Virus record (IMG/VR): IMGVR_UViG_3300034104_004248
Coordinates: 1-35,681 of that record
DNA: 35,681 bases
Strand: one strand, 5' to 3'
Source: a virus
Program-made: the position numbers and the translations under genes
In this document: positions 1-35,681 of the stretch, piece after piece
Layout: every line of letters begins with the position of its first letter
How positions within the stretch are numbered: position 1 is the stretch's first letter
Notes under the pieces: model-generated
Databases searched by the model: none
What the model saw: the letters and a program-made list of their open reading frames with translations, nothing else
What the model was told of the DNA's origin: nothing

Positions 1-278
1 CGGTAGCGGCTTGGCTTTGGCGGCTTAGCCTCCGGCACCGGCTTTGCAACCGGCTCAGCCACCGGCACCATGCCAAAGACCTTGAAGAAAGCATCGGCCA
101 CTGGCTGGCTTGCCGCTTTGTCCACAGGCTTGTCTACAGGCTTTGCAGCCGTCGACCCGCACCGCTTGCACCTGGGCGGGCGGGTCATCAACGCGGCGGC
201 AAAGGTCGTCCGGTAGCCGCAGTGACAGGCTACGGACCAGACGGGCCCGGTTTTGTCGGTTATGGTCCAGTTGTTCAC
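1..278 (-). CDS. Cys-rich small protein, C-terminus beyond window edge
   Basis: Function not recognised. I place the start at a GTG (278-276) overlapping the TGA of the upstream gene in a GTGA junction, a pattern seen elsewhere in this genome; an internal ATG at 188 is the alternative. The N-terminal third has a Cys-His-Cys-Gly segment and, about 20 residues later, a Cys-Lys-Arg-Cys-Gly knuckle, which looks like a small zinc ribbon. The rest is an Ala/Pro/Lys/Val-rich low-complexity tail with repeated Lys-Pro-Val units, probably disordered. The frame is open to base 1, so the C-terminus is missing. Zinc binding is inferred from Cys spacing only. Confidence 0.6.
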   Translation of the reverse strand, partial: MNNWTITDKTGPVWSVACHCGYRTTFAAALMTRPPRCKRCGSTAAKPVDKPVDKAASQPVADAFFKVFGMVPVAEPVAKPVPEAKPPKPSRY

Positions 279-484
279 GGCATCCAGTCCAGTCCAACGT
301 CTGCGTCGGGTTCGGTGTTGCGGTAGCCAGACCCGCCACAGGTCGGGCAGTCAAAGTAGCCGTAGGACAGCGGGTCCCACTGGCGACCCATGCCGCCGCA
401 GGGCTCGCACTCCGGCGGTTCGTCGTCGTCGGGCGGGCTCAAGTAGCGGTCATACGCCAGCCCGTGCGGGTTGCTCTTTGCCAT
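275..484 (-). CDS. Small DnaJ-type zinc-knuckle protein (69 aa)
   Basis: The 69-residue product has two CxxCGGxG knuckles (residues 26-32 and 46-52), the spacing of half of a DnaJ cysteine-rich zinc finger. No J domain is present, so this is a free-standing zinc knuckle rather than a chaperone. The ATG at 484 follows a GGAGG Shine-Dalgarno site six bases away, and the upstream gene ends just before it, pointing to translational coupling. Small proteins of this kind are common in phage early regions and may hold RNA, DNA or a host protein; the actual role is unknown. Zinc binding is inference from the motif. Confidence 0.75.
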   Translation of the reverse strand: MAKSNPHGLAYDRYLSPPDDDEPPECEPCGGMGRQWDPLSYGYFDCPTCGGSGYRNTEPDADVGLDWMP

Positions 485-486
485 GG

Positions 487-663
487 TTAGCCTCCGAACC
501 AGCCGACAGTGCCGGCAATGGACAAGGCGCCGACGACAAACGCGACGATGGCGCAGATGGTCCAGACCACAAGGCGGGTCTGTTCGGCTTGCTGGCAGTC
601 GCACTTCTGGCGCCAACAGCCGCGGCAGGTGTCCCGCAGGTGGTAGTCCTGGTACTTACGCAT
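487..663 (-). CDS. Small single-pass membrane protein with Cys cluster (58 aa)
   Basis: Reading leftward from the ATG at 663 gives 58 residues ending in TAA at 487. Residues 1-30 are polar and contain four closely spaced cysteines (positions 13, 16, 21, 23). Residues 31-54 form one hydrophobic segment rich in Val, Ala, Ile and Gly, so the protein is predicted to sit in the inner membrane with a short cysteine-bearing head. The start overlaps the end of the helix-turn-helix gene by eight bases and the next gene follows after two bases, which supports it as a real member of this operon. No family recognised. Confidence 0.65.
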   Translation of the reverse strand: MRKYQDYHLRDTCRGCWRQKCDCQQAEQTRLVVWTICAIVAFVVGALSIAGTVGWFGG

Positions 664-862
664 TGGTCACCTCGCACAGGTCAGAAGTTTGGCAGCCGTA
701 GACAGCCGCAATGGCCCGCAAGTCGCGCTCGCTCGGCTGGGTCGTGCCAGCCTCCCAGCGGCCTACGGTCCGCAGGCTGCAAGACAGGTCGGCAGCGGCT
801 TGCGCTTGCGTCAGGTTGGCAGCCTCGCGGGCGGCTCTCAGTCGTTTCGGGTCGGGTTGCAT
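656..862 (-). CDS. XRE/Cro-type helix-turn-helix regulator (68 aa)
   Basis: A compact Cro/CI-type DNA-binding domain fills the protein: helix 1 starts near residue 4, the recognition unit lies around residues 15-35 (Leu-Thr-Gln-Ala-Gln then Ser-Leu-Arg-Thr-Val-Gly-Arg-Trp-Glu), followed by the usual Gly-x-x-x-Pro-Ser turn and a last helix (Leu-Arg-Ala-Ile-Ala). The Trp-Glu-x-Gly-x-x-x-Pro signature is typical of the XRE family. The start is the ATG at 862, preceded by AGGAG; a longer frame upstream lacks a ribosome site. It probably controls one of the nearby early promoters, but its operator cannot be identified from sequence alone. Confidence 0.85.
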   Translation of the reverse strand: MQPDPKRLRAAREAANLTQAQAAADLSCSLRTVGRWEAGTTQPSERDLRAIAAVYGCQTSDLCEVTNA

Positions 863-884
863 TGTGTCTCCTGTCGTCAAAGCC

Positions 885-905
885 AAACCCGCAAGGCGCG
901 GGCTT
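885..905 (-). terminator. Candidate weak intrinsic terminator / attenuator
   Basis: On the minus strand an eight-pair stem (AAGCCCGC with GCGGGTTT, one G-U pair) closes a five-base loop and runs into a short T-rich stretch. It lies between the 79-residue orphan gene and the helix-turn-helix gene, so it could reduce read-through into the regulator. The T-tract is short, so termination would be partial. Confidence 0.4.
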
Positions 906-952
906 GGGTCTACCGGCAGCGAGCAGTTTTGCGACTTGCTCGGGTCGGGTGG

Positions 953-1192
953 TTAGGCAACGACAGTCACGCGCCAGTTGTCGCCGTCGCCGGTCAGGTC
1001 GCCCCAGAATGAGCGCGATCCATCATTTTCGTCGCAGGCGTCGTCACTGCTGTGGGACAAGCGATACCGTGCGCCGTCAGCGTCGTTGCCGTCCGGAATC
1101 TCAATGTGGACGATGCGGTTTTCTGCGATCGACAGGTTGATGGCGGCGTCAATGTCGTTGGCATTGTTGCAGATGATGGTCTGGCTGGTCAT
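953..1192 (-). CDS. Hypothetical acidic protein (79 aa)
   Basis: Function not recognised. The 79-residue product starts with an Ile/Asn-rich region and a short alpha-beta pattern (Ala-Ala-Ile-Asn-Leu-Ser, then Ile-Val-His-Ile-Glu-Ile), then becomes rich in Asp and Gly in its second half. The net charge is strongly acidic, as in some phage DNA-mimic or host-takeover proteins, but nothing more specific supports that. The ATG at 1192 has GGGAGA upstream, and a sigma70-like promoter sits at 1241-1270, so this is the first gene of its unit. Confidence 0.7.
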   Translation of the reverse strand: MTSQTIICNNANDIDAAINLSIAENRIVHIEIPDGNDADGARYRLSHSSDDACDENDGSRSFWGDLTGDGDNWRVTVVA

Positions 1193-1240
1193 GGTGGTGT
1201 CTCCCGTCAGCGTTTGGCGTCATTGCCTGCTGACATAAGG

Positions 1241-1270
1241 AGTATGCAGGACAGTCTGACCACAAGTCAA
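1241..1270 (-). promoter_or_regulatory. Candidate sigma70 promoter, leftward
   Basis: Minus strand: TTGACT (1270-1265), 18-base spacer, CATACT (1246-1241). It lies about 50 bases upstream of the ATG at 1192 and just downstream of the strong terminator at 1319-1351, where a new transcription unit would be expected to start. Five of six bases match at -35 and four of six at -10. Confidence 0.55.
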
Positions 1271-1318
1271 GCTGTCTACCTAACTATTTTGCAGGGGGTG
1301 TACGATTGTCAAAAACAC

Positions 1319-1351
1319 AAAAGCCCGCAGCGGGTTAGGCTGCGGGCTTTT
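1319..1351 (-). terminator. Strong intrinsic terminator after the HTH gene
   Basis: A perfect 12-pair stem (AAAAGCCCGCAG with CTGCGGGCTTTT) encloses a nine-base loop. On the minus strand it is followed by a T-rich run, and it lies 28 bases after the stop of the gene ending at 1379. The A/T ends could also allow action on the other strand, but the rightward strand carries no gene here. Confidence 0.85.
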
Positions 1352-1378
1352 GCGTTGGGGTTGGGTTGTCGGGAAGGT

Positions 1379-1702
1379 CTACGCCGCGCAATCCTCGCGC
1401 CACTGCTGGATCGTGATGCGAGCCCGATGCGGCGGGCACTCGGCCTTGTACTTCTCAAGCTCTGCGGTCAGGCGCTTGTCGTCCTCTGGCGCACAGACCA
1501 GGACAGCCGGTTTGACGCCGTACACACGGGCGATTGCGTGCAGCCTGCCGCCCATCAGAGCCAGGGAACCGCGCTCGGCGTGCCTGAGGGTGGTTATGCC
1601 GACTCTCGCCCGTTGTGCGGCAACCTCGGCGGTAATACCGGCACGCTGGCGGTAGTCAATCAGGTGCAGGGGGTGGGCTTGTGGGAGGGTAACGATGGTC
1701 AT
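1379..1702 (-). CDS. XRE-type helix-turn-helix protein with C-terminal tail (107 aa)
   Basis: Residues about 10-65 form an XRE-like helix-turn-helix: Tyr-Arg-Gln-Arg-Ala-Gly, Ala-Ala-Gln-Arg-Ala-Arg-Val-Gly, Thr-Thr-Leu-Arg-His-Ala-Glu-Arg-Gly, then a helix ending in Ile-Ala-Arg-Val-Tyr-Gly-Val-Lys-Pro. The last 40 residues are a charged tail with two cysteines. The ATG at 1702 was chosen because the domain begins right after it and AAAGG lies upstream. It is the last gene before the strong terminator at 1319-1351. It is the second small regulator in this early region; target and role (repressor or activator) cannot be told from the sequence. Confidence 0.8.
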   Translation of the reverse strand: MTIVTLPQAHPLHLIDYRQRAGITAEVAAQRARVGITTLRHAERGSLALMGGRLHAIARVYGVKPAVLVCAPEDDKRLTAELEKYKAECPPHRARITIQQWREDCAA

Positions 1703-1751
1703 GTTGTGCCTTTGAGCGTGATAGGTATGCGCTCCCCACCGGTGGAGGTTG

Positions 1752-2138
1752 TTACCAGCGATTGGTGGACGGGCGAGCGGGAACCGCGTACTTGCGACCG
1801 TCGGGCATGTGGACATAGAACGGAGCGCCGCGAGGGTCGCCTTGCAGTTCCAAGGTCATGCCAGCGGACTGCGCGGCCTTGACGGCCAACTTGTCGATGC
1901 GGCAGGCGGGACAGATGCCGGCGCGGGACAATGCACGCGCAAAGGTGCGGGACTCGCAAGACTTGCAGGCGAGCAGCTTCTTTTGCGGGGCACCGTCGTA
2001 CTCGAACGGGTATCCGCCGCTGCATTGCAGTTCGCTCAAGCGGTGGGCAGACGTGGCATACCGCAGCAGGGCAAGCGCGGTATCTGCATGGTCGGCCAAG
2101 GTGGTCAGGAACTCATTGCGCCAGGTTGTGTAGGACAT
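1752..2138 (-). CDS. Putative zinc-ribbon protein (128 aa)
   Basis: Function not recognised. An N-terminal helical region (residues 1-40) is followed by a Cys-x2-Cys pair (Cys-Lys-Ser-Cys) and, about 20 residues later, a second pair (Cys-Pro-Ala-Cys), consistent with one four-Cys zinc site. The C-terminal part reads like a small beta domain (Leu-Glu-Leu-Gln, Tyr-Val-His-Met-Pro-Asp-Gly-Arg). The ATG at 2138 is preferred over an in-frame TTG four codons upstream because GGAG sits at proper distance before it. A hammerhead ribozyme (2167-2223) lies directly upstream, so the mRNA of this gene would gain a new 5' end by self-cleavage 59 bases before the start codon. Confidence 0.7.
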   Translation of the reverse strand: MSYTTWRNEFLTTLADHADTALALLRYATSAHRLSELQCSGGYPFEYDGAPQKKLLACKSCESRTFARALSRAGICPACRIDKLAVKAAQSAGMTLELQGDPRGAPFYVHMPDGRKYAVPARPSTNRW

Positions 2139-2166
2139 AGGGTGCTCCAAGGGTAGAAGGTGCTGA

Positions 2167-2223
2167 AGGCCATCTTCAGGCAGCGCATCACGCTGCTACA
2201 GCCGCAGTGGGCTGTTTCGGCCT
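2167..2223 (-). ncRNA. Hammerhead ribozyme (type II), copy C
   Basis: Minus-strand RNA, 5' to 3': stem II strand AGGCC (2223-2219), GAA (2218-2216), stem III ACAGCC / GGCUGU (2215-2210 and 2203-2198) with a six-base loop, cleavage base A17 (2197, a GUA site), stem I GCAGCG / CGCUGC (2196-2191 and 2185-2180) with five-base loop UGAUG, core CUGAAGA (2179-2173), one extra U (2172), and stem II strand GGCCU (2171-2167). All conserved hammerhead positions C3-A9, G12-A14 and A15.1-U16.1 are met. The element begins ten bases after the stop codon at 2233 and ends 28 bases before the ATG at 2138. The unpaired U next to A9 is unusual and could lower activity. Confidence 0.82.
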
Positions 2224-2232
2224 GTTTGTAGG

Positions 2233-2493
2233 CTAGGCTTGCCAACCGTTGCCCAGCTCACCCGATGCAATGCGAGCCGGAATCGCTTGAAGGTAGTCCA
2301 CGATGTCAACGCACAGCCGGCGTGCATAGGCCGCCTTGTCGGCGTGGCTGGCAAAGGACTGACCAGCGCCCCAGCGCATTGCGTCGTCGATGTCGCGGGG
2401 CCAGACGCCTGCGTCGATTGCGGCAATCTCGGCTGTCAGGTCGGCTGTCTCCTGCTTGCGGCTGTCTGCTTTGGTGCGGTTGTAGATGGCCAT
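2233..2493 (-). CDS. Hypothetical helical protein (86 aa)
   Basis: Function not recognised. The 86-residue product is predicted mostly helical: a charged N-terminal segment (Asn-Arg-Thr-Lys-Ala-Asp-Ser-Arg), an Ala/Glu-rich helix, an Asp-Ile-Asp-Asp turn, and two further helices ending in Tyr-Leu-Gln-Ala-Ile. No cysteine knuckle or membrane segment is present. The ATG at 2493 has GGAG eight to eleven bases upstream. The gene sits between two hammerhead ribozymes (2521-2573 upstream, 2167-2223 downstream), so self-cleavage at both would release it as a monocistronic mRNA. Confidence 0.75.
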   Translation of the reverse strand: MAIYNRTKADSRKQETADLTAEIAAIDAGVWPRDIDDAMRWGAGQSFASHADKAAYARRLCVDIVDYLQAIPARIASGELGNGWQA

Positions 2494-2520
2494 GTGCTGC
2501 TCCTATTGTGTCGGGTAACT

Positions 2521-2573
2521 GCCCATCGTCAGTGCAGGCGATACCTGCAGACACCCTTGCGGGTGTTTCGGGC
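2521..2573 (-). ncRNA. Hammerhead ribozyme (type II), copy B
   Basis: Minus-strand RNA: stem II strand GCCC (2573-2570), GAA (2569-2567), stem III ACACCC / GGGUGU (2566-2561 and 2556-2551) with GCAA tetraloop (GNRA type), cleavage base C17 (2550, a GUC site), stem I UGCAGG / CCUGCA (2549-2544 and 2538-2533) with loop UAUCG, core CUGACGA (2532-2526), one extra U (2525), stem II strand GGGC (2524-2521). The ribozyme begins on the very next base after the TGA of the upstream gene (2576-2574), so a terminating ribosome would cover its 5' strand. It ends 28 bases before the ATG at 2493. Confidence 0.85.
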
Positions 2574-2903
2574 TCAATACGCGCTGTAGTGCGCTGTCTC
2601 GTTTGGCTCACGCGAACCGGGCCAGCCACAAACCACGTCTTCAACCGCTTCAATGGCTGACACCAGCGCCAAGAACCCATCCTCATCATCGGGCTGGCAA
2701 AGCGGTACACAACGCTGCAGCTCGCTCAGTGCCTCGGAATAGTCGCTGTAGGTCATGTGCGACCACTCGCCGCACTGCAACTTGTACAAGGGGCAGCCTA
2801 GGCCGCCATGCCAGTCTGTGGCAGTGAAAGCAGCAGCGAGCAGATCGCAGCTTGGCTCGTCAACGTGGTAGGTGCCTGCGGTCAGTTTGTAGGTGGTGGC
2901 CAT
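2574..2903 (-). CDS. Hypothetical protein (109 aa)
   Basis: Function not recognised. The 109-residue product has five cysteines in no clear zinc-ribbon spacing, an aromatic-rich middle (Trp-His-Gly-Gly-Leu-Gly-Cys, Trp-Ser-His-Met-Thr-Tyr-Ser-Asp-Tyr), and an acidic helical stretch (Gln-Pro-Asp-Asp-Glu-Asp-Gly-Phe, Ala-Ile-Glu-Ala-Val-Glu-Asp). It is likely a small soluble cytoplasmic protein. The ATG at 2903 has GGAG upstream, and a TTGACA promoter element lies at 2968-2973, so it is probably the first gene of its unit. Its stop codon abuts the hammerhead ribozyme at 2521-2573. Confidence 0.75.
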   Translation of the reverse strand: MATTYKLTAGTYHVDEPSCDLLAAAFTATDWHGGLGCPLYKLQCGEWSHMTYSDYSEALSELQRCVPLCQPDDEDGFLALVSAIEAVEDVVCGWPGSREPNETAHYSAY

Positions 2904-2943
2904 GGTCTGTTGCTCCGGTAGGCCGCAGTATCGCGGCAGGTGA

Positions 2944-2973
2944 ACCCTAACAAACGCCAGCCTATGCTGTCAA
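2944..2973 (-). promoter_or_regulatory. Candidate promoter, leftward
   Basis: Minus strand: perfect TTGACA (2973-2968), then 18 bases and TAGGGT (2949-2944), a poor -10. The TAGGG word of the -10 recurs nearby at 3110-3134, so this promoter may rely on an activator or be repressed by a protein reading that word (inference). The gene starting at 2903 is downstream. Confidence 0.4.
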
Positions 2974-3046
2974 GTAGGGTCAGGTGAGAAAGTTAGCCAA
3001 GCAAGAACAGTGTGTTGCAAGTTTGGCTGTCTAGGCAGGGCGGAAT

Positions 3047-3073
3047 GTGATCACGCGACTTTCGCAGGATCAC
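3047..3073. repeat. Interrupted inverted repeat, possible operator
   Basis: GTGATC and GATCAC arms enclose an inner GCG/CGC pair of arms with a five-base loop. It lies in the 386-base gene-free stretch 2904-3289, upstream of the promoter element at 2968-2973. A dyad of this size suits binding of a dimeric helix-turn-helix protein such as those encoded nearby; a hairpin role is also possible. Confidence 0.4.
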
Positions 3074-3109
3074 GCTGCTTTGCCGGAATCCGCTCCTGGC
3101 ATGGCGAAT

Positions 3110-3134
3110 CCCTAGTATCCCTACTGCTACCCTA
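3110..3134. repeat. Three CCCTA (TAGGG) words spaced 9 and 11 bases
   Basis: CCCTA occurs at 3110-3114, 3119-3123 and 3130-3134, roughly one helical turn apart; further copies lie at 2945-2949 and, inverted, at 2975-2979. The clustering within an otherwise empty region suggests iteron-like protein binding sites, either for replication initiation or for control of the leftward promoter. Confidence 0.35.
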
Positions 3135-3242
3135 GACTTGTGTTAGATAACCGCTCTTGACACCTGGGCGTACCAATGTCGACAAGCGGGGAAGGCAGGA
3201 AGGGGCGCAAGGTGCAGGAGGTTGGACAGTTCGGCAGCCTAG

Positions 3243-3262
3243 GTGGGGTTTGGAGGCCCCAC
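3243..3262. other. Hairpin in the gene-free stretch 2904-3289
   Basis: GTGGGG and CCCCAC arms with an eight-base loop lie 28 bases past the stop codon at 3290. Neither strand has a T-tract, so it is at best a 3' mRNA-stabilising hairpin. I see no protein-coding gene in 2904-3289. Confidence 0.35.
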
Positions 3263-3289
3263 TTGGCACAACCTGGACTGCAAAACCAC

Positions 3290-3511
3290 TCACCCCGGCA
3301 GCGCATGGATGCCCTTGTAGGTCGGCTTGCCCTTGCAACCAATGGACTTCCAAGCGGCAACGCAGGCAGGACCGTCAATCAGGCAGGTCTGTCCACCTGC
3401 CATGGTGCGGTCGATAGAGGCGGTGAAGTTTGCCAGCTTGGTTGGGTCAGACGCCCATGGGAAGGCTTTGAGGCCGTCAATCCAAGCGGTGCGGAAAGCG
3501 GTCTTTGTCAT
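3290..3511 (-). CDS. Hypothetical protein (73 aa)
   Basis: Function not recognised. The 73-residue product is a small soluble protein with an amphipathic N-terminal half (Phe-Arg-Thr-Ala-Trp-Ile-Asp-Gly-Leu-Lys) and three cysteines in the second half around short hydrophobic patches (Cys-Leu-Ile-Asp-Gly-Pro-Ala-Cys-Val-Ala-Ala-Trp). It ends with a basic Gly/Lys-rich segment. The ATG at 3511 has AGGAG upstream. The hammerhead ribozyme at 3546-3597 ends 35 bases before the start, so this gene would be translated from an mRNA whose 5' end is made by self-cleavage. Confidence 0.65.
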   Translation of the reverse strand: MTKTAFRTAWIDGLKAFPWASDPTKLANFTASIDRTMAGGQTCLIDGPACVAAWKSIGCKGKPTYKGIHALPG

Positions 3512-3545
3512 GGTGAGGTTGCTCCTAAGTTGTGGATTGGGTTGT

Positions 3546-3597
3546 GGTCTCGTCAGTGCCTGCGCTACAGGCAGACCGTCCGGAGACGGTTTCGACC
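3546..3597 (-). ncRNA. Hammerhead ribozyme (type II), copy A
   Basis: The cleanest copy. Minus-strand RNA: stem II strand GGUC (3597-3594), GAA (3593-3591), stem III ACCGUC / GACGGU (3590-3585 and 3580-3575) with UCCG tetraloop (UNCG type), cleavage base C17 (3574, a GUC site), stem I UGCCUG / CAGGCA (3573-3568 and 3562-3557) with loop UAGCG, core CUGACGA (3556-3550), stem II strand GACC (3549-3546). All core positions fit the hammerhead consensus with no insertion. Scission is expected between 3574 and 3573. It lies three bases after the stop codon at 3601-3603. Confidence 0.9.
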
Positions 3598-3600
3598 TGA

Positions 3601-3888
3601 TCAGATGCCGATCGGCTCAAGTGGAAGTGCTTTGTGCCCAACGATCCAATAGCAAACCGCCGGCCCAGCTTGAGCGATGTGCACGATCAGGTCGGTGTTG
3701 CGCTCATTCACCCACGCCTGCACAGCATCACGATGCGCTGCTTGACGAGCTGCACAGCGGTGCATCGGTTTGATCGCAGAGTAGTTGGTGCTGATTGTCG
3801 TGGTGGTGGTCTCAATGACAGCAAAGCGCCCAACGGGGCTGGCTGTCACGGTGCTGTTTTTCTTGTTGAGCTTGGTTCGGATGAGCAT
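3601..3888 (-). CDS. Hypothetical basic protein (95 aa)
   Basis: Function not recognised. The 95-residue product opens with a Lys/Arg/Asn-rich segment and then a Thr-rich beta-like stretch (seven Thr within about ten residues near position 30), followed by an Ala/Arg/His-rich helix (residues 45-60) and a hydrophobic C-terminus with Trp and Pro. The base-rich N-terminus could contact nucleic acid, but no known fold is visible. The ATG at 3888 has GAGG upstream. The stop codon lies three bases before hammerhead ribozyme copy A. Confidence 0.65.
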   Translation of the reverse strand: MLIRTKLNKKNSTVTASPVGRFAVIETTTTTISTNYSAIKPMHRCAARQAAHRDAVQAWVNERNTDLIVHIAQAGPAVCYWIVGHKALPLEPIGI

Positions 3889-3927
3889 GGTTTGTGCCTC
3901 AGTGCGTTGCAGGTTGTGGGTTGTGTT

Positions 3928-4146
3928 TCAGAAACAAGGCTCAATCATGGCGAGAATGTCGCTGTATGGCCGTCCAACGTGGTTAGCGTAGACCTCAACT
4001 ACATGCTCCCAACCGTCTTTGTGGTCGGTTCCGTCAGTGCGAACGCTGTCACAGACGCAGAAGATGATTCCGTTCTCGTCAATAGCGATCTTGTCGACCG
4101 TGTTGTTGGCATTCAGGTGAGTGTTGAAGATGTGGTTGTAGACCAT
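3928..4146 (-). CDS. Hypothetical protein, first gene of the leftward early operon (72 aa)
   Basis: Function not recognised. The 72-residue acidic product has an Asn-rich N-terminus, a beta-hairpin-like stretch (Ile-Ala-Ile-Asp-Glu-Asn-Gly-Ile-Ile-Phe-Cys-Val-Cys), an Asp-Gly-Thr-Asp-His-Lys-Asp-Gly turn and a C-terminal helix ending in Cys-Phe. It is the gene next to the divergent control region and the candidate promoter at 4193-4221, so it is probably among the first proteins made after infection, a position often held by host-takeover proteins (inference). GAGG precedes the ATG at 4146. Confidence 0.7.
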   Translation of the reverse strand: MVYNHIFNTHLNANNTVDKIAIDENGIIFCVCDSVRTDGTDHKDGWEHVVEVYANHVGRPYSDILAMIEPCF

Positions 4147-4192
4147 GTGCTGCCTCGCTTGTCAGTGTGTCACCGTCATTGGCGACAACATC

Positions 4193-4221
4193 AAGGTATG
4201 ACTGCCCCACAACGCTGTCAA
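4193..4221 (-). promoter_or_regulatory. Candidate leftward early promoter
   Basis: Minus strand: perfect TTGACA (4221-4216), 17-base spacer, TACCTT (4198-4193). It lies about 50 bases upstream of the ATG at 4146 and would drive the leftward genes 4146 to 3290. The -10 is weak. Confidence 0.5.
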
Positions 4222-4596
4222 CAAGAATCTGACATAGGGTGCAAGATAGTTTGACGATAGGCTTACCGATCACGTTTGCACAGCCGTTGTCAGGGCTGCA
4301 AGGTCTGCAGAGACAGCCAAACCCGACGCAGCAGGATGCCCTACAAGGCGCGCGAACGGTCTCAGGCAGGGGTAGGTCAGGGTTCAAACGACAGCACCTG
4401 GCGGAGTGGCTGTCTGCTGCCTGGCATGGCTGGCATGGCTGGCGGAATCCCTACAGCCGACCCATCGCTCTGCTGCCAGACAATGCTCGCGCAGGCGCAG
4501 TGTGTGCGTGTAGACCGTGCCCAGGCGTGCGTGCGTGCGGGCGGCCAGGCGCGTGCGTGCTCGGGCGTGCGCGTAGGGGCCGGGTATAAGGGAGGG

Positions 4597-4625
4597 TGTT
4601 CCGGCGCGGGTGTTACTCTTATACT
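4597..4625 (+). promoter_or_regulatory. Candidate rightward promoter before the first plus-strand gene
   Basis: TATACT (4620-4625) lies about 50 bases before the ATG at 4674. The -35 position reads TGTTCC, a weak match, but the block GGTGTT is shared with the stronger promoter at 5249-5277 at a similar distance from its -10. Confidence 0.4.
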
Positions 4626-4673
4626 ACCCACACCCCATCCAAAAAATTTCCCCACCTACTTTCGGAGCCGTCA

Positions 4674-4862
4674 ATGCAAACCCAAACCGACTACCGCGAC
4701 TACCGTTGGGGAGTCCTTGCAGGCGTCCTTGTTCTAGCCTGCAGTCTGTGGTCGTACTTCGCCGGCCAGAGGTCAATTGTCCCAGCAGACGGCTGCCCGA
4801 TCTGCGATTGCAGTCGAGCGGTAGTTGCCTTACCCGGTGCAGTCTCTGCGGTGTCCCAATGA
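4674..4862 (+). CDS. Small membrane protein (62 aa)
   Basis: First rightward gene. After a charged, Tyr/Asp-rich N-terminus of about 11 residues comes one hydrophobic segment (residues 12-31: Trp-Gly-Val-Leu-Ala-Gly ... Tyr-Phe-Ala-Gly), then a short Cys-bearing tail (Cys-Pro-Ile-Cys-Asp-Cys) and an Ala/Val-rich end. This predicts a single-pass inner-membrane protein. The start at 4674 is supported by GGAG upstream; a longer frame has no ribosome site. Its TGA overlaps the next start as ATGA. Function unknown; the Cys-x2-Cys-x-Cys cluster may bind metal or form disulfides. Confidence 0.65.
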   Translation: MQTQTDYRDYRWGVLAGVLVLACSLWSYFAGQRSIVPADGCPICDCSRAVVALPGAVSAVSQ

Positions 4863-5062
4863 GGCGTGCAGAAGCAGTCATAGAGGTACAGTGCTGGCGC
4901 TGCAGGTGGGTGCGGTTTGTCGACCTGACAACGGCGCAGCATGTTCCGGCGATAGGACCGTTTGCTTGGGGCTGCAAGATGTGTCGGGCAGACAACCACC
5001 TGACGCGGGTACAGGCGTGGCGGCTGACGCTGGATGCTAGGTACTTGAATAGACGGTGTTAG
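4859..5062 (+). CDS. Small zinc-ribbon-like protein (67 aa)
   Basis: The ATG at 4859 overlaps the stop of the preceding gene (ATGA), so the two are probably translationally coupled. The 67-residue product is basic and carries Cys-Trp-Arg-Cys near residue 13 and Cys-Lys-Met-Cys near residue 40, the spacing of one four-Cys zinc site with a beta-rich loop between. Arg and Trp are frequent, which would suit nucleic-acid contact. No family is recognised and zinc binding is inferred. Confidence 0.6.
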   Translation: MRRAEAVIEVQCWRCRWVRFVDLTTAQHVPAIGPFAWGCKMCRADNHLTRVQAWRLTLDARYLNRRC

Positions 5063-5345
5063 TTTTAGCTGCAGGACCACAGGGCTTTACTGCCGGCGTG
5101 GGTTCACGAATACGTCCGGTTAGCCCCGGACCCCTAGACGCTTCGAAAGCTATCCGTCGCGCCGTCGGCTGACACCTGCGGTGTTCGCTAGTCGCTCCCC
5201 CTTTGCCACAAATAAATGCAAAGATCAAGAGGGCGTTTGGGAACGGTGTTGGCAAGGGCTGTGTCTTGTTGTATAGTCAGGCTGACTGCTGGGCTGGAGC
5301 GGAAACGCCGCGTCCTACAACAGCAAACATGACTCATGGAGCAAC
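5063..5345. other. Intergenic leader region upstream of the late operon
   Basis: No gene is seen here. It contains a six-pair hairpin (GTCCGG / CCGGAC, 5114-5131), a five-pair ACACC / GGTGT hairpin near 5170-5182 and the promoter at 5249-5277. The 68 bases from the -10 to the start codon at 5346 form an untranslated leader. No tRNA cloverleaf could be built. Confidence 0.5.
5249..5277 (+). promoter_or_regulatory. Sigma70-like promoter for the rightward structural operon
   Basis: TTGGCA (5249-5254), a 17-base spacer, TATAGT (5272-5277). Both boxes match the consensus at five of six positions with optimal spacing, the best promoter match in the window. It precedes the uninterrupted series of packaging, structural and lysis genes. 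Confidence 0.7.
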
Positions 5346-5693
5346 ATGACATACGCCGAGCTAGTGCAGCAGATCAACGACATCTGCAGTAAGTTTGAAG
5401 AAACCAACGAGACGCGCTACGCACCGTCCGGCAACTGTACCGTCTGCGGCGCCCAACTGTACGACATCGGCAACGGCTTTCGGCAAACGGCCTGCCGATG
5501 CGGCGCACCTGTCGTCAAGGTCATCCAGCCCCGCAAACCCATCGACGTTGAGGAAAAGCTATCGTTTCTCTACCAAGAGATGGTGTCGCTGGCAGACCAC
5601 AACCGCGCATCCAACGACCCCGGCAGGTCGCTTGACTGCCTTGTCGCTGCAGCCTCTGTCCTCAACAGCATCCGTTCCTTGCGTGGCCAATGA
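5346..5693 (+). CDS. Zinc-ribbon protein upstream of the terminase (115 aa)
   Basis: The 115-residue product has a helical N-terminus (residues 1-20), a zinc ribbon made of Cys-Thr-Val-Cys-Gly (about residue 31) and Cys-Arg-Cys-Gly (about residue 52), and a helical C-terminal half. GGAG sits before the ATG at 5346 and its stop overlaps the next gene by four bases. Position just before the packaging genes suggests a role in packaging or late-gene control, but this is inference; zinc-ribbon proteins in phages include transcription and DNA-binding factors. Not recognised as a known family. Confidence 0.7.
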   Translation: MTYAELVQQINDICSKFEETNETRYAPSGNCTVCGAQLYDIGNGFRQTACRCGAPVVKVIQPRKPIDVEEKLSFLYQEMVSLADHNRASNDPGRSLDCLVAAASVLNSIRSLRGQ

Positions 5694-5911
5694 CCAAACC
5701 CCTCCTTCCCGACCTCTACGAAGAAGCCACCGCTGTCTACCGCGAGATGGGTGCAGCCTCCGAAGACGCCCGCGAGTGGTTCAAAATCCGTGTTGCTGTC
5801 GCCGGCAAGATCGACCAACTCGCCAAGTCCAAGGGGCGTGCAGGCAAGGCGTCCGGCAACCGGCTTGTCGACGACGGCGGCTTTGACGACGGATTCCCGG
5901 ACATAGAGTAA
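5690..5911 (+). CDS. Small protein in terminase-small-subunit position (73 aa)
   Basis: The ATG at 5690 overlaps the upstream stop (ATGA). The 73-residue product has one long amphipathic helix (residues 5-45), a short basic Gly-rich linker and a very acidic tail (Asp-Asp-Gly-Gly-Phe-Asp-Asp-Gly-Phe). It occupies the position of a small terminase subunit directly before the large one, but it is shorter than typical small terminases (about 140-180 residues) and no helix-turn-helix is evident. It could be a reduced small subunit or an unrelated partner. Function unproven. Confidence 0.6.
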   Translation: MTKPLLPDLYEEATAVYREMGAASEDAREWFKIRVAVAGKIDQLAKSKGRAGKASGNRLVDDGGFDDGFPDIE

Positions 5912-5945
5912 GCTGTCCTTGCCGGGCGCACGGCGGAGGCGGACA

Positions 5946-7997
5946 ATGACCAAGGCAATCGAGCGGGGAACAGACGGCGGCAAGAAGGCGGTGCCGGGTA
6001 AACCCAAGAAGAAGAAGGGGCCTGTGTCCCGCGTGCAGGCTTCTCAGGCGGAGCGTCGGCGCACAGACCCCGTGACTGCCTACAAGGTGGCTGTGACCAA
6101 CCGCGACCCGTTGACGCCGCAGGTCTTGCCCCAGCACGAGAACGCCGTCCGCAAGCAACTGTCTGCGGGCAAGCAGGACTTCGACCTCCGCACGGAGGAA
6201 GGGCTTGCCGAGTTCCGTGCAGCAGCCCGCAAGAACTTCCAAATCTTCTGCACCCGCGTTGCCGTCATCCAGCCCAAGTCCGGCCCCAAGGAGCGGTTCA
6301 GGTGGAACAGGGCGCAGCGGCGGTTGGCAGCCACCATCATCGCCCAGTTGGCAGCCGGCAAGCCGATGCAAGCCGTAGTTGCCAAGGCACGGCAGTGGGG
6401 CTGTTCGACCCTTATCACCGTCCTTATCTCGTGGCTCATGGTCCGCACGCCTTCGTACAAGGCAGCGGTTGTGCTGCACGACAAGCGGTTTGCCCCCAGT
6501 TTTAGGGACAAGTACCGGATGATCATGCAGTCCGCTTGCCGGCTGTTGGGGCTGTCCATCACCGTGGACAACAACAACCGGCTGCAGTTGTCCAACGGGA
6601 GCATGGTTGACTTCTACTCGGCGGGCACCAAGGCCACGGCGGCCAACGTCTGTCGGTCGGAGACATACCAGGTCCTGCACCTCACGGAAATCCCGTACTG
6701 GTACGATGTCCAGACCACAATGACCGCTTGCCTGCAGTCGGTCGAACTGGAGAAGGGCAACGGCGTCTTTATCGAGTCGACCCCTCGGGGACGAGGCGAT
6801 GCGTTCCACAACCTGTACCTCAATGCCAAGTTGGGCAAGACCGGCTATGCCCCCGTCTTTGTGCCGTGGCACGAACTGGACGGGCACAGCACGGGGTTGA
6901 CAGACATGCAGTGCGAGGTTGTCCGCAACTACCTGTCGGGCGCCTTGGGCACCAATGCGGCAGCGGCGGCAGAGCGCGAGTACGGCCTTGTGCCGGACGT
7001 TGAGGAGCGAGTGCGACGGTTCGGCCTGTCGCCGCAGCAGTATGTCTGGTGGTGTCGCAAGCTGCGGGACAAGTTCAACCTCAACATCTCGGGCATCAAG
7101 ACCGAGTTCCCCGACGACGACGAGACTTGCTTCTTGACTTCGGGCCAGACCGTGCTGTCCGGCGAGCAACTGCAAGAGATGGGCAAGCAGGTCATGCTGG
7201 AGCGCGACCGGTGGAAGCGCGGGGTGATGGTCGACGGCAGGTGGCAGGAGTGCGTCGGCGGCTGGTTTGAGAAGCTGTCCGACTACGATCCGCAGGCGCA
7301 GTACCTCATGGCTGCAGACATCGGCCAAGGCGGTACAGACGGCGACATGACGGTCATCGGCGTGGCCAAACTGTACGGCGGCAAGTTGCACATGGTCGCG
7401 GGCTTTGCTGGCTGGTGTGACCCTTCGGAAGCTGCCGACAAGGCCAAGGAGATGTGGACCTACTACGGCAAGCCGATGATGGCACCCGAAGCCAACGGTC
7501 CCGGCGTGGCGTTTATTCAAGCCTGTCGTGGGATTGGCATCTACAACATGTGGCTGCGGCAAAAGCTCAATGCGGTCGAGCACGCGCTGGAAACCAAGAT
7601 CGGCGTGCAGACGACTTCGGCCACCAAGCCGGCGATGATTGCGGCGTTGCGGACGGCGTGCAGGCAGAAGCAACTGGTCTGCGGCTGGGAGCCTGTCTAC
7701 GGCCAGATGTCGACCTTTTGTTGGACCGACATCAACTGCGTCACGGCGAGGGCAGTCAAAGGCGCCAAAGACGACGCGGCGATGATGACGGCCATTCTGT
7801 GCTGGGTAGCCGGACAGTTGCCCGACCAGGAGCGACTGCAGCAGCAAACGACACAGCGACCGCTGGACTTCCTGCGTTCGGAGCCTGCCGTTGCCGATTG
7901 GCAGTCCCCAGGGATAACGCACCCGACGCACTTGCCGCCCGTGTCTGCGGTCCCGACAGCCCCTCGCCAGTCCGGTTCGGTGCTGGATTTCTTGTAG
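5946..7997 (+). CDS. terL: Terminase large subunit (683 aa)
   Basis: The ATP-driven DNA-packaging motor with a C-terminal headful/site nuclease. A Lys-rich N-terminal tail (residues 1-50) precedes the ATPase: a Walker-A-like motif Lys-Ala-Arg-Gln-Trp-Gly-Cys-Ser-Thr-Leu (147-156), a Walker B Val-Leu-His-Leu-Thr-Glu-Ile-Pro (from 243) with catalytic Glu, and Glu-Ser-Thr-Pro-Arg-Gly shortly after as the coupling motif. The RNase-H-like nuclease starts at Met-Ala-Ala-Asp-Ile-Gly-Gln-Gly (455-462), with Pro-Glu-Ala-Asn-Gly-Pro-Gly (514-520) as the second acidic motif. Length is at the upper end for the family because of the N-terminal extension. The ATG at 5946 has GGAGG upstream; an in-frame ATG at 5919 lacks one. 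Confidence 0.95.
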   Translation: MTKAIERGTDGGKKAVPGKPKKKKGPVSRVQASQAERRRTDPVTAYKVAVTNRDPLTPQVLPQHENAVRKQLSAGKQDFDLRTEEGLAEFRAAARKNFQIFCTRVAVIQPKSGPKERFRWNRAQRRLAATIIAQLAAGKPMQAVVAKARQWGCSTLITVLISWLMVRTPSYKAAVVLHDKRFAPSFRDKYRMIMQSACRLLGLSITVDNNNRLQLSNGSMVDFYSAGTKATAANVCRSETYQVLHLTEIPYWYDVQTTMTACLQSVELEKGNGVFIESTPRGRGDAFHNLYLNAKLGKTGYAPVFVPWHELDGHSTGLTDMQCEVVRNYLSGALGTNAAAAAEREYGLVPDVEERVRRFGLSPQQYVWWCRKLRDKFNLNISGIKTEFPDDDETCFLTSGQTVLSGEQLQEMGKQVMLERDRWKRGVMVDGRWQECVGGWFEKLSDYDPQAQYLMAADIGQGGTDGDMTVIGVAKLYGGKLHMVAGFAGWCDPSEAADKAKEMWTYYGKPMMAPEANGPGVAFIQACRGIGIYNMWLRQKLNAVEHALETKIGVQTTSATKPAMIAALRTACRQKQLVCGWEPVYGQMSTFCWTDINCVTARAVKGAKDDAAMMTAILCWVAGQLPDQERLQQQTTQRPLDFLRSEPAVADWQSPGITHPTHLPPVSAVPTAPRQSGSVLDFL

Positions 7998-8035
7998 ATT
8001 GTCCTTGTGCTTGCAAAGTCCAGCCGATTGTCGCA

Positions 8036-8061
8036 GCATTGTCCCGTGCCCTGCACAATGC
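8036..8061. other. Inverted repeat between terminase and next gene
   Basis: GCATTGT (8036-8042) and ACAATGC (8055-8061) are perfect arms around a 12-base loop in the 77-base gap after the terminase. There is no T-tract, so it is probably an mRNA hairpin or protein site rather than a terminator. Confidence 0.35.
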
Positions 8062-8074
8062 GGGCGGGTGTTTC

Positions 8075-8422
8075 ATGCAAACTGCCGTCCTTGTACTGTC
8101 CGCTGTTTGCGCCTTGCTTGCCGTGACTACGGTACATGCCATCTTGTACGCACAGCTTATCAAGCGGGAAGCGCAGCGGCAGAAGCAGGCGCACAAAGAG
8201 CAGTACGACGCACGCGGAACACGGCTGCTGGACCTCGACTACGCCATGACCAAGGTGCAGTCGGACCTTGCCGCAGAGCGTCACCTTGTAAGAATGATGC
8301 TTGCCGCGTCTGCGCCTACAGCCGTTGCTGCCGCAGTCGGCTACCAGCCCGCAGTCGAGCGCGTCGAACAAGCCAAGGCAGCCCAAGACCTCAACGACAT
8401 TTTGCTGTCCCGCGGAGGCTAG
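8075..8422 (+). CDS. Membrane-anchored coiled-coil protein (115 aa)
   Basis: The 115-residue product starts with a hydrophobic segment (residues 3-25, Val-Leu-Val-Leu-Ser-Ala-Val-Cys-Ala-Leu-Leu) followed at once by basic residues and a long charged helix rich in Gln, Lys, Ala and Glu (residues 28-75). A second Ala/Val stretch lies near residues 80-90. This is a type II single-pass membrane topology with a coiled coil. It lies among head-assembly genes, so it might be a membrane-associated assembly factor or a minor virion protein. Not recognised; the start at 8075 rests on the hydrophobic segment and gene spacing. Confidence 0.6.
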   Translation: MQTAVLVLSAVCALLAVTTVHAILYAQLIKREAQRQKQAHKEQYDARGTRLLDLDYAMTKVQSDLAAERHLVRMMLAASAPTAVAAAVGYQPAVERVEQAKAAQDLNDILLSRGG

Positions 8423-8423
8423 T

Positions 8424-9935
8424 ATGCCCAAGAACGAAAGTTTCGGTCTATTGCGCGATGCACAGCGTTCGGCAACCGGTCCCGAGATGCGCCAGCGTGC
8501 AGGTCAGAAGTTGGGCGAAGTCGGCAAGTCCTTTGGCACTGCGACTGACAGCCTGCTTGAAGCCATTCGCCCCAAAGAGCCACGCATTGCCGGCGTCGAC
8601 AAGAACGGCCAACCGCTGTACGAAGACCCGTTTGGCTTCGGTCCACCGATTACCAAGCGCGAGTACGACATCGCACAGATGGCGTTGGGCATGATCGGCG
8701 GCGGCGGCGGTCCTTCGGGCATGGCTATGGGCGCCCGCTTGCCTGCTATGGGTCGCGGTCCTGTAGGTCGCGGTCTGCCCCGCCCGACAGCCGAAGTCCT
8801 GCCCCCTGACCCGTCGATCTTCAACCGCGGTCCCGGTCGCATCATCGACCCGTTGCCGCGGAGTCCAGAGATTCTGCCGCCCGGAAACAATCCGTTCGCT
8901 CGACCCGGCGCTGTCATCGACCCGCTATCCCGCGGCGGAACAGGGCTTGCAAACAGAGGCGGAAGCGGTCTTGCCACAACAGGCGGCGCTCCAGTTGGAC
9001 AAGGAGGCGGATTGGGTTTTCCGCGTCCGACAGGTATGCGGCCCGGCGAATCTGGCCCCATGCCCATGCCCGGCAGCCCAGCCATTCCCAAAGACCCCTT
9101 TGCCGGCTTTGGCGACCAGTTTGCCAACATCAAGTACGGTCCCGACTTCAGCGGCATGGCCAAGAAGGTCGGCGGCGCGATGCTGGGTAGCGGCGCATTG
9201 GCTGCAGGTGCCGGCATGTTGTCCGCCCGTGACCCGCAAGCCCCCGCTGCAGCCCCGTCCGCCGAAGCCCCGCCGTACCCGACGCTCATGGGCGCTGGCA
9301 TCGCCGCAGGCGCTCCGTACCTCAAGGACGCAGTAGGTGCCGGCATGGAGGCGTTCCGTGGCTTGGGCGACCCGCAGTTGCCTCCAGAGCCTATCCGTGC
9401 CAGCGGTCGCGACAAGAAGCGCGGCGTGCCAGTGCAGCAGTCCGGCAGTGCGACACAAGCCGTAGCCAGCGCCATGCAGCAAGGTCAGGGCCAGCCCGTG
9501 CAGCAGTCGCAAGGCGGCCAGCAAGGCGGCGGTGCAGGCCCCGGTTACTGGATTGACATGCTGCAAGCCGCAGACACAGGCGACGCCTATGCGCGTGACT
9601 TGGTTGCCCTACGCGAGCAAGCCCGCGCTGCCGCTATCCAAGCCACCCAACGCGGCGAGGAACTGCAGTTCGTCCCCGTCATGGACTACCGCGGCAACAA
9701 GATGCACTTCGTCAACGCAGGCGGCGGCGACGTTGTGCTGGACATGAACGACGAACAAGATCGCGCCCAGTACAAGCGCATCGTGTCCAAGACCGGCTTT
9801 GCACCGGAGCAGTTGCAGCAGTGGGCCAGTCGCACATCGGCGCCCCTCATGGGCTACTTCGAGCGCGGCGGCGGTCCACGGCGTCCAGACTTTGACCCCA
9901 ACCAGCGTATGGAACTGCAGTCGCAGGTCCGATAG
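8424..9935 (+). CDS. Gly/Pro-rich protein between terminase and portal (503 aa)
   Basis: The N-terminal 90 residues are helical and charged. Residues about 95-330 are low complexity, rich in Gly, Pro and Ala, with a repeated Pro-Gly-x-x-Ile-Asp-Pro-Leu-x-Arg unit and short hydrophobic Gly/Ala helices. A Gln-rich stretch follows, and the last 150 residues look folded (Tyr-Trp-Ile-Asp-Met-Leu, Met-Asp-Tyr-Arg-Gly-Asn-Lys-Met-His-Phe-Val). GGAGG precedes the ATG at 8424. The gene is in an unusual place, inside the packaging-portal block. It resembles internal virion or ejection proteins in composition but no family is recognised. Confidence 0.75.
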   Translation: MPKNESFGLLRDAQRSATGPEMRQRAGQKLGEVGKSFGTATDSLLEAIRPKEPRIAGVDKNGQPLYEDPFGFGPPITKREYDIAQMALGMIGGGGGPSGMAMGARLPAMGRGPVGRGLPRPTAEVLPPDPSIFNRGPGRIIDPLPRSPEILPPGNNPFARPGAVIDPLSRGGTGLANRGGSGLATTGGAPVGQGGGLGFPRPTGMRPGESGPMPMPGSPAIPKDPFAGFGDQFANIKYGPDFSGMAKKVGGAMLGSGALAAGAGMLSARDPQAPAAAPSAEAPPYPTLMGAGIAAGAPYLKDAVGAGMEAFRGLGDPQLPPEPIRASGRDKKRGVPVQQSGSATQAVASAMQQGQGQPVQQSQGGQQGGGAGPGYWIDMLQAADTGDAYARDLVALREQARAAAIQATQRGEELQFVPVMDYRGNKMHFVNAGGGDVVLDMNDEQDRAQYKRIVSKTGFAPEQLQQWASRTSAPLMGYFERGGGPRRPDFDPNQRMELQSQVR

Positions 9936-9943
9936 GAGGCCCC

Positions 9944-10390
9944 ATGTTTCGAGCCTACAAGCCCCCTCCTCACAACGCATCGCGGGACTTCATCAACTCC
10001 GCGGCAACTGTCGGCGGCGCTGCACTCGGCGCTGTACCCGGTATTGTCGCAGGCAATCCGCAAGCAGCTATTTCCGGCGCAGAGGCCGGCGCAGGCTTTG
10101 GCGGTATGGCAGCCGGTCTGTTTGGCGGCGGCGAACAGCAAGAACAGCGCGTCGGTTCCGGTCTTGGTCTTGGCATGGTGGGGTTGCAAAACTACTACAA
10201 AGACAAGAAGAACTACGACGAGGTGCAGACCAAGCCCGGCGGCAAAGAGCCTGTTACCACCACGCTCAAGCCCATGGCATCGTCCATGATGACCACCTCG
10301 CCCATACCAACCGATGTCATGAACGAGGAAACCAACCCGTCCAAGTGGAACTACCGCGGTCGCCCGATGATGTCCAAGCCGATCTACTAG
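9944..10390 (+). CDS. Gly/Ala-rich small protein (148 aa)
   Basis: Residues 18-70 form an Ala/Gly-rich, weakly hydrophobic region (Gly-Gly-Ala-Ala-Leu-Gly-Ala, Gly-Phe-Gly-Gly-Met-Ala-Ala-Gly-Leu) that could insert in a membrane or pack as glycine-zipper helices. The C-terminal half is polar with Met/Pro/Ser segments. AGGAGG lies before the ATG at 9944, eight bases after the previous stop. Glycine-zipper segments are common in short-tail phage ejection proteins, which pass through the portal during infection; that role is inference here. Confidence 0.65.
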   Translation: MFRAYKPPPHNASRDFINSAATVGGAALGAVPGIVAGNPQAAISGAEAGAGFGGMAAGLFGGGEQQEQRVGSGLGLGMVGLQNYYKDKKNYDEVQTKPGGKEPVTTTLKPMASSMMTTSPIPTDVMNEETNPSKWNYRGRPMMSKPIY

Positions 10391-10398
10391 GATGACCA

Positions 10399-12354
10399 AT
10401 GCCCTACGATGACCGCGACGAAATGACGCCAGAGGAAATCGTCAAGGACGCTTTCGAGCGTGCCGAAAACGGCATGGCGCTTATTTCCTACGACTGGCTG
10501 GCAAACAAGCTGTTCAACGGCGGAGAGCAGTGGCTGGAAGCAGACGGTGTTGCCCGCGGCAATCTGGTCCGCACCGCCAACAACGACAACGACCGGCGCA
10601 ACCGGCTTATCACCATCAACGTCTACCAAGCACACGTCCGCACGATTATCTCCAAGCTCATTGCCCAGCAGCCGATTCCGGTTGTCACGCCGGCCACGTC
10701 CACGTCCGACGACCGCGCAACCGCCAGAGCCTGCGAGCACCTGCTCAAATACTTCTGGCGTTCCAAGCAGTTGCAGCAAGAGTACATCTACCTCGTGACC
10801 GACATGACCATGTGCGGCGGCGGGTGGTGGTACTGTGATTGGGATCCAGATGCCGGCGAGTTGGTTGACGTTGTGGCCGACGCCTCTGAGTTGGAAGGCG
10901 AGCCCGAGTCCAAGCAGGTCCGCAGCGGCGACGTTGTGACGCGGTTTGTGTCCAACTTCGAGATGCGCGTAGACCCCGGCGCCAATAGGTGGCAAGACGC
11001 CAAGTGGTGCGGTCGCGTCTACCCGTTGGGCATCTCTGAGATCCACGAGAAGTACGGCATTGAAGTCTCACCCGACTGGCCAACGTCCAACACGGCAGTT
11101 GTCAGCCCCGACTACTGGATGAACCCGCAGCGCCTGCAAGACAACCGGCTGTGTGCCGTGCGGGAAATGTGGCATCTACCCTGCGAGGAGTACCCCAAGG
11201 GCGCGCACTGGATGGTCATCGCTGACAACCTGGTTGTCGACGAACCGCTGCGAGGCGAAGTCCTGCCGTTCGAGTACGCGGAGTTCATGCCGGACCCCGA
11301 CAACTTCTACGGCAGCACGCCGATGTCGTTTGCCCGCCAGCCGCAGCGGCAGTTGAACACCAACATCACGCTCATCTGCGAGGGCCGCAACCGCAACCTG
11401 TTCGGCACTTGGCTTGCTGCCCGCGGCGCTCAGATGGACACGCCTACCGGCAAAGCAGGCGAGATCCTTGGCTACAACGACAACGCACGTCAGCCGGAGT
11501 TTGTGCGGCAAGAGCCCATCTCCCCGCAAATCTTCCAGTTTAGCCAGTTGCTTGCCGATAGCATGTCCCTGACCACGGGCATCGGCATGTCGGCGCTTGG
11601 CGACCAGTCTGCGGCCACAAGCGGCAAAGACCGGCTGTACGCGGCAGAGGAAGATAACACCAAGCTCGGCATCACCTTGCAGTGCTTGCACGCCTTTCTC
11701 AAGCGCATTGCCATGAAGGTGCTGAACAACTGGCGCGACAATGCGACGCTGCCGTTGAAGTACGCCGTGGGCGACCCGAACGCCATGGGCGACATTCAAG
11801 AGTTCGACGCGGCCAACATCACCTACCGCGATGTCGAGATGTCCATTGACAGCACCTTGCCGCTGAACCGGCAGGCGCGTCGCGAGGAGATTCTGGCGCT
11901 GTACCAAGGCGGGCTGATTGACCAAGCCAAGGCGCTCAAGCTCATGGAGTTTGGCGACGTGGACGAAGCCATCGGGTCCAAGAACCTTGACGTTGAGCGG
12001 GCGCGGAACGAGAACCAACTGCTGTACATCCAAGACATTCAGGCGCAGGAATGGGAGGACCATGCGGCCCACCTTGAACAGCACCTGTCTGAAATCAAAC
12101 AGCAAAAGGCATACGACGACGTAGCTGCCCAGCAGCGCATCAACAACCACATGATGCAGCACAAGATGTTCCTGCAGATGGCACTTGGCATGGGCGGCGC
12201 TGTTCCACCAGAGGGACAATCGGAACAGGGCTTGACAGATACTGCGAGTTTTCAGGACAATCAGACCGGCGACGGGTCTTTGATCCCAAACGCCGCGCCG
12301 GTAAGTCCTCGCGATGAGCAGGCGCTGGCAATCATCAACGGCAGAGCAGCGTAG
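10399..12354 (+). CDS. Portal protein (651 aa)
   Basis: Forms the dodecameric ring at the capsid vertex through which DNA is packaged and ejected. Recognised by the N-terminal clip and wing pattern (Tyr-Asp-Trp-Leu-Ala-Asn-Lys-Leu-Phe-Asn-Gly-Gly-Glu-Gln-Trp), Ile-Thr-Ile-Asn-Val-Tyr-Gln-Ala-His-Val-Arg-Thr-Ile, a Gly-Gly-Gly-Trp-Trp-Tyr-Cys segment and the central Pro-Phe-Glu-Tyr-Ala-Glu-Phe-x-Pro-Asp-Pro region typical of P22-like portals. The C-terminus has a long charged helical barrel (residues 520-600) with many Gln and His. Length fits a P22-type portal (about 700 residues). It follows the terminase block and precedes the scaffold, the usual order. Confidence 0.92.
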   Translation: MPYDDRDEMTPEEIVKDAFERAENGMALISYDWLANKLFNGGEQWLEADGVARGNLVRTANNDNDRRNRLITINVYQAHVRTIISKLIAQQPIPVVTPATSTSDDRATARACEHLLKYFWRSKQLQQEYIYLVTDMTMCGGGWWYCDWDPDAGELVDVVADASELEGEPESKQVRSGDVVTRFVSNFEMRVDPGANRWQDAKWCGRVYPLGISEIHEKYGIEVSPDWPTSNTAVVSPDYWMNPQRLQDNRLCAVREMWHLPCEEYPKGAHWMVIADNLVVDEPLRGEVLPFEYAEFMPDPDNFYGSTPMSFARQPQRQLNTNITLICEGRNRNLFGTWLAARGAQMDTPTGKAGEILGYNDNARQPEFVRQEPISPQIFQFSQLLADSMSLTTGIGMSALGDQSAATSGKDRLYAAEEDNTKLGITLQCLHAFLKRIAMKVLNNWRDNATLPLKYAVGDPNAMGDIQEFDAANITYRDVEMSIDSTLPLNRQARREEILALYQGGLIDQAKALKLMEFGDVDEAIGSKNLDVERARNENQLLYIQDIQAQEWEDHAAHLEQHLSEIKQQKAYDDVAAQQRINNHMMQHKMFLQMALGMGGAVPPEGQSEQGLTDTASFQDNQTGDGSLIPNAAPVSPRDEQALAIINGRAA

Positions 12355-12362
12355 GAGACAGC

Positions 12363-13238
12363 ATGGCTGACGCATCTGACACAGGCATGGAACTATCGGT
12401 CGACAGCGACGACTCGTTTGGCGGAGAAGCCTATGAGCTTGTTGGCTGGGACGGCGAAGCAATGGAAGCGCCCGCCCAAGAGGACGGCGACATTCTTGCC
12501 CCCGTGGCCGAGTCCGGCGACGTGTCTGACGTGGACCCCGTTGCCGCCGCGCCCGCCAAGCCCAAGAGCGAAGTTGCCGCGGCTGTAGAAGCCGTCGCCC
12601 AACAGACCCAGCTTGCGCTGCAAGCCATGCAGTTGCAGATGCAGCAGCAGAACCAGCAGTTTATGCAGGTGCTGCAGCAGTTGGCCCAGGGCAACGCGCC
12701 CGCCCAACAGTTGGAGCCCGACCCGCTGGAAGCACTGGACCCGAACGACCCCGACTTCTACTTCAAGCAACTGGAAATCAAAAACCAGAAGCTGGAGCAA
12801 CGGCTGGCCAAGTTCGAGGGCAAGCTGACGCAGGCCGAGCAAGAGCGGCAAGCCCAACTGGAGTCTGCCAAGCAGCAGAAGCAGTGGGAGGAGATGTCCA
12901 ACTGGCGCGACGGCAACGTCACCAAGGGCGTCGAGTACCTGTTCAAGGGCTTCCCCAACTCGCCGCAGGTCGACGAGGCCAAGGACACCGTTGCCGCCCT
13001 GTTTGACTCGCAGTGGCGCCGGCTGTCCAGCGAACGGTACAACACCGAGTACCACGTCGATGCCTACGGTGAAGCCGTGGCTGCCGTCCAGAAGCGCATG
13101 AAGCTGTACGACGGGCTGAGGGCCCGCCCAACCACGGCTGCCAGACAGCCACAGAACACGGCGGGCGCAAATGGCGCTCCGCGTGTGCAGCAACCTCAGA
13201 GCCTTGGTCCATACAAGAGCTACTGGGACCGCAAGTAG
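12363..13238 (+). CDS. Scaffolding protein (291 aa)
   Basis: Scaffold that guides coat assembly and leaves or is degraded before maturation. The N-terminal 60 residues are very acidic (many Asp and Glu). Residues 70-120 are Gln/Leu/Met-rich and form a predicted coiled coil, followed by a second charged coiled coil (Gln-Lys-Leu-Glu-Gln-Arg-Leu-Ala-Lys-Phe-Glu). A polar region and a basic C-terminus (ending Tyr-Trp-Asp-Arg-Lys) follow; a basic C-terminal coat-binding end is typical. Position between portal and coat genes gives strong support. No protease domain is seen. Confidence 0.85.
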   Translation: MADASDTGMELSVDSDDSFGGEAYELVGWDGEAMEAPAQEDGDILAPVAESGDVSDVDPVAAAPAKPKSEVAAAVEAVAQQTQLALQAMQLQMQQQNQQFMQVLQQLAQGNAPAQQLEPDPLEALDPNDPDFYFKQLEIKNQKLEQRLAKFEGKLTQAEQERQAQLESAKQQKQWEEMSNWRDGNVTKGVEYLFKGFPNSPQVDEAKDTVAALFDSQWRRLSSERYNTEYHVDAYGEAVAAVQKRMKLYDGLRARPTTAARQPQNTAGANGAPRVQQPQSLGPYKSYWDRK

Positions 13239-13249
13239 TCAGCAAGACC

Positions 13250-13263
13250 GCGGCTGCTGCCGC
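13250..13263 (+). other. Hairpin upstream of the coat gene
   Basis: GCGGC / GCCGC arms with a TGCT tetraloop sit 15 bases before the coat gene start. With the larger hairpin downstream (14638-14675) it would bracket the coat mRNA and may slow decay from the 5' side. Confidence 0.35.
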
Positions 13264-13277
13264 ACACAGAGGGAACC

Positions 13278-14624
13278 ATGGCGACGATTGTTACCACAGG
13301 CGCTAACGCCTTCGACTCACTGCTCAAGATCAAATACGGTGACCTGTACAAGGCCATCAAAGAGCAGTCGGTCACGCTCAACGCCGTCAAGGCCAAGAAG
13401 ACCAAGAGCGACGGTCTGAAGTTCTTGTGGCCGATCATGACCGGTCGCGCCGGCGGTACGACCACCAACTACAGCGAAGGTGGTACGCTGCCGCAGGGCG
13501 TCAAGCCCATCATGCCGCAGGCCGAAGTCTACACGACCCGCATGGCCTCTGTGCTTCGCGTGTCGGGCGACTTGGTTCACAAGGGCGACCGCGGTGAAGC
13601 GGCCATTGAGTCCGAACTCAAGCTGCTGCTGCAGAACCTGGTCGAGAACCACGCTCGCCAGATCAACCAGCAGATGCTCGGTTCGCCGGTGCGGACGCTG
13701 ACCAGCGGCACCTTGGGCACCGTGTCGACCAATGGCGTGCTTGGCCGGTGCGCCACGGCGACCAACGTGTCCGGTTCGACGTGGACCTTTGCGGTTGACC
13801 AGCCGCTGGGTTACGCCAACGCCGACTTGGGTTCGAACTGGTACAGCAAGAACTTCCGCATCAACGACTTCCTTGCCTACGGCGGCGTGTCCGGTGCGAC
13901 GTTCACCCCCGACGGCTATGTGCAGGTGACCGCTATCGACGCGGCCAACTCCACCTTGACCGTGACCGTCATCTCGTCCACCGGCAACCCCGCCAACGGC
14001 GACTGGCTGGTCCCGTGCAGCGGCGCGTCGGCTTCGGTCAACAACTACGGCAAGGCCCTGAACGGCTTTGGCATCTTGCTGAACCAGACCGACTCTGGCG
14101 GCAACCTGACGTTCCAAAACGTCGAGTTGACCCCCAACAACATCCGTGCCTACGGCACTGCCAAGGTGCAGTCCAGCGGCACGTTTGTCGAGTCCGACTG
14201 GCACAGCTTGCTTGCCAAGATTCGGGCGGCGCACATGGGCACCCCGTCGATTGCGCTCATGGACGAGACGCTCCGCAACTTGTTCATGGAAGTGACCAAG
14301 GCCGACGTGCGGTTGACCCCGTGGAAGATCCAAGGCGGCTTCACCAGCGTCGAGTTTGCCAGCCAGCAGAAGGTCGACCTGATCTGCGAGCCGGAAATGC
14401 CCTACGGCATGGCGTTCTTCTTGGACCCGCAGAACCTGCGTTGGCTCAACCTCAGCGAGCCGGCTTGGGAGTCGGGCGGCGCTACCTTTGGCAACCACCT
14501 GCGCCAAATCCCCGGCGAGGATGCGTTCGAGGCTGTGTACACCCACCGCTGCCAGTTCGGCTTTGACCTGCTGAACGCCCACGGTGTCTACTACGGCTGC
14601 AGCATCACCAACCCGTCGCTGTAA
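13278..14624 (+). CDS. Major capsid protein, HK97-type fold (448 aa)
   Basis: The main shell protein. Position after the scaffold, length, and composition (Gly, Thr, Asn, Val-rich, few Cys) fit a P22/HK97-like coat. The N-arm (residues 1-45) leads into Phe-Leu-Trp-Pro-Ile-Met-Thr-Gly-Arg and an E-loop-like Thr-Thr-Thr-Asn-Tyr-Ser-Glu-Gly-Gly; a spine helix (about 105-135, Glu-Leu-Lys-Leu-Leu-Leu-Gln-Asn-Leu) and a telokin-like or insertion domain (about 165-270) follow; the C-terminal A-domain ends with Ala-His-Gly-Val-Tyr-Tyr-Gly-Cys. The gene has unusually long flanking gaps with hairpins on both sides, which suits high-level expression. Confidence 0.92.
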   Translation: MATIVTTGANAFDSLLKIKYGDLYKAIKEQSVTLNAVKAKKTKSDGLKFLWPIMTGRAGGTTTNYSEGGTLPQGVKPIMPQAEVYTTRMASVLRVSGDLVHKGDRGEAAIESELKLLLQNLVENHARQINQQMLGSPVRTLTSGTLGTVSTNGVLGRCATATNVSGSTWTFAVDQPLGYANADLGSNWYSKNFRINDFLAYGGVSGATFTPDGYVQVTAIDAANSTLTVTVISSTGNPANGDWLVPCSGASASVNNYGKALNGFGILLNQTDSGGNLTFQNVELTPNNIRAYGTAKVQSSGTFVESDWHSLLAKIRAAHMGTPSIALMDETLRNLFMEVTKADVRLTPWKIQGGFTSVEFASQQKVDLICEPEMPYGMAFFLDPQNLRWLNLSEPAWESGGATFGNHLRQIPGEDAFEAVYTHRCQFGFDLLNAHGVYYGCSITNPSL

Positions 14625-14637
14625 GCGATGCCCACTT

Positions 14638-14675
14638 GCAGGCGGCGGTAGTTTGCTCCAGCTACCGCCGCCTGC
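14638..14675 (+). other. 14-pair perfect hairpin after the coat gene
   Basis: GCAGGCGGCGGTAG (14638-14651) pairs fully with 14662-14675 around a ten-base loop. It lies 13 bases past the coat stop codon. No T-tract follows, so it is more likely a 3' stabilising or partial-termination structure that keeps coat mRNA more abundant than downstream messages. Confidence 0.7.
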
Positions 14676-14705
14676 TACCCCCGAACTTCACCTATCGAGG
14701 ACACC

Positions 14706-15152
14706 ATGCCTATCGTCTCTCACAGCGTAGCCCGTGGCTCCGTCCTCGGTGTTCACCGTTACAGCCAGACCGTGGACAATGCGGCCACCGGCGATGTCTA
14801 CATCCCGCTGTTCGGCAAGTTCCGCATTGTGGCCATGGCCATTGTCCCGCTGGTGGACCAGTCCTCGTTCACTGGCGTTACAGCCGAGTTGTTCGCGCCT
14901 GATGGGACGACGTCGCTGACGCAGGCCGTGGAAATCGACGTTGCCGCTGGAGTGCAGGCTTCCAGCCCCGGAGTGGCACCAGACAACAACCTGGTGGACT
15001 GCGAGACTGAGCCGCTGGTGCTGACCGTGACCAACGCGGGCAGCGATACGCTCAAGTTCCAAGTGCTGGTCCTGTACAGCACGCCGCTTTCCAGCGACGC
15101 CGGCCAGTACGTTGACTACATTCTCAACGTCAACGGCGCACCGATTCTGTAA
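14706..15152 (+). CDS. Beta-rich structural protein, possible head decoration protein (148 aa)
   Basis: Not recognised by family. The product is almost all predicted beta strand (Ile-Val-Ala-Met-Ala-Ile-Val-Pro-Leu-Val, Val-Thr-Ala-Glu-Leu-Phe, Leu-Val-Leu-Thr-Val-Thr, Phe-Gln-Val-Leu-Val-Leu-Tyr) with few charged residues, as in virion surface proteins. It follows the coat gene and is similar in length and ending pattern to the next protein, so the two may be related beta-barrel decoration or head-fibre proteins. GAGGACACC precedes the ATG at 14706. A small head-completion role is the alternative. Confidence 0.7.
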   Translation: MPIVSHSVARGSVLGVHRYSQTVDNAATGDVYIPLFGKFRIVAMAIVPLVDQSSFTGVTAELFAPDGTTSLTQAVEIDVAAGVQASSPGVAPDNNLVDCETEPLVLTVTNAGSDTLKFQVLVLYSTPLSSDAGQYVDYILNVNGAPIL

Positions 15153-15161
15153 GGAGGCGTC

Positions 15162-15623
15162 ATGCCAGCACCCAACCCGCTTCTGCCAAGCGACATTCAG
15201 TGGGGCTACCGCAGCGGCGTGGAGCGTCACTCGTTCCGCATCACTACGGCTGCTGCACAAGAGGACTTTGCGATTGTCTGCTCCGGCAGCAAGCGGGTGC
15301 TGGCGCTCAACGTCATGAATGTGTCGACGCCGCTAGGTGCCAACGCGACGATTTCATGCCTGTCGCTCACGTCATTGCTTATGGGCGGGCAGGTTGTCAT
15401 TACCGCACAGGCGTTGCCGGTCACGGCGGCGCAGTACGTTCCAAACACCCAGCATGGCATGGGCAACATCAGCAAGACCAAGACCGTTCTTGGCGTGCAG
15501 GTGCTCAACCCCGACACCGACGCGCTGGACTTGCTCTGTGAACTGGTCTGGGTGCCCGCCGCCGACAGCAGCAACACCGCGATCGACAGCCAAGCCAGCG
15601 TGACTGCAATGACCTTTCCGTAG
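15162..15623 (+). CDS. Beta-rich structural protein (153 aa)
   Basis: Beta-strand-rich product with few charges (Phe-Ala-Ile-Val-Cys-Ser-Gly-Ser, Thr-Ile-Ser-Cys-Leu-Ser-Leu, Leu-Asp-Leu-Leu-Cys-Glu-Leu-Val-Trp-Val-Pro). AAGGAGG lies before the ATG at 15162, nine bases after the previous stop. Its length and the closing strand pattern resemble its upstream neighbour, so an old duplication is possible, though direct identity is low. Likely a virion protein such as a decoration or head-surface protein; function not established. Confidence 0.7.
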   Translation: MPAPNPLLPSDIQWGYRSGVERHSFRITTAAAQEDFAIVCSGSKRVLALNVMNVSTPLGANATISCLSLTSLLMGGQVVITAQALPVTAAQYVPNTQHGMGNISKTKTVLGVQVLNPDTDALDLLCELVWVPAADSSNTAIDSQASVTAMTFP

Positions 15624-15631
15624 GAGCCTGC

Positions 15632-16057
15632 ATGAGCCGGGAGCAAGCCAAGCAGCGTCTCTTTCAAGACGACCGATACCGGATGGCGTGTCACTACGGC
15701 TTCCCGCTGTATTGGTACGAGTTGATCCGCCACGACTTTCCAGAAGTAGAAATCGCCTACGACCTGCAAGACCACAAGATGAAAGCCTTTGCCCTGACCA
15801 GCGGCGGCTTTGCCCATGTGGTGGACACCTGCATGTCCAGCGACGATGCCCCTCGGTTGTACGACCGGCTTGTCGAGTCCCGCGGTGCGGCGCTGTCAGA
15901 CGGTTTGAAGCAGTGGATTGACCAAGACAAGGCAGCCCGCGCCAAAGCCAAGCAGGACAGCACAGACAAGGCGCTGGACAAGCTGGACCCGACACGGTGG
16001 GCAGACGACTACCGCAAGTCCACAGGCGTCAAGGGCGCGACCGTATCGCTTTCCTAG
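15632..16057 (+). CDS. Hypothetical protein between decoration and adaptor genes (141 aa)
   Basis: Mixed alpha-beta product. The N-terminal part is rich in aromatic residues (Tyr-Gly-Phe-Pro-Leu-Tyr-Trp-Tyr-Glu-Leu-Ile-Arg-His-Asp-Phe). The centre has a beta-hairpin around Met-Lys-Ala-Phe-Ala-Leu-Thr-Ser-Gly-Gly-Phe. The C-terminal 50 residues are a charged Lys/Ala/Asp helix. AGGAG precedes the ATG at 15632. Genes in this spot in other short-tail phages are often head-completion or assembly factors, but nothing in the sequence proves that. Confidence 0.65.
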   Translation: MSREQAKQRLFQDDRYRMACHYGFPLYWYELIRHDFPEVEIAYDLQDHKMKAFALTSGGFAHVVDTCMSSDDAPRLYDRLVESRGAALSDGLKQWIDQDKAARAKAKQDSTDKALDKLDPTRWADDYRKSTGVKGATVSLS

Positions 16058-16066
16058 AGGTGACAC

Positions 16067-16852
16067 ATGACTCTGGGAGAAGCGCGGGCACTTGTCCGAC
16101 TGTACATCAACGAACCCAAGGCAGCGCACTGGACCGACGCTCAACTGGACACGCTTATCAAGCTGTCCAACATCGACGTGTTTCACCAGCTTATCGCGCA
16201 GTCTCCCGATAGCTTTGTTGCGTTCAGCCAAATTGAAATTCCCGCTCAGACGGGTGCCATCGACTTTGCTTCTGCACCGTTGAACTACAGTGCGTCGCTC
16301 AAGAACGGCTACTTCACGCGCATCTTGGGCGTCGCTACGGCCAACGCCAAGTACGTCGCGTCAACCAACACCAACTTCTCAGGCGCACCCGGCACGGCAA
16401 CGTCGCCTATCCCGCCCGTGACGCGCATCACCGACCTGTACTCGATTGGCAATGTGCAGGACAACGCCTCGCTTGGCATCAACAACAGTCGTCCGCTAAC
16501 GTGGAAGGCAACCAACAACACGCTGCTGTACCTGTACCCGCACCCGCAGCAGGTGACGTGGTTGTGGGTTTGGTACATCCCAGGATTGCGCCAGCCAACG
16601 ACCGACAACAGCAATCTGCTGGCAGCCGGAGATGCTACGGGTAGCGGCTGGACCGTAGCCAACAACATTGCCATGTTCGACGAACTGGTCCCCTTGCTTG
16701 CCGCCGTCAAAGCCAAAGCCTCGGTAGGCGACCAAGACGACGGGCTTGCCGGCATCTACCGCAGCCGCGTGGACACCATGAAGCAGGTGCTGGCATCCAG
16801 CCTGCAGAACATGACCCCGCAGACCATCATGGGCAACAACATCGGGCGGTAG
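16067..16852 (+). CDS. Head-tail adaptor / connector-like protein (261 aa)
   Basis: Expected to bind below the portal and join head to tail. The N-terminal 45 residues form a helical bundle start typical of adaptor proteins (Leu-Gly-Glu-Ala-Arg-Ala-Leu-Val-Arg-Leu-Tyr-Ile-Asn-Glu-Pro, then Trp-Thr-Asp-Ala-Gln-Leu-Asp-Thr-Leu-Ile). The central region (60-190) is beta-rich with many Asn, Thr and Pro. The C-terminal 60 residues are helical again (Leu-Val-Pro-Leu-Leu-Ala-Ala-Val-Lys-Ala-Lys-Ala). It is followed after two bases by the nozzle-like gene, the usual order in T7- and P22-like phages. Assignment rests on the N-terminal pattern and position. Confidence 0.75.
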   Translation: MTLGEARALVRLYINEPKAAHWTDAQLDTLIKLSNIDVFHQLIAQSPDSFVAFSQIEIPAQTGAIDFASAPLNYSASLKNGYFTRILGVATANAKYVASTNTNFSGAPGTATSPIPPVTRITDLYSIGNVQDNASLGINNSRPLTWKATNNTLLYLYPHPQQVTWLWVWYIPGLRQPTTDNSNLLAAGDATGSGWTVANNIAMFDELVPLLAAVKAKASVGDQDDGLAGIYRSRVDTMKQVLASSLQNMTPQTIMGNNIGR

Positions 16853-16854
16853 CC

Positions 16855-19101
16855 ATGCAGACCAACGTGGCTCCCCGCATCCAAGGCATGACCTCGCAGA
16901 TTGTCGAGCAGCAGTCGCTGGACTTCGACGGCGTGCTGAACTTCGACTTGTCGGGCGGTACAGCTATTCCCCGGGCTGGCTGGAACATCCTGCGGGCGCC
17001 AGACTCCTACAACGAAGTCGCGGACCCTATGTCACCAGACGGCTTCTCTTACGAAGTCGCGACCTACACCTATGCCGCGGTCAAGGAGTCAGACCCGCTT
17101 GGCAGCTTCTTGTGGTCAGGACCGGACGGCGAGGACTTCATCATCTCCCTGTCGCTGCGGTATCTGGCGTCGCTTGGCGTGCTGTTTCCCAGCGGCGTGC
17201 AGGTCAAGGTCTACGACACGCAAGGGCGGACGGTCTACGAACGGCTGCTGCTGTCTGACACGGACACCGAATCGCGCAACACGCCGTACACCTTTGCCCG
17301 CCTGTACGACACGGTGTACTTCGCCAACGGCGGTCTGCTGTGGCAGTGGAATCCCCTGGTCAACATGCGGCCAGCGCCGGTAGAAGCGTTCCACAACCCG
17401 CAGCAAGTCGGCGTGGACACCTACCTGCTGGGCTACATCCAAGGCGCCAGCATCGTTGCTGCACACCAGCAGTCTCTTGTGCTGTCGGGCTTTGCCAGCG
17501 ACACCTCGGTTGACGTGGATGCACCTATCGACACGAACGGCGACGGCATTGTGACCGTGCTGGATTACAGCAAGCAGGGCGGCTTCCGGCTGGGACCAAG
17601 TGCCACGTCCTTGCTGCTCACGCCCTACACGATGCTTGTCAGCGACCCGTTGCTGCCCAACTGCTTTTCTGTGCAGGGCATCTACAACATCGGCACTCAG
17701 ATGCCTGTGACAGGCATTGCGTCGCACTATGGGCGCATGGCGGTTCTCACATCGTCGGAGTGCTTTGTCGTGGACGGTCCGGCTGCACAAGCCAGCCAAG
17801 CGACCATTCAGCCCCTGTCCACTTACATTGGTTGCGTGTCTCACCGAACATTGGCGCAGTCCGACGACGGCTTGCTGCTGTGGCTGGGCGACGACGGCGT
17901 GTATGCGTGGGACGGCAGCGGTCTGCCGGCTATGGTCGCCAACCAACTACAGGACTTGTTCAACCAAGGCTGGACGGTTGTTTGGCAACAGCCGCTGAAC
18001 ACCAACGGCTTGAACTCCAACATTACCAGGGACTCGTCTCGCTTCTTCCGGTTTGACCGTTCAGCGTCCAGCCTTGCTTGTGCCGTATGGGTAGCGCGAG
18101 GCGGGTACTACGCCTTGGCAATGGCTGCGTCGCCCGTGCCTGAGTACAACAACGCCATCCTGTGCTGGTCGCCGTCACGCAAGGTCTGGTGGATCTACGG
18201 CAGCGAACCAACAACGGTGGACTGGACGCAGCAAATCTCTGGCACGGACGTGTACTACACCCCGGCTGGCACCCCGGCTGGCAGCGTTTACCGCGGGTCT
18301 GCCACGTCCGGTCACTGCACACTCATGGTATCGCCCAACGAACCCGGCTTGCTGTTCAGCCAAGGCTTTTACAACGAGTACCCGCAAGGGCAAATTGGCG
18401 GGTCACAGGCGTTCCCATACCCATACCACCACTGCATTGCCGCGCTCAACGGCGACACCGACAACAAGCTCACATGGTCCGGCACAAGCCCCATTGTCGG
18501 GCGGTCGACCTTTGTTGCGCTGCTACAGTCGGCGCCGTTCTACTTGGAGCAAGACGACTACAAGCGCAACAAGTGGCTGCAACTCAAGCTGCGGGCGTCG
18601 CGCAATGCGACCACCCCCTGCATGGACGACGGCAACTTTGCCAAGACCGAGACAATCGGCATCTGGTGCATGTCTGAAAACGCGCACTTTGACGTGCTGG
18701 ACTGCACTGTGTCGAGTGCAGAACTGCAAGACATTACGCCCAGCGGCACGGTTGCCAGCGGCGACGGCGTTGTTCAGCCGTGGCCAGACGCTTTTATCCG
18801 CCAAGACCTGACCTACTTCTGGCAAGACGATGCGACTGACGACGTTGCGTTTGGCGCTTGGTGGGATACGCTGCTTACGCCCACGCCCAACAATCCAGCT
18901 TTCAAGCGGTGGATGCCAGACACGTTCTTCAACAAGCGCGTCAACCTCAGCCAGCGGGCGTCGCAGTGGTATCGCGTCATGCTGTTCACCAAATGCACCG
19001 GCTGCTGGGATGACGGCGGGCAGTCTGGCAACGGCAGCAACAGCCTGGAGCTACTTGGCTGGTCTATTGACCTTGAGCCAATGACTGGCCAAAGGAAGTA
19101 G
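16855..19101 (+). CDS. Tail nozzle / tubular protein B-like (748 aa)
   Basis: Predicted to form the tip channel of the short tail. The sequence is a series of beta blades with repeated Trp/Asp/Gly turns (Phe-Leu-Trp-Ser-Gly-Pro-Asp-Gly-Glu, Leu-Leu-Trp-Leu-Gly-Asp-Asp-Gly-Val-Tyr-Ala-Trp-Asp-Gly-Ser-Gly), the pattern of propeller-like nozzle proteins such as T7 gp12 and P22 gp10. Length fits T7 gp12 (about 790). Odd feature: residues 226-237 form Asp-x-Asn-x-Asp-Gly-x-Val-x-x-x-Asp, a dockerin/EF-hand-type calcium loop. The C-terminal 200 residues carry several cysteines and Trp. It follows the adaptor after two bases. Confidence 0.8.
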   Translation: MQTNVAPRIQGMTSQIVEQQSLDFDGVLNFDLSGGTAIPRAGWNILRAPDSYNEVADPMSPDGFSYEVATYTYAAVKESDPLGSFLWSGPDGEDFIISLSLRYLASLGVLFPSGVQVKVYDTQGRTVYERLLLSDTDTESRNTPYTFARLYDTVYFANGGLLWQWNPLVNMRPAPVEAFHNPQQVGVDTYLLGYIQGASIVAAHQQSLVLSGFASDTSVDVDAPIDTNGDGIVTVLDYSKQGGFRLGPSATSLLLTPYTMLVSDPLLPNCFSVQGIYNIGTQMPVTGIASHYGRMAVLTSSECFVVDGPAAQASQATIQPLSTYIGCVSHRTLAQSDDGLLLWLGDDGVYAWDGSGLPAMVANQLQDLFNQGWTVVWQQPLNTNGLNSNITRDSSRFFRFDRSASSLACAVWVARGGYYALAMAASPVPEYNNAILCWSPSRKVWWIYGSEPTTVDWTQQISGTDVYYTPAGTPAGSVYRGSATSGHCTLMVSPNEPGLLFSQGFYNEYPQGQIGGSQAFPYPYHHCIAALNGDTDNKLTWSGTSPIVGRSTFVALLQSAPFYLEQDDYKRNKWLQLKLRASRNATTPCMDDGNFAKTETIGIWCMSENAHFDVLDCTVSSAELQDITPSGTVASGDGVVQPWPDAFIRQDLTYFWQDDATDDVAFGAWWDTLLTPTPNNPAFKRWMPDTFFNKRVNLSQRASQWYRVMLFTKCTGCWDDGGQSGNGSNSLELLGWSIDLEPMTGQRK

Positions 19102-19103
19102 CC

Positions 19104-19781
19104 ATGCCCATGCAGCGCACTTCCACTCGCGGTACCGGGCTTGCATCGGTCAAGGCGCCTATGCGTAGCGGCAGCAAGGACACCGACCTGTGCCTGCAAG
19201 CGTGGGCGCAGTCGCTGCAGGTGTTTCGCGACGTGGCCGGGGTTGTGCTGACGCCAGGGGACGACATCTCCGCAGCCCTGTCCGCTTGCCGTGACGGCGA
19301 CCGGGTGCTGCTACTTCCCGGCACCTACTTCTTGCGCCGGTCGATTGCCGTGTCCAAGCGCGTCACAATCATGGGCTACGGCGCGACGCTTGAATTTGAC
19401 GCAGGAGCCTCGCTATCGGTCACGGCGGACTACGCGGTGCTTGAAGGCTTTGCGTGCGTCCAGCGGGCAGCCAGCGGCGTTGTTACGGCCTTCCTGACAG
19501 TCAGCGCCAATCGAGCGTTGCTGCACCGGCTGTTTGTGGACGTGGACGCCGACCAAGCCGTGCGCGTCACGGGCGACTACTGCTCTGTGCAGGCTTGTCG
19601 GTTTGACGGCAGCCGCCCTGCCTTGGGGTCTGACGTGTACTTTGCAGACGGCGCGACATACGGCATTGCTTGCGGTATCATGTGGTCTGCGGCGGCGGGT
19701 GCGTACTCGCTGGACTACCGCGCCATTGACCTGACCAGCCAAGCAGCAAACGGCCCAGCGGCCATCATCAACGTGCGGTAG
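19104..19781 (+). CDS. Parallel beta-helix protein, short tailspike-like (225 aa)
   Basis: Residues about 50-220 have the ladder pattern of a right-handed parallel beta-helix: Gly-Asp-Arg-Val-Leu-Leu-Leu-Pro-Gly-Thr-Tyr, Val-Thr-Ile-Met-Gly-Tyr-Gly-Ala-Thr-Leu-Glu-Phe, Tyr-Ala-Val-Leu-Glu-Gly-Phe, Leu-His-Arg-Leu-Phe-Val-Asp-Val-Asp. This fold is typical of tailspikes and pectate-lyase-like proteins that bind or cut surface polysaccharide. At 225 residues it is far shorter than enzymatic tailspikes (550-700 residues), so it may be a spike stem or head-binding piece. No catalytic acid cluster could be assigned. The N-terminal 30 residues are polar and probably serve as virion anchor. Confidence 0.65.
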   Translation: MPMQRTSTRGTGLASVKAPMRSGSKDTDLCLQAWAQSLQVFRDVAGVVLTPGDDISAALSACRDGDRVLLLPGTYFLRRSIAVSKRVTIMGYGATLEFDAGASLSVTADYAVLEGFACVQRAASGVVTAFLTVSANRALLHRLFVDVDADQAVRVTGDYCSVQACRFDGSRPALGSDVYFADGATYGIACGIMWSAAAGAYSLDYRAIDLTSQAANGPAAIINVR

Positions 19782-19788
19782 GTGGACT

Positions 19789-20394
19789 ATGGCGCTCGGA
19801 CCCAAGCTCAACTTCATCAATCCCGGCGATGCCTTGCGGTCCAGCAAGGTCATGCAGAACTTCCAAGCGATTGCAGACTTCTGCCGTGCCATCCCGGTCA
19901 ACAACCTGCTGCAGCCGTACCAGACGACCAGCTACGACATGGAGGCGTCCGATACGATTGCCTCTGCCGTGGCGCCGGGTACGACGCGGTACTTCGGGTA
20001 CATGCGGGTGCAGTTGGGGCAGTCGCCAACCAACATCACCACGGGCGCCGACGCTTGGTTCCGCGGTCCAGCGGGCGGCTTGGCTGCCGGCGACACGGTT
20101 GTGTTTGACCTGGAGAAAGCAACCCCCAGCGGCAGCGGCGGGCGTCCGGTCTTTGCCAACGCATGGACCAGCATCCTGACTGCAGCCATCACGTTCGACA
20201 GCACCAACACGGTTGCTGGCACTGACGACGTTGCGGCAGACGCTGGCTTGTTTGTCCGCACCGCCAGCCCCATCGTCTTGCTCACTGACGGCGATTGGGT
20301 ACGCTGGAAAGTCACCGTTACCGACTCCGGTGGCGCGTACAACGTGACCGAGTGCGGCGGGCAACTGGCTATCAAATCATACCTGCGCTCATAG
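19789..20394 (+). CDS. Beta-rich putative virion protein (201 aa)
   Basis: N-terminal 45 residues are helical (Asn-Phe-Gln-Ala-Ile-Ala-Asp-Phe-Cys-Arg-Ala-Ile-Pro-Val-Asn-Asn-Leu-Leu). The rest is strand-rich with Thr, Gly and Asp (Thr-Val-Val-Phe-Asp-Leu-Glu, Trp-Val-Arg-Trp-Lys-Val-Thr-Val-Thr-Asp-Ser-Gly-Gly-Ala-Tyr). The N-terminal helix plus beta domain layout suits a tail fibre or spike adaptor, and the gene follows the beta-helix protein. A weak GGTGG lies before the ATG at 19789. Not recognised as a named family; tail attachment is inference from position. Confidence 0.65.
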   Translation: MALGPKLNFINPGDALRSSKVMQNFQAIADFCRAIPVNNLLQPYQTTSYDMEASDTIASAVAPGTTRYFGYMRVQLGQSPTNITTGADAWFRGPAGGLAAGDTVVFDLEKATPSGSGGRPVFANAWTSILTAAITFDSTNTVAGTDDVAADAGLFVRTASPIVLLTDGDWVRWKVTVTDSGGAYNVTECGGQLAIKSYLRS

Positions 20395-20402
20395 GAGGCA
20401 CC

Positions 20403-21635
20403 ATGGACCTGCAGCCCAATCGGCGCGGCATCGACAACAACCGGACCAAAGAAGCGGGTATGCCGTCCAGCGGCGGCATGTCTGCGGCAGGCGGTCTATT
20501 GCCCGCACAGCGGCAGCAACAGCCGTTCGAGGGCGTTGGCAACCAGCCGCCTATGGCAAGCCTCAAGCCGGCAGCAGGTGGCGGTGGCGCGGCAAACGGC
20601 ACCATCAACGGCGGCGCAGTCCAAGGCGCACAGTTCAAGACCACGGCACAGCCAATGTCGCCGGGTGTTGCCAGTTACCTGAGCATCCCCAGCCAGCAGT
20701 TCATGACACCGCAGGCGCAAGCCACGGGGACCATGTTGCCAGCGCGGCAGATGCAGCAAGGTCCGATGCAACTGAACATGCAGCAAGGTCCGGTTGCGTT
20801 CAAGGCAGACCAGCCGACGCCCAACTTCGGCAAGCCGTTGCCAAACAGCCCGCAGCAGACGACCGAGCAGTACCCTGCCGCGACACCGCCTCCGGTGACA
20901 ACGGACCAGCCGACAACTCAAGCGGCTTGGGATCCCCGTGGCGAGATTGACAAGATGCGGTCCTTCTACGACGAAGGCGGTGCTTGGGACGCCAACACGC
21001 GACTTGCGTTGCAGAACCAAATCGCAGGCAACAGCCGGTCGCAGATGCTGCGGGACGCGCTTGCCGGACGCGGCAGCAACTTGGGACAGATTGCGTCCGA
21101 CCGTGCCAACCTTGACACGATGACCTCGTATGAGGCGCAGCGCGGGCAGTTGCAGAACCAAGCGCAACAGGACGCCTACGGTCGCGAGATGCAGTATGCG
21201 GACACGCTGAACAAGACCAAGATGGACCTCGTGCAGCTTGCTGCGTCACTTGGCATGGAGTTTGACGACGCCGCCTTCAATACCATGGCCAAGGAGGCGC
21301 TGACGCAGTTTGGCGCCAATGCGGACCCTGGTTCATTGGTGCAACTCATTGGCGAAGGCACCGCCAAGAACAATAGCCCCTACGCCAAACTGACAAGCGG
21401 ACAGGTGCTAGACAAGATCAAGAAGTACTGGACGCAAGATACGTTTGCCATGCAGGATGAGGAAGCTGGCGTTGCCTTCGTTGAGGGCTTGTCCAACGCC
21501 CAACTCAAGGAAATCTACAACCGCGCAGACGGTCGCGAGTGGCTGGCAAAGGCGCTGGACGACAGTTGGGGCGACGACTGGGACCGCCTCGCCGCCAAGC
21601 TGCAAGAAGCCGGCATCCCAATTTTGGAGTACTAA
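20403..21635 (+). CDS. Putative internal virion / ejection protein (410 aa)
   Basis: The first 170 residues are low complexity (Gln, Pro, Gly, Met) and likely disordered. Residues 178-410 are helical, with a charged central helix (Gln-Asn-Gln-Ala-Gln-Gln-Asp-Ala-Tyr-Gly-Arg-Glu-Met-Gln-Tyr) and several Leu/Ala helices. The gene begins a set of three after the tail genes, matching the place of gp14-gp15-gp16 in T7 or gp7-gp20-gp16 in P22, whose products leave the capsid ahead of the DNA and form a channel across the host envelope. AGGAGG precedes the ATG at 20403. Family not recognised; role inferred from order and composition. Confidence 0.7.
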   Translation: MDLQPNRRGIDNNRTKEAGMPSSGGMSAAGGLLPAQRQQQPFEGVGNQPPMASLKPAAGGGGAANGTINGGAVQGAQFKTTAQPMSPGVASYLSIPSQQFMTPQAQATGTMLPARQMQQGPMQLNMQQGPVAFKADQPTPNFGKPLPNSPQQTTEQYPAATPPPVTTDQPTTQAAWDPRGEIDKMRSFYDEGGAWDANTRLALQNQIAGNSRSQMLRDALAGRGSNLGQIASDRANLDTMTSYEAQRGQLQNQAQQDAYGREMQYADTLNKTKMDLVQLAASLGMEFDDAAFNTMAKEALTQFGANADPGSLVQLIGEGTAKNNSPYAKLTSGQVLDKIKKYWTQDTFAMQDEEAGVAFVEGLSNAQLKEIYNRADGREWLAKALDDSWGDDWDRLAAKLQEAGIPILEY

Positions 21636-22478
21636 ATGGCCACCGTAAAGCCGATGCAAGCATGGGCGCTTGAACAGCAGATGGAACGCCAGCGGGAAAG
21701 TCGTCCGGTTGCGACCGAGGCGCTGCTACCCGTTGCCGCGGCCATGCCCAAGTTCCGCGAGAACACGACCGAGCCTATCCATAACTGGGCGGCTTCGGAT
21801 GCGCGTGGCGCGGAGTTTGCCCAACGCGGTGAGTTGCAGCGGCGCGACTATGAGCAGCGCGGCAAGTTGCAGGACAAGGAGTTGCTGCAGCAAAAGGACA
21901 TGCTGGAGTACAAGCTCAAGCTACAGCAGAAGTACGCGCCCAAGAAGCGGGCAGGTGGCGTCGGTCCCGTGGCAAAGACCATGGATGAGTACATCAAGAT
22001 TGCCAGCGGCGCTCCGCCTGCCGACGAACGACAGGCTACTGCCAACCAGGGGAGACTAAAGATCCTCGCGTCACGTCTTGAGCGACTTGGAGTCTCTGGG
22101 CGCAGAGCCCTTGCGGAACTTCAAGGCGTCGGCTTGACGCCGGATGCCTACAAGCCAGCCGCCAACAAGCGGGTGTACGAGAAAGAGAACATCACCGCCA
22201 AGGGCGAAGGTCAAAGCGAAACCGCGACACTGCGGGCGCAGACAGCCAAGGAGATTGCGGCACTGCGGGCGCTTGGCAGCGACCCGTCCTTGCGTCCGCC
22301 CAAGGATACCTTGCTGGAAGATGCCAAGGTCACTGCCGAACGTGCTGCCAGACAGCAGGACTTCCGCGACATGGCTACCGGCATGATGGAAGGCGGCGGC
22401 AAGAAGGTGCGGGCCAAGGTCCAGCGAAACGGCAAGACAGTCACCATCTACACCGACGGGTCGATGGAAGAGGAGTAG
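21636..22478 (+). CDS. Putative internal virion / ejection protein (280 aa)
   Basis: Highly helical and charged product. Residues 55-115 form a predicted coiled coil rich in Gln, Arg, Glu and Lys (Arg-Gly-Glu-Leu-Gln-Arg-Arg-Asp-Tyr-Glu-Gln-Arg-Gly-Lys-Leu). Further helices follow, then an Ala-Lys-rich stretch and a small beta-like end (Val-Gln-Arg-Asn-Gly-Lys-Thr-Val-Thr-Ile-Tyr). The start lies one base after the previous stop codon, with GGAG inside the upstream gene. As second of three large proteins before the lysis cassette it is the likely counterpart of the middle ejection protein of other short-tail phages. No enzymatic motif seen. Confidence 0.7.
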   Translation: MATVKPMQAWALEQQMERQRESRPVATEALLPVAAAMPKFRENTTEPIHNWAASDARGAEFAQRGELQRRDYEQRGKLQDKELLQQKDMLEYKLKLQQKYAPKKRAGGVGPVAKTMDEYIKIASGAPPADERQATANQGRLKILASRLERLGVSGRRALAELQGVGLTPDAYKPAANKRVYEKENITAKGEGQSETATLRAQTAKEIAALRALGSDPSLRPPKDTLLEDAKVTAERAARQQDFRDMATGMMEGGGKKVRAKVQRNGKTVTIYTDGSMEEE

Positions 22479-22481
22479 CAC

Positions 22482-25400
22482 TTGGCGCGGCCAATCACAG
22501 ACCCCAAGGAGCAGGCAGAGCTTATGGCTTTGGTCAACATGACCGAGCCAGCCGATAGCCTTACGCCCGAACCCGTGTCCGCACCCAAGCCCCTCATGGA
22601 ACCGGAGAGCGACACGCCGGCAACGCTGGACTGGGTACGCGGCGCACTGTCCGGTGACGCCGTAGCTGCAGGCCCGGCCCTGCTAGGCGCCAGAGGAGCC
22701 GCTGCCCTGGACGAAGCCCGCCGTACCCGCGGACAGTCGCCGGAGCTTCGCGCCGTAGAGGACATGGGACCGCAAAGCATCCTGCAGTTCGGCACAAACG
22801 TCATGGCCGACGCTGTGGGCATGGTCGCCAGCAAGGTTGCCGCACCTATCGAGCTTGCCGTGCTTGGTAGCCGTATCGGCGGGCGAGTCGCTGGCGGCGC
22901 AGTTGGTGACATTGCCGGCTTGGCCCAACGTGCCGGTGCAGACGAAGTAGCCGACTGGCTGATTGGCAAGACTGCGGCCAAGGCCGTAGCTGCACAGCAA
23001 CGCCGTGGTGAGTACCAGTCAGCCAAGGCAGCCGGCGACGCTTTGCCGATTGCCAAGGAGTTCGCGCTTGGCTTTGGCTTTGGCATGAACCCCGCTATGT
23101 TCAGCGCGGCACAGACCTATGCTGAGACAGGAGACTTTTGGAAATCGTGGGACGAAGGGTACGACAACTTCAAGAAGTACCCGTTGGCGTCTATGGGCGT
23201 CCCCATGGGCATCACGCGGGCAGCGGCGACCATCGGCGGCGACCCGCTTGTCCGCAACAACGAACCCGTGCAGACCGTGCGTGGCGACCCTGTAAGCGTC
23301 AACCGCTTTGGCGAGACTCTGTTTGAGCCAATGACCAAAATCGCCAACACCAAGTTGGCCACCAACGCCACATCGCCGTGGGGCAAGAAGTTGGCCGAGA
23401 CTGTCCAAGCGGCAGAGGTCAACCTGCAGCCGTCTTGGCAGCGTCTCATGTTCGACGTGGTGCCTAACGACTCGCTCAAGGCGCAGCGGGCACAAGCGGC
23501 AGCAGTCCGTGCGGCCAACAACGTGTCGCCAGCCGCCAAGGGCATCCAGAACGTGGTGCAGCGGTACAACGTACTGCGCGACTTGGACGCAGAGCTATCA
23601 GACCCCGCATTTGCCGCTGCAAACGCCGCAGAGAAGTTCGGTGCGGTAGAGGGTAGGCTTGCCGATACAGAGGCCGTCTACAACGCTCCTGTGTCGCTGG
23701 ACGGGGATGCCAGACAGCAGGCGCAAGCCCTTGGCCAGACGCTTGTGGACGCGGGTATCGACCAGACGCTGGCGCAGCAAATGGTCCCCTACGTCATGTT
23801 CGAGGGCGTGCGGGCTACCCAACGCGGGCAGATGCAAAATCCTGTGTCCGCACTTGAGGCGACCAACATGCAGTTGCAAGGTCTGGCCATGGCTGACCGG
23901 CAGGTGCAGGCGCAGAAGCTGGCGGCGGTTGTTCAACAGCAGATGCAAGACCCCGTGTTCCTGGCGGCTGCTGACCAAGCCTGGTCAATGCCTGCTGGTG
24001 GCTACAAGTGGGTGCCGGGTAGCGAGGTCCGCCAACGCGACGGCTACGTTGCTGCCATGAAAGCTGTGCGCGACGCCGATGCTGCCGCAGGGCGCAAGGT
24101 GTTCAACGTCGACAACCCGGAGCTTGGGCAGTTACAGCGGGACTACACCGCAGCCATCTTCACCAAGCTGGTAGACGACGTTGCCAGCACGCCGGACGGG
24201 CGTATGCGCGTGGCAGCAGCCCTGCGTAGCCAGCCCATGTCGCGGTTGCAAGCCAACCCGTCAGCACCAGCGCACATCCAAGCGTTGGCCAACTGGTCCA
24301 ACAGCAGCCCGACTCGCCGCAAGTATGTGGACGCCATCAACAAGGCGTCGCTGGAAATGGCGGACAACTTGGGCGTCGACCCGGTTGTCATTGCTCGCAA
24401 CTACGACCGCTACTTGTCCCGCGCTTTTACCGATGCACTGGACGCACAAGAGCAGTTGCAAAAGAAGTTCGGCTTGCTAGACATGCTGCCGTCCGCGGTT
24501 GGCTCGTTTGGCACCAAGCAGACTGGGCGCTTCAAGCGCATGCTGGGTCGCGAGGAAAGCGACAACCGGCTGATGGACGCCATCACCAACGGCAAGTTTG
24601 ACCTCAACGACGCGCTTGCTGGCACTGCCAAGCAGATGATCGACACGACGCAGTTGCTGCACAAGATGTCGCTTTGGCACGACGAACTGGCTGCGGCTGG
24701 CATGGTCAGCGACAAGCCGCGTCCCGGCTGGGCATACACCGGCGACAAGAAGGTGGCTGGCAAGAAAGAAGCCGCCAGCAGTGACCCGTACAACTTCGTC
24801 TACGGCAAGTTGGCCGACAAGTACGTCCACCCGCAGGTTGCCCGTCAGCTTGGTTTGACCAAGGCCGCTATGCAAAAGGCTGGTCCAATCACACAGTTTT
24901 GGCGCCTTATGCACACGGTCTACAACCTCAACATCTACCCGTTGCGGAACTTTGTGCAGGACCACGGCTACATTTATGCCGTGACCGGACTGAGCCCGAC
25001 GCATGGCAAAGGGCGGGCATACCGGCACGAGGGCCAGTCCGAAATCGAGAGTTACACAAACGCTCGGCGGCGCGGCGAAACTCCAACCGTATCGCCGGAC
25101 ATGCTAGAAGCGATTGAAAACGGACAGGTCGAGCCAGACGCCGTTGTCGCTGAACTGGCCCAACTGCCGTCAGCCCTGCAAGGCCCTGTCAGCCGAATCG
25201 CTGCGTCGATTGCCAACCAAGCCATTCGGCAGCCGGACCCTGTAAGCCGCATGGAATTCGTGACAGAGGCCTTGCTTGCGCTCAAGGCGGGCGTCAAGTT
25301 GTACCCAGAACTCAAGGCAGGCGGACTCAGGGCGTGGCAAAAGGCCAAGAAGGAATCCGACTGGCCAGTACCCATGCCTTCCAAATGGCTAGAGGAGTTC

Positions 25401-26747
25401 AACAGCGAACTTGCTCGCACGACCGCTGCCGTCATGATGGCAATGGCTGAACAAAGCCGCCGCCTGTACACATGGAAGGTCGCCCGCAAGCACATGGGGT
25501 TGTCACCAGAACAAGCGGCAATGCTGGGGCAGCACGCCAACTACGGTGTGGAGAAGTCGTCTATGATGGGCGATACAGTCATGAACTCCCTTCCGGGACA
25601 GATGATTTTGCCTCTGTTTCTGCGCTTTGGCGTATGGCAAGCCAAGAACTACATGCAGCGGGCGCTCAACGACCCGTCGCTGCACACGGCCTGGGCCATT
25701 ACGCAGGGGTTGTCTGCCGCCAATGAGGAGGATTTGCTGCAGCACTACGGGCGCGGGCAACTCAACGGGCGGCTGGCACAAGCCTACCTGCAGCGCAACA
25801 GCGCTCCCGACGTGGGGCTTGGCAGTGCAGAGGACGTGGCCGACGTGGTGCGGACATTCTCGCCACGGCTGGCTGACAACATTGCACGACGGGCGACGTT
25901 CCTGACTACAAGCCTCAAGGACGTGGGCGGGTACAACAGCTTCCTGTCCAACCTCGACCCGTCGCTGTCCGGCACTGCGTCTTTAGTGCAGCACAACCCG
26001 TTTGCTGAAATCACAGCCACCCTGCTGGACCCGCAGATGGTCAACCCCATTACGGGCAGGCCAGCCGCCATGGAAGGCGACCCAAGCGTGCCCCGCCGCC
26101 TTATCACGGGCGTCCGCTTGCTGACTGCTGCCATGATGCCGCAGTACCTGTGGTCAGGCGTTGGCCAGACCGCCAAGGTAGCCAAGAGCCTCGCAACCGG
26201 GCAAGGCGTGCCTGTCAGCAGCACCGGCAAGCAAGCCAACATCATCGACGTGTCCAAGTATGTGCTGGCTCCGCTGGGTATGCAGACTGTGGACCAGGTT
26301 GCACTGGCCGAAGCCCTGCACCGCAAGGTCAGCGCCAAGATGCGCGAGTCTGGTATGCGGGCGGCGCAGTACAGAGCAGGCGTCCCGCTGGACCTACCAC
26401 CAGAAGTCCGCGGCAAGATGCTGTCCGAAGCAGCCATCAATGCACAGTCCAAGCTCAAGCAAATCGAACTGTCCGCGGCCCTTGCCTACGGAAACGCAGA
26501 CCCGCGCCAAGTGGCAGAAGCCCGCCAACTTGTTGAGCAAAGGCGCAAGCAAGCCCTGCAAGCACGGGCCATTGGCGAGTCGCCCGTCGACGTATTGTCC
26601 CAAGAGGTGGACAATGGTAAGCTCAGAGCGGTGATTGACGCCATCAGAGCATCAATCGACGAACTTGCACAGGAGCACCTCAATGAGCGCAACGACACCG
26701 ACGCACCCTCGGGAAGCCGAACCGGAACCGCAGACCGACCGCTATGA
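22482..26747 (+). CDS. Very large putative ejection protein (1421 aa), TTG start
   Basis: Largest protein in the window, and close in size and position to T7 gp16 (1318 residues). The frame starts at a TTG with AGGAG six bases upstream and has no better ATG nearby. Residues about 100-165 and 190-245 contain Gly/Ala-rich hydrophobic segments that could span a membrane (Arg-Val-Ala-Gly-Gly-Ala-Val-Gly-Asp-Ile-Ala-Gly-Leu, Ala-Leu-Gly-Phe-Gly-Phe-Gly-Met-Asn-Pro). The remainder is largely helical with long Gln/Ala coiled regions; residues 800-870 and 965-1075 have aromatic-rich folded-looking parts. No lysozyme-type Glu motif was found. The 3' end overlaps the next gene by 65 bases. Confidence 0.75.
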   Translation: MARPITDPKEQAELMALVNMTEPADSLTPEPVSAPKPLMEPESDTPATLDWVRGALSGDAVAAGPALLGARGAAALDEARRTRGQSPELRAVEDMGPQSILQFGTNVMADAVGMVASKVAAPIELAVLGSRIGGRVAGGAVGDIAGLAQRAGADEVADWLIGKTAAKAVAAQQRRGEYQSAKAAGDALPIAKEFALGFGFGMNPAMFSAAQTYAETGDFWKSWDEGYDNFKKYPLASMGVPMGITRAAATIGGDPLVRNNEPVQTVRGDPVSVNRFGETLFEPMTKIANTKLATNATSPWGKKLAETVQAAEVNLQPSWQRLMFDVVPNDSLKAQRAQAAAVRAANNVSPAAKGIQNVVQRYNVLRDLDAELSDPAFAAANAAEKFGAVEGRLADTEAVYNAPVSLDGDARQQAQALGQTLVDAGIDQTLAQQMVPYVMFEGVRATQRGQMQNPVSALEATNMQLQGLAMADRQVQAQKLAAVVQQQMQDPVFLAAADQAWSMPAGGYKWVPGSEVRQRDGYVAAMKAVRDADAAAGRKVFNVDNPELGQLQRDYTAAIFTKLVDDVASTPDGRMRVAAALRSQPMSRLQANPSAPAHIQALANWSNSSPTRRKYVDAINKASLEMADNLGVDPVVIARNYDRYLSRAFTDALDAQEQLQKKFGLLDMLPSAVGSFGTKQTGRFKRMLGREESDNRLMDAITNGKFDLNDALAGTAKQMIDTTQLLHKMSLWHDELAAAGMVSDKPRPGWAYTGDKKVAGKKEAASSDPYNFVYGKLADKYVHPQVARQLGLTKAAMQKAGPITQFWRLMHTVYNLNIYPLRNFVQDHGYIYAVTGLSPTHGKGRAYRHEGQSEIESYTNARRRGETPTVSPDMLEAIENGQVEPDAVVAELAQLPSALQGPVSRIAASIANQAIRQPDPVSRMEFVTEALLALKAGVKLYPELKAGGLRAWQKAKKESDWPVPMPSKWLEEFNSELARTTAAVMMAMAEQSRRLYTWKVARKHMGLSPEQAAMLGQHANYGVEKSSMMGDTVMNSLPGQMILPLFLRFGVWQAKNYMQRALNDPSLHTAWAITQGLSAANEEDLLQHYGRGQLNGRLAQAYLQRNSAPDVGLGSAEDVADVVRTFSPRLADNIARRATFLTTSLKDVGGYNSFLSNLDPSLSGTASLVQHNPFAEITATLLDPQMVNPITGRPAAMEGDPSVPRRLITGVRLLTAAMMPQYLWSGVGQTAKVAKSLATGQGVPVSSTGKQANIIDVSKYVLAPLGMQTVDQVALAEALHRKVSAKMRESGMRAAQYRAGVPLDLPPEVRGKMLSEAAINAQSKLKQIELSAALAYGNADPRQVAEARQLVEQRRKQALQARAIGESPVDVLSQEVDNGKLRAVIDAIRASIDELAQEHLNERNDTDAPSGSRTGTADRPL

Positions 26748-26937
26748 GGCAACCAGCCTCGGTCTGTCGCAGTACATCAAGCGGTGCAAGCAGTCGTCCT
26801 TTCCGCTCAAGAGCGGCGCTCACGAGTTTGGCTTTTTGCTGACCGAACTGGACAAGGCGTTTGTCCGCATCAAGGCGCTTGAAGCCGCGCTTGAAGCCAA
26901 GACCGCCTCCCGCAAGCCCAAGGACAAGGAGGCGTAA
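26683..26937 (+). CDS. Small helical protein overlapping the ejection gene (84 aa)
   Basis: The ATG at 26683 has AGGAG nine bases upstream and lies inside the last 65 bases of the preceding gene in another frame. The product has a polar Pro/Glu/Thr-rich N-terminus (residues 1-20), then helices with Ser-Gln-Tyr-Ile-Lys-Arg-Cys-Lys and a C-terminal Ala/Glu/Lys coiled coil (Ile-Lys-Ala-Leu-Glu-Ala-Ala-Leu-Glu-Ala-Lys). Its stop overlaps the next start by one base (TAATG). Not recognised; might be a chaperone or assembly partner of the large protein. Confidence 0.65.
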   Translation: MSATTPTHPREAEPEPQTDRYEATSLGLSQYIKRCKQSSFPLKSGAHEFGFLLTELDKAFVRIKALEAALEAKTASRKPKDKEA

Positions 26938-27257
26938 TGGCCGGCAACTTCACGACGACATGGTACACCAGCGGCATCATTGACGTGTCGGCTGACGCTG
27001 TGTACCCCGGTACCGCGCAAGTCGACATGGGCACGTTCCGCCCGTCTGAAGTCGCCATTGTCCTGCAAGGCGACTCGCTGGCGCACATCGAGTACAGCCT
27101 CGACGGCACCAACACCGTCGGCACCTTGAAGTCGGACACCATCTCGGCCATCCGTCGCGAGATGACCGGTGGCCAGACCTACCCGCGCATCTGGTTCAAG
27201 ACCATTGCCGGCACCACCGTCAACGTGCTGGTCGAAGCTGACAGCGCTTTCCGCTAG
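26937..27257 (+). CDS. Small beta-rich virion-like protein (106 aa)
   Basis: Strand-rich product of 106 residues with few charges (Val-Ala-Ile-Val-Leu-Gln-Gly-Asp-Ser, Ile-Glu-Tyr-Ser-Leu-Asp-Gly-Thr-Asn, Arg-Ile-Trp-Phe-Lys-Thr-Ile-Ala-Gly-Thr-Thr-Val-Asn-Val-Leu-Val). It looks like a compact beta-sandwich, as in decoration or fibre-tip proteins. AGGAGG lies just before the ATG at 26937, which overlaps the upstream stop codon. Its location after the ejection genes and before the lysis genes is a common site for small structural or fibre genes. No family recognised. Confidence 0.65.
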   Translation: MAGNFTTTWYTSGIIDVSADAVYPGTAQVDMGTFRPSEVAIVLQGDSLAHIEYSLDGTNTVGTLKSDTISAIRREMTGGQTYPRIWFKTIAGTTVNVLVEADSAFR

Positions 27258-27265
27258 GAGTCGCC

Positions 27266-27661
27266 GTGCCAACACCTATTCTGACACTGACACCTGGGCA
27301 AATTGCCAAGCTCAATGCCTTGCCGCAGTCCTATTCGTTCACCGGTGAGACAATCGACGCCGCGACGCTGACCGTCCCGCTTGGCACCTTTGCCGTTGGC
27401 GAGACAGAGTGGCTGCGCCTGACGGTTGACGGTCACGACGGGTCTGACGCTGCCGGCTGGAACCAGAACCAACTCTGGCTCAACGATGCTGGCACCATGA
27501 TCAGCATCAACAACCCGGCTATTGGCGCCCCTCGCGCTACCGCGGCTTTGTCTACCGCCACACTAGTCATTCAAGACGACGGCGCGGGCGAGTTGGAAGC
27601 CGTCATCACCGGCGTGCTTGGTCAAACCGTCGAATGGCACCTGTACTGGCATTTTGAGTAG
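27266..27661 (+). CDS. Beta-rich hypothetical virion protein, GTG start (131 aa)
   Basis: The frame begins with GTG at 27266, five bases after AGGAG; no in-frame ATG lies near. The 131-residue product has a short helix (Pro-Gly-Gln-Ile-Ala-Lys-Leu-Asn-Ala-Leu) and then mostly beta strands (Ala-Thr-Leu-Thr-Val-Pro-Leu-Gly-Thr-Phe, Glu-Trp-Leu-Arg-Leu-Thr-Val-Asp-Gly, Thr-Val-Glu-Trp-His-Leu-Tyr-Trp-His-Phe). Low charge and strand content suggest a virion surface or fibre protein like its upstream neighbour. Function unknown. Confidence 0.65.
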   Translation: MPTPILTLTPGQIAKLNALPQSYSFTGETIDAATLTVPLGTFAVGETEWLRLTVDGHDGSDAAGWNQNQLWLNDAGTMISINNPAIGAPRATAALSTATLVIQDDGAGELEAVITGVLGQTVEWHLYWHFE

Positions 27662-27671
27662 GAGACTCGCC

Positions 27672-27974
27672 ATGACCAGGCTGGAAGCCAAACTATCCGC
27701 GTGGGATACCAACCCGACTATCAAACTGGTCGGGCTTATTCTCAGCACATCACTGCCGGTCTGTTTCAGTTCCTTTGGGCTGGCATGGAAGTTGGGCGTA
27801 GAGGCCGAGACAATCCGGTCCAAGCTCGACAACGTGACCGTGCAGCACGCCAGGCTGGAAGCCGATGTCAAAGACATTCGCCTCAAGCATGACGGGCTGG
27901 AAATCAAGGTCGCCCGTTGCTGCCACACACTGTCCAAGGCGCAAGGCTTTGGCATCATTCGCACAAGTTGGTAA
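27672..27974 (+). CDS. Membrane protein with coiled coil in the lysis cassette (100 aa)
   Basis: Residues about 17-40 form one hydrophobic segment (Leu-Val-Gly-Leu-Ile-Leu-Ser-Thr-Ser-Leu-Pro-Val-Cys-Phe). Residues 42-85 are a charged heptad-like helix (Glu-Ala-Glu-Thr-Ile-Arg-Ser-Lys-Leu-Asp-Asn-Val). An N-terminal membrane segment followed by a coiled coil is the layout of inner-membrane spanins and of some small holin partners. It lies directly before the murein peptidase gene, so a lysis role is likely; which one is not settled. GGAG precedes the ATG at 27672. Confidence 0.65.
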   Translation: MTRLEAKLSAWDTNPTIKLVGLILSTSLPVCFSSFGLAWKLGVEAETIRSKLDNVTVQHARLEADVKDIRLKHDGLEIKVARCCHTLSKAQGFGIIRTSW

Positions 27975-27977
27975 ACC

Positions 27978-28532
27978 ATGGACGGAGCAACCATTGTTTC
28001 CCGCGCCTTGTCCGCTGTCGGCAAGGGCATCGTCTACAAACTTGGCAAGGGCGGCTTGACGGCGATTGGCAACCTGCCGTCTGAACCGTACAAGACCAAG
28101 GACGGCCAAATCAAACAGGGCTGCGACTGCTCCGGTTTTGTCGCTTGGTGCCTGCGTCGGTCCCGCCGTCCCCAGCCAGACTTTGGCAAGTGGTGGCTGT
28201 CGACCGACAGCATCTGGTCAGACGCAGTTGGCAAGCTGTCCAAGACCGGCACCGCCAAGCGCATCTTCAAACAGATCCCCGTCGAAGAAATGCAGCCCGG
28301 CGACATCGTGGTCTACCCCGATGGCTACCGCAACGGCAAGAAGCTGCATGAGGGACACGTTGCTGTCGTGGTCGACGCTGGCAAGCGGTTGCTTGTGGAC
28401 TGCAGCAGCACGCAGAACGGCATCAAGATGCGCCCCATCCCCGTGTTCTTTGACTACGGCAAGGAAGGGTCGCCGCTGCGAACTCACCGCAACCAGGTCA
28501 TCTGCCGCTACAACCAGATGGGCTGGGAATGA
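27978..28532 (+). CDS. NlpC/P60-type murein peptidase, endolysin (184 aa)
   Basis: Predicted cysteine peptidase that cuts peptide cross-links of peptidoglycan to release progeny. The nucleophile motif Asp-Cys-Ser-Gly-Phe-Val-Ala-Trp-Cys places Cys51 as catalytic residue. Gly-Asp-Ile-Val-Val-Tyr-Pro (108-114) and Gly-His-Val-Ala-Val-Val-Val (126-132) supply the usual GDhhhf and His127 motifs; a polar residue for the third position lies after Asp141. There is no signal peptide, so access to the wall would need a holin. The gene sits between a membrane coiled-coil gene and two small membrane/export genes, forming the lysis cassette, and overlaps the next gene by four bases. Confidence 0.88.
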   Translation: MDGATIVSRALSAVGKGIVYKLGKGGLTAIGNLPSEPYKTKDGQIKQGCDCSGFVAWCLRRSRRPQPDFGKWWLSTDSIWSDAVGKLSKTGTAKRIFKQIPVEEMQPGDIVVYPDGYRNGKKLHEGHVAVVVDAGKRLLVDCSSTQNGIKMRPIPVFFDYGKEGSPLRTHRNQVICRYNQMGWE

Positions 28533-28777
28533 GAGTCGCTCGTGCTGCCGTAGCTGCCGCTGGCACGCTGCTGCTGGACGTGGCCTTTGTGCTGTCCACG
28601 GGCTTTTGGAGCGCCGGCTGCAGTGCGACTTGGCGCAAGAACGGCTGCGTGACCTACTACGGCAAGGACGAACCGGACGTGCCGCGGCGGTACTTCAAGG
28701 CGCTGCAGTGCCCCAACAAGCCAGACAAGCTGCTGTGCGACAGCGACCGCCCGTTGCCCAACAAGGAGTGCCAATGA
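28529..28777 (+). CDS. Exported Cys-rich small protein, possible outer spanin or lysis factor (82 aa)
   Basis: ATGA overlap with the peptidase gene. The N-terminus has two Arg, then a hydrophobic core (residues 7-25, Ala-Ala-Val-Ala-Ala-Ala-Gly-Thr-Leu-Leu-Leu-Asp-Val-Ala-Phe-Val-Leu) and Ser-Ala-Gly-Cys, which looks like a signal peptide and may be an atypical lipobox with Cys31. The mature part is small, polar, Pro-rich and has four more cysteines. A short lipoprotein after the endolysin would fit an outer-membrane spanin, but the lipobox lacks the usual Leu at -3, so a periplasmic disulfide protein is an alternative. Confidence 0.6.
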   Translation: MRVARAAVAAAGTLLLDVAFVLSTGFWSAGCSATWRKNGCVTYYGKDEPDVPRRYFKALQCPNKPDKLLCDSDRPLPNKECQ

Positions 28778-29013
28778 GCGTCAAGGCAATCACCAAGAGC
28801 CGTACCAATCGCACGGTCGCCGTACTGGTAGCCACCGTTGTAGGCGAACGTATTGCCCGCAGGGCTGGCGTAGAACCAAGCACGGTCACCGAGGCCCTAC
28901 TTGCCGTCAGCGAGGTCGCTATGGGCATCCTAGCGGTCTATTTCAGGCAGAAGGCCGGGGAGATAGAGGACCGTCAATACCGCGTGTCCAAGAAGCCGCG
29001 GCGCGACGACTGA
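28774..29013 (+). CDS. Small membrane protein, candidate holin (79 aa)
   Basis: ATGA overlap with the gene before. The 79-residue product has a basic N-terminus, a hydrophobic stretch at residues 14-25 (Val-Ala-Val-Leu-Val-Ala-Thr-Val-Val), a polar turn, a second segment at 40-58 (Ala-Leu-Leu-Ala-Val-Ser-Glu-Val-Ala-Met-Gly-Ile-Leu-Ala-Val-Tyr-Phe) and a charged tail ending Lys-Lys-Pro-Arg-Arg-Asp-Asp. Size, topology and place beside the endolysin fit a two-helix class II holin, which would open the inner membrane. The first segment is short, so this call is tentative. Last rightward gene; its end overlaps the convergent gene by 40 bases. Confidence 0.6.
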   Translation: MSVKAITKSRTNRTVAVLVATVVGERIARRAGVEPSTVTEALLAVSEVAMGILAVYFRQKAGEIEDRQYRVSKKPRRDD

Positions 29014-29429
29014 GAGTGGACCTTGCCAAACGCATTGCCCCTTGCCGCAGCCTCTACCACGTCATCTGGCGCTTGACCTTTGCGCCACCAGCACGGCCAA
29101 GTGTCGCGGTTGCCGCCTGCCAAGAACGCCCGCACCGGACCCAGTTCCCGCAAGCCAGCAGGCTCCTCTCGTAGCAGCCGGTTGCCGTGGTCAAACGGAA
29201 TGTGGCACTTGACCGTGACGCTCATCCAGACAGGCTCGACCAACTCGCAATACTTGCCGCTGAACAAGACTGCGGACGCTCTGCCCACAATGCAGCCGCT
29301 TGCCCTGCAGTACAGCCACGGGTCAAGTATGCGGTCGACACCGGCTTTCTCGTAGTCCTTGGAGCGCGATGTCCAGCGGATTGTGGCCTTGCGGATTGTT
29401 CGGCCTCGTAGGGCTACGACCACCGACAT
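28974..29429 (-). CDS. Hypothetical protein at the end of the leftward operon (151 aa)
   Basis: Function not recognised. Mixed product with six cysteines and many Arg and Trp (Trp-Leu-Tyr-Cys-Arg-Ala-Ser-Gly-Cys-Ile-Val-Gly, Trp-Met-Ser-Val-Thr-Val-Lys-Cys, Trp-Pro-Cys-Trp-Trp-Arg). The Cys pairs may form a metal or disulfide site. The ATG at 29429 overlaps the upstream TGA (TGATG) and has GGGAGG before it. The last 40 bases overlap, in the opposite direction, the end of the candidate holin gene, so transcripts of the two operons would be complementary here. Confidence 0.6.
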   Translation of the reverse strand: MSVVVALRGRTIRKATIRWTSRSKDYEKAGVDRILDPWLYCRASGCIVGRASAVLFSGKYCELVEPVWMSVTVKCHIPFDHGNRLLREEPAGLRELGPVRAFLAGGNRDTWPCWWRKGQAPDDVVEAAARGNAFGKVHSQSSRRGFLDTRY

Positions 29430-29758
29430 CACAACCTCCCGCACCCGCTAGACACAGCAGCGGCGTATGCCTGCCCCTTGTCACCCCGAACACCAGCCCA
29501 GCCGTAGCGGTAGCCCCGCAGCGCTCCACACCAGCTACCAGACTGCCGATGCCAGTAGGTCAGGTGTCGCCACGCCTCAAACCGTGCGACGGGCTCCACA
29601 TGCAGCGCCCACCAAGGTAGGCGGGAGAACCTGCTAGATACCTGGTACGGCCCTCGGTGGCTCCCCGCCTTTGCCGTCCAGACGTGCCGGGACTCTACGC
29701 GGGCGACACTGACAAGCAGCGGTTGCGGCGGGGATAGCAGTAGCAGCCAGAGGATCAT
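29429..29758 (-). CDS. Lysozyme-like / lytic transglycosylase-type protein with N-terminal hydrophobic segment (109 aa)
   Basis: Predicted glycan-strand cutting enzyme. After a short hydrophobic leader (residues 1-18, Leu-Trp-Leu-Leu-Leu-Leu) come Ala-Arg-Val-Glu-Ser-Arg with Glu22 as the likely catalytic acid, Gly-Pro-Tyr-Gln-Val (36-40, the Gly-x-x-Gln motif of transglycosylase-type lysozymes), a helix Ala-Arg-Phe-Glu-Ala-Trp-Arg-His-Leu, then Gly-Ser-Trp-Cys-Gly-Ala-Leu-Arg-Gly-Tyr-Arg-Tyr-Gly and Ala-Tyr-Ala-Ala-Ala-Val, all in the order seen in SLT-fold proteins. At 109 residues it is short for the family. The leader could export it or anchor it, making it independent of the holin. Start overlaps the upstream gene as ATGA. 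Confidence 0.7.
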   Translation of the reverse strand: MILWLLLLSPPQPLLVSVARVESRHVWTAKAGSHRGPYQVSSRFSRLPWWALHVEPVARFEAWRHLTYWHRQSGSWCGALRGYRYGWAGVRGDKGQAYAAAVSSGCGRL

Positions 29759-29934
29759 TTGTCATACCCGGCTGGCTTGACCACGCACATGCAGATGTTG
29801 CCACGGTTTAGGAAAACGGGCGACGTTCCTTCTGGACAGGTCGACTTGTGGCAATCGGCCATTCTGCCAGCGTCCCTGACCACGCAAGATCCGATAAGCG
29901 CCAGCAGCAGAGCGATGATAACTGCGTCTTTCAT
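29755..29934 (-). CDS. Small exported Cys-rich protein (59 aa)
   Basis: The ATG at 29934 overlaps the upstream TGA by one base (TGATG); a GTG one codon earlier is possible. The N-terminus is a short hydrophobic signal (residues 4-15, Ala-Val-Ile-Ile-Ala-Leu-Leu-Leu-Ala-Leu-Ile-Gly) ending Ser-Cys, which may be a lipoprotein site though -3 is Ile and -2 Gly. The mature part has four further cysteines, suggesting disulfides in the periplasm. It precedes the lysozyme-like gene, so it may serve lysis as a spanin, or protect the host from superinfection; neither is proven. Confidence 0.55.
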   Translation of the reverse strand: MKDAVIIALLLALIGSCVVRDAGRMADCHKSTCPEGTSPVFLNRGNICMCVVKPAGYDK

Positions 29935-30257
29935 CACTCACCCCCAACCGGCAAAACCACCGGGATACCGAGTAGCTCGCAGACCTTAGCGCAGGCGGCG
30001 GTAAGATCGGGCTGCCTGCCCTGCTTGTAGAATCCAGGCACATTCATGATCCAACCGTCTCCGTATTGCCAAACAACTGCCAACTCAAAGCTGTAGGGCC
30101 CGATACCACATAGCCGAAGCTCCCACCTGCCGTCTTTTATGGCGTGCCACCTAACAGCCCGACGCCAGCCGGCGACCTCGGCCTCTGCGGCTTTGGCCCG
30201 TTCGTTGGCAGCAGCCAGATCCGCCGTCAGTTGCCGTATCATGTCTTGTCCGCTCAT
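29934..30257 (-). CDS. Hypothetical protein with N-terminal coiled coil (107 aa)
   Basis: Residues 4-32 are a heptad-like Ala/Glu/Arg helix (Leu-Thr-Ala-Asp-Leu-Ala-Ala-Ala-Asn-Glu-Arg-Ala). The following 50 residues look like a small beta domain rich in Trp and Tyr (Trp-Glu-Leu-Arg-Leu-Cys-Gly-Ile-Gly-Pro-Tyr-Ser-Phe-Glu-Leu-Ala-Val-Val-Trp), and a helix with two Cys closes the protein. The ATG overlaps the upstream stop by four bases (ATGA). Function not recognised; probably soluble and oligomeric through the coiled coil. Confidence 0.65.
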   Translation of the reverse strand: MSGQDMIRQLTADLAAANERAKAAEAEVAGWRRAVRWHAIKDGRWELRLCGIGPYSFELAVVWQYGDGWIMNVPGFYKQGRQPDLTAACAKVCELLGIPVVLPVGGE

Positions 30258-30700
30258 CCCCCAACCTCCCTGCGGTCAAGCCGCTTCTGCCGGACCAGTT
30301 CCAGCGCCTCACCCATCGAAGCAGCAAGCGCCAACCGCCTACCCCGCTTGCCCAGCCTCACGCCCTTGCGCGGACGTTGGCGGGATTGCAACGGCGTCAT
30401 GCTGAACAGACCGCCCTCCCCGCGCTGAAACTCTGTGACCCAACGGCTTTTATGCTGTCGATTCCGTGCGTATTCGTCAGGCTCACGCACCCCAAACCCA
30501 GCCGCAGCCATTGCGGCGGCGATGGTGTCACCGTTGCGGGTTTTGACCCTGCCATGCCGCCAGTCCTTGACGCTCCATGTGTCTGACCCGCGCCGAAACA
30601 CGATTTCAAGCCCGGTCCCGCCAGACAGCGGAACCCACCGCCGCAGCCCTTGTTGTGTCGCCCTTGGCCAAAACCGCCGCACTTCGGCCAAGTCACGCAC
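30254..30700 (-). CDS. Basic hypothetical protein, GTG start (148 aa)
   Basis: Chosen start is a GTG at 30700 with GAGAGG upstream; it overlaps the tail of the small membrane-protein gene by eight bases. The 148-residue product is strongly basic. Residues 1-80 look like an alpha-beta domain (Trp-Val-Pro-Leu, Leu-Glu-Ile-Val-Phe-Arg-Arg, Thr-Trp-Ser-Val-Lys-Asp-Trp-Arg); the rest is Arg/Lys/Gln-rich with a Leu-Gly-Lys-Arg-Gly-Arg-Arg-Leu segment and an ending helix. A DNA or RNA-binding role would suit the charge but no motif proves it. Confidence 0.6.
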   Translation of the reverse strand: MRDLAEVRRFWPRATQQGLRRWVPLSGGTGLEIVFRRGSDTWSVKDWRHGRVKTRNGDTIAAAMAAAGFGVREPDEYARNRQHKSRWVTEFQRGEGGLFSMTPLQSRQRPRKGVRLGKRGRRLALAASMGEALELVRQKRLDRREVGG

Positions 30701-30794
30701 GACGGCACCTCTCAGCAAACCAGAACCCAAACGCCAGCGCCACTACGGCGACGGCTACAAGCGTGATGATTGCGTCTATGGCTAGGTCAAGCAT
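30693..30794 (-). CDS. Very small single-pass membrane protein (33 aa)
   Basis: A 33-residue frame from the ATG at 30794, which overlaps the stop of the double-HTH gene, to TGA at 30693. Residues 4-27 are one hydrophobic helix (Ala, Ile, Val, Leu, Phe), preceded by an acidic Met-Leu-Asp and followed by Glu-Arg-Cys-Arg-Arg, which gives a clear N-out or hairpin-free topology signal. It fills exactly the gap between two genes with overlaps on both sides, supporting it as real. Function unknown. Confidence 0.55.
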   Translation of the reverse strand: MLDLAIDAIITLVAVAVVALAFGFWFAERCRRA

Positions 30795-31299
30795 CGCACA
30801 CCTCAGCCAGCCAAACAGCCAGCGGTTCACTTGCTTCTGCCCGCCACCTAGCGACAAGCGCCCTGCCCATCGGATGCGGGTTAGTCAGGCACGACGGGCA
30901 CACCTTGCCCAGCGCCTCCCAATACGCGGCGATTGGCTGCGTCTTGCCCGCCAGCCAGCGACGCAGCACGCCTACCGGCACGCCTGACTCTGCGGCAAGC
31001 CGGGTTGTGGTCCAGCCCAGCCGGTCTAGGTGCAGGTGCATCGCCAGCGGACAAGGGCCACCTGGTTTGCGGCTGCGGCTGACCTGTTGGCGCTTGGTCG
31101 CCAGTCGTGCATGTGCAGCGTGCCACGGCAAGACCAGCGGCTCGTGACCGTCCAACTGCCGCATCAACTGCAAGGGCATCAACCGCTTGCCAGACTCCCA
31201 CCGCGACCATGCGGCATCAGTGACGCCGACAAGCTCCCCGGCTTGCTTTTGGGTCAAGCCCCGGCTCTGGCGATAGGTCTTTAGGTCTTGATGAAACAC
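30787..31299 (-). CDS. Regulator with two helix-turn-helix units, GTG start (170 aa)
   Basis: Residues about 5-50 are an XRE-type HTH (Tyr-Arg-Gln-Ser-Arg-Gly-Leu-Thr-Gln-Lys-Gln-Ala-Gly-Glu-Leu-Val-Gly, then Trp-Ser-Arg-Trp-Glu-Ser-Gly-Lys-Arg). A second HTH-like unit is at about 85-130 (Leu-Gly-Trp-Thr-Thr-Thr-Arg-Leu-Ala-Ala-Glu-Ser-Gly-Val-Pro, Leu-Arg-Arg-Trp-Leu-Ala-Gly-Lys), joined by a basic His/Arg linker. Two units in one chain suggest binding to a bipartite site as a monomer. The GTG at 31299 is chosen because AAGGAG lies seven bases before it; a candidate promoter is at 31317-31345, so it may be the first gene of a sub-operon. Confidence 0.8.
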   Translation of the reverse strand: MFHQDLKTYRQSRGLTQKQAGELVGVTDAAWSRWESGKRLMPLQLMRQLDGHEPLVLPWHAAHARLATKRQQVSRSRKPGGPCPLAMHLHLDRLGWTTTRLAAESGVPVGVLRRWLAGKTQPIAAYWEALGKVCPSCLTNPHPMGRALVARWRAEASEPLAVWLAEVCDA

Positions 31300-31316
31300 G
31301 GTGTACTCCTTTGCAA

Positions 31317-31345
31317 ACCTTACCGCCAACAAGCGTAGCCGTCAA
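31317..31345 (-). promoter_or_regulatory. Candidate internal leftward promoter
   Basis: Minus strand: TTGACG (31345-31340), 17-base spacer, TAAGGT (31322-31317). It overlaps the stop codon of the gene at 31342 and precedes the double-HTH gene. The -10 matches at only three of six positions. Confidence 0.35.
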
Positions 31346-31551
31346 GTAGCCAAAGACTGGACCTTGTGCCCAGCGGCTTGCACCATCGCGACGCAGTAAG
31401 CCATCGCCGCCGCATCGTTCTTGTGCCAACTGACAACCCCGCCGATTGCCGCCGTGTGGTCATCCCACACCGTCGCCACCGTCTGGTTGTGCTGGTCGCG
31501 CAAGGTCTTGCTGCGGCTGCCCTTGTCATAGATCCATCGGTTGCCTTTCAC
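31342..31551 (-). CDS. Hypothetical protein, GTG start (69 aa)
   Basis: Starts at a GTG that overlaps the methyltransferase stop (GTGA), six bases after AAGGAGG, the best ribosome site in the region; GTG one codon upstream is the alternative. The 69-residue product has a basic start (Lys-Gly-Asn-Arg-Trp-Ile-Tyr-Asp-Lys-Gly), beta-like Thr-Val-Ala-Thr-Val-Trp-Asp-Asp and a C-terminal helix (Ala-Ala-Ala-Met-Ala-Tyr-Cys-Val-Ala-Met-Val). Not recognised. Confidence 0.6.
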   Translation of the reverse strand: MKGNRWIYDKGSRSKTLRDQHNQTVATVWDDHTAAIGGVVSWHKNDAAAMAYCVAMVQAAGHKVQSLAT

Positions 31552-32324
31552 CACAAGCCTCCTTGCTCGCGCTTCGGTGCAGTGTCCAGCCAATCCACTG
31601 CTACAGGCGTATCCCGCAGGCGCTTGGCGGCTTTGGCGTAGGTCAGCGGGTCAGTTTCCGCGCCGACGCCCCGCCTGCCCGTCTGAGCGGCTGCCAGCAG
31701 GGTTGTCGCCCCTCCGGCGCACGGGTCGCAGACTAGATCCCCCGGTCGGCTGTAGTCGCGGATCAGGGCTCGCATGAGCCACGAGGGTTTACTGCCCGTC
31801 ACAAGCCCGCGTTCGGCGTAACCGGGTGGCAGAATGTAGGCGCCGTCCAGCGTGCCCCAGCGTTGAAACTCCCGCGTCTTGGGTCGTGCCACTACCACCT
31901 GACAAGTCCAGTTGCTGGGACCGTCGCCAGCCAGCCGGACGCGACTGCCTACGGCGACATACGGCAGCGGCGCAAAGACGTAGCGCCCGGTGCGTTCAAG
32001 TTCCGCCTCCCAAACCCGCGCCAACACATGGTCAGTCACGGTCACAATCCAGCCACTGCACCTTGGCGCCCAAAAGTCGCAAAACTCTGCCACGTCTTCT
32101 TGGCCCCAGCCGGTGTAGCCAAGTTGGCGACGCGGATTGTACGCACCAACACCGCCATTTGCGGCGCGGTAGGCTGCCAGCGACTTGAGATCAACCGCCT
32201 CCATGCCGGACTGGTGCCCGTCATGCGTCCGCAAACTGTACGGGCAATCCGTGATCAATGCCTGACACACCACGTCCCGCAGCACGTCCTGATACCTGCC
32301 AAGGCGGAGGTCTATGGCTTCCAC
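31548..32324 (-). CDS. DNA methyltransferase, beta-class amino-methylase (258 aa)
   Basis: Predicted to methylate adenine-N6 or cytosine-N4 in DNA with S-adenosylmethionine. Motif IV comes first, Thr-Asp-Cys-Pro-Tyr-Ser (25-30), and the AdoMet motif I, Asp-Pro-Cys-Ala-Gly-Gly-Ala-Thr-Thr (200-208), near the C-terminus, with motif II Gly-Ala-Glu-Thr-Asp (221-225); this order defines the beta class. Motif IV departs from the usual (D/N/S)PP(Y/F): Cys replaces the first Pro. The start is a GTG at 32324 overlapping the MazG-like gene by 13 bases, with GCGAGG upstream. No restriction endonuclease is adjacent, so it likely protects phage DNA from host restriction. Confidence 0.85.
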   Translation of the reverse strand: MEAIDLRLGRYQDVLRDVVCQALITDCPYSLRTHDGHQSGMEAVDLKSLAAYRAANGGVGAYNPRRQLGYTGWGQEDVAEFCDFWAPRCSGWIVTVTDHVLARVWEAELERTGRYVFAPLPYVAVGSRVRLAGDGPSNWTCQVVVARPKTREFQRWGTLDGAYILPPGYAERGLVTGSKPSWLMRALIRDYSRPGDLVCDPCAGGATTLLAAAQTGRRGVGAETDPLTYAKAAKRLRDTPVAVDWLDTAPKREQGGLW

Positions 32325-32842
32325 AATGGCACCTCGCAGACGCTCAAGCCCAGTTCCATACAGACGATGTTGATTGCCGTCTCTTTGTGCGCGTGCGTTG
32401 TCGCCAGATTGCTGTCGGCAAACGCGACCCATTGATCTGCGTAGTACGGGCTGCGCGTGACTGACCCGATCTGCCGTGACCACCGATACAAGATCAGCTC
32501 ATCGCCCTTGCCGGCTTCCCACCGCAGCATGGGCTTGACCGGCTTTGGCTCAGGCTTGGCTGCAACCTGGTCAGCAACCAGCCGCTTCAACCGCGCCAAC
32601 TTGACATCCCGAATGTCATCCACAGCCGTAGCGCCGTAGTGCAGCCGCAGTTGTCCGACCGTAATCAGCACGTCTGCAATCTCGCTGCGTAGGTCGTCGA
32701 TGGTGATCCTGCCGTAGCGGTACTGAATCAGCGCCGTCGCCAACTCGCCTAGCTCCTCTAGGGTCTTGTCGGTTTGGGCGTCGATGCCAAAGGTGTTGAT
32801 GGCTGCCAAGTCGATGTATGGTGCCTCTTTGTTGTCGCTCAT
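32312..32842 (-). CDS. MazG-like NTP pyrophosphatase with extra C-terminal domain (176 aa)
   Basis: Residues 20-75 match the all-alpha NTP pyrophosphohydrolase fold: Thr-Leu-Glu-Glu-Leu-Gly-Glu-Leu (metal-binding Glu-x-x-Glu) and Arg-Ser-Glu-Ile-Ala-Asp-Val-Leu (Glu-x-x-Asp) on the second helix. Such enzymes cleave NTPs to NMP and pyrophosphate, clean modified nucleotides, or lower alarmone levels in infected cells. After a Lys/Pro linker (95-105) a second domain of about 70 residues with many Trp and Tyr follows, which I do not recognise. ATG at 32842 overlaps the upstream stop as ATGA. Confidence 0.8.
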   Translation of the reverse strand: MSDNKEAPYIDLAAINTFGIDAQTDKTLEELGELATALIQYRYGRITIDDLRSEIADVLITVGQLRLHYGATAVDDIRDVKLARLKRLVADQVAAKPEPKPVKPMLRWEAGKGDELILYRWSRQIGSVTRSPYYADQWVAFADSNLATTHAHKETAINIVCMELGLSVCEVPLWKP

Positions 32843-33054
32843 GGCTCACCTTCCGCGGGTAGGAGGCAGGTTTCTTCGCGGGTCGTGACGTTGGCCCAAA
32901 ACCCATGTTCGGCAATGCGTTCCAGTGTATGCCACGGGGCCGATGCGTGTCGGCATTGGCCGTATTCGTCGAGGTCAGGGTCATCGAACAGCGCCACCCA
33001 ATGCGGGCAGTCTTGGCACAACGTCTTGCCGCCTTCCGGTTTCACTTCTTGCAT
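32839..33054 (-). CDS. Small Cys-rich protein (71 aa)
   Basis: Start set at the ATG at 33054 (GGGTGA upstream), overlapping the previous gene by 13 bases; a GTG at 33096 lacks a ribosome site. The product has Cys-Gln-Asp-Cys-Pro-His-Trp, then Gly-Gln-Cys-Arg-His-Ala-x-x-Pro and a final Thr-Cys-Leu, the order seen in small phage and bacterial proteins of the CxxC ... GxCRRxxP type. Four cysteines could hold one zinc. Function unknown. Confidence 0.65.
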   Translation of the reverse strand: MQEVKPEGGKTLCQDCPHWVALFDDPDLDEYGQCRHASAPWHTLERIAEHGFWANVTTREETCLLPAEGEP

Positions 33055-33170
33055 TGCTTCACCCAAGCCCCTTGCGGCTGTTGTGGCGGCGTCCACTTGT
33101 GCCAGCGCCAGACCTTCCGCCAGCCCACGTCCGCGGTGTCGCGCCCAATTGTTTCGACTGTCTTTCGCAT
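33042..33170 (-). CDS. Very small basic protein (42 aa)
   Basis: A 42-residue frame from ATG at 33170, with GGTGGGAG just upstream, to TGA at 33042; a GTG at 33224 would extend it to 60 residues. It is Lys/Arg/Trp-rich (Trp-Arg-Lys-Val-Trp-Arg-Trp-His-Lys-Trp) and fills the gap between the resolvase and Cys-rich genes. The next gene starts inside its last 13 bases. Not recognised; low certainty because it is so short. Confidence 0.45.
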   Translation of the reverse strand: MRKTVETIGRDTADVGWRKVWRWHKWTPPQQPQGAWVKQCKK

Positions 33171-33250
33171 GTCTCCCACCTTCTCGGTGCTGTCACCGTA
33201 TTGGTCCCGCCGCAGGAGTTGCACCTGCGCTTGGCTGTTGCGGGAGTTGC

Positions 33251-33805
33251 CTACTTGCCCAGGTGTTGCCCCAACGTCCAAGCCACGGCCAACGCGGCGC
33301 GGGCATGGCTGCTTACCCCAAACAGCGGACCAGCCTCTACAGCGTCCACGGCGGGCTTTGTGCGCGTCGCAGGCTTTGCAGCCACGGGTCGCTGTGCTGC
33401 GCCGGGATGCAGCGTGCACAGGGCTTGCCAGACGCCTGCGTCGCCCGTGACCGACTGACCTACGGCGGCTGTCAGCGCGGACACTACGGCGCGGCGTTCC
33501 AGCGTATGCACGTCGCCGCCGCAATGGACGATTGCCGCGCTGCTGTCGGGCAGACTTGCCCCGAGGCTTGCCAGCAGCCATCCCACCTGCTCAATCGTGT
33601 TGGCAACGCTTGCCCCGCCAGCCCCGTAGATGCGGGCTCGCTCGATCCCGATTGCGTCCACGTTATGCACGTCGTCAAGGTACGCCACTTGGCTCATCGC
33701 CCGTATCAGGTCAGTGTACTGCTCGGAACACACCGCCCGCCGCGTCTCGGTGTCATAGACGCACAACCCGATTGTGGCGCCGGGGTCAATTCCAAGGATC
33801 TTCAT
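33251..33805 (-). CDS. RuvC-fold Holliday junction resolvase-like protein (184 aa)
   Basis: RNase-H-fold nuclease family that resolves branched DNA before packaging. Strand 1 has Lys-Ile-Leu-Gly-Ile-Asp-Pro-Gly (Asp7 catalytic), strand 4 has Ile-Gly-Ile-Glu-Arg-Ala-Arg (Glu55). The last motif should read like His-x-x-Asp-Ala; here it is His167-Ala-Arg-Ala-Ala171, so the expected Asp at about 170 is Ala. Either another acid substitutes or the protein is a binding-only form. Residues 85-160 contain an Ala/Pro-rich stretch. ATGA overlap with the upstream gene; it follows the RecE/RecT pair, a coherent recombination block. Confidence 0.8.
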   Translation of the reverse strand: MKILGIDPGATIGLCVYDTETRRAVCSEQYTDLIRAMSQVAYLDDVHNVDAIGIERARIYGAGGASVANTIEQVGWLLASLGASLPDSSAAIVHCGGDVHTLERRAVVSALTAAVGQSVTGDAGVWQALCTLHPGAAQRPVAAKPATRTKPAVDAVEAGPLFGVSSHARAALAVAWTLGQHLGK

Positions 33806-34035
33806 TGCTCGCCTGCCTTTGCTGCCAGTTCAGCGGCAGCCTTCTTGCAAGCCGGACAAGTGCGGCCCTGCGATTCCGCGTAGGTGTCTCTTGGTCCGCT
33901 GAATGTGTCGCACTTTGCGCTACGGCATAGGCCGCGCCAGGTCGTCCAGTTGTCAACTGTCGATTGCTGCACAAAAGCGTGAAACGTGACCGCGTGACTC
34001 GGCTGCGCCCACCATGCTTTGGCTAACGGCTTCAC
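33802..34035 (-). CDS. Small zinc-binding-like protein (77 aa)
   Basis: The ATG overlaps the RecT-like gene stop by four bases, so the gene is translationally coupled to it. The 77-residue product has Cys-Arg-Ser-Ala-Lys-Cys near residue 37 and Cys-Pro-Ala-Cys-Lys-Lys near residue 60, spacing suited to one zinc site of the kind found in small phage DNA-repair or HNH-adjacent proteins. The N-terminal 30 residues carry several Trp and His. A partner role to recombination proteins is inferred from location only. Confidence 0.6.
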   Translation of the reverse strand: MKPLAKAWWAQPSHAVTFHAFVQQSTVDNWTTWRGLCRSAKCDTFSGPRDTYAESQGRTCPACKKAAAELAAKAGEQ

Positions 34036-34874
34036 GGCTGCACCTCGTCGCCCTGGTCAGCGGTCAAAACCAACTGCTCCGGCTCCGGCTGGACTTCCTG
34101 CACCAAACGCAGCGGCGCGGCAGCAACGCCGATGCTCAACGGCTTGCGTTCCTTGGGCGTCGGGTCGAAGTCCAAGTCCTCAGCCATGGCCAGCGCGGCT
34201 TGCACGTCGGCAGCCAGCGGGAACCAGCGGCGCGAGGCTGCTTGGTGAAACACGGTCTTGCTGACCATCGCGGCAAAGTCGCTGTTCCAGATGCTTTGCG
34301 TCTTGGCCGCCTTGTTTGCCCGCTCGATACGCTCCAGCGGGACCATGCGGTAGATGGTCTCACCTGTCCGCAGGTTTGTGCCCTTGGCATACGCGCCGCG
34401 CAAGTTGGCCTTTGTGACCACGCGGGCAAACGGGTCAGCGTAGTCGTGACGCAACACGTCGAACTCGTCAGGGCCAACGGTCGCCAGTTCCAGCCGGTCA
34501 TCGTGCAAGACGATGTGAGCCGACACTGCCCAGCCGCCTTGCCGCAGAACGTATTGCACGCCTTGCCATTGCGCTTGCACGTCCAAAGTCTGGCCACGGG
34601 GAACGCGGGCGACGTGCTTGCACGGTCCCGGCATCATGCCCATCCGAGCAATCGTCAGGTAGCCGCGGACCAGCTCAGGCAACGGTACACTGGCCAGCGC
34701 CGGGTCAGCGGCATCGGCAGCGGCTTGCGCGGCAAACTCCTGCCGGTCGATCCACGGCGGGACAACCGACAAGGCGGCTTGCATTTCCACGCTGCCAAAG
34801 GCGTCTTGCACTTGCTGGCGTACTGACTTCACAACTTGCCGCGCTTGCGGCTGGACTTGGGTCTGCATTTCCAT
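34032..34874 (-). CDS. recT: RecT-like single-strand annealing protein (280 aa)
   Basis: Predicted to coat single-stranded DNA made by the RecE-like nuclease and anneal complementary strands. After a Gln/Val-rich N-terminus come Leu-Pro-Glu-Leu-Val-Arg-Gly-Tyr-Leu-Thr-Ile-Ala-Arg-Met-Gly-Met-Met-Pro-Gly (about 75-95), then Gln-Ala-Gln-Trp-Gln-Gly-Val-Gln-Tyr-Val-Leu-Arg-Gln-Gly-Gly (about 110-125) and a C-terminal region with Trp-Asn-Ser-Asp-Phe-Ala-Ala-Met-Val-Ser-Lys-Thr-Val, matching the layout of RecT. Length is near that of RecT (269). ATG at 34874 follows GGAGG and lies one base from the end of the RecE-like gene. Confidence 0.85.
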   Translation of the reverse strand: MEMQTQVQPQARQVVKSVRQQVQDAFGSVEMQAALSVVPPWIDRQEFAAQAAADAADPALASVPLPELVRGYLTIARMGMMPGPCKHVARVPRGQTLDVQAQWQGVQYVLRQGGWAVSAHIVLHDDRLELATVGPDEFDVLRHDYADPFARVVTKANLRGAYAKGTNLRTGETIYRMVPLERIERANKAAKTQSIWNSDFAAMVSKTVFHQAASRRWFPLAADVQAALAMAEDLDFDPTPKERKPLSIGVAAAPLRLVQEVQPEPEQLVLTADQGDEVQP

Positions 34875-34875
34875 A

Positions 34876-35681
34876 CTACACCTCCAACTGATAACGGGGT
34901 GCCCACTGCGGGCGGTCCAACTTCGCTGGCCAACGGCGCTCACCGTTCACCGTCATGCTGCCCGGTCCCGGCCACACGCCGGCATCGGTGCAGGCTTGCC
35001 AGACTTCTGCCAGCAACTCGGCTTCTTGCGCGGCTTCTGCCAGCCATGCGTCGTCGAGCTGGACGCACACAACGGCGTGCGGTGCGCTGCTCTCCACAAA
35101 GATGAACCAGAAGTCCGGCTTGACGCCGTGCGTTGCCTCGTAGGCCTGGCTGTACCACGCGGCTTGCAGGTCATAGCCCCACTTGGCGACGGCGCCTGCA
35201 ATGTCTTTGGGGGTCAGTGCGTCGCTCGTGGTCTTGATGTCCACAACCAGGTGGCGACCAGTGTCCACCGCGTCAAACAGCGCCTTGCGAGCCTGACCGT
35301 CCTGTGACCAGTAGCACGGCTGGCCGAACTCGCAGCCGGCAAGCAATGACGCAGCCTGCGGGTCTTGACGCAGTGCGTCGGACATTGCAAACGCCTTGTC
35401 CCATTCGTCCTGCCCGATCAGCGTATTGCCTGCGGACTCATTGGCTGCGTTCTCGTACTTGCCAGCCGTCGTGCGACCGTCTTGCTTGACTGCCATCCGC
35501 AGGTCGTCAGGGCACGCAATCAGGCGCTCAGTCAGGATGCCCAGCGCCATCGCGGGGCTTTGCTTGCGCGGTGCCTCCGCGGCGTACTTGGCGTGCTGCG
35601 GTGACAGTTTCAGCGGCTTGAGTGCCGACTGATTCAAGCCGGGATGCGCCCTGTAGGCGGCGTCGCGGTCGTGGTAGTTCA
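34876..35681 (-). CDS. recE: RecE-like (exonuclease VIII) PDDEXK nuclease, start just beyond window
   Basis: Predicted 5'-3' double-strand exonuclease acting with the RecT-like protein downstream. The first codons in view read Asn-Tyr-His-Asp then Ala-Tyr-Arg-Ala-His-Pro-Gly-Leu-Asn-Gln-Ser-Ala-Leu-Lys, the usual RecE N-terminus; the last two bases of the window fit the TG of an ATG whose A is base 35682, so only one base is missing (inference). The core has Phe-Asp-Ala-Val-Asp, Val-Val-Asp-Ile-Lys-Thr-Thr (the D-x-K nuclease motif) and Gly-Tyr-Asp-Leu-Gln-Ala-Ala-Trp-Tyr (the Gln-x-x-x-Tyr motif). It ends with TAG at 34878-34876. Confidence 0.85.
   Translation of the reverse strand, partial: NYHDRDAAYRAHPGLNQSALKPLKLSPQHAKYAAEAPRKQSPAMALGILTERLIACPDDLRMAVKQDGRTTAGKYENAANESAGNTLIGQDEWDKAFAMSDALRQDPQAASLLAGCEFGQPCYWSQDGQARKALFDAVDTGRHLVVDIKTTSDALTPKDIAGAVAKWGYDLQAAWYSQAYEATHGVKPDFWFIFVESSAPHAVVCVQLDDAWLAEAAQEAELLAEVWQACTDAGVWPGPGSMTVNGERRWPAKLDRPQWAPRYQLEV

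Follow-up and report, generated by a model that had tools for sequence, protein, structure and literature searches.

An array of type II hammerhead ribozymes between small phage genes, and the placement of such ribozymes at stop codons

Type II hammerhead ribozymes, a permutation common in bacteria, were described by Perreault et al. in 2011 (PMC3088659). The same authors reported clustered hammerheads flanking prophage genes, with a triple around ardA in Agrobacterium tumefaciens and tandem arrays in Azorhizobium caulinodans and Clostridium scindens. They observed cleavage of three tandem arrays, one of them triple, in vitro and of one array in E. coli, and proposed that the ribozymes divide long phage transcripts into messages the length of an operon or a gene. 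A pseudoknot that joins loop I to the 3′ tail by at least four pairs was found in the majority of type II hammerheads, but not in all of them. In the haloviruses HF1 and HF2, an RNA 5′ end was mapped near the cut site of the hammerhead called HHphage (PMC3088659). Hammerheads in phage genomes are also covered by reviews from 2017 (PMC6155905) and 2020 (PMC7761336), the first of which notes that they flank small unconserved ORFs and leaves their role open.

We analysed the IMG/VR virus record IMGVR_UViG_3300034104_004248 over its 35,681 bases, referred to here as the window. A first-pass annotation had presented several hammerheads spread along one operon as an arrangement not yet described, a view that the 2011 report does not allow. 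Like the prophage arrays, the window carries several hammerheads between small phage genes, namely three copies on the same strand. It differs from them in the phage and the genes concerned, in that cleavage was demonstrated there and is predicted here, and in that its copies are of a subclass with fixed geometry that lacks the pseudoknot of loop I with the 3′ tail. With the Rfam family RF02276 (Hammerhead_II) the window copies share the circular permutation, the core and the helices; they differ from it in a short, 5-nt loop I and in an extra U after A9 in two copies (B and C below). HHphage resembles them by lying just upstream of the start codon of an early phage gene, and differs in being a single core-variant copy from viruses of halophilic archaea.

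The phage and its three hammerheads

In the plus-strand block, matches to a terminase large subunit, to a portal protein and to a family of internal virion proteins identify the window as phage DNA. Close relatives among isolated phages were sought and rejected: the left region has no nucleotide match to them, and the terminase and portal match theirs at only 19–24% identity. On the minus strand, the reading of ORFs and ribosome-binding sites gives a block of 11 small genes and 10 junctions (275–4146). Two of the 11 genes encode HTH regulators, the sole recognised functions of the cluster, and these lie further along it; the genes that flank the ribozymes have no convincing Pfam or PHROG match. 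Since the genes are small, are accompanied by HTH regulators and stand on the strand opposite the terminase and portal, they may reasonably be taken for early genes. The features, in the direction of transcription, are the following (R1 is the covariance model presented in the next section).

3601..3888, minus strand: gene upstream of hammerhead A, 95 aa, stop codon 3 nt before the ribozyme; no Pfam match, PHROG matches unconvincing
3545..3597, minus strand: hammerhead A, type II (Rfam RF02276, R1, fold)
3290..3511, minus strand: gene downstream of hammerhead A, 73 aa, start codon 33–34 nt past the ribozyme; no match in Pfam or PHROG searches
2574..2903, minus strand: gene upstream of hammerhead B, 109 aa, stop codon abutting the ribozyme (0 nt); homologue in the related phage L003 with 84% protein identity
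2520..2573, minus strand: hammerhead B, type II, its first base directly 3′ of the upstream stop codon (Rfam RF02276, R1, fold)
2233..2493, minus strand: gene between hammerheads B and C, 86 aa, start 27 nt after B and stop 9 nt before C; no match in Pfam or PHROG searches
2167..2223, minus strand: hammerhead C, type II (R1, strict descriptor)
1752..2138, minus strand: gene downstream of hammerhead C, 128 aa, with CxxC motifs

Elsewhere in the cluster, a bidirectional terminator-like hairpin (GCCCGCAGC/GCTGCGGGC, with A and T runs on its flanks) at 1314–1356 parts the HTH gene 1379–1702 from the genes on its left; it has a weak Rfam match as a threonine leader.

Each copy reads, from 5′ to 3′, as a 4-bp stem II strand, GAA, A15.1, the stem III hairpin, the U-H cut site, a 17-nt stem I hairpin, CUGANGA (followed by the extra U in B and C) and the closing stem II strand. 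Stems I and III are closed by loops and stem II is open in all three copies, which is the type II permutation, and the core is complete, with GAA-A, the NUH triplets GUC, GUC and GUA, and CUGANGA with C, C and A at N7 (A, B and C, respectively). Hammerhead A has GGUC/GACC as stem II (3594–3597 with 3546–3549), CCGUC/GACGG as stem III, UGCCUG/CAGGCA as stem I and UAGCG as loop I; with GUC and CUGACGA as core elements, its predicted cut falls between 3574 and 3573, and the hammerhead is the minimum-energy fold in a 64-nt context. Hammerhead B is built from stem II GCCC/GGGC, stem III CACCC/GGGUG, stem I UGCAGG/CCUGCA and loop I UAUCG, again with GUC and CUGACGA, and its predicted cut lies between 2550 and 2549. 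In hammerhead C, stem II is GGCC/GGCC, stem III CAGCC/GGCUG with a 6-nt loop, stem I GCAGCG/CGCUGC and loop I UGAUG; here the NUH site is GUA, the core is CUGAAGA and the predicted cut lies between 2197 and 2196. The core, the complementary stems and the R1 matches thus agree with the initial reading of type II hammerheads at three places on the minus strand, and its cut sites, read from the sequence as after 3574, 2550 and 2197, are those predicted here. Its idea of one ribozyme per gene junction fails, as only 3 of the 10 junctions in the cluster are occupied.

Copy C stands apart. In a longer context its minimum-energy fold differs from the hammerhead, the core being sequestered in a CUGAAG...CUUCAG hairpin, a result to be read with the caveat that folding programs leave tertiary stabilisation out. 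In this alternative (2162–2235, minus strand), the CUGAAG of the core pairs with a CUUCAG located just downstream of stem II, and the fold could mark either an inactive copy or possibly a switch. Copy C also has no A after stem II, the base common at that position. Given the preferred alternative fold and the missing A, copy C may be slow, weak or inactive.

Detection and conservation of pairing

A strict descriptor covering types I, II and III picks out exactly these three hammerheads over the 35.7 kb of the window; 60 shuffled windows gave no match. The Rfam model RF02276 aligns end to end with two window copies, A at 36.0 bits (E 7e-4) and B at 30.8 bits (E 0.017), and copy C is absent from the Rfam listing in the window search. 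None of the three copies reaches the gathering cut-off of 37 bits, which is a database threshold and not a biological feature. Because Rfam scored A and B under this cut-off and did not list C, other viral copies were gathered by means of a DNA pattern in which nothing but the core, the closing pairs and the flanks of loop I is fixed. These collection scans used a type II pattern, and the frequencies of types I, II and III are therefore not comparable from them.

The covariance model R1 was then built from 51 viral copies, excluding the window and its relatives L003 and L004. It gives copy A 69.0 bits (E 1.2e-22), copy B 55.2 bits (E 1.2e-17) and copy C 42.1 bits (E 7.6e-13), the next best site in the window scoring 12.1 bits (E 0.07); the window sequences entered this test only through the search pattern, which had been designed from them. 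According to these scores, the sub-threshold Rfam values reflect a narrow Rfam model. In 15 array loci, Rfam at its gathering threshold reports three hammerheads only, and R1 finds 59 in the 13 of these loci on which it was also run. The Rfam gathering threshold therefore misses nearly all of these phage type II hammerheads.

Pairing at the positions left free by the pattern is conserved throughout the collection. All five variable pairs of stem I are formed in 150 of 152 distinct viral-contig matches (shuffled mean 5.7, maximum 13), and all four inner pairs of stem III in 126 of the 152 (shuffled mean 8.4). In the ungapped alignment of the 51 copies, to which no filter on variable pairs was applied and which excludes the window, L003 and L004, 99.4% of pair cells are standard (64.8% when shuffled). 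Both sides have changed in 270 cells (76.7 when shuffled), at 12 of the 16 pairs, and sliding the register by 1–3 columns lowers pairing to 28–41%. That the core columns are invariant in this alignment is a consequence of the pattern and was left out of the evidence. Two stable hairpins are present per intergenic gap, in all three gaps of the window, and one could imagine that, instead of being ribozymes, they terminate or attenuate transcription or bind proteins. However, a U-tract is absent, the three places yield no call of a terminator-like site, and the core pattern predicts complementary stems in nearly every viral match, which plain hairpins would not account for. Terminators and attenuators were rejected because U-tracts are missing and the core predicts the stems, and we give the whole explanation next to no credence.

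Two close relatives of the window phage are present in IMG/VR. L004 has the same three ribozymes, and L003 has three ribozymes at corresponding places. In copy A of L003, two pairs of stem III (C-G to A-U and U-A to C-G) and two pairs of stem I (U-A to C-G and C-G to U-G) have changed relative to the window without a single broken pair, and the neighbouring genes on both sides are unrelated to those of the window. Copy B of L003 is nearly identical to window copy B; copy C of L003 is a different, more canonical hammerhead (63.6 bits with R1). The expectation that related phages would show stems that vary with pairing kept is borne out by the compensatory changes in stems III and I of L003 copy A, and together the window stems, the 51-copy alignment and L003 uphold the early reading of different stem sequences with retained pairing as covariation.

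The change of neighbouring genes between the window and L003 also bears on another explanation, by which mobile gene cassettes carry the ribozymes along as passengers, decayed or neutral, that play no part in expression today. It is in keeping with this explanation that copies within one phage can be near-identical (L025, L154), suggesting duplication, and that copy C is atypical. Against it, the core and complementary stems co-occur, with compensatory change, in very different phages, and the pairing of L003 copy A is kept between unrelated genes; we judge the passenger explanation quite unlikely. Joint movement of each ribozyme with the gene upstream of it fits the comparison of the window with L003, and was dropped as a general claim because, over all loci, ribozyme identity is similar when only the upstream neighbour is homologous (0.77) and when only the downstream neighbour is (0.74).

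Arrays in other phages and anchoring to stop codons

With R1, 107 copies were found in 28 viral records that hold two or more each, and all matches lie on one strand per record (28/28). The number of copies per contig reaches 11 (G004, also L025), followed by 9 in G003 and 8 in G016, and a reversed-pattern control gave no match in nine multi-copy records. The geometry is nearly fixed: stem II has 4 bp in 142 of 152 viral copies, of which 28 have the extra U, almost every stem I hairpin is 17 nt long, and the base after stem II is A in 130 of 175. This subclass is partly defined by the search, since the pattern required this loop I. A pseudoknot between loop I and the 3′ tail was rejected for these copies, as complementarity is not above that of shuffled sequences (at least four pairs in 35 of 167 viral copies, shuffled mean 39). 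The tertiary contact must then presumably be of another kind, perhaps one that involves loop I and the A after stem II.

Several arrays deserve a description of their own. In L025 (173–5156, minus strand), whose whole contig is G004, eleven type II hammerheads lie within about 5 kb, several of them near-identical and with small genes between them; two of these genes are paralogous neighbours, which suggests duplication of gene-plus-ribozyme units. L154 and L167 share an identical 6.65-kb stretch with three hammerheads, from assemblies named Phycicoccus jejuensis and Streptomyces iakyrus (both NRRL strains), and this identity may come either from a shared phage or from cross-contamination between sequencing libraries. 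Seven loci from bins labelled Gastranaerophilales and other gut bacteria (L148, L152, L153, L169, L176, L205 and L245) have a conserved set of small genes (about 90–110 aa) between two hammerheads, with a repeated spacing of about 370 nt. Finally, L211 contains a mixed array (2132–3804, minus strand) of three type I and one type II hammerheads on the same strand.

These ribozymes are placed tightly relative to the upstream gene. Among 175 viral copies, 118 start between −2 and +4 nt from a same-strand upstream stop codon (5.4 for random positions, 20 on the opposite strand), which is 69% of the 171 copies with a resolvable upstream stop. In 39 copies the last base of the stop codon, most often UAG, is the first base of stem II. 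Uniform placement in the same gaps, with 22 nt reserved for a ribosome-binding site, fails to explain this anchoring, as it yields a mean of 11.9 and a maximum of 23 copies and 27 of 50 were observed. The cut lies at a median of 26 nt past the stop codon, and the next start codon at a median of 25 nt past the ribozyme. In the window, the ribozymes begin 0–9 nt after the stop codon and finish 27–34 nt before the next start codon. The anchoring could in part be a by-product of genome compactness. A limited literature search retrieved no report of it. The tight stop-codon anchoring, the set size of up to 11 per contig, the fixed-geometry subclass without the pseudoknot and the near-complete loss at the Rfam gathering threshold are what this analysis adds.

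Such a position raises the question of translation-gated cutting. According to this explanation, a terminating ribosome covers stem II and G12–A14 and blocks folding, and cutting takes place mainly on messages that are no longer translated, the ribozyme being a sensor of upstream translation. The share of copies next to the stop, the copies in which stop codon and stem II share a base and an anchoring above chance placement speak for it. However, termination is fast, a required short mature 3′ end would give the same position, and window copy C lies 9 nt from the stop. We consider both the gating itself and the restriction to untranslated messages unlikely; if gating were true, the phage would separate or retire its messages gene by gene.

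Probable cutting of the leftward transcript

In our opinion, these type II hammerheads probably cut a leftward polycistronic phage RNA between genes. This model builds on the observed identity, strand and positions of the ribozymes, on their conserved pairing and on their stop-codon anchoring, and is supported by the direct precedent of Perreault et al. (PMC3088659). We infer self-cleavage and the end chemistry of the window copies from the hammerhead family. The leftward RNA would be cut at A, B and C. The two closed hairpins lie on either side of the cut, stem II being the open one; the upstream message would accordingly end flush in hairpin III and the downstream message start flush with hairpin I. 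The upstream message would thus carry a 2′,3′-cyclic phosphate about 24–35 nt past its stop codon, and the downstream message a 5′-OH on the stem I hairpin, followed by the ribosome-binding site. From what is generally known of RNA decay, such hairpin ends would be expected to protect the products from 3′ exonucleases and from 5′-end-dependent decay. The likely outcome would be separate mRNAs whose short hairpin-capped ends resist exonucleases and 5′-monophosphate-dependent decay, and neighbouring genes could then differ in message lifetime. This effect of the cuts on mRNA stability is one that we only infer.

Some observations count against the transcript-cutting model, namely the fold of copy C, its missing A, compactness and the partial occupancy of junctions; with 3 of 10 junctions bearing a ribozyme, the cuts would leave some genes unseparated. 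In addition, 4 of 18 consensus hammerheads were inactive when tested by Perreault et al. (PMC3088659). Alternatively, paired ribozymes could release single-gene RNAs that RtcB, or the reverse of the cleavage reaction, joins at their ends into circles. The cuts at B and C would indeed free a 353-nt RNA that holds one whole gene and has ligatable ends, but spliced or circular products were sought in such arrays and none was found (PMC3088659), and circle formation seems to us very unlikely.

The transcript-cutting model leads to precise expectations. Messages should have 3′ ends about 26 nt after stop codons, with a possible influence of upstream translation, and in the window phage 5′-OH ends should fall roughly 55–65 nt before start codons. 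A large set of phage hammerheads pinned to stop codons therefore turns the statement that these ribozymes may process transcripts into specific, testable predictions.
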